A stretch of DNA of 64,000 nucleotides from positions 1-64,000 of the forward strand of contig NZRL01000132.1 of the NCBI GenBank assembly GCA_002696205.1. The letters run 5' to 3'. The stretch is from Rhodospirillaceae bacterium (lineage in GTDB: Bacteria > Pseudomonadota > Alphaproteobacteria > Rhodospirillales > Casp-alpha2). Positions within the stretch are counted from its first letter, which is position 1; each line of letters opens with the position of its first letter. A program made the translations under genes and the position numbers. Shown one piece after another: positions 1 to 64,000 of the stretch. The notes beneath the pieces are model-generated. The model was not told where the DNA came from. It was given only the letters and a program-made list of their open reading frames with translations, and made no database searches.

Positions 1-1
1 C

Positions 2-577
2 CCAGCCCCCCCCGCCGCCCCGGCGACCGACAAGACCATGCAGAACGGGCCGAAGGAATTGGCCTACGGCCTGCGGTTTCTCAAGGAACGCATGTATCCC
101 CGCGCCATCGCCCATCTGACGGCGGCGATTCGGACGCGGTCGCTGGAACCCAAATTGCTGTCCGACGCCCATTACTTCCGGGGCCGCGCCCTGACCCGGA
201 CGCAACGCCCGGGACTGGCGCTGGACGATTTCACCCGCGCGGTCACCTATTGGCCGGAAAACGTCAAGGCGCTGCGCGTGCGCTGCCGTCAACTGACCCT
301 GATGAAGGAATTCGACAAGGCGCAAGAGGACTGCGACCAGGCGGTCCTGCTGGCGCCGGAGGATTGGCGCGGCTGGTTCACACGCGGCCTTCTGCGCAAG
401 GAGACGAAGCAACGCGACCTCGCGGAAACCGATTTCTCGGCCGCTCAGATGCGTATGCCCGACGGCATGGAAACATTTCCCGCCGTCGCCCGCCAATTGC
501 GCGAATTCGATCTTCTGGAAGACCCCGACGCCTGGCGAAACGACCCCAACGCCCAGCCGCAGTGGACCGAGGACTGA
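2..577 (+). CDS. TPR-repeat protein, 5' end outside window
   Basis: Frame is open to the window edge (PAPPAAPATDKTMQNG...); helical repeats ending in PEDW/PENV-type TPR turns. Confidence 0.7.
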   Translation, partial: PAPPAAPATDKTMQNGPKELAYGLRFLKERMYPRAIAHLTAAIRTRSLEPKLLSDAHYFRGRALTRTQRPGLALDDFTRAVTYWPENVKALRVRCRQLTLMKEFDKAQEDCDQAVLLAPEDWRGWFTRGLLRKETKQRDLAETDFSAAQMRMPDGMETFPAVARQLREFDLLEDPDAWRNDPNAQPQWTED

Positions 578-696
578 GCCTTCGCCCGGCACCGCAATCG
601 CCCGCTTTCCTTCCCCCGCCCAATCCGCTACACCGGGCCCCGCCCGATCGTTTCACGATCCCTTCTCCGAAGACTCCAGGAGCCGACGACACGACC

Positions 697-1164
697 ATGG
701 ACGCACTCTATTTCGAGGACTTCACCCCCGGCCGCAGGTTCAAAACCCGCGGCATGACCCTGACCGAGGCCCAGATCATGGACTTCGCCTGGCAGTGGGA
801 CCCGCAGCCGTTCCATGTCGATGCCGAAGCCGCCGCCGCCAGCCCCTTCGGCGGCATTATCGGATCGGGCTTTCAGACCCTGCTGGTCGCCTTTCGCCTG
901 TGGTTCCAGGAAAACATCATGAACGAAGCCTCCATGGGCTCGCCGGGCCTGGACGAAGTCCGTTGGCTCAAACCGGTGCGCCCGGGCGATACCCTGCATG
1001 TCGAGGCCGAAGTCATGGAATCCCGGGCCTCCGATTCCAAGCCCGACCGCGGGTATTCGAAGATCAAATACGCCGTCGTCAATCAGCAGGGCGAAACGGT
1101 CATGACCTTCCTCGCCAATCACATCTTCGCCCGTCATCCCGCCGGCGACGACCGGCGGATTTAA
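697..1164 (+). CDS. MaoC-family dehydratase (hot-dog fold)
   Basis: MDALYFEDFTPGRRFKTRGMTLTEAQIMDFAWQWDPQPFHVDAEAA...; internal ATG of the 250..1164 ORF; D-P-Q-P-x-H-x-D motif. Confidence 0.88.
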   Translation: MDALYFEDFTPGRRFKTRGMTLTEAQIMDFAWQWDPQPFHVDAEAAAASPFGGIIGSGFQTLLVAFRLWFQENIMNEASMGSPGLDEVRWLKPVRPGDTLHVEAEVMESRASDSKPDRGYSKIKYAVVNQQGETVMTFLANHIFARHPAGDDRRI

Positions 1165-1241
1165 CCCGGCCCTGACCGACGCGAAAAACCATCCGCAAGC
1201 GACAATTGAACTTTCCTGCTTGAGACGCCATCATCCGACCC

Positions 1242-2096
1242 ATGGAAAAAATATCCGAGAACAAATCCTTCGGCGGCCTGCAAACGGTCTGGGAACATCA
1301 ATCCGACATCTGCAGCTGCCCCATGCGGTTCGCGGTCTATACCCCGCCGGCCCTGGCCGACGGTTCCGCCGACAAGCCGGTGCCGGTGCTGTGGTGGTTG
1401 TCCGGCCTGACCTGCACGGAAGAGAATTTCACCGTCAAATCCGGGTTCCAGCGGTATGCCGCCGAACACGGCCTGATGGTGGTGGCCCCCGACACCAGCC
1501 CGCGCGGCACGGACCTTCCCGGTGAGCATGACGCCTACGATTTCGGCTCGGGCGCCGGATTCTACGTCAACGCCACGCAATCGCCCTGGCTTGAGCACTA
1601 CAACATGTACAGCTACGTGACCGAGGAACTGCCCGACGTCGTGTTCAACGGCATCGGCGGCGGCGACCGCGAACGGCAGGGCATCTTCGGCCATTCCATG
1701 GGCGGGCACGGGGCGCTGGTCATCGCGCTGCGCGAACGCCGGGCCTTCAAATCGTTGAGCGCCTTCTCCCCCATCGTCGCGCCGTCCGGCGTGCCCTGGG
1801 GGGAAAAGGCGTTTTCCGGATACCTCGGCGACAACGTCGACGCGTGGAAGGAATTCGACGCCACGGAACTGGTTAAATCCGGCCATTATTTCGCCGGCGA
1901 TATCCTGATCGATCAGGGCACCGCCGACCAATTCCTGGACGAACAGTTGAAACCGCATCTGTTCGAGGCGGCCTGCAAGGAAGTCGATCAGCCCTGCACG
2001 ATCCGCATGCAGGACGGCTACGACCATTCCTATTTCTTCATCGCCAGCTTCATGGCCGACCACATGGCGCATCACGCCAAGGCGCTGAACGGCTAA
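1242..2096 (+). CDS. fghA: S-formylglutathione hydrolase
   Basis: WWLSGLTCTEENF, GHSMGGHGAL nucleophile elbow, DHSYFFI C-terminus. Confidence 0.93.
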   Translation: MEKISENKSFGGLQTVWEHQSDICSCPMRFAVYTPPALADGSADKPVPVLWWLSGLTCTEENFTVKSGFQRYAAEHGLMVVAPDTSPRGTDLPGEHDAYDFGSGAGFYVNATQSPWLEHYNMYSYVTEELPDVVFNGIGGGDRERQGIFGHSMGGHGALVIALRERRAFKSLSAFSPIVAPSGVPWGEKAFSGYLGDNVDAWKEFDATELVKSGHYFAGDILIDQGTADQFLDEQLKPHLFEAACKEVDQPCTIRMQDGYDHSYFFIASFMADHMAHHAKALNG

Positions 2097-2139
2097 GCGC
2101 GCCGGCACTCCTTGCCTTTCGTAAAGACGCCCGATTTCC

Positions 2140-2170
2140 AAAGAAAAAGGCCGGCCCAACCGGACCGGCC
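2140..2170 (-). terminator. Rho-independent terminator
   Basis: Minus strand GGCCGG-TCCGGTTGGG-CCGGCC followed by TTTTTCTTT. Confidence 0.6.
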
Positions 2171-2325
2171 CGAGTTCAGGGAGGAGGGAAGCCGTGGACC
2201 GGGCGCTTCGGCCCGATCATTTGGCTGTGGTCGTCTGGCGGATGGCGCGAAAATGAGGTTCCGTCGCCTAAGCTGTTGTCCCAGCAGCTGAATCCGCAGA
2301 CGCCACACGTAAAACCTACCACCCC
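2141..2325 (-). ncRNA. Candidate structured small RNA (boundaries approximate)
   Basis: 15-bp stem with two 1-nt bulges (2226-2242 with 2293-2307) enclosing two sub-hairpins; a second hairpin GATCGGGC/GCCCGGTC; single-stranded CCCTCCTCCC; GC-rich hairpin then TTTTTCTTT on the minus strand. Confidence 0.45.
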
Positions 2326-2400
2326 CACAACCAAAAACAAGATGACCAAAAGTCATATAACCGTAGGTAATAGGTTGCGGTTTTTCACCCAGAACACGAA

Positions 2401-2418
2401 CCCGCGGAATTCCGCGGG
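2401..2418 (-). terminator. Perfect 18-bp palindrome CCCGCGGAATTCCGCGGG downstream of tRNA-Gly; possible terminator or 3' processing hairpin
   Basis: Exact palindrome read directly; only a short T run follows. Confidence 0.4.
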
Positions 2419-2456
2419 AAAGTGAACCGTTCGGCCATCCGTCGCATTTTGAAAGG

Positions 2457-2530
2457 TGGAGCGGGTAGCGGGAATCGAACCCGCACGTCCAGCTTGGGAA
2501 GCTGGCAGGCTACCACTACATCATACCCGC
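2457..2530 (-). tRNA. tRNA-Gly(CCC), CCA encoded
   Basis: Reverse complement GCGGGTATGATGTAGTGGTAGCCTGCCAGCTTCCCAAGCTGGACGTGCGGGTTCGATTCCCGCTACCCGCTCCA folds as cloverleaf; loop TTCCCAA. Confidence 0.95.
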
Positions 2531-2700
2531 CTGGCCCCGCTCTATAGGTCATTGGCCGGGCGGACGCAAGACGGCCCGATACGGCAAACCACACGGACGC
2601 CTCACAAAAATGTTTATGGCCCGTGCGGCGGCACCTCGGCTAAAGGTCATGCTTGGATGTTTTCGACACACCGGCCCCGCCACCGCAGGAAGGACACCCC

Positions 2701-3660
2701 ATGCAAGAGGTGACGACAGCTGATCCCGTTGGGCTCGATCCCCGCAAATTCCGCGACCCGGCGACGACCGCCAAGGGCGAGGTCCGCGCCGTGGTGCCGT
2801 TGGACGGCCTGTCGACGCTTTGGATCAACACGGGATCTCTCTGCAACATCGAATGCGCCGGCTGTTACATCGAGAGCAGCCCGAAAAACGACCGCCTGGC
2901 CTATATCTCCCGCGCCGAAGTCGCCGCCTTCCTGGACGAGATCGAACGGGATCACCTGGGCACGCAGGAGATCGGTTTCACCGGCGGCGAGCCCTTCATG
3001 AACAAGGATATGGCCGTGATGGCGGGCGATGCATTGGCGCGCGGGTTTCGCGTGCTGATCCTGAGCAACGCCATGAAACCCCTGTGGCACAACCGGGCGG
3101 CCATTGCCGATTTGCGCGCCCGCCACGGCGACGCCCTGGCGATTCGCGTCTCCGTCGATCATTTCACCCCGGAAGGGCATGAAGCGATCCGGGGCAAGGA
3201 CACCTGGGCCCCGATGATCCGGGGTTTGGCCTGGCTCGCCCGTGAAGGGGTCAACCTTTCCGTCGCCGCCCGCCAACCGATCGGCGAGAGCGAGACCCAG
3301 ACCCGGGCCGGGTTCAAAGCCCTGTTCTCCGCCGAAGGCATCGACCTGGACGCCGCCTCCGCGACCGACCTGGTGATTTTCCCGGACATGGACGCGGCCC
3401 GAGACGTGCCGGAAATCACCGAGGCCTGCTGGGGCATCCTGGGCATCGATCCGGGGGCGATGATGTGCGCGTCGTCGCGCATGGTGGTCAAGCGCAAGGA
3501 TGCGGCCGCCCCCGTGGTTCTGCCCTGCACGCTTCTGCCTTACGACCCGCAATTCGAAATGGGGCCCACGCTCGGCGATGCCGGCGGGCCGGTCGCCCTC
3601 AACCATCCCCATTGCGCCACCTTCTGCGTGCTCGGCGGCGCCAGTTGTTCCGGAGGCTGA
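2701..3660 (+). CDS. Radical SAM protein with Cys-rich C-terminus
   Basis: CNIECAGC (CX3CX2C), GFTGGEPF, C-terminal CATFCVLGGASCSGG; start 2701 preferred for AGGAAGGA upstream. Confidence 0.88.
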   Translation: MQEVTTADPVGLDPRKFRDPATTAKGEVRAVVPLDGLSTLWINTGSLCNIECAGCYIESSPKNDRLAYISRAEVAAFLDEIERDHLGTQEIGFTGGEPFMNKDMAVMAGDALARGFRVLILSNAMKPLWHNRAAIADLRARHGDALAIRVSVDHFTPEGHEAIRGKDTWAPMIRGLAWLAREGVNLSVAARQPIGESETQTRAGFKALFSAEGIDLDAASATDLVIFPDMDAARDVPEITEACWGILGIDPGAMMCASSRMVVKRKDAAAPVVLPCTLLPYDPQFEMGPTLGDAGGPVALNHPHCATFCVLGGASCSGG

Positions 3661-3665
3661 CCCCC

Positions 3666-4574
3666 ATGACCCCATCCATCGACATCGGCCACATCGCCCG
3701 CCCACGCCTGGACCTGGGGCCGCTCGACGGCCCGGTGCTGCTGTTCGGCGGCCCCTACAGCAATCTTCAGGCGACCGAGGCCCTGCGTGCCGAGGCGGAA
3801 CGCCTGGGCATCCCCCCGTCGCATGTGATCTGCACCGGCGACGTCGTCGCCTATTGCGGCGACCCGGACGCGACCATCGACGCAATCCGCGACTGGGGTT
3901 GCGCCGTCGCCATGGGCAATTGCGAAGAGGCCTTGGGCGAAGGCGGCGAGGACTGCCGCTGCGGCTTCGAGAAGGGATCGCAATGCGATCTTTTGTCCGT
4001 GCGCTGGTTCGCTCATGCTTCGGCCCGGGTTTCGGCGGACCAGAAAGCCTGGATGGCGGCCCTGCCCCACCCCGTGACCTTCGAATTGGCGGGGGCGCGG
4101 GTCGCCGTGGTGCATGGCCATTCCCGGGACATTTCCGAATGGGTCTTCGCCTCGACCCCGGAAGCGAAAAAGCGTGTCGCGCTGGATGACCTGGACGCCG
4201 ACATCGTGGTTGCCGGCCATTCCGGCCTGCCGTTCACCCAGGTCCTGGCCGATGGGCGCATGTGGCACAACCCGGGGGTCATCGGGGTGCCCGCCAACGA
4301 CGGCACGCCACGGGTCTGGTATTCGATCATGGAGCCGGGCGCGAATGGAGTGACCGTGCGCCACCTGGCGCTGGATTACGATTTCGAAGGGGCGCGCGCC
4401 CGCATGATCGCGGAAGACCTGCCCGACGCCTACCGCAAGACCCTGGCCGACGGCCTGTGGCCCAACCTGGACGTTCTGCCGACGGCGGAAAGCGAAGCCA
4501 CCGGCCAGGCGATCGGCGAAACCGCCGTGACTTGGTCAAATCCCTTGCACGCCATGGAACGGCGGGTACAGTAG
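3666..4574 (+). CDS. Metallophosphoesterase-family protein, atypical metal motifs
   Basis: GDVVAYCGDP, GNCEEAL, VVHGHSRD, VVAGHSGLPF in canonical order; DxH motif replaced by GPYSN. Confidence 0.8.
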   Translation: MTPSIDIGHIARPRLDLGPLDGPVLLFGGPYSNLQATEALRAEAERLGIPPSHVICTGDVVAYCGDPDATIDAIRDWGCAVAMGNCEEALGEGGEDCRCGFEKGSQCDLLSVRWFAHASARVSADQKAWMAALPHPVTFELAGARVAVVHGHSRDISEWVFASTPEAKKRVALDDLDADIVVAGHSGLPFTQVLADGRMWHNPGVIGVPANDGTPRVWYSIMEPGANGVTVRHLALDYDFEGARARMIAEDLPDAYRKTLADGLWPNLDVLPTAESEATGQAIGETAVTWSNPLHAMERRVQ

Positions 4575-4582
4575 CGCCCCAA

Positions 4583-5671
4583 ATGGCGCCCTCATCTTCC
4601 CCGGCGGCCTCCGGCGCACCCGGGCCCGCCCCCCTCCTCCACATCGATGCCCGCGCGGATCGGCTGGGCCCGGTTGATCCCGGCCAAAAAATTCTCGGGC
4701 TGACCGTGTTGAAGCGTCTTGTGCTCGCCGCCAAGAAGGGCGGGTTCGGCACCGTGCAGGTCGCGGGGGACGCCGCATTGAAGCCGCTCCTGGACGGCAC
4801 GGACGCCGCCCTGGTCGCGCCGGACACGCCGCCGCCGCCAGGTGCCGCCACCGCCCCGGCGAGCCTCTTGGGAGAGGTCGGATGGCTTGCCGAACTGGCC
4901 GCCCGTCCCGGCGACGTAGAAGAGACCGTGTTTCAGACTCCGCCCCTGGATCTCGCCCATGACCCGGACACCCGCCGGGCGGAACAACGCCTGCTGGGCG
5001 CCCTGGTCAAAGAGACCGACGGATTCATGTCGCGCCGGTTTGCCCGACCACTGTCCCTGCGCCTGTCGCGGATACTGTCCCGGTGCGGCGTGACGCCAAA
5101 TCAAATGACCCTGGTCAGCACCGCGATCGGCGTTTCGGCGGCCCCGTTTTTCCTGTCGCCCAGCCCGCTTATGCAATCCATCGGCGGCTTGCTGTTCGTG
5201 GTGCATTCGGTGGTCGACGGCTGCGACGGGGAACTGGCGCGGTTGAGCTTCCGGGAATCGCGGCTGGGCGGCCTGCTGGATTTCTGGGGAGACAATCTGG
5301 TCCATGTCGCCGTGTTCGCGGCCATGGGCCTGGGATGGGCGATGGCGATCGACGCCGTCTGGCCGCTCTATCTGACGGCCCTCGCCCTGATCGGGACCGG
5401 CGGGTCGGCGGCGGCGGTCTATTGGTTCACCTTGCGTGAAAAGTCCGCCGCGGGGCCGGTCTATACGTCGGTGTCCAGCGGCCCGCCCGACCGCCTGTCG
5501 AAGCAGTTGGACGCCCTGTCGCGGCGGGATTTCATTTACCTGGTCTTCGTCCTGTCCCTGTTCGGGAAGGCGGCCTGGTTCCTTGCCCTCACGGCCGTGG
5601 GGGCACCGGTGTTCCTGATCCTCGTGCTGGTTCTCGCGGCGAAGAAGCGCCGCACTGCACAGACAGCCTAG
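4583..5671 (+). CDS. CDP-alcohol phosphatidyltransferase with an N-terminal extension (DIPPS-like)
   Basis: VVDGCDGELARLSFRESRLGGLLDFWGDN matches D-x2-DG-x2-AR-x8-G-x3-D-x3-D; multiple TM segments. Confidence 0.87.
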   Translation: MAPSSSPAASGAPGPAPLLHIDARADRLGPVDPGQKILGLTVLKRLVLAAKKGGFGTVQVAGDAALKPLLDGTDAALVAPDTPPPPGAATAPASLLGEVGWLAELAARPGDVEETVFQTPPLDLAHDPDTRRAEQRLLGALVKETDGFMSRRFARPLSLRLSRILSRCGVTPNQMTLVSTAIGVSAAPFFLSPSPLMQSIGGLLFVVHSVVDGCDGELARLSFRESRLGGLLDFWGDNLVHVAVFAAMGLGWAMAIDAVWPLYLTALALIGTGGSAAAVYWFTLREKSAAGPVYTSVSSGPPDRLSKQLDALSRRDFIYLVFVLSLFGKAAWFLALTAVGAPVFLILVLVLAAKKRRTAQTA

Positions 5672-7557
5672 GCGATATTCCGCAACGCGCCGCGCAGGCG
5701 GCTTTCGGCAATGGCCAGGGCCTCGGGCGTGTCCACATCGAGCCACCAATTCCCGGTGACGTCGCAGACCGTCGCACGGCCTTCTTTCGCCAATTCCCGA
5801 AGCCCGTCGGCCAGGCCGTGGCGGCCTTCGGCGGCGGCCCGCCGCAGACCGTCGAACAGACCGTCCGTGCAATACATGACGCCCGTGTCGGCGGCATCCC
5901 ACTGGTCCAGTTCCTTGGAAATCTCCGTGATCGCGGCGTCGTTCAGGCGCACCTTCATCACGTCGTCCATGTCGAAGATTTCGGATTTGTCGCGATCGAC
6001 GGCCAGAACCATGCCCCCCGCCGCCGGTGCGTTCCCGGCCAACGTCAATGGCAGGCCCGCATCGTACAGATGATCGCACATGGTCAGGATAAAGGGCTCA
6101 CCGGCAAGCGCCTCGGCGGCGGCCAGGGTGCTGGCGCCGTTGCCTTTTGCCCAATCGTCACCAGCGACGAAGGTCATCGGCGCGATGCCCAGGCGTTGGG
6201 TCAGCGAATTGAAATAACTCCGCACCATGTCGGCCTCATGGCCGAGAGAGACCACGAACCGTTCGATGCCCAGGGAACTCCGAAGCGCCGTCACGATGCG
6301 TTCGCCCAAGGTGATGCCCGCGACGGGAACCAGCGGCTTGGGCAGGCTGGCATTCGGAAACAGGCGCGAGCCCATTCCCGCGGCCAGGATCAGCGCCGTT
6401 TTGGGCGCGGCGGCGGGCACCGACACGTCGGCCGCATGACCATCGCCGGCCTGCGGCGTCGCGGCCTTGGCCGTGCCGCCGGCGATGAAGGCATTGGTCA
6501 ATTCGCGCGCCATGGAATCGCGCATCTGCACGGGCGGGCTTTTCATGTAATAGGCCGAGGGCGCTTCCAACGGGCCGCCGACACCTCTTTCCAGGCCCAG
6601 CTTGGCGCAGCGAATGGCGTCGATCACGACACCGGCACTGTTCGGCGAATCCTGCACCGACAGACGCACTTCCATTTCCATGGGAACGTCGCCGAAGCCG
6701 CGGCCTTCCATGCGGATGAACGCGACCTTGTTGTCGTTCTGCCAGGGCACGTAATCCGACGGCCCGATATGGATGTTGTTGCTGTCGATGGGCACATCCA
6801 ACTGCGACGTCACGGATTGGGTTTTGGATTTCTTCTTCGACTTCAGGCGCGAATGCTGAAGCATGTTGAGGAAATCCGTGTTGCCACCCGTATTCAGCTG
6901 ATAGGTGCGGTCGATGGACACGCCCCGGTCACCGAACAGACGCGTCAGCTGGCGATGAACGATGGTCGCGCCGACCTGGCTTTTGATGTCGTCCCCGACG
7001 ATCGGCACACCGGCCTGACGGAAGCGGTTCGCCCAGTCCGGGTCGGTGGCGATGAACACCGGCACGCAGTTGACCATGGCGACACCCGCGTCCAGACAAG
7101 CCTGGGCGTAATGCTTGACCGCCTGTTCCGAGCCCACAGGCAGATAACAGACGAGAACCTCCGCCCCGGTATCGCGAAGCGCTTGGGCGACGTCTTCCGG
7201 TTCCTGATCGGCGGCGCGGAACGCACGGTCGTCTTCATAATCGCCCATGTGATCGGCGATACCGTCGAGCACCGGGCCCATACGGACCATGACGTCCGAT
7301 ACGGGCAGGGCCCGTTGAAACACCGTCGTGCAATTGGGTTTTTCGAAGATCGCCTTTTCCACGGGCAGGCCGACCTTGCGGCGGTCGATATCGAAGGCGC
7401 AGACGACCTGAATGTCCGTCGCACCCCAGCCGCCGACGTCCGGATGCATCAGCCCCGCGTGTTCGTCGCCGTTACCCCGCCGATAGAATTCCAACCCCTG
7501 GACCAGTGAACTTGCGCAGTTGCCGACCCCTGCGATCGCGATTTTGATTTTGGCCAT
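5668..7557 (-). CDS. Fusion: myo-inositol-1-phosphate synthase + sugar-phosphate nucleotidyltransferase (IPCT-like)
   Basis: N-terminus IAIAGVGNCASSLVQGLEFY...DDIKSQVGATIVHR...LNTGGNTDFLNM (MIPS); C-terminus LILAAGMGSRLFPNASLPKPLVPVAG (nucleotidyltransferase motif). Confidence 0.9.
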   Translation of the reverse strand: MAKIKIAIAGVGNCASSLVQGLEFYRRGNGDEHAGLMHPDVGGWGATDIQVVCAFDIDRRKVGLPVEKAIFEKPNCTTVFQRALPVSDVMVRMGPVLDGIADHMGDYEDDRAFRAADQEPEDVAQALRDTGAEVLVCYLPVGSEQAVKHYAQACLDAGVAMVNCVPVFIATDPDWANRFRQAGVPIVGDDIKSQVGATIVHRQLTRLFGDRGVSIDRTYQLNTGGNTDFLNMLQHSRLKSKKKSKTQSVTSQLDVPIDSNNIHIGPSDYVPWQNDNKVAFIRMEGRGFGDVPMEMEVRLSVQDSPNSAGVVIDAIRCAKLGLERGVGGPLEAPSAYYMKSPPVQMRDSMARELTNAFIAGGTAKAATPQAGDGHAADVSVPAAAPKTALILAAGMGSRLFPNASLPKPLVPVAGITLGERIVTALRSSLGIERFVVSLGHEADMVRSYFNSLTQRLGIAPMTFVAGDDWAKGNGASTLAAAEALAGEPFILTMCDHLYDAGLPLTLAGNAPAAGGMVLAVDRDKSEIFDMDDVMKVRLNDAAITEISKELDQWDAADTGVMYCTDGLFDGLRRAAAEGRHGLADGLRELAKEGRATVCDVTGNWWLDVDTPEALAIAESRLRGALRNIA

Positions 7558-7724
7558 AGTTGTTCGTTTTCACCCTAGGTTTGGTTGGTCCATCGGAGTC
7601 TGCAGGGGGGAGCGGAATACAGACGATTTGCCATGCATATGTAGCACGATTGAAAAAAAATGATTACCCGGAAATGCACACTTGCGCCGCAGGATCAGCC
7701 CTGAGCGGGCATTTCAACGGGCAC

Positions 7725-8198
7725 TTAGTCGAAGCTGACTTCGCAGATTTCGTATCCCTTGGAGCCGCCGGGCGTCGTCACCTCGACGGAATCGTCCACG
7801 GACTTCCCGACCAGGGCGCGGGCCAGCGGCGACGTGATCGAAATCTTGCCCTTTTCCAGGTCGGCCTCGTGTTCGCCGACGATGCGGTAGGTCACTTCCT
7901 TGCCCGTATCGTCGTCAGCCAGCACGACGGTGGCGCCGAAACGCACCGTATCGCCGGTCATGCCCGAGGTATCGATGACCTCGGCCCGGGAAATCACCGC
8001 TTCCAATTCGGCGACGCGGCCTTCGATGAAGCCCTGCTTTTCGCGCGCGGCATCGTATTCGGCGTTCTCCGACAGGTCACCGTGTTCGCGCGCCGTGGCG
8101 ATCGCCTGGATAACGGCGGGACGGTCTTCCGTCTTCAGGCGCTTCAGTTCCTCTTCCAGGGTCTTCAAACCCTCGCGCGTCATGGGGATCTTATCCAT
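7725..8198 (-). CDS. greA: Transcription elongation factor GreA
   Basis: MTREGLKTLEEELKRLKTEDRPAVIQAIATAREHGDLSENAEYDAAREKQGF. Confidence 0.97.
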   Translation of the reverse strand: MDKIPMTREGLKTLEEELKRLKTEDRPAVIQAIATAREHGDLSENAEYDAAREKQGFIEGRVAELEAVISRAEVIDTSGMTGDTVRFGATVVLADDDTGKEVTYRIVGEHEADLEKGKISITSPLARALVGKSVDDSVEVTTPGGSKGYEICEVSFD

Positions 8199-8316
8199 GG
8201 GTCTACTTCCTTAGGTCGTCGGGCCGCTGGCTTGGCGCGCGCAGCCGTCGAAAAACACAAATATTGCGCCGGTCCCGTCCCTGGGGCCGCGCTTCTCCTA
8301 ATCCTGTAGGATTGGT

Positions 8317-11300
8317 CTAGGCCGAAGTGGAAAAGTAGTGCTGTAGCGGCGCCACTTCAAGGGTCCCGTGGGCCAGGGCTTCCATGGCCTCGACGGCGGC
8401 GGCGGCGGCGGTCAGGGTCGTGTAGTGCGGCACCCCGTTCTCCAGCGCCGAACGGCGGATCGACCGCGAGTCCTCGATCGCCTGCGCCCCCTCGGTCGTG
8501 TTGATGACCAATTGGATATCGCCGTTGACGATGGCGTCCTCGCAATGGGGTCGGCCTTCCAGCACCTTGTTGATGCGCTCGACCTTCAACCCCTGATCGG
8601 CGAGGAAGCGCTGTGTGCCGCCGGTGGCGTAAATCTTGAAGCCCAGCGCCGTGAGCCGCCCGGCCAGTTCCGCCGTGCGCACCTTGTCCCGGTCCTTGAC
8701 CGAAATGAACACGGCCCCTTCCGACGGCAGGCTCATGCCCGCCGCCAATTGCGATTTGGCGAAGGCCCGGGGGAAGTCGGCGTCCAGGCCCATGACCTCG
8801 CCCGTCGATTTCATTTCCGGGCCCAGCACCGTATCGACGCCCGGGAACCGGGAGAACGGGAAGACCGCTTCCTTGACCGCGACATGGCCCAGCTTCGCGC
8901 CGGATTCCGGCAGGCCCATATCGGCCAGCTTCTCGCCGCACATCAGGCGCGTCGCGATCTTGGCCACCGGCACGCCGGTCGCCTTGGCGACGAAGGGCAC
9001 GGTCCGCGAGGCGCGCGGGTTGACCTCCAGGATGTAGATATCGCCGTCCTTGACCGCGAACTGCACATTCATCAGGCCGACCACCTTGAGCCCGCGGGCC
9101 AGGGCATGAGCCTGGCGGCCCAGTTCGGCGATGGTGTCGTCGGAAAGCGAGAACGGCGGCAGGGAACAGGCGCTGTCGCCCGAATGAATGCCGGCTTCCT
9201 CGATATGCTGCATGATCCCGGCGACGTAAACGTCGGTGCCGTCGGCCAGCGCGTCGACATCGACCTCGATGGCGTCCTGCAGATAGCTGTCGAGCAGCAC
9301 CGGGCTGTCGCCGGAGACCTTGACCGCGTCGGTCATGTAGCGGCGCAGAGCACCCAGATCATGGACGATTTCCATGGCCCGCCCGCCCAGCACGTAGGAC
9401 GGCCGGATGACCAGGGGATAGCCGATACGCTCGGCCACCGCTTCGGCTTCGGCCTGAGACCGGGCCAGGCCGTTGGCGGGCTGGCGCAGGTTCAATTCGT
9501 TCAGCAGTTTCTGGAACCGCTCGCGGTCCTCCGCCAAATCGATGGCGTCCGGCGAGGTGCCGAGGATCGGAATACCGGCGCTTTCCAGGGCCTGCGACAG
9601 TTTCAGCGGCGTCTGGCCGCCCAGCTGCACGATCACGCCCTTGAAGTCCCCGTTGGACTGTTCGCAGCGGATCAGCTCGATCACGTCCTCGGCGGTCAGC
9701 GGTTCGAAGAACAGGCGGTCGGAGGTGTCGTAATCGGTCGAGACGGTTTCCGGGTTGCAGTTGACCATGATGGCCTCATACCCGGTTTCCTTCAGGGCAT
9801 AGGCCGCATGGACGCAGCAGTAATCGAATTCGATGCCCTGGCCGATGCGGTTCGGCCCGCCGCCCAGGATCGCGACCTTCTTGCGGTCGGTGGGCTCGGC
9901 CTCGTTTTCCGGCTCACGCGCGCCGTCGCCTTCGTAACAGGAATACATGTAGGACGTCTTGGCCGCGAATTCGGCGGCGCAGGTATCGACCCGCTTGTAG
10001 ACCGGCGTGATGCCCGCCGCGCGCCGCGCTTCCGAGACGTCCAGCGCCGTACCGCCGGTCAGTTCGGCCAGCCGTGCGTCGCAGAAGCCCATTTTCTTCA
10101 GATTCAGCCAGCCGGCGGCGTCGGTCGGCAGGCCGTAGGACTTGACCTGTGCCTCGGCGTCGACGATGGCCTTCATTTGGTCCAGGAACCAGGGATCGTA
10201 CTTGGTGATCTGGTGGACTTCGTCGACCGGCATGCCTTGGCGCAGAGCCTCGCCGATGGCCAAAAGGCGGTCCGGCGTCGGCCGCGAGATGGCGGCGCGC
10301 AGCGCGTCGCGGTTGGCGTCCAGCCCGGCGCCCGGGATGAAGCCTTCGATCTCGACATCGTTCAGGCCGGTCAGGCCCGTTTCCATGGACCGCAGGCCCT
10401 TCTGCAGGCTTTCCGCGAAGCAGCGGCCGATGGCCATGGCCTCGCCGACGGACTTCATGGCCGTGGTCAGCATGGGCTCGGCGCCCGGGAACTTCTCAAA
10501 CGTGAAGCGCGGGATCTTGGTCACGACGTAGTCGATGGTCGGCTCGAAGCTGGCGGGCGTGACGCCGGTGATGTCGTTGTCCAGCTCGTCCAGGGTATAG
10601 CCGCAGGCGAGCTTGGCCGCGATCTTGGCGATCGGGAAGCCCGTCGCCTTGGACGCCAGGGCCGACGACCGCGAGACGCGCGGGTTCATTTCGATCACCA
10701 CCAGGCGGCCGGTCTCCGGATTGACGGCGAACTGCACGTTCGAGCCGCCCGTATCTACCCCGATCTCGCGCAGCACCGCGATCGAGGCGTTGCGCATGAT
10801 CTGGTATTCCTTGTCCGTCAGGGTCAGCGCCGGGGCGACGGTGATGCTGTCGCCCGTATGCACGCCCATCGGGTCGATGTTTTCGATGGAACAGATGATG
10901 ATGCAGTTGTCCGCGTTGTCGCGGACGACCTCCATCTCGTATTCCTTCCAGCCGAGAACGCTTTCTTCGACCAGGACTTCCGTAACCGGGCTGGCGGCCA
11001 GCCCGCCGGCGACGATCTTTTCGAACTCCGGCTTGGTATAGGCGATGCCGCCGCCGATGCCGCCCATGGTGAAGGACGGGCGAATGATCGCGGGCAGGCC
11101 GACCTGTTCCAGCGCCGCATAGGCTTCGGTCATCGTATTAACGACCTGCGACCGGGGGCTTTCCAGACCGATCTTGTCCATGGCGTCACGGAACTGCTGA
11201 CGGTCTTCGGCCTTGGCGATGACGGCCGCGTCGGCGCCGATCATCTCGACCCCGTATTTATCCAGCACGCCGTTTTCGAACAGCGCGATCCCCGTGTTCA

Positions 11301-11586
11301 GGCCCGTCTGCCCGCCCATGGTCGGCAGCAGCGCGTCCGGCCGTTCCTTGGCGATGATCTTTTCGACCATTTCCGGGGTGATCGGCTCGACATAGGTCGC
11401 GTCGGCCATGTTCGGGTCGGTCATGATCGTGGCCGGGTTGGAATTGACCAGAATGACGCGGTAGCCCTCTTCGCGCAGCGCCTTACAGGCTTGCGCGCCC
11501 GAATAATCGAATTCGCAGGCCTGGCCGATGACGATGGGCCCGGCGCCGATGATGAGGATGGATTTAATGTCTGTGCGTTTTGGCAT
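8317..11586 (-). CDS. carB: Carbamoyl-phosphate synthase large subunit
   Basis: [37 protein letters not shown]...; duplicated ATP-grasp; 1089 aa. Confidence 0.98.
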
Positions 11587-11597
11587 TTTTAAGATTG

Positions 11598-12062
11598 AAC
11601 CACTGAGGCAGTGAGGCGGTGAGAAGAATGAGTGAGGGATTTCAAAGCACCAACCTCCGGATTCCGTCCTTCAGGACACTTGAGTTGAAATTCAGCAAAA
11701 GTCCCGTCTTCAACCCGCTCAGTTTCAGATAAGTCAACAATTGGGCTTCATGGATGGGAAGCAATCGATCAACCGTCTTCAATTCTATGACCAGCTTTCC
11801 CTCGACCATCAAATCCATCCGGTAGCCGCATTCCAGCTTCGTATTCTTGTAGGTAACGGGCAGCGGCACTTGCCGCGCGTACTCGATACCCTGGCTTTCC
11901 AATTCAAAACAGAGACATTCCTCATAGGCCGATTCCAAAAGCCCCGGCCCCAAATGGCGATGGACCTCAATGGCAAGCCCGATGACCTTTTCGGTGAGCG
12001 GATCGTTGGGAACGGCGGGATGCCTCATTTTTCCTTCTCACTGCCTCACCGTCTCAGTGGTT
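11598..12062. mobile_element. Putative GxxExxY cassette with 29-nt imperfect terminal inverted repeats
   Basis: 11598-11626 AACCACTGAGGCAGTGAGGCGGTGAGAAG vs reverse complement of 12034-12062 AACCACTGAGACGGTGAGGCAGTGAGAAG (26/29). Confidence 0.6.
11642..12028 (-). CDS. GxxExxY-family protein (PD-(D/E)XK nuclease-like)
   Basis: [17 protein letters not shown] signature; [37 protein letters not shown]. Confidence 0.9.
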
Positions 12063-13245
12063 AACCTTTTTCATCCATCAACTTCACGAAGCGTTTGAAG
12101 AGGTAGTGGCTGTCCTGCGGGCCCGGGCTAGCTTCCGGGTGGTACTGCACGGAGAACACCGGCTTGCCTTCGGCGCGGATGCCTTCGAGGCAGCCGTCGA
12201 ACAGCGAGCGGTGGGTTTCGATGACCCCGTCCGGCAGGCTGTCGCGGTCGACCACGAAGCCGTGGTTCTGCGAGGTGATTTCGACCTTGCCGGTCTCCAG
12301 GTCCTTGACGGGCTGGTTGGCACCCCGGTGGCCCATGTGGAGCTTCGACGTGGTCGCCCCCAGCGCCAGGGCCAGAATCTGGTGGCCCAGGCAGATGCCG
12401 AACACGGGCAGGCCCGTTTCCATGACTTGTTTCACCGCCGGGACGGCGTATTCGCCGGTCGCCGCCGGATCGCCCGGGCCGTTGGAAAGAAAAAGCCCAT
12501 CGGGTCGATGGGCCAGGATGTCTTCCGCGGTCGCCGTCGCCGGCACCACCGTCACCTTGCAGCCCTCGGCGGCAAGGCAGCGCAGGATGTTCTGCTTGGC
12601 GCCGAAATCGACGGCGACGACGTGGTGCTTGGGTTCGGCCAAATTCCCGTACCCTTGCCCGAGCGACCAAGTGGTCGTGTCCCAGGAATAGGTCTGGGCG
12701 CAGGACACGTCCTTCGCCAAGTCCATGCCTTCAAGGCCCGGGAAGTCGTTCGCCATTTCGACAAGGGCCGGAATATCCAGCGGCCCGTCGTCTTTATAGG
12801 CGATGACCCCATTGGGCGCCCCGCCGTCGCGGATCAGCCGCGTCAGGCGCCGCGTATCGACGCCGGTGACCGCCGTCAGGCCGAAGGATTTCAGCCAGGC
12901 ATCCAGGTGCTGCGCCGCGCGCCAGCTGGCCGGGTCGGTGATGTCGACCCGCATGATCGCACCCCGCGCCGCCGGGGTGATCGTTTCCATATCTTCCGGG
13001 TTGGCGCCGACGTTGCCGATGTGCGGGAATGTAAAGGTGATGATCTGGCCGGCGTAGGACGGATCGGTGATGATTTCCTGATAACCGGTAAGCGAGGTGT
13101 TGAAGCAGACCTCGCCGACGGCGGAACCGGGCGCACCCGCGCCGCGGCCCCAGAACACCTCGCCGGACGCCAACACGACGGCCGCGTTTGCGTTCGCCGG
13201 TTGAGCGGCCATGGTGGTGGTCGCGGGCTTGATACCTTCGGACAT
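12061..13245 (-). CDS. carA: Carbamoyl-phosphate synthase small subunit (ORF could extend to 13302)
   Basis: FNTSLTGYQEIITDPSYAGQIITFT, GICLGHQILALALGA, HPEASPGPQDSHYLF. Confidence 0.96.
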   Translation of the reverse strand: MSEGIKPATTTMAAQPANANAAVVLASGEVFWGRGAGAPGSAVGEVCFNTSLTGYQEIITDPSYAGQIITFTFPHIGNVGANPEDMETITPAARGAIMRVDITDPASWRAAQHLDAWLKSFGLTAVTGVDTRRLTRLIRDGGAPNGVIAYKDDGPLDIPALVEMANDFPGLEGMDLAKDVSCAQTYSWDTTTWSLGQGYGNLAEPKHHVVAVDFGAKQNILRCLAAEGCKVTVVPATATAEDILAHRPDGLFLSNGPGDPAATGEYAVPAVKQVMETGLPVFGICLGHQILALALGATTSKLHMGHRGANQPVKDLETGKVEITSQNHGFVVDRDSLPDGVIETHRSLFDGCLEGIRAEGKPVFSVQYHPEASPGPQDSHYLFKRFVKLMDEKG

Positions 13246-13326
13246 ATGACTTTTTTCGGGCTGGGGTTGGACCAAGGCGCCCGGGCCGCAAATTTGATGC
13301 ACGACCCCGAATGCGTTGGAAACAAG

Positions 13327-13355
13327 CTTCTACGCGTTGCACCGCACAAGGTCAA
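13327..13355 (-). promoter_or_regulatory. Candidate sigma-70 promoter of carA
   Basis: Minus strand TTGACC - 17 nt - TAGAAG, ~80 nt upstream of the preferred carA start. Confidence 0.4.
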
Positions 13356-13473
13356 GACTCGTTTGACAAAAAAGATGCTTATATTTCAAGCCACTAAAGA
13401 ATCGGATCGCGTTTGCGTTGGGGGTAGTTTTAGGCTAGGGTCCGCTTCTTCCGACACAACCGGGGCACACCCC

Positions 13474-13929
13474 ATGCTACGCGAGCAGATTTCGGCTGCG
13501 CTGAAGACTTCTATCAAGGAGAAGAACGCCTGTGCGACGGCGACCCTTCGCCTGATCAACGCCGCCATCAAGGACCGGGACATCGCCGCCCGGGACAAAG
13601 GTAACCAGGACGGAATCACCAACGAGGAGATTCTCAGCCTGCTGCAGTCCATGATCAAACAGCGCCATGAAAGCGCGCAGGTCTATGAAGACGGCAAGCG
13701 CCAGGACCTGGCCGACCGCGAGCGCGAGGAAATAACCGTCATCGAAAAGTTCCTGCCGGAACAGCTTTCGGAAGACGAAGTCGCCGAAGCCGTCGACGCC
13801 GTGATCGCCGATACGGGCGCCGACTGCATCAAGGACATGGGCAAGTGCATGGGGGCGCTGAAGGCCAAGTACGCTGGCCGGATGGACTTCTCCAAGGCCA
13901 GCGCCTTGGTCAAGGATCGCCTCTGTTAG
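13474..13929 (+). CDS. GatB/YqeY domain protein
   Basis: MLREQISAALKTSIKEKNACATATLRLINAAIKDRDIAARD...; upstream of dnaG. Confidence 0.93.
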   Translation: MLREQISAALKTSIKEKNACATATLRLINAAIKDRDIAARDKGNQDGITNEEILSLLQSMIKQRHESAQVYEDGKRQDLADREREEITVIEKFLPEQLSEDEVAEAVDAVIADTGADCIKDMGKCMGALKAKYAGRMDFSKASALVKDRLC

Positions 13930-13958
13930 TCCGACGCGGACGGCGATTCGCGCCAACC

Positions 13959-14043
13959 ACGTAAGCAAGATCAATACCACCAAGCTGTGATTGAATTGAG
14001 AATCACGGGGATAAGCCCCGTGACTCCATTGCTGCGCTTACGT
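13959..14043 (+). promoter_or_regulatory. Candidate structured leader upstream of dnaG with mutually exclusive hairpins
   Basis: ACGTAAGC (13959-13966)/GCTTACGT (14036-14043); GTGATT/AATCAC (13987-13992/14001-14006); CACGGGG/CCCCGTG (14004-14010/14016-14022). Confidence 0.35.
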
Positions 14044-14105
14044 AGGTAAAATGCGTATGGTTACAGGTTCGCGTCTCGACGTCGGAGCCAATAATCGGAG
14101 GCCGA

Positions 14106-15950
14106 ATGGCCATACCTCCTGAATTCCTGGAAGAACTGAAGCTGCGCCTGCCCGCGACGGATGTCGTCGGGCGGCGGGTGAAATTGGTGCGCTCGGGCCG
14201 CGACACCAAGGGCTGCTGCCCGTTCCATAAGGAAAAGACGCCGAGCTTCCACGTCTATGAAGACCACTACCATTGCTTCGGCTGCGGCGTTCACGGCTCG
14301 ATCATCGATTTCGTCATGGAGACCGAGGGCCTGGAATTCCGCGAGGCCGTGGCGCGCCTGGCCGGCGAGGCCGGGATGCCCATGCCCGAGGAAACGCCCG
14401 AGGAACGCCAGCGCCAGGCCCGCAACCGATCGCTCGCCGAGGTCGTCGAGATGGCGGCGGCGTTCTTCGAGAAATGCCTGCGCATGCCGGAAGGACGCGC
14501 CGCCCTGGACTATCTGCGCGGGCGCGGCCTGACGGAGGAGACGATCAAGCGGTTTCGCCTAGGCTTCTCCCCCGACGGGCGCGGCAAGCTGAAGGCCATG
14601 CTGGCCGCCGAAGGGATCGAGGAAAGCGCCATGGTGGCGGCGGGCCTGCTGGTTCAGCCGGAGGACCGCAATCGCGATCCCTACGACCGGTTCCGCGGCC
14701 GGGTCATGTTCCCGATCACCGACCGCCAGGGCCGGGTCATCGCCTTCGGCGCGCGGTTGCTGGCGGGCGACGGGCCGAAATATCTGAATTCGCCGGAGAC
14801 CAGCCTCTTTCATAAGGGCCGCAATCTCTACGGTCTGGCCCAGGCCAAGGAGGCCGTGCGCGAACACGGGAGCATCGTCGTCTGCGAAGGCTATACGGAC
14901 GTCATCGCCCTGGCCCAGGCCGGGATCGGCCAAGCGGTCGCCCCCCTGGGCACCGCGCTGACGGAAGAACAGATCGCGTTGCTGTGGAAGCTGGCGCCGG
15001 AGCCGATCCTGTGTTTCGACGGCGACGCGGCGGGCCAGCGCGCCGCCGCGCGGGCGGCCGAACGCGCCCTGCCCCTGCTCAAGGCCGGGTTCGGCCTGCG
15101 CTTTGCCATGCTGCCGCCGGGGGAAGATCCGGACTCGCTCGTTCAAGGCAAGGGCCGGGCCGCCTTCGACGAAGTCCTGGAAGGCGCCACCGCCTTATCC
15201 GAATTGATCTGGCGGGTTGAATCGGGCGGCAGCCTGCCGTCCTCGCCGGAAGGCCGCGCCGATCTGAACAAGCGGCTGGACCAGAAACTGCGCGACATTC
15301 CCGACCCCACGGTGCGGCGCTATTTCCAGGACTTCTTCAAGACCCGACTGTGGCCGGACGGCCCGGCGGGCCGGGGCGGACAAAGCGGACGCGGGGATTT
15401 CCGCGGCAAGGGCAAGTTCGGCGGCAACAACTGGGCCGGGCCCAGCCAACGCCTGCGCGCCGACAGTCCGGACATCCGTCCAGTCGAGAGCGACCGCCTG
15501 CGCGCGGCGATCCTTTTGGCGACCGCGATCAACCATCCGGACCTGCTGGCCGAGGTCGAGGAAGACCTGGGCCGCATCGCCGTCGCGGACGCCAACCTTG
15601 ACAATTTACGTCAGGCGTTATTAATCACCCACGCGGGTGGTTTACCCCTTGACACGGAAGGGCTTGTAAACCACTTGTCAGAGCAGGGTTATTCCCAGGC
15701 GCTGAGCCAGCTATTAAGCGCGCGAACGTATGATCACGCCAGATTCGCGCGCCCCAATGCGGGACTTGCAGAGGCCAGACGGGGCTGGGAAGCAACCATC
15801 AACCACCTGCGCGGAGAGGACTTGGAGTCCGAACTCCAAGCGGCCCAAGACGCCGTCCGGCGTGACCCGTCGGACGAGAATATGAACTGGGTCGTCAGGG
15901 TTCGGCGGATGATGGACGAAAGCGAGCAAATCGCCGCTGGCTTCGAATAG
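14106..15950 (+). CDS. dnaG: DNA primase
   Basis: CPFHKEKTPSFHVYEDHYHCFGCGVHGSIIDFVM zinc finger; VVCEGYTDVIALAQAG Toprim. Confidence 0.97.
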   Translation: MAIPPEFLEELKLRLPATDVVGRRVKLVRSGRDTKGCCPFHKEKTPSFHVYEDHYHCFGCGVHGSIIDFVMETEGLEFREAVARLAGEAGMPMPEETPEERQRQARNRSLAEVVEMAAAFFEKCLRMPEGRAALDYLRGRGLTEETIKRFRLGFSPDGRGKLKAMLAAEGIEESAMVAAGLLVQPEDRNRDPYDRFRGRVMFPITDRQGRVIAFGARLLAGDGPKYLNSPETSLFHKGRNLYGLAQAKEAVREHGSIVVCEGYTDVIALAQAGIGQAVAPLGTALTEEQIALLWKLAPEPILCFDGDAAGQRAAARAAERALPLLKAGFGLRFAMLPPGEDPDSLVQGKGRAAFDEVLEGATALSELIWRVESGGSLPSSPEGRADLNKRLDQKLRDIPDPTVRRYFQDFFKTRLWPDGPAGRGGQSGRGDFRGKGKFGGNNWAGPSQRLRADSPDIRPVESDRLRAAILLATAINHPDLLAEVEEDLGRIAVADANLDNLRQALLITHAGGLPLDTEGLVNHLSEQGYSQALSQLLSARTYDHARFARPNAGLAEARRGWEATINHLRGEDLESELQAAQDAVRRDPSDENMNWVVRVRRMMDESEQIAAGFE

Positions 15951-16161
15951 ATCGGGCCGCGAAAACGGTTTGCGGGCGGACGTCCGGACAACAACAAGAA
16001 GGCAGGGCCGGTCGGCGGTCAGGTGGAACGGAACTAAAGACTATATCTACTGGGCAAAGGCATCGGGAACGCCATTGAAGAGTTTAACCGGAAACCGCGC
16101 CAAGAGCGGCGGGAACCGGAGGGGGCGGCGTTCCCCCGAACAACGGATTTAGAGGTCGAGC

Positions 16162-18258
16162 GTGGCAAAGGCACAAGCGAAAGAACGTGACAGCGGCGAA
16201 AACCAGGAAGAAGGCGGCGACAGCCCCCTTCTCGATACCCTGGGCGCGGCGGTCAAGAAGATGGTCGCCAAGGGCAAGGAGCGCGGGTACGTCACGTATG
16301 ACGAACTGAACGGCGCCCTGCCGCCGGAAAAGGTATCTTCGGAACAGATCGAAGACACCATGGCGATGCTGTCCGAAATGGGCATCAACGTCGTCGAGAA
16401 CGAAGAAACCGAGGATAGCGCGTCCAGCGATTCCGACGACGAGGACGAGGGCGAAAAGAGCCCGGCCAGCACCGCCGGCAACGTCGACGAGAACGACCTG
16501 GGCCGCACGGACGATCCGGTCCGCATGTACCTTCGGGAAATGGGGTCGGTCGAACTGCTGTCCCGCGAAGGCGAAATCGCCATCGCCAAACGCATCGAGG
16601 CCGGCCGTGAAATGATGATCGGCGGCCTGATGGAAAGCCCGCTGACGATCAAGGCCATCACCTTGTGGCACGACGCGCTGATCGCCGAAGACATGCTGTT
16701 GCGCGACATCATCGACCTGGAGGCCACCCATGGCGGCGGCCCGGGCCAGGCGAACAACAACAACAACGCCAATACCGACGGCGAAGACGGCGAGACCGAA
16801 GGCGGTGACAGCGAAGGCGAGGCCGACAACGACGACGCCCAGCCGGAAGCCAAGGAAGCCGCATCGGAAGAGGACAAGAAGGACGACGATAAGTCCGCCA
16901 AGTCCGACGACGACAGCGACGGCGAGGACGGCGAGAAATCCGAAAGCAGCAGCGACGACGATGACGACGATGACGACGACGGCGAAAACAACCTGTCGCT
17001 GGCGGCGCTTGAAGCCAAGCTGAAGCCGGAGGTCATCGAGACCTTCGAGAACATCGCCAAGACGTACAAGAAGCTCCACCGCGTGCAGATGCAGCGCCTG
17101 GAACTGCTGACTTCGGGCGAAGAGCCCAAGCCGAGCCAGGAAAAACGCTTCCAGAAGCTGCGCAAGGAACTGATCGAGTTGATGGAGGACGTGCACCTCA
17201 ACAACAACCGGATCGAACAGCTTCTGGATCAGCTTTACGGCCTCAACCGGCGCCTGGTCGGCCTGGAAGGCAAGATCCTGCGCATGGCGACCACGGCGCG
17301 GGTCAACCGCGAGGAGTTCCTGAAGGAATACCAAGGCAACGAACTCGATCCGGGCTGGCTCAAGCGGGTCGGCAAGCTCAAGGGCAAAGGCTGGGACCGC
17401 TTCACCAGCCGCTACAAGGACGATGTTACGGAATTACGCGAACAGGTCGGCGAGGTTTCGCAGACCTCGGGCCTGCCGATCATCGAATTCCGCCGCATCG
17501 TTTCGACCGTGCAGAAGGGCGAACGCGAAGCCGCCAAGGCCAAGAAGGAAATGATCGAGGCCAACCTGCGGCTCGTCATCTCCATCGCCAAGAAGTACAC
17601 CAACCGCGGCCTGCAATTCCTGGACCTGATCCAGGAAGGCAACATCGGCCTGATGAAGGCGGTCGACAAATTCGAATACCGCCGCGGTTACAAGTTCTCG
17701 ACCTATGCCACCTGGTGGATCCGCCAGGCGATCACCCGCTCGATCGCCGACCAGGCACGGACCATCCGTATTCCGGTCCATATGATAGAGACCATCAACA
17801 AGCTGGTCCGCACCTCGCGCCAGATGCTGCACGAAATCGGCCGCGAGCCGACGCCGGAAGAATTGGCGGCGCGGCTGTCGATGCCGCTCGAGAAGGTCCG
17901 CAAGGTCCTGAAGATCGCCAAGGAGCCGATCTCTCTCGAGACGCCGATCGGCGACGAGGAAGACAGCCATCTGGGCGACTTCATCGAAGACAAGAACGCG
18001 GTCCAGCCGCTCGACGCCGCCATTCAGGGCAATCTGCGCGAAACCACGACGCGGGTCCTGGCCAGCCTGACCGCCCGTGAGGAACGCGTGCTGCGCATGC
18101 GCTTCGGCATCGGCATGAACACGGACCACACCCTGGAAGAAGTCGGCCAACAGTTCTCGGTCACCCGCGAACGAATACGTCAGATCGAAGCCAAGGCGCT
18201 CCGGAAGCTGAAACATCCGTCCCGCTCGCGGAAACTCAGAAGCTTCCTGGACTACTGA
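16162..18258 (+). CDS. rpoD: RNA polymerase primary sigma factor (RpoD)
   Basis: Region 2 [47 protein letters not shown]; region 4 [40 protein letters not shown]. Confidence 0.97.
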
Positions 18259-18285
18259 CGCCGGGCAACGAACAGGTCTTTTCAA

Positions 18286-18317
18286 AAGGGCCGGGAGCGG
18301 GCACGCTTCCGGCCCTT
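18286..18317 (+). terminator. Rho-independent-like terminator of rpoD
   Basis: AAGGGCCGGGAGC-GGGCAC-GCTTCCGGCCCTT, 13-bp stem, then GCTTTGTCTATTT. Confidence 0.7.
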
Positions 18318-18390
18318 GCTTTGTCTATTTGCCTCCCGCCCCTCCCCCGCCGGTCTCCTTGGGGGAACGGGCCCGAAAAAACCGAATAAA

Positions 18391-18467
18391 GGGCCAGTAG
18401 CTCAACTGGTTAGAGCCGGCGGCTCATAACCGTCTGGTTGCAGGTTCGAGTCCTGCCTGGCCCACCA
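18391..18467 (+). tRNA. tRNA with CAT anticodon (elongator Met or Ile2), CCA encoded
   Basis: GGGCCAGTAGCTCAACTGGTTAGAGCCGGCGGCTCATAACCGTCTGGTTGCAGGTTCGAGTCCTGCCTGGCCCACCA. Confidence 0.93.
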
Positions 18468-18493
18468 TTCCTTCGCTCACACAACGCGGCCGC

Positions 18494-19408
18494 CTATTCG
18501 TGCGACCCGCTGCCCGCCTGGGTTTTCGTCGCCCCCGTCACGGGCGCGATGCTGGAGCGGGCGAAGTATTCGGTGATCAGGTCGCCCATCACGTCGGCGG
18601 CGGCGTTGTTGCGCTTGCCGGCGCGGTAGAGCACAAGGTCGACGCCTTCCAACGCGGGGAAGCTCTCCGCTTCGCCGATGATCCGCATGCCGGGCAGAAC
18701 CGAGCTTTTGGCGACGACGCTGACGGCGCTGCCGCTGAGCACGGCCGCCTGCAGGCCACTGATCCCCGCACTGACGAAGGCGATCTTCCATTTCCGCCCG
18801 ACCGAGGCCAGCCCGGCCAGGGCCAGATCGCGGAACACGTTGCCCGGCGGCAACACGGCGAGCGGCACCGGATTGTTGGAATGCAGGGACCGCGTCTCGC
18901 CGGTGACCCAGACCAGCGGTTCGCGGGCGACCACGTCGCCTTCGTCGAAGGCCCGCATGTCGGTGACCAGGGCCAGGTCGATCTCGCCCCGCTTCAGCTG
19001 CGTGACAAGGGGGCTCGACAGCATCGTGCGCAATTCGACCTCGATATCGGGAAAGGCGCTGGCGAAGCTGGAAAGGATCGGCGGCATCAGATAGGCGGCG
19101 TACAGGTCGGGCACCCCGAGCACGACCTTGCCGCTCAGCTTCGGCGCGGTCAGGCGGACCTTAACCTCTTCCTGAAGGTTCATGATCGTCCGCGCGTAAC
19201 CGAGCAGCAATTCGCCGTCCGGCGTCAGCACCAGTTTGCGGTTCACGGTCGTGAACAACTGCGCCTGGACGGTTTCCTCCAGGCGCCGCATTTGCAGGCT
19301 GACGGCCGGCTGGGTGCGCCCGGTCCGGCGCGCGGTTTCCGAGACACTGCCCGTTTCGACCAGTAGAATGAAGGCCTGCAGCAGGCGTAAATCCAAGGGT
19401 TGCTTCAT
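18494..19408 (-). CDS. LysR-family regulator
   Basis: LDLRLLQAFILLVETGSVSETARRTGRTQPAVSLQMRRLEETVQAQLF HTH. Confidence 0.93.
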   Translation of the reverse strand: MKQPLDLRLLQAFILLVETGSVSETARRTGRTQPAVSLQMRRLEETVQAQLFTTVNRKLVLTPDGELLLGYARTIMNLQEEVKVRLTAPKLSGKVVLGVPDLYAAYLMPPILSSFASAFPDIEVELRTMLSSPLVTQLKRGEIDLALVTDMRAFDEGDVVAREPLVWVTGETRSLHSNNPVPLAVLPPGNVFRDLALAGLASVGRKWKIAFVSAGISGLQAAVLSGSAVSVVAKSSVLPGMRIIGEAESFPALEGVDLVLYRAGKRNNAAADVMGDLITEYFARSSIAPVTGATKTQAGSGSHE

Positions 19409-19413
19409 CTTTT

Positions 19414-19436
19414 TTCCATTAAATATATTTATGGAA
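19414..19436. promoter_or_regulatory. Candidate LysR operator (inverted repeat)
   Basis: TTCCATTAAATATATTTATGGAA in the divergent intergenic region. Confidence 0.45.
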
Positions 19437-19534
19437 ATTATTTAAAGAATAAATTTAGTAAATTTTGCACTGCACCCTAAAGTCTCCCTTGCGTCATTCA
19501 AGTCGGGTCGATCCCGCCACAACAGGAGATTGTC

Positions 19535-20500
19535 ATGTCAGGCACCACTCGCCGGAAATTCTTCCATCTCGCCATCGCCGGGGCCTTCTGTGCCTTGGCT
19601 GCCGGGGCTTTCACGCCGGCGGCCGCGGCCGACCGGGTGATCAAGGTCGGCACCTTGAAACTGATCCACGGTGTCACTCCCTATTTCTACGAGAAGTTCG
19701 CACCTGCGGGATACAAGATCGAGGTCGTCCCCTTCGAAAGCCCCACGGACGGTAAGAACGCCGTCGTCACCGGGACCGTCGATTTCGGAATTTACGGCCT
19801 CGCCGCCGCCACCCTGGGGGCCGCCGCGGGCGAGCCCGTGGTCGTCGTCGCCGCCGCCTGCAACCGCGGCATGGCCGTGGTCTCGGGCGCCGATTCCTCG
19901 ATCAACACGATCAAGGACCTGAAGGGCAAGAAGGTCGGCATCTGGCCGGGTTCGACCCAGGAGGTCGTGATCCTGGACCGGCTCAGCGCCGAAGGCATGA
20001 CCATCAAGGACATCAAGCCGATCCGCGTGTCGTTCAGCGACATGGCCCCGGCGTTGGAGCGCGGCGACCTGGACGCCTATGTCGGCGCCGAACCGGGCCC
20101 GGGCATCAGCCTGGCCAAGGGCGTCGGCAAGATCGTCGAATATCCCTATTCGACGCCGACCGGATCGTTGAACATGGTGCTGACGACCAGCCAGGAGAAG
20201 ATCGACAAGGACCCGGAACTGGTCATGACCTTGTTGACCGTGCACCGCAAGGCCGCCGAATACGCCATGAAGACCACGTCCGAATTCGTCGCCATCGCGA
20301 TGCAGAAGCTGGGCCAGCAGAAACCGTCCATCGAGAAAGCCGCGCCCAACGTGGAACTGACCTGGATGATCGACGATCTGTTCCTCAAGCAGGCCAACTA
20401 TTACGGGACCCAGATGCTGAACAAGAAGCAGATCCGTCAGTTGCCCGATTATAAGACCTTCATCAACCCGACCTTCATCACCAAAGTCGCGGGCATGTAA
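19535..20500 (+). CDS. ABC transporter substrate-binding protein (SsuA/NrtA-like)
   Basis: Tat-like RRKFFHLAIAGAFCALAAGAF leader; INTIKDLKGKKVGIWPGSTQEVV. Confidence 0.87.
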   Translation: MSGTTRRKFFHLAIAGAFCALAAGAFTPAAAADRVIKVGTLKLIHGVTPYFYEKFAPAGYKIEVVPFESPTDGKNAVVTGTVDFGIYGLAAATLGAAAGEPVVVVAAACNRGMAVVSGADSSINTIKDLKGKKVGIWPGSTQEVVILDRLSAEGMTIKDIKPIRVSFSDMAPALERGDLDAYVGAEPGPGISLAKGVGKIVEYPYSTPTGSLNMVLTTSQEKIDKDPELVMTLLTVHRKAAEYAMKTTSEFVAIAMQKLGQQKPSIEKAAPNVELTWMIDDLFLKQANYYGTQMLNKKQIRQLPDYKTFINPTFITKVAGM

Positions 20501-20508
20501 TCGTCGAC

Positions 20509-21381
20509 ATGGCCAACGAAGTGAACACCACGACACCAAGCGAAACGGTTGCGTCCGGGGATACCTCCCCGGCGCAACCTGCTTTCGGCCGGGCCGTTAC
20601 CCGGCGGCTGCGGAAAATCGGCCTGGGCCTGATCTTTCCCCTGGCCCTGATCGGCTTCTGGGAATTCATGGTCCGCTGGACCGGCACCCGTCTGATCCCG
20701 CCGCCCGGCGACGTTCTCACCATGATGTGGGATTTCGCCTTCGGCGGCATCTACGAGGACGGCTTCAGCGCCAGCCTGCCGATCCATCTCTGGGTCTCGT
20801 TGCAGCGGGTTTACGGTGGCTTCCTGGCGGCGGCCCTGATCGGCATTCCGTTGGGCGTGGCGCTCGGCCGCTCGCCCCTTCTCCGCGCCATGCTCGACCC
20901 GACCCTGTCGTTGCTGCGACCCGTTCCCGTCACGGCCTGGTTGCCGCTGTCGATGATCTTTTTCGGCCTGGGGCCCAAATCGGCGGTGTTTCTCGTTTTC
21001 CTGGGCGCTTTCTATCCGATCCTGCTGAACACCGTGTTCGGCGTGAAGTCGGTCGATGAACGGCTGCTCGAAGCCGCCGCCATGTTGGGCTGCAAGGGCT
21101 CGCAGCTGTTCCGCTCGGTCGTGCTGCCCGCCGCGACCCCCAGCATCTTCAACGGCCTGCGCCTGGGCCATGGTTTCGCCTGGATCCTGATCGTGGTCGG
21201 CGAAATGACCGGCGTGCCCGAAGGCCTGGGCGCCGTGATCATGGACGGGCGGACGCTGTCGCGCACCGACCTGGTGATTACCGGCATGATCGTGATCGGC
21301 GTCACCGGATACCTGTCCGACCGCCTGATCGTCTCCTTGAACAACCGCCTTCTGCGATGGAGCCCTCAGCACCATGTCTGA
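20509..21381 (+). CDS. ABC transporter permease
   Basis: Multi-TM; EAAAMLGCKGSQLFRSVVLPAATPSIFNGLRLGHGFAW EAA loop. Confidence 0.9.
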   Translation: MANEVNTTTPSETVASGDTSPAQPAFGRAVTRRLRKIGLGLIFPLALIGFWEFMVRWTGTRLIPPPGDVLTMMWDFAFGGIYEDGFSASLPIHLWVSLQRVYGGFLAAALIGIPLGVALGRSPLLRAMLDPTLSLLRPVPVTAWLPLSMIFFGLGPKSAVFLVFLGAFYPILLNTVFGVKSVDERLLEAAAMLGCKGSQLFRSVVLPAATPSIFNGLRLGHGFAWILIVVGEMTGVPEGLGAVIMDGRTLSRTDLVITGMIVIGVTGYLSDRLIVSLNNRLLRWSPQHHV

Positions 21382-22195
21382 TACCGCCCCCAAAGCACCG
21401 GACAATCATCCGCCGATCATCCGCATCGCCGGTCTGAGCAAATCCTTCCAGTCCGAAACCGGTTCGTTCCAGGCGCTCCGCGGGATCGACCTGGACATCG
21501 ACCGTGGCGAGTTCGTCTGCCTGCTGGGTGCGTCGGGCTGCGGCAAGTCGACCCTGCTGCGCATCATCGCCGGGTTCGAGACGGCCAGCGAAGGCACGGC
21601 CAGCGTGTTCGACCGGCCGGTCGAAGCGCCGGCCCCCGACCGCGGCATCGTGTTTCAGGACTACGCCCTGTTCCCCTGGCTGACGGTGCACGAGAACATC
21701 GCATTCGGCCCGAAGCACGCCGGCATGTCGGCCAAGGAAGTGAAGCGGATCGCCGACAAGTTCACGGAAATGGTCGGCCTGACCGAGTTCACCCATCATT
21801 ACCCGAGCCAGCTTTCCGGCGGCATGAAGCAACGGGTCGCCATTGCCCGCGTGCTCGCCAACGACACGGACATCCTGTTGATGGACGAACCGTTCGGCGC
21901 CTTGGACGCGCTGACCCGGGCGAAGCTGCAGGAAGAGCTTCTGGAAATCTGGCAGCAGACCAAATTGACGGTCATCTTCGTCACCCATTCGGTGGAAGAG
22001 GCCGTGGTCCTGGCGGACCGCATCGTCGTCATGAGCGCCGGTCCCGGCCGCGTCGATTGCGACATGACGGTCGACCTCCCCCGGCCGCGGGACGTCTCGT
22101 CGGAACCGTTCAACGCCATCCGCCGCACCGTCGCGGAGCGGCTCAGCAGCAACCTCGCGCCGGGCCGCCGGCTGACAGCCGGAGACGCCGCTTAA
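21374..22195 (+). CDS. ABC transporter ATP-binding protein (SsuB/TauB-like)
   Basis: GASGCGKST Walker A, LSGGMKQRVAIAR signature, LLMDEPFGALD. Confidence 0.95.
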   Translation: MSDTAPKAPDNHPPIIRIAGLSKSFQSETGSFQALRGIDLDIDRGEFVCLLGASGCGKSTLLRIIAGFETASEGTASVFDRPVEAPAPDRGIVFQDYALFPWLTVHENIAFGPKHAGMSAKEVKRIADKFTEMVGLTEFTHHYPSQLSGGMKQRVAIARVLANDTDILLMDEPFGALDALTRAKLQEELLEIWQQTKLTVIFVTHSVEEAVVLADRIVVMSAGPGRVDCDMTVDLPRPRDVSSEPFNAIRRTVAERLSSNLAPGRRLTAGDAA

Positions 22196-22196
22196 C

Positions 22197-23063
22197 ATGC
22201 CGACCGAACAGACCACCAAAGCCTATCGCGGCATGGAACGCCCGGCGATCGACGCGGCCTATAACAATTCCGCCGCGGTGAAGGACAGCCCCGAACATCT
22301 GGAAGACTGGCGCCGGCGAAGCGACGAGACCCGTGCCCGGCCGACGGCGCGGCTCGACCTGCCCTACGGCCCCAAAGCCAACAACCGCATCGATTTCTTT
22401 CCCACGGCGACGCCTGGTGCGCCGCTGTTCGTGTTCATCCACGGTGGGTACTGGCATCGCAATACCAAGGAAATTTTCGCCTTCGTCGCCGACGGCGCCA
22501 CCGCCAAGGGCGTCAACGTCGCGACGGTGGGATATACGCTGGCGCCGGACGCGGGGCTGACGGAGATCGTCGCGGAGATTTCGCAATCCATCGACGTTCT
22601 GATCGATTCCGCCGCGGACCTGGGCTTCGATGCCGCATCCGTCGTCGTCGGCGGCTGGTCCGCCGGCGGGCATCTTGCCGCTCTCACCGCAGATCACCCG
22701 GGGGTTTCGGGCGTCTTCTCGATCAGCGGGATTTTCGACCTGACGCCCATCGCGCTCAGCTACATCAACGACGCCTTGGATTTGACGCCCGAGGAAGTCG
22801 CCGGGTTGAGCCCGTTGTTCAATCTGCCGAACAGGAAAATTCCCCATCGCCTGTTCGTCGGCGGCGGCGAATTGCCGGAACTGCAGCGGCAATCGACCGT
22901 CTATGCCGAGGCACTGAACCGGCAGGGCATCCCGGCGGCGTTGGAAACCGTGCCGGGCCTCAACCATTTCACCATCGTCAACGAACTGGCGGCGGAGGGC
23001 GGCAGCCTGCTGAGCGGCCTGCTCCGCCTGGTCGATCAGGTCGCGTCGAAACCGGCGCCCTAG
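22197..23063 (+). CDS. Alpha/beta hydrolase, kynurenine-formamidase-like (HGGYW)
   Basis: VFIHGGYWHRNTKE, VVGGWSAGGHLAAL, PGLNHFTIV. Confidence 0.82.
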   Translation: MPTEQTTKAYRGMERPAIDAAYNNSAAVKDSPEHLEDWRRRSDETRARPTARLDLPYGPKANNRIDFFPTATPGAPLFVFIHGGYWHRNTKEIFAFVADGATAKGVNVATVGYTLAPDAGLTEIVAEISQSIDVLIDSAADLGFDAASVVVGGWSAGGHLAALTADHPGVSGVFSISGIFDLTPIALSYINDALDLTPEEVAGLSPLFNLPNRKIPHRLFVGGGELPELQRQSTVYAEALNRQGIPAALETVPGLNHFTIVNELAAEGGSLLSGLLRLVDQVASKPAP

Positions 23064-23962
23064 GCGACCTGTTCGGCGCGGACCTTGTCTTCGGGGTATT
23101 GGTAGCGCGGCGTTTCATCCCGCGCGCCCCGGGTGTCGGACTGGTCGTCGTTGATGGTCTTATCCTTCCAATCGGGATCGATATCGTCCCAATCGCGGCC
23201 CATGTCGACGATGGTGCCGGGCTCGGTCACGGTCTCCAACAGCCCGAGCGCACCCTTCAGCACCTCGTACTGATCCTCGGGATCGTTGGGCTTTCCGGCC
23301 GTATGTCCCAGGGGGTAGTCGATGAACGCGGCGCGCGGCGGCTTGACCGACTGCACGATGTCCAGCGCACTGATCGACAAGGTCGTGGGAATGCCGTCGT
23401 CTTCCAAGGACCGGGCCAGCATCGACATGGTCTGGTGACAGACCGGGCACATGGGGATCAACAGCACGGCGTCCGCGCCCTGATCCCGGACGGTTTCCAG
23501 GATCGCCGGGGTGACGATCTCGCGCACCTTGCGGCTGGAATAGATGCCGCCCATCAACGAGATCAGCGGATCGACGATTTCCCCGACGACGCCGTCGCGT
23601 TCCAGGCGGGCAAGCGCGTTGATCGGGACCAGGCAATTGGGTTCGGCCCGGGCGTCGGGCAGAAAGCGTTCGGCGACATGGCTGAACCGCAGGTCCGACG
23701 TATCCACATCCTTCGAGATCATCCGCATACCGGTGTCGTCCTTGTAATGAAAGGCGACCTGCCCCACGACGTAGGCACCGCCGGAGACGATGACCGAGAC
23801 CCTGCTCTCGCACAACGGCTTGGACGGTTTCACGAGATCCGACGGGCCGTCGTTATGAACCCAGCGGTAGTCGTCGTACCCGTGGCTGCGATACCGATCG
23901 CGGGTCAGCCTAATGTATTCGACGGGCCAGGTGATCCGGTCGTTGGTTGCGTCGTTAGGCAT
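23060..23962 (-). CDS. GrdB-like (glycine/sarcosine/betaine reductase B-related) protein, no Sec
   Basis: LLIPMCPVCHQTMSMLARSLEDDGIPT...DYPLGHTAGKPND; paralogous to 47747..48733. Confidence 0.7.
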   Translation of the reverse strand: MPNDATNDRITWPVEYIRLTRDRYRSHGYDDYRWVHNDGPSDLVKPSKPLCESRVSVIVSGGAYVVGQVAFHYKDDTGMRMISKDVDTSDLRFSHVAERFLPDARAEPNCLVPINALARLERDGVVGEIVDPLISLMGGIYSSRKVREIVTPAILETVRDQGADAVLLIPMCPVCHQTMSMLARSLEDDGIPTTLSISALDIVQSVKPPRAAFIDYPLGHTAGKPNDPEDQYEVLKGALGLLETVTEPGTIVDMGRDWDDIDPDWKDKTINDDQSDTRGARDETPRYQYPEDKVRAEQVA

Positions 23963-25184
23963 TGTCTTCTCCTCCACATCCGATGACACCTTGGGATTCC
24001 AGATCGCCGATCGCGGCCCCATCCATGCCCAGGTATTCGGCCAGGACGGCCTGGGTATCCGCACCTTGCGGCCGCCCGGCCCATCGGACCTGTCCCGGCG
24101 AGCCCATCAACTTGGGCACCACGCCGGGCACGGTGACGCTGTCCAATTCGTCGCTGGGCACGGTCAGCAGCATGTCGCGTTCACGGAAATGCGCGTCGCG
24201 GAAAATATCGGCGACGTCGAAGATCGGCGCCGCCGGGACATGCCCGGCGTTCAACCGTTCGTCCAGATCAGCCAGTGTCTTGCTGCGGGTCCATTCGGTG
24301 ATCAGCGCCGTCAGTTCGGCCTCGTTCTCGTTGCGGGTGACGGCCTCGGCGAAGCGCGGATCGTCCTTCAGGTCCGGGCGGCCCATGGCATCGGCCAGAC
24401 GGCGAAAGACGGAATCGTTGCCGGCAGCGATGTGGATGTAGCTGCCGTCGCCGGTCGGGAACAGATCGTTGGGCGCATGCCCGGGCAAGCGCCCGCCCGC
24501 GCGGCCCGCGACCTTGCCCAGTTTTTCATAGGCCGGGATCAGACCTTCCATCACGGTAAAGGCGGATTCGTAAAGCGTCGCATCGACGCATTGGCCCTTG
24601 CCCGTGTCGCGCCGGTGATACAGCGCCATCATCGCGCCGAGTGCCGCGTAGACGCCGGTCAGGTAATCGGTCAACGGCACGGCGGCGCGGCTCGGCGGGC
24701 GGTCCGGCTCGCCGGTGATGCTGCGCAGGCCGCTCATCCCCTCGCCGATGATGCCGAAACCCGGGCGGTCGCGGTACGGCCCGCTCTGGCCGAAACCGCT
24801 GACCCGGACCATCACCAGGCCCGGGTTGTCCTTGGCCAGGTCGTCATAGCCCAGGCCCCATTTTTCCATGGTGCCCGGGCGGAAGTTTTCGATCAGCACG
24901 TCGCATTTGGCGGCCAGCTTGGCGACCAAGGCGCGGCCTTCCTCGGTCCTCAGGTTGACGGAGATCACCCGCTTGTTGCGCGACAGGCTGGCCCAGGACA
25001 GGGACTTGCCTTCGAATTGATCGCCGAAGCTGCGGACCGGATCGCCGTCGGGGGATTCGACCTTGACGACCTCGGCCCCGAAATCGGCCATCAGCCGCCC
25101 GCAGTACGGCCCCGCCACCGTGGAGCCCAATTCCAACACGCGGCAGCCCTGCAGCGGCCCCATCTCAAACCCATTTTCTGACAT
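23955..25184 (-). CDS. CaiB/BaiF (family III) CoA-transferase
   Basis: GCRVLELGSTVAGPYCGRLMADFGAEVVKVESPDGDPVR...SRNKRVISVNL...LIENFRPGTMEKWGLGYDDL. Confidence 0.93.
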   Translation of the reverse strand: MSENGFEMGPLQGCRVLELGSTVAGPYCGRLMADFGAEVVKVESPDGDPVRSFGDQFEGKSLSWASLSRNKRVISVNLRTEEGRALVAKLAAKCDVLIENFRPGTMEKWGLGYDDLAKDNPGLVMVRVSGFGQSGPYRDRPGFGIIGEGMSGLRSITGEPDRPPSRAAVPLTDYLTGVYAALGAMMALYHRRDTGKGQCVDATLYESAFTVMEGLIPAYEKLGKVAGRAGGRLPGHAPNDLFPTGDGSYIHIAAGNDSVFRRLADAMGRPDLKDDPRFAEAVTRNENEAELTALITEWTRSKTLADLDERLNAGHVPAAPIFDVADIFRDAHFRERDMLLTVPSDELDSVTVPGVVPKLMGSPGQVRWAGRPQGADTQAVLAEYLGMDGAAIGDLESQGVIGCGGEDNA

Positions 25185-25383
25185 GGCGTCCCTCCCGTGA
25201 CACATCGGCGATGCCGCATGCCGGCGGCGGTCTCGGACCCGCGCGATGCAGCCAATCCCATCGGCGCGGTCGGCGGTCATCTTAGGAAGGAGGCATAAGT
25301 TTCAATAACGAAATTTGTTTACTTATTTAGTGAGGTTTTCTTACTTTGGTTCTCCAGCCACACCCCAGCCCCGGGAGCCCACC

Positions 25384-26268
25384 ATGCGGGTCAGACACCT
25401 GAAAACCTTCGTCGTCGCGGCGGAGTCCGGCAACTTCGCCCAGGCCGCCGACCGCTTGAACATGACACCCTCGGCGGTCAGCCTGCAGATGAAAACGCTG
25501 GAGGAAACCCTGTCCACGGCGCTGTTCGACCGCACGGTCCGCCCGGCGCAACTGACGCCGCAGGGCCGCGCGATCCTGCCCAACGCAAAGGAGATCGTCA
25601 GCCTTTACGACCGGCTGCTGGTCCAGGCCTCGGGCGACGAGTTGAGCGGCCAGATCCGCATCGGGGCCGTCGGCACCACCCTGACCGGCATCCTGCCGCG
25701 CGCCCTGTCGGCCCTGCAGTCGCGGCATCCGAATCTTGCGTTCCAGGTCGTCGACGGATTTTCCTCCGACCTTGTCAGCGAACTGGAAGCCGACGCCTTC
25801 GACGTGGTTCTGATCAGCGAGCCCGCCGCCGTGCCCGACGGCTATGATTGGCGGCCCGTGGCCAACGAAACCCTGGTCGTCATCGCGCCGCTCGATTGCA
25901 CCGCGGCCTACGACGAAGAAGTCCTGCGGGCCTATCCCTATATCCGCTTCGACCGGCGCGCCTGGTATTCCCATCTGGTCGACGAACAGCTCAAGCAGCG
26001 CGGGATCGAAGTGGTGGAGAAGATGAGCTTTCGAACGTTGGAGGCCGTCTCGACCATGGTGTTCTTCGGGCACGGCGTGTCCATCGTGCCGCTGCGCTAC
26101 CTCAATCAGCCTTTTCCCATGGCCCTGAAGCGCTTTCCCTTCGGCCATCCGCCGGTGCACCGCGGTATCGGCATCCTGTCGCGCCAGGGTCACGAGAAAC
26201 AGGACCTGATCCATGCCTTCCACATGGAGCTTCTGGCCCAGCGCGGCATGGAGGCACGGGAGACCTGA
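25384..26268 (+). CDS. LysR-family regulator
   Basis: MRVRHLKTFVVAAESGNFAQAADRLNMTPSAVSLQMKTLEETLSTALFDR. Confidence 0.93.
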   Translation: MRVRHLKTFVVAAESGNFAQAADRLNMTPSAVSLQMKTLEETLSTALFDRTVRPAQLTPQGRAILPNAKEIVSLYDRLLVQASGDELSGQIRIGAVGTTLTGILPRALSALQSRHPNLAFQVVDGFSSDLVSELEADAFDVVLISEPAAVPDGYDWRPVANETLVVIAPLDCTAAYDEEVLRAYPYIRFDRRAWYSHLVDEQLKQRGIEVVEKMSFRTLEAVSTMVFFGHGVSIVPLRYLNQPFPMALKRFPFGHPPVHRGIGILSRQGHEKQDLIHAFHMELLAQRGMEARET

Positions 26269-26301
26269 CGGGCGCGCCTCCCGCAAGCACGCCGTCGCCC
26301 A

Positions 26302-27078
26302 TTACGACATGATGTGAAAACCCGCGTCGATATAGGTGACGTCGCCGGTGATCGACCGCGCCCGGTCGGAGATCAGAAAGGCCGCCATGTCCCCGACCTC
26401 GCGGATCGAGACCAATTGGCGTTCCGGTGCGCGGGCGCGGGCCTGATCGATCAGGTCGTCGAAATGGGCGATGCCCGACGCCGCGCGGGTCGCGATCGGC
26501 CCGGGTGACAGCGCGTTGACGCGGATGCCGCGCGGCCCCAGTTCCGCCGCCATGTAGCGGGTCGCCGATTCCAACGCCGCCTTCACCGGGCCCATGACGT
26601 TGTAGCGGTCGACGACTTTCTCGGCCCCATAATAGCTGACGGTCAGCAAACTGCCGCCGTCGGTCATCAGCGGCTCCGCCAGCCGCGCCATGCGCAGGAA
26701 GGAATGCACCGATACATCCATCGCCCGCGCAAACCCGGCGGCAGAGCAATCGACGACCCGGCCGTGCAGGTCTTCCATGGGGCAGAAGGCGATGGAATGA
26801 AGCAGGAAATCGAGGCGCCCCCAATTAGCTTCAATCTCGGCGAACACGGCCTCCAACTGGCCATCGGCCTCGACGTCCAGCGGCAGCAGCATCTGCGCCC
26901 CCAACCGGTCGGCCAAGGGGGCGACATGGGGATGCGCCTTGTCGTTCAGATAAGTGACCGCCAGATCGGCGCCGGCCTCGGTGAAGGCCTCGGCGCATCC
27001 GGCGGCGATGGAATGATCGTTGGCGATCCCGACGACCAGGCCCTTCTTACCGCTCAAGGTTCCGGAAAATCCGTCCAT
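26302..27078 (-). CDS. fabI: Enoyl-ACP reductase, FabI type
   Basis: GKKGLVVGIANDHSIAAGCAEAF; SYYGAEKVVDRYNVMGPVKAALESATRYMAAELGPRGIRVNALSPGPI. Confidence 0.85.
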   Translation of the reverse strand: MDGFSGTLSGKKGLVVGIANDHSIAAGCAEAFTEAGADLAVTYLNDKAHPHVAPLADRLGAQMLLPLDVEADGQLEAVFAEIEANWGRLDFLLHSIAFCPMEDLHGRVVDCSAAGFARAMDVSVHSFLRMARLAEPLMTDGGSLLTVSYYGAEKVVDRYNVMGPVKAALESATRYMAAELGPRGIRVNALSPGPIATRAASGIAHFDDLIDQARARAPERQLVSIREVGDMAAFLISDRARSITGDVTYIDAGFHIMS

Positions 27079-27366
27079 TCCTTATCTTCCCTGCAGGTTC
27101 GATGGTCACGATTGCCTGCCGGTTATGCCAAGGAACGATGAAACGGCGATGACCTTGACGTAACCCGCGGGCGACACAACGCGGATCGGCGCCTCTCCCC
27201 GGCGATGCGGACAGGCCATGACGTAACGATTTACCTGGAGGGATCCTGGAACGCGCGGCATTCGCCGTCTTTATTTCCGTGCGCGGCACGGACGAAACGA
27301 ACGGCCACGCGACCCGCTTATGTTAGCGGATCGCGCGGGATGCCGAAATCGAAAGGTTTGTGACGC

Positions 27367-27609
27367 TCAGGCGGCCTTGGCCAGGCCGTCGAACAACTGC
27401 GCGTTGGGACAGAACCAATGATAGTCCTGGGCGCCGTCGAACCCGGCCAGCCAGGAGAAGCAGGCGTCGGAATGTTCGCAGCTTTGGCAGCGCGCATTGG
27501 CCAGCCGCATGCGATCCTGCGGCACATGGCCGGCATCAATGTCGAGGGCTTTCAGCGCCTCTTTCAATAGCGGGGATTGCGGGGCGTCGGTTTCAAGAAG
27601 ATGAACCAT
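27367..27609 (-). CDS. Small Cys-containing protein, DUF6455-like
   Basis: RMRLANARCQSCEHSDACFSWLAGFDGAQDYHWFCPNAQLFDGL. Confidence 0.65.
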   Translation of the reverse strand: MVHLLETDAPQSPLLKEALKALDIDAGHVPQDRMRLANARCQSCEHSDACFSWLAGFDGAQDYHWFCPNAQLFDGLAKAA

Positions 27610-27730
27610 GATGATGCTCCTCATCGTTCGGGGTGGTGATCATTGGCACCATCCTAGGGAACGACGTCGAAGCCGCATTGATCCAGGTCATCCGCGCCGG
27701 GGTTTTCTTCAGGCGGCCGGGCGGGCCCGA

Positions 27731-28858
27731 TCAAGCATCCATGTCGTGAAGCATCTTGGCCAATTGCTTCGACGCCGGGGTGACGATGGCGACGAAATAG
27801 GATTCACGAAGCCGCCGCTGCGCCGGGGCCTCGTAAAGATAGCCGCGCGCTCCGGCGTGCAGCATCGCCGCCTGGGCCGCGACCAGCGAAAGGTCGCTTC
27901 CCGCGAGACGGGCCTTGAGGACCGCCCGGAAATAATCATCCGACGTCTCGTAGGGCGTCTGACACAGCATCACGACTTCTTCCTTCAATGCGGCCAGCTT
28001 TTCCGCGATGGCGTCGGGCCGGTCGGGCAGGAAGCGGTTGACGTGTTCGTGCGACTTGTCGGTCTGGCGCATGATCTGAAGACAGCCTTCGATCAGGCCC
28101 GCCGCCATGCCGCATTGCATGAGGATGAACCCGGCGCGGATATCGCGCACGAACTCACCGGCCGGATCGGCCAGGATCATGTCGTCGGGCACGAAGTGTT
28201 CCTTGAACTTGACCGCGTAGGTGCGGGTTCCTTCAAGGGCGGTGAAGCTGGCGTTCTGCGACAGGCTGACGCCCGGCGCCGAACAATCGACGCAGAACAT
28301 GACCGGCGGGCCGTCGCCGCCGTCGGAACCGAAGATCGCCCCGAAATACCGGTCCTCGCCGATGTTGGAGACCCAGGGCAATGTGCCGCTGACGACATAG
28401 CCGCCGTCGGCCTTTACTCCTTTGAGGCGCATTTTCTCGATCCCGAAGAAGGTCTTCATGGGATTGGACAGGCCCGTCCCAGCGCCCAAGGCGGCGGTCG
28501 AGACGGCGCGCAGCATCTTGGACTTCAACGCTTCGTTCGGCGTATTGGCCAGATACCAGGCCATGGCGTTCTGACACCACATGCAGAACGACGTCGACAG
28601 GCATTCCTCGCCGACGATCGCCATGGCCTCGGTCGCCAGGTCGAGGCGCGGTTCGGCCCCGACATGCTGGGAATAGGCGCCGGCCGCGCCCAATGCCCGC
28701 ATGACCGCATCGGGATACACCCCTTCGCGGTCGATCTGGTTGACGATGGGATGAAGGTCATTGTCCGTGATGGCCCGGACGGCGGCGAGCATGTCCGACC
28801 CGCCGTCCGGCGCCGTTACGGCCCCCACTGCCACGTCCTGTTCCAATGCGCCCAGCAT
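27731..28858 (-). CDS. Acyl-CoA dehydrogenase family protein
   Basis: LSTSFCMWCQNAMAWYLANTP, GLSNPMKTFFGIEKMRLKGVKADGGYVVSGTLPWVSNI; C-terminal helical domain. Confidence 0.87.
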   Translation of the reverse strand: MLGALEQDVAVGAVTAPDGGSDMLAAVRAITDNDLHPIVNQIDREGVYPDAVMRALGAAGAYSQHVGAEPRLDLATEAMAIVGEECLSTSFCMWCQNAMAWYLANTPNEALKSKMLRAVSTAALGAGTGLSNPMKTFFGIEKMRLKGVKADGGYVVSGTLPWVSNIGEDRYFGAIFGSDGGDGPPVMFCVDCSAPGVSLSQNASFTALEGTRTYAVKFKEHFVPDDMILADPAGEFVRDIRAGFILMQCGMAAGLIEGCLQIMRQTDKSHEHVNRFLPDRPDAIAEKLAALKEEVVMLCQTPYETSDDYFRAVLKARLAGSDLSLVAAQAAMLHAGARGYLYEAPAQRRLRESYFVAIVTPASKQLAKMLHDMDA

Positions 28859-28911
28859 GGCGTTCGTCCTTTCTTTCTTGTCGGCTCCCCCGGCCGGCGG
28901 GAGCGGCGGCC

Positions 28912-29451
28912 TCAGCCGGCGTCGATGTCCAGGTTGACCGGACGGGTAAAGGTATTGGCGACCGGCGACCAGGCTTTGACATGATCGATCAGGGCGGCGA
29001 TCTCCTCGTCCGAGGTATCGGCCTCAAGATTGACCTTGACCCGCACGTCGGTGAAGCCGACGGGCTTTTCACTGGTGTCGCCCGTGCCCCAGACGGCGGT
29101 GATGTTCAAATCGCCTTCCAGTTCCAGTTCCAGCTTCTGAATGGTGATGCCACGGGCGACCGCGTTGGCGTGAATGCCGACGGCCAGGCAGGAGCCGAGA
29201 GCGGCCAGCGAGGCTTCCGACGGGTTCGGCGCCGTGTCGTCGCCCAGCAGGGCCGGCGGCTCGTCGACGATGTAGGGCTCCAGATCGCGGATGTAGTTCA
29301 GGTGCCGGAAGCGGCCTTCGGCCACGGTCTTACAGCTGAGCGTCTTGATGGCCTGCGGGTTTTCCTTGCCCTTGGCGATCAGGCTTTCCAGACCGCCCTT
29401 GTCGATCGGGGCGAGGCAGCCGGTGAGGGCGGTGGCGGGTTCGTTCGACAT
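28912..29451 (-). CDS. OsmC family protein
   Basis: PALLGDDTAPNPSEASLAALGSCLAVGIHANAVARGITIQKLELELEGDL. Confidence 0.88.
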   Translation of the reverse strand: MSNEPATALTGCLAPIDKGGLESLIAKGKENPQAIKTLSCKTVAEGRFRHLNYIRDLEPYIVDEPPALLGDDTAPNPSEASLAALGSCLAVGIHANAVARGITIQKLELELEGDLNITAVWGTGDTSEKPVGFTDVRVKVNLEADTSDEEIAALIDHVKAWSPVANTFTRPVNLDIDAG

Positions 29452-29481
29452 GATGGTTACTCCCTTCGTTGAAAATGTCGA

Positions 29482-30306
29482 TCAGGCGTTCCTGACCCAG
29501 CTGTACCGGCGGATCGCATAGAGGCAGATGGCATCCAATGCGAAACCGATGGCGCCGATGATCAGGACGATGGCGGTAATTCGGTCGTATTCCAGGGTGT
29601 CGCGGGCGTCGTTGATGGCGTATCCCAGGCCCGAGGTGACGCCTAGATATTCGGCCGGCACCAGCACGACCCAGGCGACGCCCAGGGCCAGACGGATGCC
29701 GGTCAGGACATCCTGGGCGATGGCCGGAAGAATGATGACGGCCAGCATGTGCCAGCCGCGGGCACCCAGGTTCTGCGCGACACGGAACCATTTGGGATCG
29801 ACCTTGCGCAGGCCGGCGGCGGTCGAAAAGGTGATCGGCCAGACGGCCGCGGCGAAGATCAGAAAGACGATGGCGGCATGCCAGGTTTCGAACGCCAGGA
29901 CGGCGATGGGCATCCAGGCCAGCGGGCTGATCATGCGCAGGAACTGGAACGGCAGGTGCGTCGCCTCGCGGACGACGGCAAGCCTGCCGATGGCGATGCC
30001 GACGGGCACACCGATGACGATCGCCCATAATAGGCCCTGGCCGATGCGTTCCAGGCTGGGCAGGCTCATGCCCACGACCTCGCCCGATTGCAGGATGTCC
30101 CACAACCGGTTGAAGGTCGGGCCCGGCGCGAAATCGGCGAAGGACGCCGTGTCCGGGTTCATGGCGACCAGGATGCCGCCGACCTGCCACAGCGCCAGCG
30201 TCGCCGCCACCCCGATGACGGCGGGCGCGAACCTTTTGATCAGGTTCGTGATCGCCGCCGGGGCGGAAGCGGGCGGGCCCGCCGGGTGTGCGACGCCGGT
30301 GGTCAT
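29482..30306 (-). CDS. ABC transporter permease (NrtB/SsuC-like)
   Basis: VAQNLGARGWHMLAVIILPAIAQDVLTGIRLALGVAWVVLVPAEYLGVTSGLG. Confidence 0.9.
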   Translation of the reverse strand: MTTGVAHPAGPPASAPAAITNLIKRFAPAVIGVAATLALWQVGGILVAMNPDTASFADFAPGPTFNRLWDILQSGEVVGMSLPSLERIGQGLLWAIVIGVPVGIAIGRLAVVREATHLPFQFLRMISPLAWMPIAVLAFETWHAAIVFLIFAAAVWPITFSTAAGLRKVDPKWFRVAQNLGARGWHMLAVIILPAIAQDVLTGIRLALGVAWVVLVPAEYLGVTSGLGYAINDARDTLEYDRITAIVLIIGAIGFALDAICLYAIRRYSWVRNA

Positions 30307-31532
30307 AGGGCCAGCAGCTCCTCGCGCTCGTACGGGTTGTTGGGATCGACGCTCGGGTGCTTCTTCCATTCGGGATACTTCTCGAGCGCGTTGCGGATGA
30401 ATTTGTAATCGACCAGATCGTCGGCGACGAAGGCCGGGTCCAGATTTTCCAGGAAGGTCTTGTCGCCGCTGACCACCGTGTCGTTCATCGCCTCGACGAT
30501 GAACTTGGTCGCCGACGGATAGGGCCAGCCCAGGAAATCGATGCGGCCCGATTCCCAATCGGGATGCTGGATCGCTTCGGGGCTGGCGTAGTCCTTGGGA
30601 TCGTAATAGGTCATGGCGCGTGTCACCACGGGGGCCGGGGCGGGCAGATACTTCTCCCCGTCGCGGGACAGCAGCTTCGCCGTCTCGGCCTTGTTCTCCA
30701 TGGCGAAGTTCATGCCGCGGACCAGGGCGTTCATCACCGCCTGGGTCCATTCCGGTTTGGTGTCGACCGTGTCCTCGTGCATGCAGATGGTGCAGCAGGG
30801 ATGGTTGCGCCACATGTCGCCGGTGAACCGCAGCATCTTGGCCCCGGCCTTCAACTCACCCAGGGCGTTGAACGGCTCGGCGACGATGAAGGCGTCGATC
30901 TTCCTACCTGCGAGGGCCGGCGGCATGTCGGGCGGCGGCATGACTTGCAGGTTGCATTCGTCGGGCGCCAGCGCAGCACCCTGTGGCTTGATGACGGCCT
31001 TCACGTTGGCTTCGCGAATCGCCATCTGCAGGACGATGTTGTGCATGGAATACCAATAAGGCACGGCGACCTGCTTGCCGCCCAGATCGGCGAAGCTGTC
31101 GATGCCGGTGTCCTTGCCGACGACCAGGGCCGAGCCGTTGGTATGGGCCCAGGCCATCAGCTTGACCGGGAACTTGTTGTTGTAGCGCATCCAGATCGGG
31201 ATGGGCTTGAGGAAGTGGACCAGGTTGAACTTGCGCGCGGCGAAGCCTTCAATCAGGGGCGACCAGCCGCGGATCAGGGTCGGCTTCTCGGCCTCCAGTC
31301 CTTCGTCCTTGAAGTAGCCGTTGGCGTGCGCCACCAGCAGCGCCGTCGCATCGGTGATCGGAAGATAGCCGATGCGGACGACGTCATCGTCGGGTGCCGC
31401 CATGGCCGGGATCGACAAGCCGGCGAGCGCCGCCGCAAGGCCGCCCTTCGCCATGATGTCGAGCCATTGGCGCCGTGAAATTCCCTGTTCAAGCACTTCT
31501 TCGTCAACGGCCATTGCGAATTCGTCATGCAT
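30303..31532 (-). CDS. ABC transporter substrate-binding protein (NrtA/CmpA-like)
   Basis: SRRQWLDIMAKGGLAAALAGLSIPAMA leader; VRIGYLPITDATALLVAHANGYFKDEGL. Confidence 0.88.
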   Translation of the reverse strand: MHDEFAMAVDEEVLEQGISRRQWLDIMAKGGLAAALAGLSIPAMAAPDDDVVRIGYLPITDATALLVAHANGYFKDEGLEAEKPTLIRGWSPLIEGFAARKFNLVHFLKPIPIWMRYNNKFPVKLMAWAHTNGSALVVGKDTGIDSFADLGGKQVAVPYWYSMHNIVLQMAIREANVKAVIKPQGAALAPDECNLQVMPPPDMPPALAGRKIDAFIVAEPFNALGELKAGAKMLRFTGDMWRNHPCCTICMHEDTVDTKPEWTQAVMNALVRGMNFAMENKAETAKLLSRDGEKYLPAPAPVVTRAMTYYDPKDYASPEAIQHPDWESGRIDFLGWPYPSATKFIVEAMNDTVVSGDKTFLENLDPAFVADDLVDYKFIRNALEKYPEWKKHPSVDPNNPYEREELLAL

Positions 31533-32436
31533 GGCGAGCCCCCGCTGTCTGTGATTTGGATTGCGTCATGGCATCCGGCGCATCGGTGCCGGGTGCGGTT
31601 GTGGCGCCGGCGCGTTCCGGCAGTTCTTCGACGTTGAAAGTGGTGTCGGTTGCGTCGGCATCTTCTTGGCCGTCCTCGTCGGCGTCGCCGCCGATGAGCG
31701 CCATGAGCCGGCGGCGCATGTCTTCGCTGGCCGCCTCGCCGCCTGCCTGTCCGCCGTTGCCGGCCAGAGCCGCGGTGTCTTCGATGGCGGCGATGCGGCC
31801 CGGATTGGGCGTCATGGCGACGACCCGGTTGCCCATGGAAATCGCTTCGTCCAGATCGTGGGTGACCAGGACCAGCGTGATGTCGAGGCGCCGTGTGATT
31901 TCCAGCACGTCGCGCTGCAGGGCGCGGCGGGTAATTGCGTCGAGCGCGGAAAAAGGTTCGTCCAGGAACAGGGCGGTCGGCTCGACGGCGAGCGAGCGGG
32001 CGAGCGCCACCCGTTGCTGCTGGCCGCCGGAAAGCTGTTGGACGTTGACGTCTTTAAGCGCCGACAGGCCGACCATTTCCAACAACGGCTCGACGATTTT
32101 CGCCGCTTCCTTCATCCGGCCCGCGAACCGCAGGCCGAGGGACGCGTTTTCGAACACCGTCATCCAGGGATACAGAAGCGGTTCCTGGAACATCAGGTTC
32201 CATTTCGGCGATGGCCCGTCGACGTAGGTACCGTCCACGTAAACCTTGCCCGACGAGGGCGTCATCATGCCGCAGACGATCTGCAACAACGTCGATTTGC
32301 CGCAGCCGCTGCGCCCGACGATGGCGGTGCTGAGCCCCGGCTCCATGGTGAGGGAAATGTCGTCCAGAACGACCGCCTGTCCCCAGCGATACCGGTGGGA
32401 GACGTTTTCGATCAGGATGTGCGCTGAACGAGCCAT
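31525..32436 (-). CDS. ABC transporter ATP-binding protein
   Basis: GRSGCGKST, LSGGQQQRVALARSLAVEPTALFLDEPFSALD. Confidence 0.95.
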   Translation of the reverse strand: MARSAHILIENVSHRYRWGQAVVLDDISLTMEPGLSTAIVGRSGCGKSTLLQIVCGMMTPSSGKVYVDGTYVDGPSPKWNLMFQEPLLYPWMTVFENASLGLRFAGRMKEAAKIVEPLLEMVGLSALKDVNVQQLSGGQQQRVALARSLAVEPTALFLDEPFSALDAITRRALQRDVLEITRRLDITLVLVTHDLDEAISMGNRVVAMTPNPGRIAAIEDTAALAGNGGQAGGEAASEDMRRRLMALIGGDADEDGQEDADATDTTFNVEELPERAGATTAPGTDAPDAMTQSKSQTAGARHA

Positions 32437-32439
32437 GCC

Positions 32440-32466
32440 AAAAAGAATGACCGATCGTTCTTTTTT
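32440..32466. promoter_or_regulatory. Candidate TetR-family operator
   Basis: AAAAAGAATGACCGATCGTTCTTTTTT inverted repeat next to the ABC ATPase start. Confidence 0.45.
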
Positions 32467-32467
32467 G

Positions 32468-32604
32468 TCAAACGAATTTTTGCAATGCAACACAGATTCA
32501 TGCAGCGCAGCATTGAAATCAAGTGGTTCGCGGTGATCGAAAGCACCCATTTTCCGCGCCCTCGGCCTGTCATCGCCCCATGAGAATTCAATAAATTCGT
32601 TTGA
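32468..32604. repeat. Exact 12-bp inverted repeat pair, 113 nt apart
   Basis: TCAAACGAATTT (32468-32479) and AAATTCGTTTGA (32593-32604). Confidence 0.6.
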
Positions 32605-32672
32605 TTTCTTGCGATTTTCCGAAAACGGGGGCATAAGAAGCCAGTGAACAACCAGATCGGAAGGCGCGGGAC

Positions 32673-33308
32673 ATGGACGATCAAACGATCCCGACGATGA
32701 CCGTACCGAAACGCCGACGGGCCAACGACCCGGCAGACCGATTGGTCTCAACCGCCCGGGACCTGTTCTGCAAACAGGGGATCGCCGCCACCGGCGTGCA
32801 GGAAGTTCTGGACGCCGCCGGCGTCTCGCGGATGACCCTCTACAACCGCTTCGGCTCGAAACAGGCGCTGGTCAACGCGGCCCTGGAACTGGAAGGCCGC
32901 CAATGGCGGACCTGGTTCTTCGACGCCATCGAACAGGCCGGGCGCACGCCGCGCCAGCGGCTCTTGAACATCTTCGCCGTGCTGGAGGACTGGTTCTCGC
33001 GCGACGACTATTACGGCTGCGGCTTCATCAACGCGATTTCCGAAAGCGACAAGTCGGACCAGGACGTCCGCGCCCTGGCGCTGGAACACAAGAGCCAGGT
33101 GAAGGGTTTCCTGCAGCATCTCGCCCGCGAGGCCGGATTGGAAAACCCCGAAGGCTTCGTCGATCAGCTGATCCTGATCATCGATGGCGCCATCGTCTGC
33201 CGCCTGGGCAATCCGCGGGCATCCCTGCGCGGCCCGTCCGAGGCATTGTTGTCACTGTTGCTGACCGAACACGGCGGCGACTGGGCGCGCAAACCGACGG
33301 CCGCCTGA
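32673..33308 (+). CDS. TetR/AcrR family regulator
   Basis: DRLVSTARDLFCKQGIAATGVQEVLDAAGVSRMTLYNRFGSKQALVNAAL. Confidence 0.94.
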   Translation: MDDQTIPTMTVPKRRRANDPADRLVSTARDLFCKQGIAATGVQEVLDAAGVSRMTLYNRFGSKQALVNAALELEGRQWRTWFFDAIEQAGRTPRQRLLNIFAVLEDWFSRDDYYGCGFINAISESDKSDQDVRALALEHKSQVKGFLQHLAREAGLENPEGFVDQLILIIDGAIVCRLGNPRASLRGPSEALLSLLLTEHGGDWARKPTAA

Positions 33309-33355
33309 AGCCGACCGCCCCGGCGCACCAGAAAACGGCCCAGACGATCTTTTCG

Positions 33356-34018
33356 TTATTTCCAGTAATTCGCCGCCAGGGACGATGCCGCCGCCCGGAC
33401 CATGGCCGCGTCCGTTCCCGGACAATCCGTGAACCGCGCGCCGGTCAGATCGGCTCCGGTCAGATCGGCACCGGTCAGGTCCGTCCGCTCGAAGATCGCG
33501 AACCGCAGATTGGCCCCCGTCAGATCGGCGTCCCGCAGATCGGCGTCGGTGAAATCCGCCCCAGCCAGACAGGCCCCCGCCAACCGGGCCCGGCAAAGGC
33601 GCGCGCCGATAAACACGCCGCCGCCGAAATCGCCGCCCAGCCCATCGGCTTCGGACAGATCCGCCCCCGCCAACAGGATGCCGGGTGCCCGCAAGTTCGT
33701 CAGAACCGCGCCGTGCAGGTCCATGCCCCGGCCTTGGAATTGCGCCAGGCTCGCCCCGGCCAGACGCGCCTGCGAAAAATCCGCGTCCTCAGCCGCCGCC
33801 GCATCCAGGCGCGCGCCGGTGAAATCTGCGCCCGCCGCCGCCGCGCCCGCAAACTGGGCCCGGCGCAGGTCGCATCCGGTGAACGACGCACCCGTCAGAA
33901 CCGCCCGCGCGAACCCCGCCATCTTCAAATCCGCGCCGCCGAACCGGGCGGCGGCCAGGTCCTTGCCGGTGAAATCCTCGGCGATCAGGGATTGATTACG
34001 ATGGTCGGCTGGGGTCAT
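33356..34018 (-). CDS. Pentapeptide-repeat protein
   Basis: Tandem A(D/N)LxG units: LTGADLTGADLTGARF; 15-nt DNA periodicity (CCGGTCAGATCGGC at 33441/33456/33471). Confidence 0.93.
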   Translation of the reverse strand: MTPADHRNQSLIAEDFTGKDLAAARFGGADLKMAGFARAVLTGASFTGCDLRRAQFAGAAAAGADFTGARLDAAAAEDADFSQARLAGASLAQFQGRGMDLHGAVLTNLRAPGILLAGADLSEADGLGGDFGGGVFIGARLCRARLAGACLAGADFTDADLRDADLTGANLRFAIFERTDLTGADLTGADLTGARFTDCPGTDAAMVRAAASSLAANYWK

Positions 34019-34062
34019 GTCGTGTCCTGTAGATCGATCCGCGACGAAGGGGGTGGCCCGGC

Positions 34063-35073
34063 ATGACCGGACCGGAGATTGAAATTCCGCCGACCTGCAC
34101 CGGCGTGACCCTGCCCGCCGGGGTCACCGCGGCCGATTTCGACGGCGCGGGCACGGCCTGGCTGGGCCTGGCCGACGGCAGTATAGCCTGCTGGCCCGAT
34201 GGCGGCAGCCCCCAGGTTCGGGAAACGCCCGACGCCATCACCCTCTGCCTCGCCGGGCTGCCGGCGGGATGCCTTGCGGGCGGCGACGGCGGTGTCCTGC
34301 GCCGCGTCGATGCAGGCGGCGTCGTCGAGGAATGGGAAGCCCCCGGCGGCTGGATCGAACATCTTCTGCTGCATTCGGCGACCGGACGCTGGGCCGCCGT
34401 GACGCCGCGCGGCATCACCCTGTTCGACCCCGAGACGGGCGCCATGCGCAAGGTCACGGACCTGGCCGGCGCCGCCACCGGGGCCGCGATGCGGTGGGAC
34501 GGCGCGGCGATTGCGCTGACCCATCGGGCGGGCTTCACATTGGTGCCTTGGAACGGCGCGCCGGCGACCGAGCATCCCGTACGCGGCGCCATCCGTACCT
34601 TGGCCTGGCGGGCGGACGGACGATATCTCGCCGGGCCGACGCAGGAAGGCGATTTGCTCGCCTGGCAGCCGGCGGACGACGGCGAGGTTTTGCTGGCCTC
34701 CGAATGGGGACGCCTGATCCTGCCCTGCTGGTCGGCGGATTCCGCCTGGCTGGCCGCGTCGGCGGGCGAACGGTTGCTGCTCTGGCATTTCTCCGGCGAC
34801 ACGCCACCGGTTCGCCCCGAGCGGGAGATGACGCTGGAAAGCCCCGCGGCAATTTGCCGCCTGGCGTGGCATCCCTTGCTGGCGACCCTGACGGTCGGGC
34901 AGCGGGATGGCTCGGTGACCGTCATCGCGTTGGAATCCGGGCGGCAATGGTTCCTGCCGCCGAACGATGGCGCCGCGATTTCCGCCCTTGCCTGGCGCGG
35001 CGACGGGGCAGCCCTGCTGGCCGCCGACGAGGCCGGAAACGCCCGGATATTCGAGCCCCCCGTCCCCACCTGA
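34063..35073 (+). CDS. WD40/beta-propeller-like protein
   Basis: Repeats such as IRTLAWRADGRYLAGPTQEGDLLAWQP and ISALAWRGDGAALLAADEAGNARIFEPP. Confidence 0.78.
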   Translation: MTGPEIEIPPTCTGVTLPAGVTAADFDGAGTAWLGLADGSIACWPDGGSPQVRETPDAITLCLAGLPAGCLAGGDGGVLRRVDAGGVVEEWEAPGGWIEHLLLHSATGRWAAVTPRGITLFDPETGAMRKVTDLAGAATGAAMRWDGAAIALTHRAGFTLVPWNGAPATEHPVRGAIRTLAWRADGRYLAGPTQEGDLLAWQPADDGEVLLASEWGRLILPCWSADSAWLAASAGERLLLWHFSGDTPPVRPEREMTLESPAAICRLAWHPLLATLTVGQRDGSVTVIALESGRQWFLPPNDGAAISALAWRGDGAALLAADEAGNARIFEPPVPT

Positions 35074-35350
35074 CCGGCCGCCGGCAATCCCGCTTAACGC
35101 GAACTGGCGCCATCGGTCGCCCCGCGCTGGCTGTATTAGAATATTTAAATTAAGCTACACTTCTATTGGGTCCGGGCATTTTCGCGCCACCGAACCATCG
35201 GCGCGCCGCTTGCCCTAGGCGTTCAAGGATGAATTCCGCCGCCCGGACCGTTCAGCGCAACGTCGCGTCAGCCTATGCAATTCGCCGGTCCCTGTGGCCA
35301 ACGATCGGTCCGGTTTCCGGCGTCATCGCAATTAAAAGGGGATTCAGAGA

Positions 35351-35785
35351 ATGACAGAAAAATTTTTGGTAGCCGTCGATGCAAGTCCGGGGAGTGAACG
35401 GGCGCTGAAGGCCGCGATCACCGTCGCCAAATCGTCGGGCACGGAATTGGTCCTGGTCCATATCATCGAATGGTCGCCGTTCAGCTTCCACACGCCGGAC
35501 GAACTGGCCGAGCGGCACAAACGCCGCGAGGAAGAATTGGACCGCGCCAAGGAAGCCCTTCTCAGCCCGGCAGAGGCGGCCGCGTCGGCCGCCGGCGTCG
35601 CCTTCGAATCGATCGTGCGTCACGGCAACCCGGCCGAAATGCTGGCCGACATCGCCGAGGAAACCGGCGTCATCCAAATGTACGTCGGCCGCACCGGCGG
35701 GTCCAAGACACAACGCCTGCTGTTCGGCAGCGTCGCCTCGTCGCTGATCCAGATTTCGACGGTCCCCGTGACCGTTGTGCCGTAA
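35351..35785 (+). CDS. Universal stress protein family
   Basis: EKFLVAVDASPGSERALKAAITVAKSSGTELVLVHI...LLFGSVASSLIQISTVPVTVVP. Confidence 0.92.
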   Translation: MTEKFLVAVDASPGSERALKAAITVAKSSGTELVLVHIIEWSPFSFHTPDELAERHKRREEELDRAKEALLSPAEAAASAAGVAFESIVRHGNPAEMLADIAEETGVIQMYVGRTGGSKTQRLLFGSVASSLIQISTVPVTVVP

Positions 35786-35788
35786 CGC

Positions 35789-37336
35789 GTGATGAAGTGG
35801 GGAATGATTATGCATAGTCTTAAGGGGAAGTTTTCTATGGCCGGCCTCGCCTTGGCCATGGCCTTCATCATGGCGGCACCGGACGCTGCCTTCGCCAGCT
35901 TCGACGAAGCTATCAACAGCGCAACGGCCCCCATCGCATCCGCGATCGGCGCCATCGTTTTCTTCAAGATCCCGGTGTTCGGCGCGCAGCTGCCGCTGGT
36001 GGTGCTGTGGCTGGTCGTCGGTGCGGTGTTCTTCACCATCCGCATGGGATTCGTGAACATCTGGGGTTTCAAGCATGCCATCGAATTGGTGCGCGGCGAT
36101 TACGCCAATCCCAAGGACGCGGGTGAAGTCTCGCACTTCCAGGCGCTGGCCACGGCCGTCTCCGGCACGGTCGGCATCGGCAACATCGGCGGCGTCGCCG
36201 TCGCCGTGACCGTCGGCGGCCCGGGGGCGACGTTCTGGCTGATCATGGCCGGGTTCCTCGGCATGTCGACCAAGTTCGTCGAATGTACGCTGGGCGTGAA
36301 ATACCGGAACGAGAACCCGGACGGCTCCGTTTCCGGCGGCCCGATGTACTACCTGCGCAAAGGCTTTGCCGAACGCGGCATGGACGGCTTCGGCAAGTTC
36401 ATGGGGGCGTTCTATGCCATCGGTATCTTCATCGGCGCCATGGGCATCGGCAACATGTTCCAGTCGAACCAGGCCTATGTGCAGTTGAACAACGTCGCGG
36501 GCGGCGCCCTCGACGGGCTCGGCTGGCTGGTCGGCATCATCATGGCGGGGATCGTCTATCTGGTCATCGTCGGCGGCATCAAATCGATCGCCCGCGTGAC
36601 GGAAAAGATCGTGCCCTTCATGGCGATCTTCTACATGGTCTTTGCCCTGATCGTGATCGCCATGAACGGTTCGGCCATTCCCGAAGCCATCGGCAACATC
36701 TTCACCGGTGCGATGACCGGCGAAGGCGTCGCGGGCGGTGCCTTGGGTGCCTTGATCATCGGCTTCCAACGCGCCGTGTTCTCGAACGAGGCCGGCATCG
36801 GTTCTGCCTCCATCGCCCATTCGGCGGTGCGCACCAACGAACCGGTCACCGAAGGCGTGGTCTCCCTGCTGGAGCCGTTCATCGACACCATCGTGATCTG
36901 CACCATCACCGCCCTGGTGATCGGCACGACGGCCGTCGCCCATCCCGGGTTCGCCGGGGACGCGACGGGCATCGCCATGACCTCCGCCGCCTTCGAGACC
37001 CAGATTTCCTGGTTCCCGATCCCGCTGGCCCTGGCCGGGATGCTGTTCGCCTTCTCGACCATGATTTCCTGGTCGTACTACGGGCTCAAGGGATGGTCCT
37101 ACCTGTTCGGCGAAGCGCCGAAACTGCAGCTGATCTACAAGCTGCTGTTCTGCTTCTTCGTGGCGCTCGGCTGCACGGTGCAGTTGGGCCCGATCCTGGA
37201 CATCTCGGATGCCTTGGTCTTCCTGATCTGCGTGCCCAACATCCTGGGCCTCTACATCCTGTCGCCGATCGTGAAGAAGGAATTGGACAGCTATTTCGCC
37301 CGCGTCAAAAGCGGCGAAATCCAGAAGTTCAAGTAA
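35789..37336 (+). CDS. Alanine/glycine:cation symporter (AGCS) family; start may be internal ATG
   Basis: GNIGGVAVAVTVGGPGATFWLIMAGFLGMSTKFVECTLGVKYR...QRAVFSNEAGIGSASIAHSAV. Confidence 0.93.
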   Translation: MMKWGMIMHSLKGKFSMAGLALAMAFIMAAPDAAFASFDEAINSATAPIASAIGAIVFFKIPVFGAQLPLVVLWLVVGAVFFTIRMGFVNIWGFKHAIELVRGDYANPKDAGEVSHFQALATAVSGTVGIGNIGGVAVAVTVGGPGATFWLIMAGFLGMSTKFVECTLGVKYRNENPDGSVSGGPMYYLRKGFAERGMDGFGKFMGAFYAIGIFIGAMGIGNMFQSNQAYVQLNNVAGGALDGLGWLVGIIMAGIVYLVIVGGIKSIARVTEKIVPFMAIFYMVFALIVIAMNGSAIPEAIGNIFTGAMTGEGVAGGALGALIIGFQRAVFSNEAGIGSASIAHSAVRTNEPVTEGVVSLLEPFIDTIVICTITALVIGTTAVAHPGFAGDATGIAMTSAAFETQISWFPIPLALAGMLFAFSTMISWSYYGLKGWSYLFGEAPKLQLIYKLLFCFFVALGCTVQLGPILDISDALVFLICVPNILGLYILSPIVKKELDSYFARVKSGEIQKFK

Positions 37337-37374
37337 CGGCCTGACATCCGGCGGACGTTCCGCCGCAAACGACG

Positions 37375-37399
37375 ACACCCCGCCCATTGGGCGGGGTGT
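37375..37399 (+). terminator. Rho-independent terminator
   Basis: ACACCCCGCCC-ATT-GGGCGGGGTGT, 11-bp stem, then TTTCG. Confidence 0.75.
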
Positions 37400-37438
37400 T
37401 TTCGTTTGCCTGAACGGCAATGCCGCCGGCCGCGATCA

Positions 37439-38134
37439 TCAGGCAAGCCGGGACGACACCTGTCCCCGCTCGATGAACAGATGCCGGTCGTAGTGGCCGT
37501 GGCTTTCGCTGAGACTGGAATCGCAGACCAGGACGGTCCGCTCGTTGCCCGCGCTCAGGCGGGCCATGATTTCCTGCAGACGTTCGACCAGGGCCGGGGC
37601 CACCCCTTCAAAGGGTTCATCCAGCAACAGCATCCGGCGGCCGACCAACAGGGCCCTGCCCAGCGCCACCAGCTTCTGCTGCCCGCCGCTCAAGGACAGG
37701 GCCGGCAGTTTCGCCAGGGGTGCGATTTCCGGGATCAGGTCATAGACCTCCTGCAGCGATGCCCGCAGGTCCGGAATGTCGACCAGCCAACTGGGCATCA
37801 GGATGTTTTCCTCGACCGTGAAATGGGGGATCAATCGCCTGTCCTCGGGCATGTAGCCGATTCCCAGCCCGGCCCGCAGATGCGCGGGGCGGCTCGATGC
37901 GATCTCGCCTTGGACGGATATCTCACCGCGTTGAACGCACAACAACCCCATGATCGCGCGCAGGGTCGTCGTCTTGCCCGCGCCGTTGCGGCCGATCAAG
38001 GCGACCATTTCCCCCGGTTCGACGGCGAAGGAAATGCCGCGCAGAATGGGCGCCTTATCGATCGCGACCTCGACGTCGCGAAGGGCCAGCATCGGCGCCG
38101 CAGGAATCGTGTTTTCTTGGGGCATGGCGTCCAT
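37439..38134 (-). CDS. livF: Branched-chain amino-acid-type ABC ATPase
   Basis: GRNGAGKTTTLRAIMGLL, LSGGQQKLVALGRALLVGRRMLLLDEPFEG. Confidence 0.93.
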   Translation of the reverse strand: MDAMPQENTIPAAPMLALRDVEVAIDKAPILRGISFAVEPGEMVALIGRNGAGKTTTLRAIMGLLCVQRGEISVQGEIASSRPAHLRAGLGIGYMPEDRRLIPHFTVEENILMPSWLVDIPDLRASLQEVYDLIPEIAPLAKLPALSLSGGQQKLVALGRALLVGRRMLLLDEPFEGVAPALVERLQEIMARLSAGNERTVLVCDSSLSESHGHYDRHLFIERGQVSSRLA

Positions 38135-38137
38135 GGC

Positions 38138-38893
38138 TCAGGCCTTTCCCGTTACATAGCGCCGGACGTCCTCTTGGGCGAGCGCCGCATCCGGCCGGTC
38201 GTCGGCCAGGACGCGGCCTTCGTGAAACACCACGATCCTGTCGGCATAGCGGCGCACGATATCCATGTCGTGTTCGACGAAAAGCACCGCCGCCTTCTGA
38301 TCCGACAGGGCCTCGATCACCAGATCCATGAAATCGAATTTCTCTTCGGAGGCGACGCCGCTGGTCGGTTCGTCCAGCATCAGGACCTTGGGCGAATTGA
38401 TCGTCGCCATGCCGACGTCCAGCAACTTGCGCATGCCGCCTGAGATTTCGGAGACCAGATGATCGCGATATTTTCCCAGCTGGAACCGCTCCATCACCGC
38501 GTCGACGCGGTCGCGGGAGTCCGGGTTCAAGGCCGCCTTGCGCGGGCTGAGCAGCGGCCGTTCGTGCGCCGTCACCGCGTTGATCGCGACGGTCAGGTTC
38601 TCCATCAGGGTCAGGCCCGTGAAGACCTGGGGGATCTGGAAGGAACGGTAGATTCCCAGGCGGGTGACCTGCAACGGCGACAGCCCGACGATCTCGCGGC
38701 CGTAGCTGGTGATCGAGCCGACATCCGGGCGGACATAGCCCGTGACCATGTTGATGAAGGTCGTCTTGCCGGCACCGTTGGCGCCGATCAAGCTGACGAA
38801 CTCGCCGTCGGCGACGCTGACCGAGACGCCGTCTGCCGCCTTGATGCCGTTGAACGACTTCGACAGGCCCTGTGCGTTCAATGCGATGCTCAC
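38138..38893 (-). CDS. livG: Branched-chain amino-acid-type ABC ATPase (GTG start)
   Basis: GANGAGKTTFINMVTGY, ISGGMRKLLDVGMATINSPKVLMLDEPTSG. Confidence 0.92.
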   Translation of the reverse strand: MSIALNAQGLSKSFNGIKAADGVSVSVADGEFVSLIGANGAGKTTFINMVTGYVRPDVGSITSYGREIVGLSPLQVTRLGIYRSFQIPQVFTGLTLMENLTVAINAVTAHERPLLSPRKAALNPDSRDRVDAVMERFQLGKYRDHLVSEISGGMRKLLDVGMATINSPKVLMLDEPTSGVASEEKFDFMDLVIEALSDQKAAVLFVEHDMDIVRRYADRIVVFHEGRVLADDRPDAALAQEDVRRYVTGKA

Positions 38894-39864
38894 CGGGCAT
38901 CCTCCTTGGCGTCGGGGGCACGGGTACGGCGGCGCCCGGCGGCCAGAGCCCCGATGCCGTTCGGCAGGAACAGGATCGACAGCAACAGGAACGCCCCCAG
39001 CATGAGCTGCCAGGCGTTTGGCAGGTACTGGCCGGCGACCAGACGCACCGTCTCGAACAGGGCGGTCGCACCGAAGGCGGCGACGATGCTGCTGGGGCCG
39101 CTGAGCACGGTCATGAAGACGAACTCGCCCGACGTCGTCCAATAGGCGAACTCGGGGATGATGTGTCCCGAGACCAGCGCGACCAGCCCTCCGCCCAAAC
39201 CGGCCAGCCCGGCGGCGATCGCATAGTTGAAGACGATCACCCGGCGCACGGAAAGGCCCAGGTATTCCAGGCGGATTTCATTGTCCCGCACGGCCAGGGC
39301 GGCCAGGCCCAATTCGGATCGCATATAAATCCGCGTGGCCAGACCGACGCCCGCGGCGATCACCACCACGAAGGCGTAGAACAGGATCGAGCGGTATTCG
39401 TCGGAGGGAGACAGGCCGAAGTAACTGGGCGGTGCGATCCCGATACCGTCCGAGCCGCCGACCGAGGTCGCCTTCAACAAGGCGCCGTAGAGGATCATCG
39501 ACAGCGCCAGATTGAACATGGCGAAGAAGACCCCGCGGTAGGCCGACAGAAACACGCCCAGCACCGCGCCCAAGGCACAACAGCCGAGACCCGACAGGAT
39601 CACCAGGAAAAGGGCGTCCTGCACGCCCGTCGCGTTTCCGACCAGCCCGCAGATATAGGCGCCCAGGCAGTAATACATGCCCTGGCCGAAGGACACGGCA
39701 CCCATGCGCAACAACAGCACGAGGCCCAGCACGACCAATCCCTTGGCCAAGGCCAGGGACGCCGTGAACAGGACCCAGTCCGGCAGCATCAGACCGACGG
39801 CCATCAGGGCGGCGGCGCAAACCAATGCGGCAAGCGGGGGCGATGAAGTGACGGCGTGGATCAC
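38890..39864 (-). CDS. livM: Branched-chain amino-acid-type ABC permease
   Basis: RSELGLAALAVRDNEIRLEYLGLSVRRVIVFNYAIAAGLAGLGGGL. Confidence 0.92.
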   Translation of the reverse strand: MIHAVTSSPPLAALVCAAALMAVGLMLPDWVLFTASLALAKGLVVLGLVLLLRMGAVSFGQGMYYCLGAYICGLVGNATGVQDALFLVILSGLGCCALGAVLGVFLSAYRGVFFAMFNLALSMILYGALLKATSVGGSDGIGIAPPSYFGLSPSDEYRSILFYAFVVVIAAGVGLATRIYMRSELGLAALAVRDNEIRLEYLGLSVRRVIVFNYAIAAGLAGLGGGLVALVSGHIIPEFAYWTTSGEFVFMTVLSGPSSIVAAFGATALFETVRLVAGQYLPNAWQLMLGAFLLLSILFLPNGIGALAAGRRRTRAPDAKEDAR

Positions 39865-39867
39865 GGG

Positions 39868-40764
39868 TCAAATTCTCCGTTGCGCCGGTTCGCCGAACAG
39901 CCCCTGGGGGCGGAACAACAAAACAGCGGCCATGACGGCGTAGATGACGAACAGTTCGGCTTCGGGCCAGAAATTGATGGCCGTGGCGCGGGACAGCCCG
40001 ACCAGGGCCGCCCCCACCGCGGCGCCGCCGATCGACCCCATGCCGCCGATCACGACCACGGCGAAACTGAGAATGATCGCGTTGACGCCGATCGACGGCG
40101 TGACCGCCAACATGGGCGAGGTGAAGGCCCCGGCGACGGCGGCCAGGAAAACGCCGAAGGTGAAGGTGTAGAGATAGACCCGCGACACGTTGACGCCCAT
40201 GGCGCGGCTGATCTCTGCATCGTGGATGACCGCAAGAACGATCTTTCCCATGATGGTTCGGCTGAGGAACAGGCTGGTTGCGACGCCGACGAGGACCGCC
40301 AGGGCGACGACGAAAAAGTCGTATCCGACGTAATACAAGGGCCCCATTTCGACGTTGCCGAACAGGCTGTAGGGGGCCGCCACATATTGCGAGAAAACGC
40401 CCCATATCATCCGGATGACGTCTTCCAGGATCAACGACACCCCGAAGGTCACCAACAGCAGCACCACTTCGTCCCGCCCGTAGAACAGGCGCAACACGAA
40501 TTTTTCCAGGAACGGCCCCAGGATCACGGCGACCAGGATCGAGCCCAACAGCATCAGCGGCAAGGCCCAGAATCCGGCGACTTCCTCGATCACATTGCCG
40601 CCGACCAGCGTCGCCGCCGCATAGGCGCCGATGGCATAAAGCGCGCCATGCGCCACGTTCAGGATTTTCATCACGCCGAAGACCAGGGTCAGCCCGATGG
40701 CGATCAGGAACAGCCAGGCCCCGTAAATGGTGCCGTCGACCAGAATGGTTAGGAAAACGTCCAC
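39868..40764 (-). CDS. livH: Branched-chain amino-acid-type ABC permease
   Basis: GAWLFLIAIGLTLVFGVMKILNVAHGALYAIGAY. Confidence 0.93.
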   Translation of the reverse strand: MDVFLTILVDGTIYGAWLFLIAIGLTLVFGVMKILNVAHGALYAIGAYAAATLVGGNVIEEVAGFWALPLMLLGSILVAVILGPFLEKFVLRLFYGRDEVVLLLVTFGVSLILEDVIRMIWGVFSQYVAAPYSLFGNVEMGPLYYVGYDFFVVALAVLVGVATSLFLSRTIMGKIVLAVIHDAEISRAMGVNVSRVYLYTFTFGVFLAAVAGAFTSPMLAVTPSIGVNAIILSFAVVVIGGMGSIGGAAVGAALVGLSRATAINFWPEAELFVIYAVMAAVLLFRPQGLFGEPAQRRI

Positions 40765-40875
40765 GCGACAATTCCCGTCAATGGGGGGTGACCGGGCGAA
40801 AGCCGGCAGAGTTCACGCCGTCCGCTCTGAAGGCGACGTTCAACTCTACCGGTCTCACTGCCCGGAACGAAACGC

Positions 40876-42228
40876 CTAGTCACACTTGGCGCCGGGAAAG
40901 CCTTTTTCGATCCATTCGACGGCCTTCATACCGTCGGGCGGATTGATGCATTCGGCCTTGAAGTATTCGACGTCGACCAGTTCGACGCGCTTCTTCTCGG
41001 CGTTCCATTTGGAAATGCCGATGGCGTTGTCCTGGATCGCCTGATGGCCGCCGCCGATCGCCATCTTGATCATGCCGGTCGGCGCTTCGAAGGTCGCGTA
41101 TTCGAAGGCCTTGGCGGTTTCCTCGGTCGTCGGCTTCTTGCCGCCGTTGGCCGCCATCGCCTTTTCGACCGCCGTCTTCAAGCCCAGGATCGTCTGCACG
41201 AAACGGAACGGCGCCTGGACCGCGGGAATGCCGTAGCGTTCCTCGTAGGCTTTGTAGAACCAGTTCGCCAACGGCGTATCCGGGTGCAGGGCACCGACGG
41301 CGCCGCGGCCACCGGTCATCAGACCCTCGGGCACTTTTTCGGCCAGGCGGGGCAGGACGTGTTCGGCCATGGCGAAGACCACGTTGGTCTTCTTGAACAG
41401 GCCGCGCGGACCGGCCTGCAACAGGAAGGCTTCGAGATCGCCGCCCCACAGGCTGGAATGCACGACGTCGGGTTTCTTGCGCATCAGCACGCTGATCTGC
41501 GCGCCGTACTGGCCCGCGCCCTTTTCGGGGAACAATTCATCGACGACCTTCATGCCGGGTTTGAACGTATCCAACGCCAGCTTGAAATCGCGCCAGGAAT
41601 CCTGACCCCAGGAATAGTTCTGGTTGAACCCGGCGACGGTCTTGGCGTCCGGCAGCTTGCGCGCCACGTAATGGGCAAGCGCCACGTTGTCCATGGTGCT
41701 GTGGGCGCCGGCGCGGAAGACGTATTCATACGACGCTTCCTCGAAAATGCGCGGCGTGCCGCAGCCGCTGAAGATCGCCAGGGCCTTCAATTCTTCCGCC
41801 ACCGGTGCCACGGCCAGGCAGTTGCCCGAACCGTCGTATCCGACCACGGCATCGACCTTTTCCCGCTGGACCAGGTCGCGGAAGCGTTGGATCTGGACCT
41901 GGGCGCCGCCGGCTTCGTCGACGGGCACGATTTCGATCTTCATGCCGCCGATCCCGACCGACCCTTTATAGGGCCCCGGCACCTCGCCCTTGTTCAGGGC
42001 ATCGACCATCAGTTTGCCGCCGTTCATGGACGGCACGCCGAAGGCATCGGCCGCCGGGCCTGACAAGAAGGCCGTCATGCCGATCTTGAAGGTTCCTTCC
42101 GCCGCGTCGGCGGGACCGGCAAGGGCCTGACCGAGACCGATCGCCGCCGCGAAGGCGACGGCGAGTAAGCCGGTTTTTTTGAAGCGCCCTGTCATCGCGC
42201 CCCGGTTTTTAATGGTGGTATCGAACAT
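40876..42228 (-). CDS. Liv-type ABC substrate-binding protein
   Basis: Signal peptide; FKIGMTAFLSGPAADAFGVPSMNGGKLMVDALN...VDAVVGYDGSGNCLAVAPVAEEL. Confidence 0.92.
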   Translation of the reverse strand: MFDTTIKNRGAMTGRFKKTGLLAVAFAAAIGLGQALAGPADAAEGTFKIGMTAFLSGPAADAFGVPSMNGGKLMVDALNKGEVPGPYKGSVGIGGMKIEIVPVDEAGGAQVQIQRFRDLVQREKVDAVVGYDGSGNCLAVAPVAEELKALAIFSGCGTPRIFEEASYEYVFRAGAHSTMDNVALAHYVARKLPDAKTVAGFNQNYSWGQDSWRDFKLALDTFKPGMKVVDELFPEKGAGQYGAQISVLMRKKPDVVHSSLWGGDLEAFLLQAGPRGLFKKTNVVFAMAEHVLPRLAEKVPEGLMTGGRGAVGALHPDTPLANWFYKAYEERYGIPAVQAPFRFVQTILGLKTAVEKAMAANGGKKPTTEETAKAFEYATFEAPTGMIKMAIGGGHQAIQDNAIGISKWNAEKKRVELVDVEYFKAECINPPDGMKAVEWIEKGFPGAKCD

Positions 42229-42467
42229 AAAGGCACTCCCTGTTCTGCCGTGATTAAGGCCCGCCGTCCGGACGAACGACCGCCCGGCCTTCCGGCCAAT
42301 TGCTTGGAGGGATTCCCCAAAAAGCCTGCTTTCCGTTGCTGGGTTCTATCGCCCCGGCAGGCCGCCTTTTCACTTTTTCACTTCTTCACGTCGTCTCTTC
42401 GGCTCCGCCCCCTTGGCATCGGGTCCTGCGGAACCGCATCGTCACTTAACCTGCGTCATCGCCCGCG

Positions 42468-43271
42468 TTATCGCGTCCAGACGACCGGCCATAGATCGCA
42501 ATCCAGGGCGCCACCTTCTGGAATACCCGGATCCCACATCATTTCCTGGATGTTGGGCATCGGCGTATAAACCGCATCGTCGCCCGCCCATCGGGTCACA
42601 TAGGCACGGCGCCGCTTGCCTTCTTCCGAGTTTCCGGGCGCGCCATGGACCAGAAGCCCATGGTGCACCGTGCAGTCGCCCGGCTCCAGTTCGAACTGAA
42701 TAATCTCGTGCTTGTCTTTCTCGGCCTCGATGTCCGGCACCGGTTCGAGATCGATCTTGTACCTATCGTCGCCCGCGAAGGCCGGCGGCTTGAACCAATT
42801 TCCCCAACGGTGCGAGCCCTTGATGTACTCGACGGCGCCGTTGTCCTTGTCGACCTCGTCCAGGGCGAGCCACAGGGTGCAAACCTGATCGCCGCGTACG
42901 GGCCAATAGGGCACGTCATGGTGCCAGGGCGTGCGCTCCGATGTTCCCGGCTCCTTGATCAGCAATTGGTCGAAGAAGATATTGACCTTTTCCGCCCCCA
43001 TGACGCGGCCGGCGATTTCCGCCGCCGCCGAGTTGAAGACGAATTCCTTGAACCCGGGATTGAAGGTCCAAAGGAAGGTGTCGAAAAAGAACCGCCCCCC
43101 GTCCTTCGATAATTCCTGGTGCAGGCGGCCCGGCGACCGCATGTCTTCCTCGGCCAGATCGCGCAGACGCGCCACCCATTCCTTGTTGAAGAGCTGCTTC
43201 AACAGGACGACGCCGTCTTCCTGATAGCGGCGGACTTCTTCGTCGGTGATTTCCCTGAGTATGGGTTCCAT
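42468..43271 (-). CDS. Phytanoyl-CoA dioxygenase (PhyH) family protein
   Basis: PWHHDVPYWPVRG (HxD), GDCTVHHGLLVHGAPGNSEEGKRRRAYVTRW (distal His/Arg). Confidence 0.92.
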   Translation of the reverse strand: MEPILREITDEEVRRYQEDGVVLLKQLFNKEWVARLRDLAEEDMRSPGRLHQELSKDGGRFFFDTFLWTFNPGFKEFVFNSAAAEIAGRVMGAEKVNIFFDQLLIKEPGTSERTPWHHDVPYWPVRGDQVCTLWLALDEVDKDNGAVEYIKGSHRWGNWFKPPAFAGDDRYKIDLEPVPDIEAEKDKHEIIQFELEPGDCTVHHGLLVHGAPGNSEEGKRRRAYVTRWAGDDAVYTPMPNIQEMMWDPGIPEGGALDCDLWPVVWTR

Positions 43272-43357
43272 GGGCCGGGTTCCGTCTCGGTCTGTGGTCT
43301 GAATTCCTTGACGACGGATGCTATCGCGGAGTTAATCAACAAAAGAAACGATTAGAT

Positions 43358-43374
43358 TTGATATTCAGGATCAA
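43358..43374. promoter_or_regulatory. Candidate LysR operator
   Basis: TTGAT-ATTCAGG-ATCAA immediately upstream of LysR, in the PhyH/LysR divergent region. Confidence 0.35.
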
Positions 43375-43382
43375 TAATTTTG

Positions 43383-44270
43383 ATGAACTTGGTGCAACTG
43401 GAAACCTTCCGCTGGGTCGTGCATTACGGCTCCTTCACCAAGGCCGCGAATAAGCTGCATTCGACGCAGTCGACCGTGTCCATGCGGATCGCGGAATTGG
43501 AGGCGGACCTGGGGGTTCAGTTGCTCGACCGTTCGCAACGCAAGGTCAGGGTCACGCCCAAAGGCCGCGACCTGCTGCGTTATGCCGCGGAAATCCATTT
43601 GCTGACGACGGAATTGAAGGCGACGGTCGGCGATCCGGAAACCCTGACCGGGTCGTTCCGCATGGGGATCGCGGAATTGATCGCCCTGACCTGGTTGCCG
43701 GATTTGGTCGCCGCCCTGAACAAGCTTTATCCTCGGATAGAGATCAGTCTGGAGGTCGGCCTGACGGGCAACATGCATGACATGCTGCGGTCCGGGGAAA
43801 TGGATCTCTGCATCCTGCCGGTCGGCGGCATGGACCTGCCCGGCCTGAACGCCGTGGCCATCGGCGACGTGGATTTCGCGTTCATGGCCGCGCCGTCGCT
43901 GAACCCGGCGCATGGGGTCCTGCATCCCCGCCAGTTGGAAGAATGGCCGATCATCACGATCGGCCCCAATTCCTACCTCGCCCGCGCCCAGGATGCCTGG
44001 TTTCGGCAAAACAAGGTTCAGGCGAAACGCATCAATTTTTCCAATTCCATGGAGATCAGCGCCGGTCTGGTCCGCTCGGGGCTCGGCGTTTCCTTGCTGC
44101 CGCGCAAGTTCTATACGGACGATCTGGAGAACGGACGCATGCAGGCATTGGATATGGACCCGCCGCTGGCGCCGTTCACGTTCTCGGTCATTTCCGCGGA
44201 AGACAACGTTTCGCCGCTGATCCGCAAAGTGACGGAAATTTCGCGCGAGGTCGGCGACTTCATCGCATAA
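43383..44270 (+). CDS. LysR-family regulator
   Basis: MNLVQLETFRWVVHYGSFTKAANKLHSTQSTVSMRIAELEADLGVQLLDRSQRK. Confidence 0.93.
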   Translation: MNLVQLETFRWVVHYGSFTKAANKLHSTQSTVSMRIAELEADLGVQLLDRSQRKVRVTPKGRDLLRYAAEIHLLTTELKATVGDPETLTGSFRMGIAELIALTWLPDLVAALNKLYPRIEISLEVGLTGNMHDMLRSGEMDLCILPVGGMDLPGLNAVAIGDVDFAFMAAPSLNPAHGVLHPRQLEEWPIITIGPNSYLARAQDAWFRQNKVQAKRINFSNSMEISAGLVRSGLGVSLLPRKFYTDDLENGRMQALDMDPPLAPFTFSVISAEDNVSPLIRKVTEISREVGDFIA

Positions 44271-44307
44271 CGCCGCGAGAGCCGCCGCCGTCCAGATAGG
44301 CCGATCT

Positions 44308-45051
44308 CTACTTCTTGCCCGCTGCCTTCAATGCCGCCTCGCGGTAGGCGGTGATGCGGTCCTTCAGGCCGGGGACCGAGGCCGTGCGCGCGATATCCGC
44401 CATGTCGGCGTCCCGCGTGTCGGTCACGGTGACGCGGAACAGGTCCGCCGTCGCCGTCGGCGTCAGGGTATGGGCCGCCGTGCGGGCGGCATCGACCTCA
44501 CCGTCCCAGCCGTCTTGATCGACGACGCCCGTGGCGAAGCCCAGGTCCAAGGCTTCCTCGGCTTTGAAGGTCAGGCCGGAATTCTGGATACGCCGGGCCT
44601 GATCCTCGCCGACACGGACCTTGAGGCGCCGCGTGCCCAGCACGATGCCGAAACCCAGCCCCGGCATGCGGAACGAGGTGCCGGGGGCCGCGATCCGCGA
44701 ACTGCAGGCACAGAACAGATCCGCCCCCGCCCCGAACACCCGGCCGTGCGCCAAGGCCAGGGTCGGCATGGGCGCGTGATAGACCGCCTGCAACAGGGTT
44801 TCGATGCGGATCAGCCGGTTGACCAGATCGCCGTCGGTAACCTCGGCCAGGTCGGACAAGTCGAAGCCGGAACAGAAGCTCTTGCCCTCGCCCTTCAGGA
44901 GCAGCAGCCGCGTGCCGTCGGTGGACGCCGCCGCGACGGCGTCCAACAGGGCCTCGACCAGTTCCGGGCCAAGCGCATTGGCCCGGTCCGTCTTGTTCAG
45001 GGTGACGACGGTCGCCCCCCCGTCCTTGGTGATGATCAGCGTATCGGTCAT
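44308..45051 (-). CDS. Enoyl-CoA hydratase/isomerase family
   Basis: TVVTLNKTDRANALGPELVEALLDAV...GKSFCSGFDLSDL...LALAHGRVFGAGADLFCACSSRIAA. Confidence 0.9.
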   Translation of the reverse strand: MTDTLIITKDGGATVVTLNKTDRANALGPELVEALLDAVAAASTDGTRLLLLKGEGKSFCSGFDLSDLAEVTDGDLVNRLIRIETLLQAVYHAPMPTLALAHGRVFGAGADLFCACSSRIAAPGTSFRMPGLGFGIVLGTRRLKVRVGEDQARRIQNSGLTFKAEEALDLGFATGVVDQDGWDGEVDAARTAAHTLTPTATADLFRVTVTDTRDADMADIARTASVPGLKDRITAYREAALKAAGKK

Positions 45052-45055
45052 CGGG

Positions 45056-45682
45056 TCAGGCGGCCGACAGACCGGCCCGAACGGTCGCCGAGCGGTCCCA
45101 AAGGTTCGGCACGTTGGTCGACGAATAGCCCGAAACGAAGGGAACGACCTCGTTCGTGTCCGGCTTGAACACATGACGCGAGACCGCGCCGATGTTGGCG
45201 CCGTAGACGTGGATGCTGATTGACGGCTTGTCGGCGAAGGAGTTCTCGACGACGTGGATATCGCCGATGGTCGGCGAAACGGCCTCGACCTGACCCGGTT
45301 TCAATTCGGCTTCGTCGCCGACGCGGACCAGCTTGCCCTGGGCGTCTTCTTCGAAGCGAACTTCCTTTTCGGCACCGCGTAGCATGCCGATCAGGCCCCA
45401 GACCGTATGGTCGTGGACGGGCGTCTTCTGGCCCGGGCCCCAGACGAAGCTGACGACCGAGAAGCGTTCCAGCGGATCGGCGTGCAGAAGGTACTGCTGA
45501 TAATATTCGGGATGCGGCTGTGCGAATTCCTCGGGCAGCCAGTCGTCGCGCGAGACCAGGGTGCCCAGGAGCTTGCGGCCCTCGGCGATCAGGGTGGGTT
45601 CGTCGTCGGTCTTGGAGACCAGGTTCGTCATGCCGATGACGAAATCGCGCAGCGGCGCGATGGTGTCGGTGGAAGCGGTCAT
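45056..45682 (-). CDS. Cysteine-dioxygenase-like cupin
   Basis: PVHDHTVWGLIGMLRGAEKEVRFEE (HxH), DIHVVENSFADKPSISIHVYGANIG. Confidence 0.85.
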   Translation of the reverse strand: MTASTDTIAPLRDFVIGMTNLVSKTDDEPTLIAEGRKLLGTLVSRDDWLPEEFAQPHPEYYQQYLLHADPLERFSVVSFVWGPGQKTPVHDHTVWGLIGMLRGAEKEVRFEEDAQGKLVRVGDEAELKPGQVEAVSPTIGDIHVVENSFADKPSISIHVYGANIGAVSRHVFKPDTNEVVPFVSGYSSTNVPNLWDRSATVRAGLSAA

Positions 45683-46545
45683 TCGGATGCCCTCCGTTTT
45701 TCTTCCTGTTGGGGGTGAGGGGTGGATCGGCCGGGGGCCGGTGACAGAGATGCGCCGCCGGAACCGATGGCGCAAGGATCGAAAGGAGCGGCGGCCGTAT
45801 CGGCATCACCCGCCAGGGCGCGTTCGACCGCGTCGGCGGCGGCGACGACCTCGGCGCCCAGGGCCTTGAACCGCCCGGGCCGCAGGCGTTCCGCCGGGCC
45901 CGAAACGCCGATGGCGGCGATCACGCCGCCCGCCGGATCATGGATGGGCGCCGCGACGCCGCAAACCGTTTCCTGCCATTCACCGGCGTTGGTGGCGTAG
46001 CCACGCGTGCGGATACCCACCATTTCCTGACGAAAGCCATCGGGGTCAGTGATGCTTTTGGCCGTATGAGCGTGCAGGTTTTCAGCAAGCCCCGCGAGCG
46101 CCGTCTCACCTAGGGCCGCAAGCAAAGCTTTGCCCGTGGCGACGCAGCGCGCCGGGGCGCGGCCGCCGATTTTCGAATAGGCGCGCACGGGCTCGGGGCT
46201 TTCCAGCTTGTGCAGGTAGACGACTTCGTCCCCGTCGAGAACCGAGAGATGGACGCTTTCGCGCGTCCGCGCGAGCAGGGCTTCCATGGCCGGAAGCGCC
46301 AATTGACGCAGGTCCAAATGATCGATCATCGCCGTGCCCAATTCCCACAGGCGGATCGCCGCCGCGTAGGTGCCGGTCGCCGCGTCGCGCCGGACGTAGC
46401 CCAGTTCGGTCAGGGTCTGCAGCAAGCGATGGGCGTTGCTTTTGCCCAGATCGACCCGCGCCGCCAACTCGGAGACGCCGAGCGCGCGGTCGCTATGGGC
46501 GAGCACTTCCAAAAGCGCCATGCCGTTGACCAGGGTGTTGTTCAT
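45679..46545 (-). CDS. IclR-family regulator
   Basis: ALLEVLAHSDRALGVSELAARVDLGKSNAHRLLQTLTELGYVRRD; effector domain VATGKALLAAL...TRGYATNAGEWQETVCGVAAPI. Confidence 0.95.
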   Translation of the reverse strand: MNNTLVNGMALLEVLAHSDRALGVSELAARVDLGKSNAHRLLQTLTELGYVRRDAATGTYAAAIRLWELGTAMIDHLDLRQLALPAMEALLARTRESVHLSVLDGDEVVYLHKLESPEPVRAYSKIGGRAPARCVATGKALLAALGETALAGLAENLHAHTAKSITDPDGFRQEMVGIRTRGYATNAGEWQETVCGVAAPIHDPAGGVIAAIGVSGPAERLRPGRFKALGAEVVAAADAVERALAGDADTAAAPFDPCAIGSGGASLSPAPGRSTPHPQQEEKRRASE

Positions 46546-47750
46546 GCCACCACGCCCCCTGCCCGCCAGGCGGCGATGTCTTCGGCGCTGAACCCGGCCT
46601 CGGCCAGGATTTCGTCGGAATGTTCGCCGACCTGAGGCGGGGCGCTGTCGATGGCGCCCGACCCGTGGGCCAGCTTGAACCCCGGGCCGACCAGGCGCAG
46701 CGGGCCATGTGCCGAGTCCACTTCCTGCAGCAGGTTGCGCGCCGCGACCTGGGGATGTTCGGCGATCTCGTCGATGCCCTTGACCGTGGCACAAGGCACG
46801 TCGGCCTCGGTCAGGCGTTGTTCCCAGGATTCGGGATCGCCGTCGCGCATGGCGCCTTCGATAACGTCGCGAAGGGCGCCCGCGTTTTCCGTCCGTGTCG
46901 TCCAATCGGCGAAGCGGGGGTCGGACAATGCGTCCTCCCGCCCCAGCGCCTTCATCAGATTGACGAACTGTTTTTCCAACAGGATCGCCAGGATGATGAA
47001 CCCGTTGCCGCAGCGGAAGCGGTCGGCGGTGACCTTGCGGGTCACCGAAAGGTTGCCGTACTGCCGCTGCACGAAGCCGGCGACGGTGTATTCCGTGACG
47101 TGCTGGGCCAGGAAATTAAGGGTCGAATCCAGCATGGCGACGTCGACGAACTGGCCCTCGCCGGTCATTGTTCGCTGATGCAGGGCGGCGGAGACGGCGA
47201 ACGCGCCGGTCATCCCGCCGATCATGTCGCAGGCGGCGAAGCCCGCGCGCATGGGCCCGCCCTCGGGCTCGCCGGTGATCGACATGATGCCGGACATGGC
47301 CTGGATCTTGCCGTCGAACGCGGCCTTGGCGCTTTCCGGCCCGGAATGGCCGAAGCCGGAAACGGCGCAATAGATCAGTTTCGGGTTGATCGCCTTCAGC
47401 GTCTCATACCCCAGGCCGAAGCGGTCCATGACGCCCGGGCGGAAGTTCTCCCAGACGATGTCGGCGTCTTCGACCAGGCGTTTGACGATTTCCTGGGCCT
47501 CGGGCTTTTTCAAATCCAGCGTCAGGCTGCGCTTGTTCGCGTTGATCGACATGAAAGCCGGCGCCATGTTGCGGTCGACCCATTCCTGGCTGAGCTGCGC
47601 ACGCCGGTTGTCCTCGCCGCCGATAGGTTCGATCTTGACGACGTCGGCGCCCAACAGGGCGAATTGATAGGTCCCGAACGGGCCGGCGAAGAAGCGGGTG
47701 AAGTCGAGAACCTTGATGCCCTCGAAGGGGCGCGGGCCTGTGCCGGTCAT
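46542..47750 (-). CDS. CaiB/BaiF CoA-transferase
   Basis: GIKVLDFTRFFAGPFGTYQFALLGADVVKIEPIGGEDNRR...NANKRSLTLDLKKPEAQEI...VWENFRPGVMDRFGLGYETL. Confidence 0.94.
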   Translation of the reverse strand: MTGTGPRPFEGIKVLDFTRFFAGPFGTYQFALLGADVVKIEPIGGEDNRRAQLSQEWVDRNMAPAFMSINANKRSLTLDLKKPEAQEIVKRLVEDADIVWENFRPGVMDRFGLGYETLKAINPKLIYCAVSGFGHSGPESAKAAFDGKIQAMSGIMSITGEPEGGPMRAGFAACDMIGGMTGAFAVSAALHQRTMTGEGQFVDVAMLDSTLNFLAQHVTEYTVAGFVQRQYGNLSVTRKVTADRFRCGNGFIILAILLEKQFVNLMKALGREDALSDPRFADWTTRTENAGALRDVIEGAMRDGDPESWEQRLTEADVPCATVKGIDEIAEHPQVAARNLLQEVDSAHGPLRLVGPGFKLAHGSGAIDSAPPQVGEHSDEILAEAGFSAEDIAAWRAGGVVA

Positions 47751-48733
47751 GCCCCACCTCCGGCCGCGGCCTTTTTCTGCAATTCCTTTTCGCGCAGTTC
47801 CTTGGCGACGATGCGGGCGTTTTCCGCCTCGGCGCGAAGGGCTTCGACCTCTTCCGGTGAGCGGCGGTCGATGTTGCAATAATCGCCTTTCCAATCCGGA
47901 TCGTCCGACCAGCGCAGCGGCGATTGCACCGTGGTGCGCGGGCCGATGGCGCTTTCCAAGACTTTCAGGCCCAGTTCCAGCGTCTCCGCCTGGGACGCCG
48001 GATCGTGCGGCCGCCCGGCGGCGTTCCCCAGGGGAAAATCGCTGAACATGAAGCGCGGCACGCCGCAATATTCGACGATGTCCTTGGCACAGCCCATGAC
48101 CACCGTCGGAATGCCGTTGGCTTCCAGATGCCGCGCGATCAGGCAGAGCGTCTGATGACAGATCGGACAGTTGGGGATCAGGATCGCCACGTCGGCGCCG
48201 TCTTCGCGGCAGCGCTTGAAGATCTCCGGGCAATCGACGTCCAACGTGTGCTGCTGGCTGCGGTTGGTCGGCGCCCCGTGGAAGCGTTGCGTCAAGGACC
48301 CGATCCGCCCGGCCGCGACCGCGTCGCGGAGGGCGGCCAGCGGAAACCAGGCGCGGCCGTCCTCCATCGAGGTATGGATGCGATCGATCCCGACGTGCGA
48401 GATGCGCAGATCGTGTTCTTCCGACGTGTCGCCGGAATAGACCTGATAGAACTTGGCGGCGGAGTTATAGGGTGCGCCCGGTCCCTGCGGGCCCTTGTCC
48501 GGCTGATAGGGGGCCGCCGTGGTGATGAAGGTCACCTTCGATTCCGCGAGCGGCTTTTTCAGCGGCGCAAACGGCACGTCGATGTAATGGGCCCAGACGT
48601 AGGGGTTGTCGTAACCGAGTGCCAGATACCATTCACGGGTCCGGCGCATGTAGGGAACCGGCTGGTCCAATTCGGGCGCGAAGATCGCGCCGCGGCCGGG
48701 CTTGCCGCCGGCCGGGATTTTACTCGATGTCAT
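47747..48733 (-). CDS. GrdB-like protein, no Sec
   Basis: ILIPNCPICHQTLCLIARHLEANGIPTVVMGCAKDIVEY...FSDFPLGNAAGRPHD. Confidence 0.7.
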   Translation of the reverse strand: MTSSKIPAGGKPGRGAIFAPELDQPVPYMRRTREWYLALGYDNPYVWAHYIDVPFAPLKKPLAESKVTFITTAAPYQPDKGPQGPGAPYNSAAKFYQVYSGDTSEEHDLRISHVGIDRIHTSMEDGRAWFPLAALRDAVAAGRIGSLTQRFHGAPTNRSQQHTLDVDCPEIFKRCREDGADVAILIPNCPICHQTLCLIARHLEANGIPTVVMGCAKDIVEYCGVPRFMFSDFPLGNAAGRPHDPASQAETLELGLKVLESAIGPRTTVQSPLRWSDDPDWKGDYCNIDRRSPEEVEALRAEAENARIVAKELREKELQKKAAAGGGA

Positions 48734-48772
48734 CCTCTGACCTCGTGGTTTTGAGAAGGTCGTCTGTTGTTA

Positions 48773-48795
48773 TATGTTCCAATATATAGAACATA
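48773..48795. promoter_or_regulatory. Candidate operator (IclR-type?)
   Basis: TATGTTC-CAATATATA-GAACATA inverted repeat; further AGAACA half-sites at 48804-48809 and 48809-48814. Confidence 0.45.
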
Positions 48796-48850
48796 AATTC
48801 CGAAGAACAGAACAATCTCTCCATGGGCTTGCCCCAGGGTCCGATTGTGT

Positions 48851-48865
48851 GATTGTATGACAATC
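48851..48865. promoter_or_regulatory. Candidate FadR-type GntR operator
   Basis: GATTGT-ATG-ACAATC perfect palindrome containing TNGTNNNACNA (TTGTATGACAA). Confidence 0.55.
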
Positions 48866-49057
48866 TCATAATAAACCGGCGCATCAAGCACCGGACAAGA
48901 ACAACAACCGGCACCGGCTCGCCGGGCAAAGGGAGGCATCCTTGGACCGGTCGGCGCCGCCGTGCGCCGGGCCGAGCCTGCCGCCCCGCATCCGACCCGC
49001 CAGAAGCCGGCCACGATCACGACAGGCCGCCTCACGGCCGTAACAGAACGGGTTGGG

Positions 49058-49708
49058 ATGAAACTGCATAACGAATTCACGGTCCCCCTGCCGCCGGTGG
49101 CGGCCTGGGACCTTCTTCTGCAGGTGGAGCGTGTCGCCCCCTGCTTCCCCGGCGCAAAACTTCTCGAGGTCAAGGACGACGGCAGCTTCGTCGGCACGGT
49201 CTCGCTGCGTCTCGGGCCGGTGGCTCTGACCTTCAAGGGCACGGCCTCCTACGTCGAGGTCGACAACGACAATCACAAACTGCGCGCCCAGGCCAAGGGC
49301 AACGAGGCCCGCAACCGGGGCACCGCCAGCGCCGACGTCGATTTCCGCATCGAAGCGGAAGACGTCGACGGGGCGCCGGGATCGCGCGTCCTGATCGACA
49401 CGGATTTGACCCTCGCGGGTTCCATCGCGCAATACGCGCGGGGCGGCGGCATGATCGAGGCCACGGCCCAGGTGATGATCGACGACTTCGCCGAAACGCT
49501 GAAGGGCCTGCTCGACCGCGACCGCGTCGCCGAGGCCAAGGCCGAGGCTGCACCCGCCGCACCCACAGGCAGTCCGCAAACGACGGAAACGCCGCGCCCC
49601 GAACCGGAAGCCGCGGCGGAAACCCCAGCGCCCGCCAGCAAGCCGCCGTCCCTGTTCACCATTCTCTGGCGCGCCTTCAAGCGCTGGATTTCCGGGGGCA
49701 AGTCGTGA
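49058..49708 (+). CDS. CoxG-like SRPBCC protein with C-terminal anchor
   Basis: MKLHNEFTVPLPPVAAWDLLLQVERVAPCFPGAKLLEV...; tail PPSLFTILWRAFKRWISGGKS. Confidence 0.9.
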   Translation: MKLHNEFTVPLPPVAAWDLLLQVERVAPCFPGAKLLEVKDDGSFVGTVSLRLGPVALTFKGTASYVEVDNDNHKLRAQAKGNEARNRGTASADVDFRIEAEDVDGAPGSRVLIDTDLTLAGSIAQYARGGGMIEATAQVMIDDFAETLKGLLDRDRVAEAKAEAAPAAPTGSPQTTETPRPEPEAAAETPAPASKPPSLFTILWRAFKRWISGGKS

Positions 49709-50574
49709 AGGCGGCGGCATTCGACTATCACCGCCCGGCGAACCGGGCCGAGGCCCTGGACATGGTGGGCAGCCTGGACAACGCCAAGTTCCTGGCGGGC
49801 GGCCAGTCCCTGGTCGCCATGTTGAACATGCGCTACGCCATCGTCGATCACCTGATCGATCTGAACCACGTCACGGACCTGGCCGGGATCGAGATGACCG
49901 GCGACCGCCTGCGCCTGGGTGCGATGACCCGCCAGCGCGCGGTCAAGGACGACGCGGCGCTGGCCGCCCGCGCGCCGATCTTCGCCGCCGCCCTGGACTA
50001 CGTCGGCCATTTTCAGACCCGCAACCGGGGCACGGTCGGCGGCAGCCTGGGCCATATGGACCCGTCGGCGGAATTGATGGCGCTGGCCACCCTGATGGAT
50101 GCCGAGGTCGAGGTGCAGTCCAAGGCCCAGACCCGCAGCCTTTCCATCGCCGATTACCCCATGGCCTATATGACCCCGGCCATCGAAATGGATGAGATGA
50201 TCACCGGCGTCACCTTCGCCCTGCCCGGCGAAGGACACGGCTGGGGCTTTCATGAACATGCCCAGCGCCACGGCGATTTCGCCATCTGCGGCGTCGCGGC
50301 CTTGATGGAACTCGCGGGCGGGACGATTTCCCGCACGGCGATCACCGTCTTCGGCATCGGCATGGCGCCGCAGCGCGCCCGCGCCGCCGAAGACATGCTG
50401 GCCAGTCAGACGCCGGGCGACGATCTCTACCGCGCCGCCGCTGACGCTTTGGACGACCTCGACTACACCACCGACGCCATGGCGAGCGCGGCCTATCGCC
50501 GCCGCCTTGCCGGCGTGCTGACCCGCCGGGCGCTGGCCGACGCGGCCCGGCGCGCGGGAGGAGACCGCAGATGA
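49705..50574 (+). CDS. FAD-binding medium subunit, xanthine dehydrogenase/CoxM family
   Basis: KFLAGGQSLVAMLNMRYA, FQTRNRGTVGGSLGHMDPSAEL. Confidence 0.93.
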   Translation: MKAAAFDYHRPANRAEALDMVGSLDNAKFLAGGQSLVAMLNMRYAIVDHLIDLNHVTDLAGIEMTGDRLRLGAMTRQRAVKDDAALAARAPIFAAALDYVGHFQTRNRGTVGGSLGHMDPSAELMALATLMDAEVEVQSKAQTRSLSIADYPMAYMTPAIEMDEMITGVTFALPGEGHGWGFHEHAQRHGDFAICGVAALMELAGGTISRTAITVFGIGMAPQRARAAEDMLASQTPGDDLYRAAADALDDLDYTTDAMASAAYRRRLAGVLTRRALADAARRAGGDRR

Positions 50575-51077
50575 CCACGAAATCCATATCCCTCACCGTC
50601 AACGGCAAGACCGTCGACCAAGAGGTCGAACCGCGCACCCATCTGGCCGATTTCCTGCGCCACGGGATCGGTCTGACCGGCACCCATATCGGCTGCGAGC
50701 ACGGCGTCTGCGGCGCCTGTACCGTTCTGGTCGACGGCCAGGCGGTGCGCAGTTGTCTGATGCTGGCCGTCCAGGCCGATGGGGCAGAGGTCACGACCGT
50801 TGAAGGGCTCGCCGGAAATGCCGACGACCTGTCGCCGATCCAGGCGGCGTTCCGTGAATTCCATGGCCTGCAATGCGGCTACTGCACGCCGGGTTTCCTG
50901 ACGTCGTTGACCCAGTTGCTGATGGAAAACCCGGATATCGGCGAAGAAGACCTGCGCAAGGAACTGTCGGGCAATCTTTGCCGCTGCACCGGCTACGCCG
51001 GGATCGTCCGCGCGGCCCTGGCCGCCGCCCAGGCATATAAAGAAGCCGCCGCGACCGGGATGGGAGGCAGCCGATGA
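50571..51077 (+). CDS. 2Fe-2S small subunit, CoxS family
   Basis: GCEHGVCGACTVLVDGQAVRSC; QCGYCTPGFLTSL; LSGNLCRCTGYAGIVRA. Confidence 0.96.
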   Translation: MTTKSISLTVNGKTVDQEVEPRTHLADFLRHGIGLTGTHIGCEHGVCGACTVLVDGQAVRSCLMLAVQADGAEVTTVEGLAGNADDLSPIQAAFREFHGLQCGYCTPGFLTSLTQLLMENPDIGEEDLRKELSGNLCRCTGYAGIVRAALAAAQAYKEAAATGMGGSR

Positions 51078-53422
51078 CGACGCAAATGGTCGGCAAGCCG
51101 ATTCAGCGGGTCGAGGACAAGGACCTTCTGACCGGCAAGGGCAATTTCACCGATGACATCAAATTGCCGGGCACCTTGCATGTGGCGTTCATCCGCGCGC
51201 CCTTCGCCCATGCCCGCATCACGGGCATCGATCTGGACGCCGCCCGTGACCTTGCGGGCGTGCATCTGGTGATGGCGGCGGCGGACCTGCCCGCCCCCGC
51301 CAAGGGCAAACGCATCCTGTTGCAGGTGCCGAACCCGGCGATCGCCGATCCGATCACCCAGGAACCCCTGGTCAGCGACCGCGTCGCCTTCGCCGGCGAG
51401 GCCGTCGCGGTCGTCGTCGCCGACAGCCGCGCCATCGCCGAGGACGCGGCGGAAATGGTCATGGTCGATTACGACCCCCTGCCCACGGTCGCCAACCTGG
51501 CCCAGGCCACGGCGCCCGGCGCCGACAAGGTCCACCCCCATCTCGCCGACAACGTCGCGGCCCGCATCCATGTCGGCTACGGCGATATCGAAAGCGCCTT
51601 CCGCGACGCCGCCCATACGGTTTCGGTCACGCTCGACCAGCATCGCGGCACCGGCAACCCAATGGAGGGCCGCGCCGTGCTGGCCGCGCCCAACGCGCTG
51701 GACGGCGGCATCACCGTCTGGTCCGCGACCCAGGCGCCGCACATCCTGCGCCGCGCCCTGGTCGATATGCTGGAAATGGCGGAAACGGATATCCGTGTCA
51801 TCGCGCCGGACGTCGGCGGCGGCTTCGGCCCCAAGGTTCAGGCCTACCCCGAGGAATTCGTCATTCCGATCTGCGCCCAGATGCTGGGCGTGCCCGTGAA
51901 ATGGATCGAGGACCGGCGCGAACATCTTCTCTGCACCGTGCAGGAACGGGATCAGACCTGGTCCGTCGAAATGGCGGTGGATGCCGAGGGCAAGTTGCTG
52001 GGCGTGCGCGGGCGAATGCAGCACGATCAGGGCGCCTACCTGCCCTGGGGCGTGATCGCGCCCTATATCTCCACCGTCACCATGCCGGGGCCCTACGTCC
52101 TGCCGGCTTACGATCTGGAAACCCAGGTGATGTTCACCAACAAGGTGCCGACGGCACCCCTTCGCGGGGCCGGGCGGCCGCAGGCCGTGTTCGCCATGGA
52201 ACGCCTGTTCGACCTGGCCGCCGACAGGATGGGGTTGGACCGGGCGGAACTGCGCCGCCGCAACCTGATCCCGGCGGAAGCCATGCCCTATTCCGTGGGC
52301 CTGATCTTCCGCGACGGCCAGCCGCTGGTCTACGACAGCGGCGATTACCCCCGTTGCCAGCAGATTGCCGAGGAAAAATCCGGCTGGGCCGATTTCCCGG
52401 CCCGGCGCGAGGCCGCGTTGCGCGAAGGGCACTATATCGGACTGGGCATCGCCAATTACGTCGAAGGCACGGGCCTCGGCCCGTTCGAAGGCGCGACCAC
52501 GCAGGTTCTGCCGTCGGGCCGCATCATGATCAAGACGGGTGCCGCCGGTCAGGGCCAGGGCAACCGAACGGTCTATGCCCAGGTCGCCGCCGAAGCCTTC
52601 AACGTCGATATCTCCCAGGTCGATGTGGAACTGGGCGACACGGGCAAGATCCCCATCGGCGTCGGCGCCTTCGCCAGCCGCCTGATGGTCAACGCCGGGT
52701 CGGCGATCGACGTTTCGGCGGGCACCGTGGTGACCAAGATGAAGAAGATCGCCGCCGCCGCTTTCGAGGTTTCCGAGGACGATCTGGAACTGGTCGACGG
52801 CACCGTCCGGGTGACCGGTGAACAGGGCCCGTCCCTGACCTTCGGCGAGATGGCCCAGATGGCCAGCGGCATGCCCGGATATGTCCTGCCGGGCGGCCAG
52901 GAACCGGGCCTGTTCGCGACCCACTACTTCTCTCCGCCACAGGCCGCCTATGCCAACGGCAGTCACGCCGTGGAGGTCGAGGTCGATCCGGAAACCGGGA
53001 TTGTCCGCATCGCCCGCTACATCGTCGTTCACGACTGCGGGCGGATGGTCAATCCGCTGCTGGTCGAAGGCCAGATTCAAGGCGGCCTGGCCCATGGCAT
53101 CGGCAATGCGTTCCTGGAAAAGATGCGCTACGACGACGACGCCAACCCGGTGACGACGACGCTGGCCGACTATCTGCTGCCCGATGCGGACAACGTGCCG
53201 ACGGCCGAGATTTATCACGTCGAATCCCCGGCCCCGCACAATCCGCTGGGCGTCAAAGGGGCCGGCGAAGGCGGCACCATTCCCGCCGCCGCCGCCGTCG
53301 TCTCGGCGGTGGAAGACGCACTTCGTCCCTTCGGTATTCAGATCGACGAAGCGCCGATCCTGCCCGAACGCATTTGTGAATTGATCGACGCGGCCCGCCA
53401 AGACACTCAGGAGGCTTCATGA
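51074..53422 (+). CDS. Molybdopterin-binding large subunit, xanthine dehydrogenase family
   Basis: DVGGGFGPKVQAYPEEFV, PTAPLRGAGRPQ, GAAGQGQGNRTVYAQV, GVKGAGEGGTIPAAAAV. Confidence 0.95.
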   Translation: MTTQMVGKPIQRVEDKDLLTGKGNFTDDIKLPGTLHVAFIRAPFAHARITGIDLDAARDLAGVHLVMAAADLPAPAKGKRILLQVPNPAIADPITQEPLVSDRVAFAGEAVAVVVADSRAIAEDAAEMVMVDYDPLPTVANLAQATAPGADKVHPHLADNVAARIHVGYGDIESAFRDAAHTVSVTLDQHRGTGNPMEGRAVLAAPNALDGGITVWSATQAPHILRRALVDMLEMAETDIRVIAPDVGGGFGPKVQAYPEEFVIPICAQMLGVPVKWIEDRREHLLCTVQERDQTWSVEMAVDAEGKLLGVRGRMQHDQGAYLPWGVIAPYISTVTMPGPYVLPAYDLETQVMFTNKVPTAPLRGAGRPQAVFAMERLFDLAADRMGLDRAELRRRNLIPAEAMPYSVGLIFRDGQPLVYDSGDYPRCQQIAEEKSGWADFPARREAALREGHYIGLGIANYVEGTGLGPFEGATTQVLPSGRIMIKTGAAGQGQGNRTVYAQVAAEAFNVDISQVDVELGDTGKIPIGVGAFASRLMVNAGSAIDVSAGTVVTKMKKIAAAAFEVSEDDLELVDGTVRVTGEQGPSLTFGEMAQMASGMPGYVLPGGQEPGLFATHYFSPPQAAYANGSHAVEVEVDPETGIVRIARYIVVHDCGRMVNPLLVEGQIQGGLAHGIGNAFLEKMRYDDDANPVTTTLADYLLPDADNVPTAEIYHVESPAPHNPLGVKGAGEGGTIPAAAAVVSAVEDALRPFGIQIDEAPILPERICELIDAARQDTQEAS

Positions 53423-54156
53423 CCCGCACCCCCTTCATGATCGAAACGGAAATGGGGGGTGCTGCCCCCACCATCTGGCTGACCAATTCGGCGGACGGCA
53501 ACCGCCTGACCGGGGACGACATCACGGCTCTGGGCCATGCGGTCCGCGCCGCCGGCGAGGACGCCGCCGCCCGCGTCGTCGTGATCCGCGCCGAAGGCGA
53601 CGATTTCTGCCTGGGCCGCATCCCGACACCGAAGAGGGACCGCCCGCCCTCGGCCCTGACGCTGCAGGAAAAAGTCACCGGGCCGATCATGGGCCTTTAT
53701 GCGAACGTGCGGGCGACGCCCGTGCCCGTGCTGGCCGTGGTTCAGGGCGAGGCCCGGGGTTTCGGTTGTGCCTTCACCGGGCAATGCGATCTGGCGATCG
53801 CGTCGTCGAACGCGACCTTCTCGATGCCGGAAATGGATGTGAATCTGCCGCCGACGCTTGCGATCTCCGCCGTGCTGGGCAAGGTTCCGATCAAGAAACT
53901 GACCCATCTGGTCTACACCCGGGAAAAGATTTCCGCCGAGGAAGCCTTGATGTTCGGTCTGGTCGGCGAAGTCTGCGAGCCGGAAGATTTGAACGCCCGC
54001 ACCGACCATATCATCGGCCAACTGGTCGACCGCCGCCGCCCGGCGCTGGAAACCATCAAGCAGTACCTGGCGACGGCACCCCATGTGGATACCGCCGCCG
54101 CCGCGACAATGGCGGAAGCCATGCTGCCCGTCGTGCTATCGTCGCCGGACGCGTAA
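53419..54156 (+). CDS. Enoyl-CoA hydratase/isomerase family
   Basis: VVIRAEGDDFCLGRI...VLAVVQGEARGFGCAFTGQCDLAIASSNATFSMPEMDV. Confidence 0.9.
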   Translation: MTRTPFMIETEMGGAAPTIWLTNSADGNRLTGDDITALGHAVRAAGEDAAARVVVIRAEGDDFCLGRIPTPKRDRPPSALTLQEKVTGPIMGLYANVRATPVPVLAVVQGEARGFGCAFTGQCDLAIASSNATFSMPEMDVNLPPTLAISAVLGKVPIKKLTHLVYTREKISAEEALMFGLVGEVCEPEDLNARTDHIIGQLVDRRRPALETIKQYLATAPHVDTAAAATMAEAMLPVVLSSPDA

Positions 54157-54192
54157 ACCAGACCACCACCAGACCAACAGGAGTACTCTTCC

Positions 54193-54975
54193 ATGCCCAC
54201 CATCGACGCCAACGGCGAAACCCTGGCCTACGAGCGCGCCGGCAGCGGCCCGGCCCTGGTCCTGATCCACAGCCTGGGCACCAATTCCTGGCTTTGGGCG
54301 GACCAGATCACGCGCTGGAAATCCGATTTCGACGTCATCGCCTTCGACGCGCGCGGGCACGGCGGATCGACCAACAACGGCGGCGTGACCATGAAGAACG
54401 TGGCGGCCGATATCCTGGCGGCATTGGACGCCCTGGGCGTCGGCGAGGCGACCTTCCTCGGCATTTCCATGGGCGGTCTGATTTCCGCCCATATCAACGC
54501 CGCCGCCCCCGAACGGGTCAAAAGCATCGTCATCGCCGACAGCTTCTCGGCCCTGGGCGCCGCCGGGCCGGAAAAGGTCGCGGCCATGGAAGGCCGGATC
54601 GTGCCGATGACCATGGAGGACTGGGGCGCCGCCTATGCGGGCGAAACCCTGCTGCCGACGACCGGCGACGATCTTCGGCGGAAGCTCGCGGGCGGCATCG
54701 CGGCGATGGAGAAAGAAAACTACCTGCAAACCACGCGGTCGGTCTTCACCTCGGACGTCAGCGCCGAAATGGCGGCGATCACCGCCCCCGTGCTGGTCGT
54801 CTGCGGCGACAAGGACGACCGCACGCCGCCGGCGGCCTCGGAAAAGATCGCCGAGATCATCCCGGGCGCCGAGTTGAAGATGATTCCCGATGCGGCCCAT
54901 CTGTCGAACCTGGACAATCCGTCCGGCTTCCACGCCGCCGTCGATCCCTTCCTCGCGGCCAAGGCTGCCGGATAA
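54193..54975 (+). CDS. Alpha/beta hydrolase (3-oxoadipate enol-lactonase-like)
   Basis: VLIHSLGTNSWLWADQ, FLGISMGGLISAHI, VVCGDKDDRTPPAAS. Confidence 0.9.
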   Translation: MPTIDANGETLAYERAGSGPALVLIHSLGTNSWLWADQITRWKSDFDVIAFDARGHGGSTNNGGVTMKNVAADILAALDALGVGEATFLGISMGGLISAHINAAAPERVKSIVIADSFSALGAAGPEKVAAMEGRIVPMTMEDWGAAYAGETLLPTTGDDLRRKLAGGIAAMEKENYLQTTRSVFTSDVSAEMAAITAPVLVVCGDKDDRTPPAASEKIAEIIPGAELKMIPDAAHLSNLDNPSGFHAAVDPFLAAKAAG

Positions 54976-54990
54976 CGGCTGGGGCGGATC

Positions 54991-55698
54991 ATGGCGGAAC
55001 CCCAGGCCCAGACCTCCGGCGTGCTGACGCCGGTCACCCTGGAAAATGCGCCGCTTCGGCGGCGCGTTGCCGCCGCGATCCGCGACGCCATCGAAGTCGG
55101 CAAATTGCCGCCGGGCGCGCGTCTGGTGGAAAAAGACCTGTGCACCGATCTGAACGTCAGCCGCACGTCGCTGCGCGAAGCGCTCCGCGAACTTGAGGCC
55201 GAGGGCCTGGTCACCCATCAGGCGCACAAGGGTCTGGTGGTTTCCCGCATCACCCGGGCCGAGGCGGAAAACGTCTATCGCGTGCGCGCGGCCCTGGAAG
55301 CCCTGATCGTCGAACAGTTCGCCGAGGATGCGGACGTTGAAGCGCTCGCCGACCTGAAGGCGCGGGCAGAGACCCTGCGCCGGGCCTATTCGTCGAACGA
55401 CCTGCGGACGATCCTGGACGCCAAGAAGGATTTCTACGACGGGCTTTGCACCGGGGCGGGCAACCCCCTGGTTCTGGACCTGCTGACCCGCCTGAATTCC
55501 CAGGTCACGCAGCTGCGCGGCCGGTCCCTGATGACCGAGGCTCGGCGGACCTCCTCGATCGCCGAGATCGACGCCCTGATCCGCGCCCTGGCCAAGCGCG
55601 ACGCGGCGGGCGCGCGCAAGGCGGTCCTGCGGCATGTCGAGAATGCCGCCAAGGCCGCCATGGCGACCCTGCCGGCATGCGACGACGCGGCGGATTGA
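54991..55698 (+). CDS. GntR-family regulator, FadR/FCD subfamily
   Basis: PLRRRVAAAIRDAIEVGKLPPGARLVEKDLCTDLNVSRTSLREALRELEAEGLV; FCD domain. Confidence 0.94.
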   Translation: MAEPQAQTSGVLTPVTLENAPLRRRVAAAIRDAIEVGKLPPGARLVEKDLCTDLNVSRTSLREALRELEAEGLVTHQAHKGLVVSRITRAEAENVYRVRAALEALIVEQFAEDADVEALADLKARAETLRRAYSSNDLRTILDAKKDFYDGLCTGAGNPLVLDLLTRLNSQVTQLRGRSLMTEARRTSSIAEIDALIRALAKRDAAGARKAVLRHVENAAKAAMATLPACDDAAD

Positions 55699-55701
55699 CG
55701 G

Positions 55702-55914
55702 TTAGCTGAAGCTGACGACGCCCAATACGTCCTGGAACAGAACCAGGAAAAAGAACACGGCCGCGATGGAGCCGAACAGCAGACGGACGAAATCCTGCTT
55801 GCCGTCTTCGTCCCGATAACGGATGCCGTGCAGGGCGATAAACCCCGTCACCGCGAGAAACACGATGTTGACGATGGGCTCCAATTCGGCGGGCAGTCCG
55901 AGATCCAAGAACAT
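55702..55914 (-). CDS. Small two-TM hypothetical protein
   Basis: MFLDLGLPAELEPIVNIVFLAVTGFIALHGIRYRDEDGKQDFVRLLFGSIAAVFFFLVLFQDVLGVVSFS. Confidence 0.6.
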   Translation of the reverse strand: MFLDLGLPAELEPIVNIVFLAVTGFIALHGIRYRDEDGKQDFVRLLFGSIAAVFFFLVLFQDVLGVVSFS

Positions 55915-55976
55915 GGGAAAAAGGTAGCCGCCCGCCCGCCCGGTGGCAAGCGGTCAACCTGCCTTACGGCAGGCGA

Positions 55977-56537
55977 TCACGGCAGAACCGAGCGGCTCGC
56001 CTTCAGGACGATCTCGTCCGGCGTCGCGGTGGCCTGCAGGTCCTCTTGCGAGACATAGGGCGGAAACTGGGTCGCCGCCTCGCCGGTCGACATGACGGCG
56101 CCCATCACGCCGCTGCCGACCACCAGCACCACGATCCCCGTCGCCACGAGAAACCGGCGCAAGCCGTGAGGCGGCGCCGTAGGGCCGTAATCGTCGTCGT
56201 AGCGATGATAATGCGGCGCCGTGTCGGCGACCCGTCCTGCGTCGTTCAGGCGGATGATCTGGCGCGCGTAATGGCGCGCCCAATGGGGCACCGTGTTGTC
56301 GATCATGTAATTGTGGAACAGGCGGTCGACCTGGTCTTCCGGCAGGTCCGCGCCGTGCCATTCGCGGTAGGCAAGCTGCAGAAGCTGAAATTCGCCGACC
56401 TGGAGGATATTGGCGGCCTGGCCGACTTCGCGCCGGTCCATGTTTTCGACTTCGTCCTTGTCCGGGCGAAGAAGGGTTTCGAAGAATCCGGTCATTTGTT
56501 GGGGCGTCTCCTTATAGAAAGAAGTGATCGTCCCCAC
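55977..56537 (-). CDS. Hypothetical membrane protein
   Basis: One TM (LVATGIVVLVVGSGVMGAVM); intact ORF in a gap. Confidence 0.6.
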   Translation of the reverse strand: MGTITSFYKETPQQMTGFFETLLRPDKDEVENMDRREVGQAANILQVGEFQLLQLAYREWHGADLPEDQVDRLFHNYMIDNTVPHWARHYARQIIRLNDAGRVADTAPHYHRYDDDYGPTAPPHGLRRFLVATGIVVLVVGSGVMGAVMSTGEAATQFPPYVSQEDLQATATPDEIVLKASRSVLP

Positions 56538-56675
56538 CCAACGTCTTTATGGTCATAGCTTGTGACCTATTTTCACCCAATGCAATAGGAAGCACCTCAC
56601 ATTTCAGGGAGCGATCGGGTAGGCTCCCCGTCTCGGACGCCTCGCCGTCATATTTTCCTGAACAAGAGCATCGCC

Positions 56676-57452
56676 ATGACCGACCCCGCCCCCGCCTTCG
56701 ACCTGACCGGCCGCACCGCCCTGGTGACCGGGGCCAGCCGCGGCCTGGGCCTGGAGATCGCCAAGTCGTTGGGCGCCGGGGGGGCAACGGTCTATCTCGG
56801 CGGGCGTGACCTGCCCGCGCTGGACGATGCCTGCGATGCGGTCACCCAGGCGGGTGGCCGGGCGCGGCCCCTGCCCTTCGATGCGACGGACGAGGCCCAG
56901 ACCCTGGCCGCCGTGGAAGATTTGGAAGATGCGCCGGGCGGCGGGCTGGACATTCTGGTCAACGCCGTGGGCGGGCGCATGCGCGGGCCGCAGGACGGCT
57001 TCGACGCCGCCGGCCTGCGCGCCCTGATGGAAACCAACCTGATTTCCGCCTTCACCCTGTCCCGCGCGGCGGCGGCGCAGATGCGCGCCAAGGGACATGG
57101 CCGGATCGTCCATATCACCTCGATCGCCGGCCATGTGGCGCGGGCGAACGATGCCGCCTATACGGCGTCGAAGGCCGGGCTGACCGGCCTGGTCCGCGCC
57201 CTCGCCGCCGAACTGGGCGTGGATGGAATTACGGTCAACTCCGTCGCCCCCGGCTATTTCGTGACCGAGGCCAACCGGCAGATGGCGGAAGACGCCGACA
57301 CCAACGCCTGGCTGGCGCAACGGACCTCGCTCGGCCGCTGGGGTCAGCCGCCGGAGATCGCGGGCGCGGTGCGGTTCCTGGTGTCTGACGAAGCGTCCTA
57401 CGTCACCGGTCAAGTGATCGCCGTGGACGGCGGCTTCCTCGCTCGGTTCTAA
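56676..57452 (+). CDS. SDR-family oxidoreductase
   Basis: TGASRGLGLEIAKSL, YTASKAGLTGLVRALAAEL, VNSVAPGYFVTE. Confidence 0.94.
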   Translation: MTDPAPAFDLTGRTALVTGASRGLGLEIAKSLGAGGATVYLGGRDLPALDDACDAVTQAGGRARPLPFDATDEAQTLAAVEDLEDAPGGGLDILVNAVGGRMRGPQDGFDAAGLRALMETNLISAFTLSRAAAAQMRAKGHGRIVHITSIAGHVARANDAAYTASKAGLTGLVRALAAELGVDGITVNSVAPGYFVTEANRQMAEDADTNAWLAQRTSLGRWGQPPEIAGAVRFLVSDEASYVTGQVIAVDGGFLARF

Positions 57453-57460
57453 TAAAGACT

Positions 57461-58870
57461 TCAGCAGGCCGTAAGATTGACCGCCAAGCCTCCCTCGGAG
57501 GTTTCCTTGTATTTCGACAGCATGTCCTGGCCGGTCTGGCGCATGGTCTCGATGCAATTGTCGAGCGGCACGAAATGCGTGCCGTCGCCCTTCAACGCCA
57601 GACTGGCCGCGTTGATCGCCTTGACCGCGCCCATGGCGTTGCGTTCGATGCAGGGCACCTGAACCAGCCCGCCGACCGGATCGCAGGTCATGCCCAGGTG
57701 GTGTTCCATGGCGATCTCGGCGGCGTTTTCGATCTGCGCGTTGGTGCCGCCCAGAACGGCGGCCAGGCCCGCCGCCGCCATGGCGCTGGCCGATCCGACC
57801 TCGCCCTGACAGCCGACTTCGGCGCCGGAGATCGAGGCATTGGCCTTGATGATCCCGCCGATCCCGGCGGCGGTCAGCAGGTAGTCGCGGATGCCGTCCA
57901 TCGACGCATCCGGGCAGAAATCCAAGTAATACCGCCCGACCGCCGGCACGATCCCCGCCGCCCCGTTGGTCGGCGCCGTGACGACGCGCCCACCGCCGGC
58001 GTTTTCTTCGTTCACCGCCAGGGCATAGACACTGATCCAATCCATCACCGTATGTTCCAGGCGGAAATTGTTCTGCTTGTCTTTTTGCAGGCCGTCCCAG
58101 ATCTGCTTGGCTCGGCGCTTGACCTGCAAGCCGCCCGGAAGCTCGCCGCCCTGAGTCACGCCGCGTTCGATGCAGGCGTTCATGGCGGCCCAGATCCGGT
58201 CCAGCCCGGCGTCCAGGTCCGCCCGGTCCATGCGGGTTTCTTCGTTGGTCCGCTTCATCGCCGCGATGCCCAGGCCGGACGCTCCACCCATTTCCAGCAT
58301 CTCCGCCGCCGTGGCGAAAGGATAGGGCACCTTATCCGGTTCTTCCGATCCGGCGATGTCGGCCGTTTCCTCGGCGGCCGCGAATTCGTCGTCCGTCGCG
58401 ATGAAGCCGCCGCCGATGGAATAATAGGCCCGTTCCTTGTCTGGCGGGCGAGAGGGATCGCCTTCGCCCATCCAGGCCGCCATGACCATGCCATTGGCGT
58501 GCTGGGGCAGGGCCGGGCCGTAGTCGAAGACGATATCGGCTTCGGGCTCGAAGGCGATCTCCGGCCCGCCGCCCAGCTTCAGCCGGTGGCTTTTGGTCAC
58601 GGCCGCGATCAGGTCCGGCACGGCATCGGGATCGACGCCGTCGGGCGTCTCGCCCAACAGGCCCAGGATCACCGCCTGGTCCGTGGCATGCCCCTTGCCG
58701 GTGAAGGCGAGCGAGCCATACAGCGTCGCCCGCATGCGCGTGACCTGCATCAACGTGCCCTGGCGTTCCATACGCCGCACGAACCGATTGGCCGCCAGCA
58801 TGGGGCCGACCGTATGGCTCGACGACGGGCCGATGCCGATCTTGAAAATGTCGAAGACGCTCAGGAACAT
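57461..58870 (-). CDS. sdaA: L-serine ammonia-lyase
   Basis: [78 protein letters not shown]. Confidence 0.96.
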
Positions 58871-58892
58871 TCACTTTCCCCAATGATCGGCC

Positions 58893-59816
58893 CTACGAAG
58901 CCGGCCGCATGCCCGGATTGCGGCCCTCGGCAAGCGCCGCCGCCGCGACGGCGCGGATCGTTTCCGCGACCAGATCGCGGGCCGGTGTCGAAGGTACGGC
59001 ATGGGGTGTACAAAGCGCCACCGTCCGTTTCAGCTTGGCATCGGTAAATGCGGCAACGGTCAGCAGGCCCGCCTCGGCCTCTTCCGCGACGGCGGGCCAG
59101 GACAGGATGGTGTAGCCCATGCCCCGCTGCACGGCTTTCTTCAGGGTGACCAGGGAATCCGCCTGGACCGACAGGTTGGCCGTGACGCCGCGGTCGGCCA
59201 GGGCGCGGTCCAGGACGATGCGCGCACTGTTCGCCTTGCCCGGGACCATCATCGGCAGGCCCGCGACCGTGTCCAACGGCACCGCGTCCCCCAACCCCGC
59301 GCCCGGCGGGCCGATCAGCAGCAGATCTTCTTCCCATAAGGAAATCGCGTCCATGCCCGGCGGCGCCGTTTCCTGGTACAGCACGGCGATATCCAGCTGC
59401 CCCCGCCCGGTCATGTCCGTCAGGTTGGCGCTGTAGCCTTCGACGATCTGCAGATCGATCTGCGGATGAGCGGAGGTCAGCCGTTCGATCAGCGGCAGAC
59501 AAAGGATCGCCGCCGCCCCGTTGGGGAACCCCACGGAAACCGTCCCCGCCAGGCTTTCCTCGGCGGTGCGGACCAGGGCGCGGGCTTCCTCGACCTGGCG
59601 CAGGATCACGCGGGCCTGACGATAGAACTGACGCCCCGCCGCCGTCGGGGTCACGCCCTGGCGCGAGCGGTGCAGCAGGGTCGCCTTCACGTCCTGTTCG
59701 ATGATCGCCAGTTGCTGGCTCAGCGCCGGTTGCGCCAGGCCCAGGTCCTGGGCGGCGCGGGAGATGCTGCCGGCATCGACGATGCGCACGAAATATTCCA
59801 GTCGCCGGGTTTCCAC
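58893..59816 (-). CDS. LysR-family regulator
   Basis: METRRLEYFVRIVDAGSISRAAQDLGLAQPALSQQLAIIEQDVKATLLHRSRQG. Confidence 0.94.
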   Translation of the reverse strand: METRRLEYFVRIVDAGSISRAAQDLGLAQPALSQQLAIIEQDVKATLLHRSRQGVTPTAAGRQFYRQARVILRQVEEARALVRTAEESLAGTVSVGFPNGAAAILCLPLIERLTSAHPQIDLQIVEGYSANLTDMTGRGQLDIAVLYQETAPPGMDAISLWEEDLLLIGPPGAGLGDAVPLDTVAGLPMMVPGKANSARIVLDRALADRGVTANLSVQADSLVTLKKAVQRGMGYTILSWPAVAEEAEAGLLTVAAFTDAKLKRTVALCTPHAVPSTPARDLVAETIRAVAAAALAEGRNPGMRPAS

Positions 59817-59957
59817 GTCCCCTCAATCCCTCTTCCATAAGCAAATCCTATATTTCCATCCCGAGAGACTGTTTTCCAGGATTTCCGGCGGCTGATAGCA
59901 GGAAGGGAACGGGCGCGGTCAACGTCGCCCGGCGCACCACCCGTTCCGGAGGACATC

Positions 59958-60842
59958 ATGCCCCAAGGCCCCCGCCGCACGTTCCTTTTGCTGCCCGGCC
60001 ACGAGCCGCGCAAGACCGCCAAGGCCGCGACCCTGGCCGTCGACGCCGCGATCTTCGACATCGAAGACGGCGTGCCGCCGACCCACAAGCAAGCCGCCCG
60101 CGACGGCATCCGCGAGGCCCTTGCGGCCGTCGATTATGGCGGGCGCGAACGCATGGTGCGGATCAACGGCATCGACACGGATTTGTGGAAGGACGACCTG
60201 GCCGCGTTGGATGGGCTGCCGGTGGAGGGGCTCTACATCCCCAAGGTCGAAAGCGCGGAACAGATCGCCGAGTTGATGGATCATTTGGCAGGAACCGCCA
60301 AGGGCCTTTCCGGGGCGGCGATCTACGCCACCATCGAAACGGCGCTGGGCCTGACCAAGGTCGAGGAGATCGCGGCGGCACAGGGCCTCGCGGGGCTGTT
60401 CTTCGGCTCGGGTGATTACAAGCTGTCGACCGGGATCGAGATTTCCTGGGAAACGCTGCTTTATCCCCGCTCGCGGATCGCCGTGGCGGCGGCGGCCAAC
60501 GGTCTGCAATCGGTCGACGTCGCCTATTTCAAAGACGTGAAGGACGCCGACCTCGCCCGCCAGGACGCCAAGGACGCCCGCGCGCTGGGCTTCACCGGCA
60601 AGGTCGTGTTCCATCCCAATCAGATCGATCCGGTGAACGACGTCTTCACCCCCTCGGCCGATGAAATCGCCCATGCACAGAAGATCCTGGATGCCTACGA
60701 AGCCTCCCAAGGGACGGGACAGGGCGTGTTCATGGTCGACGGTGATTTCGTCGCCGTCGATATCGCCCTGATGGCGGAACAGGTTCTTGCCCGCGCCGGC
60801 CAGATGACCGGCGGCGCGACCGGAGGCCGCGATGATGACTGA
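59958..60842 (+). CDS. HpcH/HpaI aldolase / citrate-lyase beta-like (CitE family)
   Basis: RRTFLLLPGHEPRKTAKAATLAVDAAIFDIEDGVPPTHKQAAR...GFTGKVVFHPNQIDPVNDVFTPS. Confidence 0.93.
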   Translation: MPQGPRRTFLLLPGHEPRKTAKAATLAVDAAIFDIEDGVPPTHKQAARDGIREALAAVDYGGRERMVRINGIDTDLWKDDLAALDGLPVEGLYIPKVESAEQIAELMDHLAGTAKGLSGAAIYATIETALGLTKVEEIAAAQGLAGLFFGSGDYKLSTGIEISWETLLYPRSRIAVAAAANGLQSVDVAYFKDVKDADLARQDAKDARALGFTGKVVFHPNQIDPVNDVFTPSADEIAHAQKILDAYEASQGTGQGVFMVDGDFVAVDIALMAEQVLARAGQMTGGATGGRDDD

Positions 60843-62064
60843 CACCGGAAAGGCCAATCCCCGGGCGGGCATGCCGCTTTCGAACGTGCGGGTGCTCGAC
60901 ATCGCGACCATGGGGGCCGGTCCGCTGGCCGCGACCTTCCTCGCCGATTTCGGGGCCGACGTGATCAAGGTCGAACACCCGGAAAACGGCGACCACATCC
61001 GGGCCTTCGGCATGAAGAAGGACGGCATCTCCCTTTATTGGAAGACGATCAGCCGCAACAAGCGGGCGGTCACCCTGAACCTGAAAAGCGCCGAGGGGCA
61101 GGAGGTCCTGAAGGAACTGGTCAAGACCGCCGACGTGGTGGTCGAGAATTTCCGCCCCGGCACCCTGGAGAAATGGAACATCGGCTACGACGCGTTGGCC
61201 AAGGTTAATCCGGGGCTGGTCATGCTGCGGACGACGGGGTTCGGGCAGAACGGGCCCTATTCGTCGCTCCCCGGCTTCGGCACCCTGGCCGAAGCGATGA
61301 GCGGCTTTGCCTCGATCACCGGCACGCCGGACACCCCGCCCCTGTTGCCGCAACTGGCGCTGGCCGACGGCGTCTGCGGCGCCTTCGGGGCCTACGGCGT
61401 GATGGTCGCCCTGCATGCCCGCGACGCCGATCCGGAAGGCCGCGGCCAGGTCGTGGATGCCAGCATCTGCGAGAGCATGTCGCGGCTGCTGGAAAGCGTC
61501 TATCTGGAATACGATCAGTTGGGCGCGGTGCGCCAACGCCATGGCAACCGCCTGCCCGACGCCGCCCCCAGGGGGGCGTATGAAAGTGCGGAGCCCGGCA
61601 AGTACGTCGCCCTTTCCGGCAGCGCCCAGCCCGTCGCCATGCGCCTGCTGGAGGTCATCGGCGGGCCGGAGCTGGCAGGCGATCCGCGCTTCGCGACCAA
61701 CGCCGACCGGGTCGCCAATATCGAAGACCTGGACAATCTGATCGCCGATTGGATGAAGCGGCATCCCCGCGACGAAGCCATCGAGATTCTGCGCGCCAAC
61801 CATGTCGCCGCCGGGCCAGTCTACGACGTCGCCGATCTGTTCGCCGACCCGCACTACAAGGCGCGCCAGGCCCTGGTTTCCGTCCCCGATCCGGACCTGG
61901 GCAACCTGACGGTGCACAACGTCATGCCGCGCCTGTCCCGGACCGACGGCAAGGTGCTGTTCACCGGGCGCGACAAGGGGGCCGACAATGCCGAAGTCTT
62001 CGGCGATGAAATGGGATTGGATGCCGGGCGCCTGGACGCGCTCCGTAAATCGGGCGCGATTTAA
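60832..62064 (+). CDS. CaiB/BaiF CoA-transferase
   Basis: NVRVLDIATMGAGPLAATFLADFGADVIKVEHPENGDHIR...SRNKRAVTLNLKSAEGQEV. Confidence 0.94.
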   Translation: MMTDTGKANPRAGMPLSNVRVLDIATMGAGPLAATFLADFGADVIKVEHPENGDHIRAFGMKKDGISLYWKTISRNKRAVTLNLKSAEGQEVLKELVKTADVVVENFRPGTLEKWNIGYDALAKVNPGLVMLRTTGFGQNGPYSSLPGFGTLAEAMSGFASITGTPDTPPLLPQLALADGVCGAFGAYGVMVALHARDADPEGRGQVVDASICESMSRLLESVYLEYDQLGAVRQRHGNRLPDAAPRGAYESAEPGKYVALSGSAQPVAMRLLEVIGGPELAGDPRFATNADRVANIEDLDNLIADWMKRHPRDEAIEILRANHVAAGPVYDVADLFADPHYKARQALVSVPDPDLGNLTVHNVMPRLSRTDGKVLFTGRDKGADNAEVFGDEMGLDAGRLDALRKSGAI

Positions 62065-62075
62065 CCGAGCGGCAC

Positions 62076-63143
62076 TCAGAAAATAGCGGAGATCGAGATC
62101 GATCCGAACTGGCTCGGCACCCGCTGGCCCTGGAATTCGCGGGTCCGGTAGATCTGGGTGAAGGAGATGCGCGTCACACCCAGGGTGAATTCGACGCCGC
62201 CCTGGATATCCAGAACGAAGTTGTTCTTTTCCACGCTGCGGCTGTCGCCGAAGGTATTGCCGTCGAGAAAGATGTTGCGCCCGACGGCCCGGCCCTCGAT
62301 CGCGGCGAACAGGTTCCAGCCGAACTCGTTCCGCTTGCGCACGATGGCGGCGGCGGGAAGCGACGGGCGGATGAACGGCGGGCCGTAGGTCAAATCCAGG
62401 TTTTGCCCCAGCCGGACCGAGGCGCCGACGGTGCCCTGGGTCAAAACGTTGCCGACCGCCGCCCCCACGGAGGGCGAAACGTCCAGTTCCAGGAAGTTCC
62501 CGGCACCGATCAATTCGAACCGGCGGCGCGCCTGATAGGACAGAACGATGCCCGGCTCGTTATGCAATTGCTTGCCCCAGCCGCGCGGCAGGCCGACACC
62601 GATCAAAGAATGCCAGCGCCGCTGGGTATAGCCGCCGAGCGACGCCGGGCCGACCATGCCCACGTCCAGCGAGACGTTGCGCAGCACATTGGTCTCGGGC
62701 TTTTCGACGATGGCCCCGACCGTCGCGAACAACCAGCCCGCATAGGGCCGGTCCGTCGGGTCGGGGTCGCTTACGGTTGTGTCCTCGGGCGTGAACATCT
62801 GCTGGCCCAGGGCGACCACGTAGGTCGATTCCCCGTCCATGTCGACGCCGGGCACCATGCCCATCAATTCCTTGAACCAGACCGGCTCCCATTCGTCTTT
62901 GGGCACGAAGGTCAGCTGAATGCCCTGGGTGTAGTACTGGTCGGTGCCGCCGCCGAACAGATCGTTTTCGACCTGCAGGACGAAGGTCCCGGGGCGCTTG
63001 TCGGCGTAATCTTCGACCGGTGTGTTCTGGGCCGTCTCCGTTTCGTCGGACCGGGCGTCGGACAGGGGCGCAAAGGCGAACGCCGCCGCGACGGCGACGG
63101 CGAGAAACCGAGACCCTGATCCTGTTCGAAACGTCATGGCCAT
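62076..63143 (-). CDS. LpxR-like outer-membrane lipid A deacylase family
   Basis: Signal peptide; FVLQVENDLFGGGTDQYYTQGIQLTFVP; TDRPYAGWLFATVG; GLPRGWGKQLHNEPGIVLSYQARRR. Confidence 0.87.
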   Translation of the reverse strand: MAMTFRTGSGSRFLAVAVAAAFAFAPLSDARSDETETAQNTPVEDYADKRPGTFVLQVENDLFGGGTDQYYTQGIQLTFVPKDEWEPVWFKELMGMVPGVDMDGESTYVVALGQQMFTPEDTTVSDPDPTDRPYAGWLFATVGAIVEKPETNVLRNVSLDVGMVGPASLGGYTQRRWHSLIGVGLPRGWGKQLHNEPGIVLSYQARRRFELIGAGNFLELDVSPSVGAAVGNVLTQGTVGASVRLGQNLDLTYGPPFIRPSLPAAAIVRKRNEFGWNLFAAIEGRAVGRNIFLDGNTFGDSRSVEKNNFVLDIQGGVEFTLGVTRISFTQIYRTREFQGQRVPSQFGSISISAIF

Positions 63144-63247
63144 AAGATTAGCAGAGGCTTCATGGCAAACCGAAGGCGGATTGTTAAAAATTCCGATGGC
63201 GGCTCCCGCGGCGTTTCCCTGAACCGGGCGGCGGGCTAGGATGCGCC

Positions 63248-63700
63248 ATGGTCGAGATTTACGTCGATGCCGACGCCTGCCCCGTGAAGGACGAAGTCAT
63301 GCGGGTCGCCGGGCGCCACGGCCTGAAAACCCGCATGGTCACCGACGGCGGCCTGCGCCCGCCCCGCGACCCGATGGTCGAGGTGATCATCGTCGCCCAA
63401 GGTGCGGACGCCGCCGACGACTGGATCGCCGAACACATCACGGGTGCGGACGTCTGCGTGACCAACGATATTCCGCTGGCCGCCCGATGCCTGGAAAAGG
63501 GCGCGGCGGCGATCCGCCCCAACGGCGAGGAATATACCGAAGACGGCATCGGCATGGCCCTGGCGGGCCGCGAATTGATGCAGGGGTTGCGTGAAACCGG
63601 CGAGATCACCGGCGGCCCGCGCCCGTTTTCCAAGGCCGACCGTTCGCGCTTTCTGGACCGGATGGAAACGGTGGTTCAGGCGGCCAAACGGCGCGCCTGA
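63248..63700 (+). CDS. YaiI/YqxD (DUF188) family protein
   Basis: VEIYVDADACPVKDEVMRVAGRHGLKTRMVTDGGLRPPRDPMVEVIIVAQGADAADDWIAEH...VTNDIPLA. Confidence 0.95.
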   Translation: MVEIYVDADACPVKDEVMRVAGRHGLKTRMVTDGGLRPPRDPMVEVIIVAQGADAADDWIAEHITGADVCVTNDIPLAARCLEKGAAAIRPNGEEYTEDGIGMALAGRELMQGLRETGEITGGPRPFSKADRSRFLDRMETVVQAAKRRA

Positions 63701-63719
63701 ACCACAGTCCATTGCTTCT

Positions 63720-64000
63720 TTAGTGCGCGGAGCCAGCCGGCGCCGGCAGGCCGTCGATCATGGCGACCAGGCAAGCCGCCTTGCCGCTGTCGTCGGCGCG
63801 TTTGAGGGCGGCATCCAATTCCTTCGGATCGGTCACGTATTCGCCGTGACAACCAAACCCGGCGGCGGCCAGGTCGTAGCGGGTTTCATCCAACTCGCAT
63901 TCATACGTGCGCTGGGCGCCGTACTCACGCAGCTGGATCTGGTATTCCGCGTTCCACCGGGCGTCATGGGCGATGACGGCGGTGAAGTCGGCGCCGTATC
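63720..64000 (-). CDS. Thiamine-pyrophosphate-dependent enzyme, C-terminal part (5' end outside window)
   Basis: Open to edge; ...HDARWNAEYQIQLREYGAQRTYECELDETRYDLAAAGFGCHGEYVTDPKELDAALKRADDSGKAACLVAMIDGLPAPAGSAH*. Confidence 0.75.
   Translation of the reverse strand, partial: YGADFTAVIAHDARWNAEYQIQLREYGAQRTYECELDETRYDLAAAGFGCHGEYVTDPKELDAALKRADDSGKAACLVAMIDGLPAPAGSAH

Follow-up and report, generated by a model that had tools for sequence, protein, structure and literature searches.

The window analysed here, a 64,000-nucleotide stretch of DNA from a marine Rhodospirillaceae genus, carries an fghA-like esterase gene and a tRNA-Gly(CCC) gene, between which a real, independently transcribed small RNA (sRNA) gene very likely lies on the minus strand, as judged from conservation and synteny (Table 1). 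The preliminary description had proposed a candidate structured sRNA with an anti-Shine-Dalgarno (anti-SD) tract at 2141-2325. Genus-wide synteny, a promoter-like block, a terminator and an open anti-SD tract strongly back this proposal. The minus-strand fold of that interval was retained and its 5' limit was revised: the RNA most likely starts near 2307, not 2325, because positions 2325-2308 belong to the -10 region of a putative promoter.

Table 1. Features at the sRNA locus (positions of the whole window).
Feature	Position	Strand	Remarks
fghA-like esterase gene	1242..2096	+	convergent neighbour outside the sRNA; Pfam PF00756; in 8/8 genus genomes
Rho-independent terminator hairpin and U-rich tail	2140..2171	-	from prediction and alignment; GC-rich hairpin 2171-2148
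sRNA gene, ~167 nt	2141..2307	-	from predicted start at closing-stem base to end of terminator U-tract
Single-stranded anti-SD linker	2172..2193	-	CUUCCCUCCUCCCUGAACUC; predicted unpaired; CU-rich tract at 2188-2179
Hairpin 3	2197..2218	-	GATCGGGC-CGAAGC-GCCCGGTC, further closed by GCC/GGC
5' domain, ~82 nt	2226..2307	-	closing stem 2307-2293/2242-2226; hairpins 2289-2271 and 2268-2244; invariant GCUGNUGGGACAACAGCUUAGG; genus-specific
Putative promoter	2311..2340	-	-35 TTGTTT (2340-2335); -10-like GGTAGGTT (2320-2313), GATAATTT in relatives
Conserved promoter-upstream block	2335..2374	-	CCTATTACCTA..GGTTATATGACTTTTGGTCATCTTGTTT; putative activator/repressor site
tRNA-Gly(CCC)	2457..2530	-	upstream neighbour on the same strand, outside the sRNA

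The promoter was assigned from alignment conservation and position only, and a strict sigma-70 consensus scan called none at the sRNA. The spacing of the TTGTTT-like element and GATAATTT/GGTAGGTT would put the start at the base of the closing stem (~2307). The conserved block just upstream contains overlapping dyads (GTCATATGAC in relatives; ATGAC-N5-GTCAT at 2356-2342, its centre ~42 bases before the predicted start) and resembles a regulator site. It occurs once per genome, only at the sRNA locus, and for this reason no regulator could be named from other sites. Closer to the tRNA, a terminator-like perfect hairpin (CCCGCGG-AATT-CCGCGGG, 2401-2418, minus strand) without a strong T-run follows tRNA-Gly, and a similar inverted repeat is seen in genome G003.

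We then considered the fold of the RNA. The fold of the minus-strand interval exceeds chance: z was -4.7 against dinucleotide shuffles for 2141-2325, -4.3 for 2307 to ~2137 and -4.5 for the 5' domain alone, for which 0/300 shuffles were equally stable. As the preliminary description had it, TGTGGCGTCTGCGGA pairs with TCCGCCAGACGACCACA over 15 bp with two 1-nt bulges, and this closing stem encloses AGCTGCTGGGACAACAGCT and GGCGACGG...CGCGCC in a three-way-junction shape; downstream of it come hairpin 3, the unpaired CU-rich CCCTCCTCCC and the GC-rich hairpin with TTTTTCTTT. One detail changed: the inner hairpin at 2289-2271 is present, its best fold being GCUG-GGACAA-CAGC, and the UG/CA pairing given earlier is an alternative to it. 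With 2325-2308 included, the fold program paired GGGGUGGUAGG with the CU tract, a masking that is probably an artefact of including promoter bases.

Folded singly, all seven homologues gave the closing stem with its two inner hairpins, hairpin 3, the open CU tract and the terminator; z ranged from -3.2 to -5.0 over the whole RNA and from -3.2 to -5.2 over the 5' domain. The CCCUCCUCCC stretch is invariant among them, and its unpaired probability ranges from 0.75 (in the RNA of the window) to 0.99. The consensus structure comprises 48 pairs, with 93.5% of cells paired versus 33–49% when partners were slid and 92.3% after column-wise shuffling (13 of 500). The covariation that the preliminary description had suggested looking for was thus found in part: among the seven sequences, four pairs over the whole RNA, all in the 5' domain, changed on both sides, but the excess over column-wise shuffles was small. 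Covariation therefore backs the fold modestly, given that only seven related sequences were available. The register of the closing stem differs between lineages, being CGUCU/AGACG with bulges in the window and G003 and CUU/GAG with an internal loop in the others, and pairing is maintained despite these changes on both strands.

A nucleotide search of 61 relatives returned near full-length homologues in seven of the eight genomes of the genus (75–90% identity) and none outside it. All seven occupy the same slot, between a convergent fghA and an upstream tRNA-Gly(CCC) on the same strand. The eighth genome (G004) has an intact fghA and an intact tRNA-Gly ~75 bases apart, with no sRNA; in G021, from another genus of the family, the two genes are likewise adjacent and the sRNA is absent. 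The gene pair therefore looks older than the sRNA, which would have been gained in the genus or lost in G004. Mean pairwise identity was 35% in the spacer after the tRNA, 86% from the upstream box to the -35 element and 64–67% in the remaining promoter, then 79% in the 5' domain, 71% in hairpin 3, 93% in the terminator and 40% in the 3' flank. The anti-SD linker was 100% identical over its own columns in the seven genomes, with one inserted A in five. As read from this alignment, the profile is that of an independently transcribed RNA gene.

Some further matches were discarded. The blast match in G054 covers only 33 bases of the 5' stem, with no surrounding sRNA, and was put down to chance; matches of the R1 model across the family align mainly over the terminator and CU module, several of them being mmgR or SorX-like RNAs. 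The plasmid collection searched gave no match. Two observations concern the surroundings of homologous loci. In other genera of the family (L107, L119, L126), a response-regulator-receiver-like frame sits between fghA and tRNA-Gly(CCC), the slot of the sRNA here. Near the homologous locus in G001 (L003, 2616-2711, plus strand), a sub-threshold L2-Alphaproteobacteria ribosomal protein leader was scored (28.6 vs 37.8 bits).

When Rfam was searched with a permissive E-value, nothing credible matched the 5' domain. Exact occurrences of GCTGNTGGGACAACAGCTTAGG among 84,980 species genomes came to four records, all Rhodospirillaceae/Rhodospirillales MAGs taken as known genus members. A covariance model of the domain (R2), run on 317 genomes of the order, recovered the seven members of the genus plus a single further match, in G059. 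This match falls within the coding sequence of a MurJ-like protein (517-aa frame), has neither anti-SD nor terminator, and was rejected, so that no credible homologue of the domain was found outside the genus in these 317 genomes or in the exact-core scan. The GCUGNUGGGACAACAGCUUAGG block is invariant in the seven homologues. Its conservation goes beyond the need of its 4-bp stem and therefore suggests a second contact site.

The 3' third of the sRNA reads CCUCCC-UGAAACUCGGGCC-terminator, the module of alphaR8/mmgR (RF00519) sRNAs, whose pairing partners are Shine-Dalgarno regions. In the Rfam scan that the preliminary description had recommended, run at a permissive E-value, the sRNA gave only sub-threshold matches, led by mmgR, SorY and SorX; RF00519 scored 29.7 bits in the window and 24.4-29.3 in the homologues where listed, under the gathering cut-off of 41. 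In addition, 8/8 genus genomes carry a true mmgR (50–53 bits), located elsewhere. Across these eight whole genomes, the pattern CCTCCC-N(2-6)-ACTCGGGC occurs at 18 sites (8 mmgR, 7 sRNA, 1 further sRNA-like site in G003 and 2 beside tRNA), versus 1 site for the reversed-pattern control. The sRNA therefore has its anti-SD/terminator module in common with mmgR, presumably through descent or fusion, and is nevertheless a gene of its own. This independent match of the 3' end also agrees with the earlier assignment to the alphaproteobacterial trans-acting sRNA type. In G003, two more CU-core sRNA-like sites were seen ~40 kb from the sRNA (L048, G003:C16, 3421-3599 and 831-967, minus strand), reading CCUCCCUGAAACUCGGGCGG-terminator and CCCCCCUGAAACUCGGGCGG-terminator; both have SorY-like sub-threshold scores and the first an mmgR-like one.

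The above findings led us to a model that we consider probable, namely that the locus encodes a ~167-nt trans-acting, Hfq-dependent anti-SD repressor with an alphaR8/mmgR-type 3' module and a genus-specific 5' domain. The sRNA would be transcribed on its own, and its expression is probably controlled by a DNA-binding regulator that recognises the ATGAC-N5-GTCAT dyad next to the -35 element, on its upstream side. The open CCCUCCUCCCUGAAACUC tract before the Rho-independent terminator would act as the alphaR8/mmgR-type module: together with Hfq, the sRNA probably anneals to the Shine-Dalgarno region of its target mRNAs, whose translation would be blocked. The 5' three-way junction probably lends the RNA stability and exposes the invariant hexaloop GGACAA and strand CUUAGG, which would serve as a second site of contact, with either RNA or protein. 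From analogy and anatomy, anti-SD repression in trans with Hfq appears the most likely mode of action. An hfq gene is present in 8/8 genus genomes; the Hfq dependence could be wrong, since NfeR1, a close analogue, is reported to be Hfq-independent. In a target search covering 156 orthologue pairs drawn from 400 kb each of the complete genomes G002 and G007, duplex energies were no better than those of controls with the core kept and the flanks shuffled. No target is claimed, as the top energies fell within the range of these controls, and the CU core matches many SD sites.

Other explanations were weighed against this model. The position of the sRNA between two genes, with a terminator at its end, would fit nothing more than a stable hairpin or terminator region at the 3' side of tRNA-Gly or fghA that has no role in trans. 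This is very unlikely: the U-tract serves the minus strand only, a separate conserved promoter-like block stands between the tRNA and the sRNA, fghA and tRNA-Gly are adjacent without the sRNA in G004 and G021, and a plain terminator would require neither a conserved 82-nt junction nor an open CU tract. That the 5' domain encodes a peptide, making the RNA a leaderless mini-mRNA or a dual-function RNA, we hold to be extremely improbable. A 12-codon frame (GTG GCG ... GCT TAG) is open there in 7/7 homologues and starts near the predicted transcript start, but no Shine-Dalgarno sequence precedes it. Each of the four sense codons that vary shows amino-acid changes (S/L, A/V, S/L/F, A/D), and the codons that do not vary are fixed even at third positions, a constraint at the RNA rather than the protein level. 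Coding was therefore rejected, and the conserved peptide that the preliminary description had asked about was not apparent in the seven homologues.

Two readings give more weight to the 5' domain. It is conceivable, if on balance doubtful, that in this genus an anti-SD tail of alphaR8 type was fused to a new structured 5' domain acting as a sensor or binding platform of its own (a protein- or RNA-binding hexaloop GGACAA with CUUAGG) and controlling activity or target choice. We judge it unlikely that the 5' domain is itself the functional part, by protein binding or as a second antisense seed, with a 3' module captured from an mmgR-like gene and serving mainly as terminator and Hfq-docking end: the anti-SD linker is conserved still more strictly and is predicted open in every homologue, even though the domain is specific to the genus and GCUGNUGGGACAACAGCUUAGG is near-invariant beyond the needs of its stem. 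Finally, the 3' module common to the sRNA and the resident mmgR would allow the sRNA to be a sponge or decoy: by imitating the CU-rich core of mmgR/alphaR8, it would titrate Hfq or an RNA partner, or compete for one of them. Sponging of alphaR8 sRNAs is documented in Caulobacter, where it is performed by CrfA (PMC12559287). That sponge, however, has complementary G/A-rich sequence, whereas the sRNA bears the CU-rich core of the regulators themselves, so that it would be bound by such a sponge instead of sponging mmgR, and we find this role improbable.

As a trans-acting anti-SD repressor, the sRNA would bring Rhodospirillaceae into the range of anti-SD sRNAs, which are known from Rhizobiales, Rhodobacterales and Caulobacter. 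Its origin is traceable, with one site, seven of eight species that have it and an eighth that does not. The data suggest that it was built modularly: the tail with anti-SD tract and terminator is conserved, and the 5' domain is particular to the lineage. It is a wider question how anti-SD sRNAs achieve specificity although their core matches a general ribosome-binding motif, and an additional conserved domain makes this question accessible to tests.

Among known RNAs, 6S RNA (RF00013) has no match at the sRNA locus and is found once, elsewhere, in 8/8 genomes, and the Rfam search of the sRNA and its homologues gave no match to SRP, tmRNA or RNase P, in agreement with the preliminary description, which had set all four aside. 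SorY and SorX (RF02651, RF02784) show a weak 3'-end resemblance, at 22.8 and 18 bits far under their cut-offs of 111 and 46.6. The CcsR, or cuckoo, RNAs of Rhodobacter (CIN1 locus) belong to the anti-SD type and have a CU-rich motif and a hairpin resembling a terminator, and the sRNA is like them in these respects. CcsR RNAs exist as four homologous copies that share a transcript with a DUF1127 protein (PMC10253847), whereas the sRNA occurs once, between fghA and tRNA-Gly, with no DUF1127 gene among the five neighbouring proteins scanned and the tRNA, and without the several modules of the CIN1 type.

NfeR1 (alphar14) of Sinorhizobium pairs through CCUCCUCCC with the translation start of ntrB, reportedly independently of Hfq, and has a conserved regulator-binding block upstream of its promoter (PMC10746234). 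The sRNA has the identical unpaired CCUCCUCCC and a comparable block, but NfeR1 consists of three hairpins each exposing CCUCCUCCC, whereas the sRNA has a single CCUCCUCCC and a three-way junction. The NfeR1 block is an LsrB box, TGCA-N6-GCAT, which the upstream box of the sRNA, with its ATGAC-N5-GTCAT dyad, did not match. By the features tested, the sRNA falls outside RF00519, alphar14 and the cuckoo family. In the alphaR8 sRNAs of Caulobacter (SisA-D), an internal UUUCCUCCCU core pairs with the region ahead of the start codon, assisted by Hfq (PMC12559287). The core expected of alphaR8/mmgR RNAs is single-stranded and lies between a weak hairpin and the terminator; at that place the sRNA has an open CU tract that agrees with UUUCCUCCCU in 8 of 10 letters (CCUCCUCCCU), with unpaired probability 0.75-0.99. 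The sRNA resembles these alphaR8/mmgR RNAs (RF00519, named 'suhB' in Rfam) in its hairpin before an open CU-rich anti-SD core (UCCUCCCU shared), its CCUCCC-Nx-ACUCGGGC pattern, its short linker with a ACUCGGGCCG end and its GC-rich terminator with a U-tract; it differs from them by the extra ~82-nt 5' three-way junction, which lies outside the 77-position RF00519 model.
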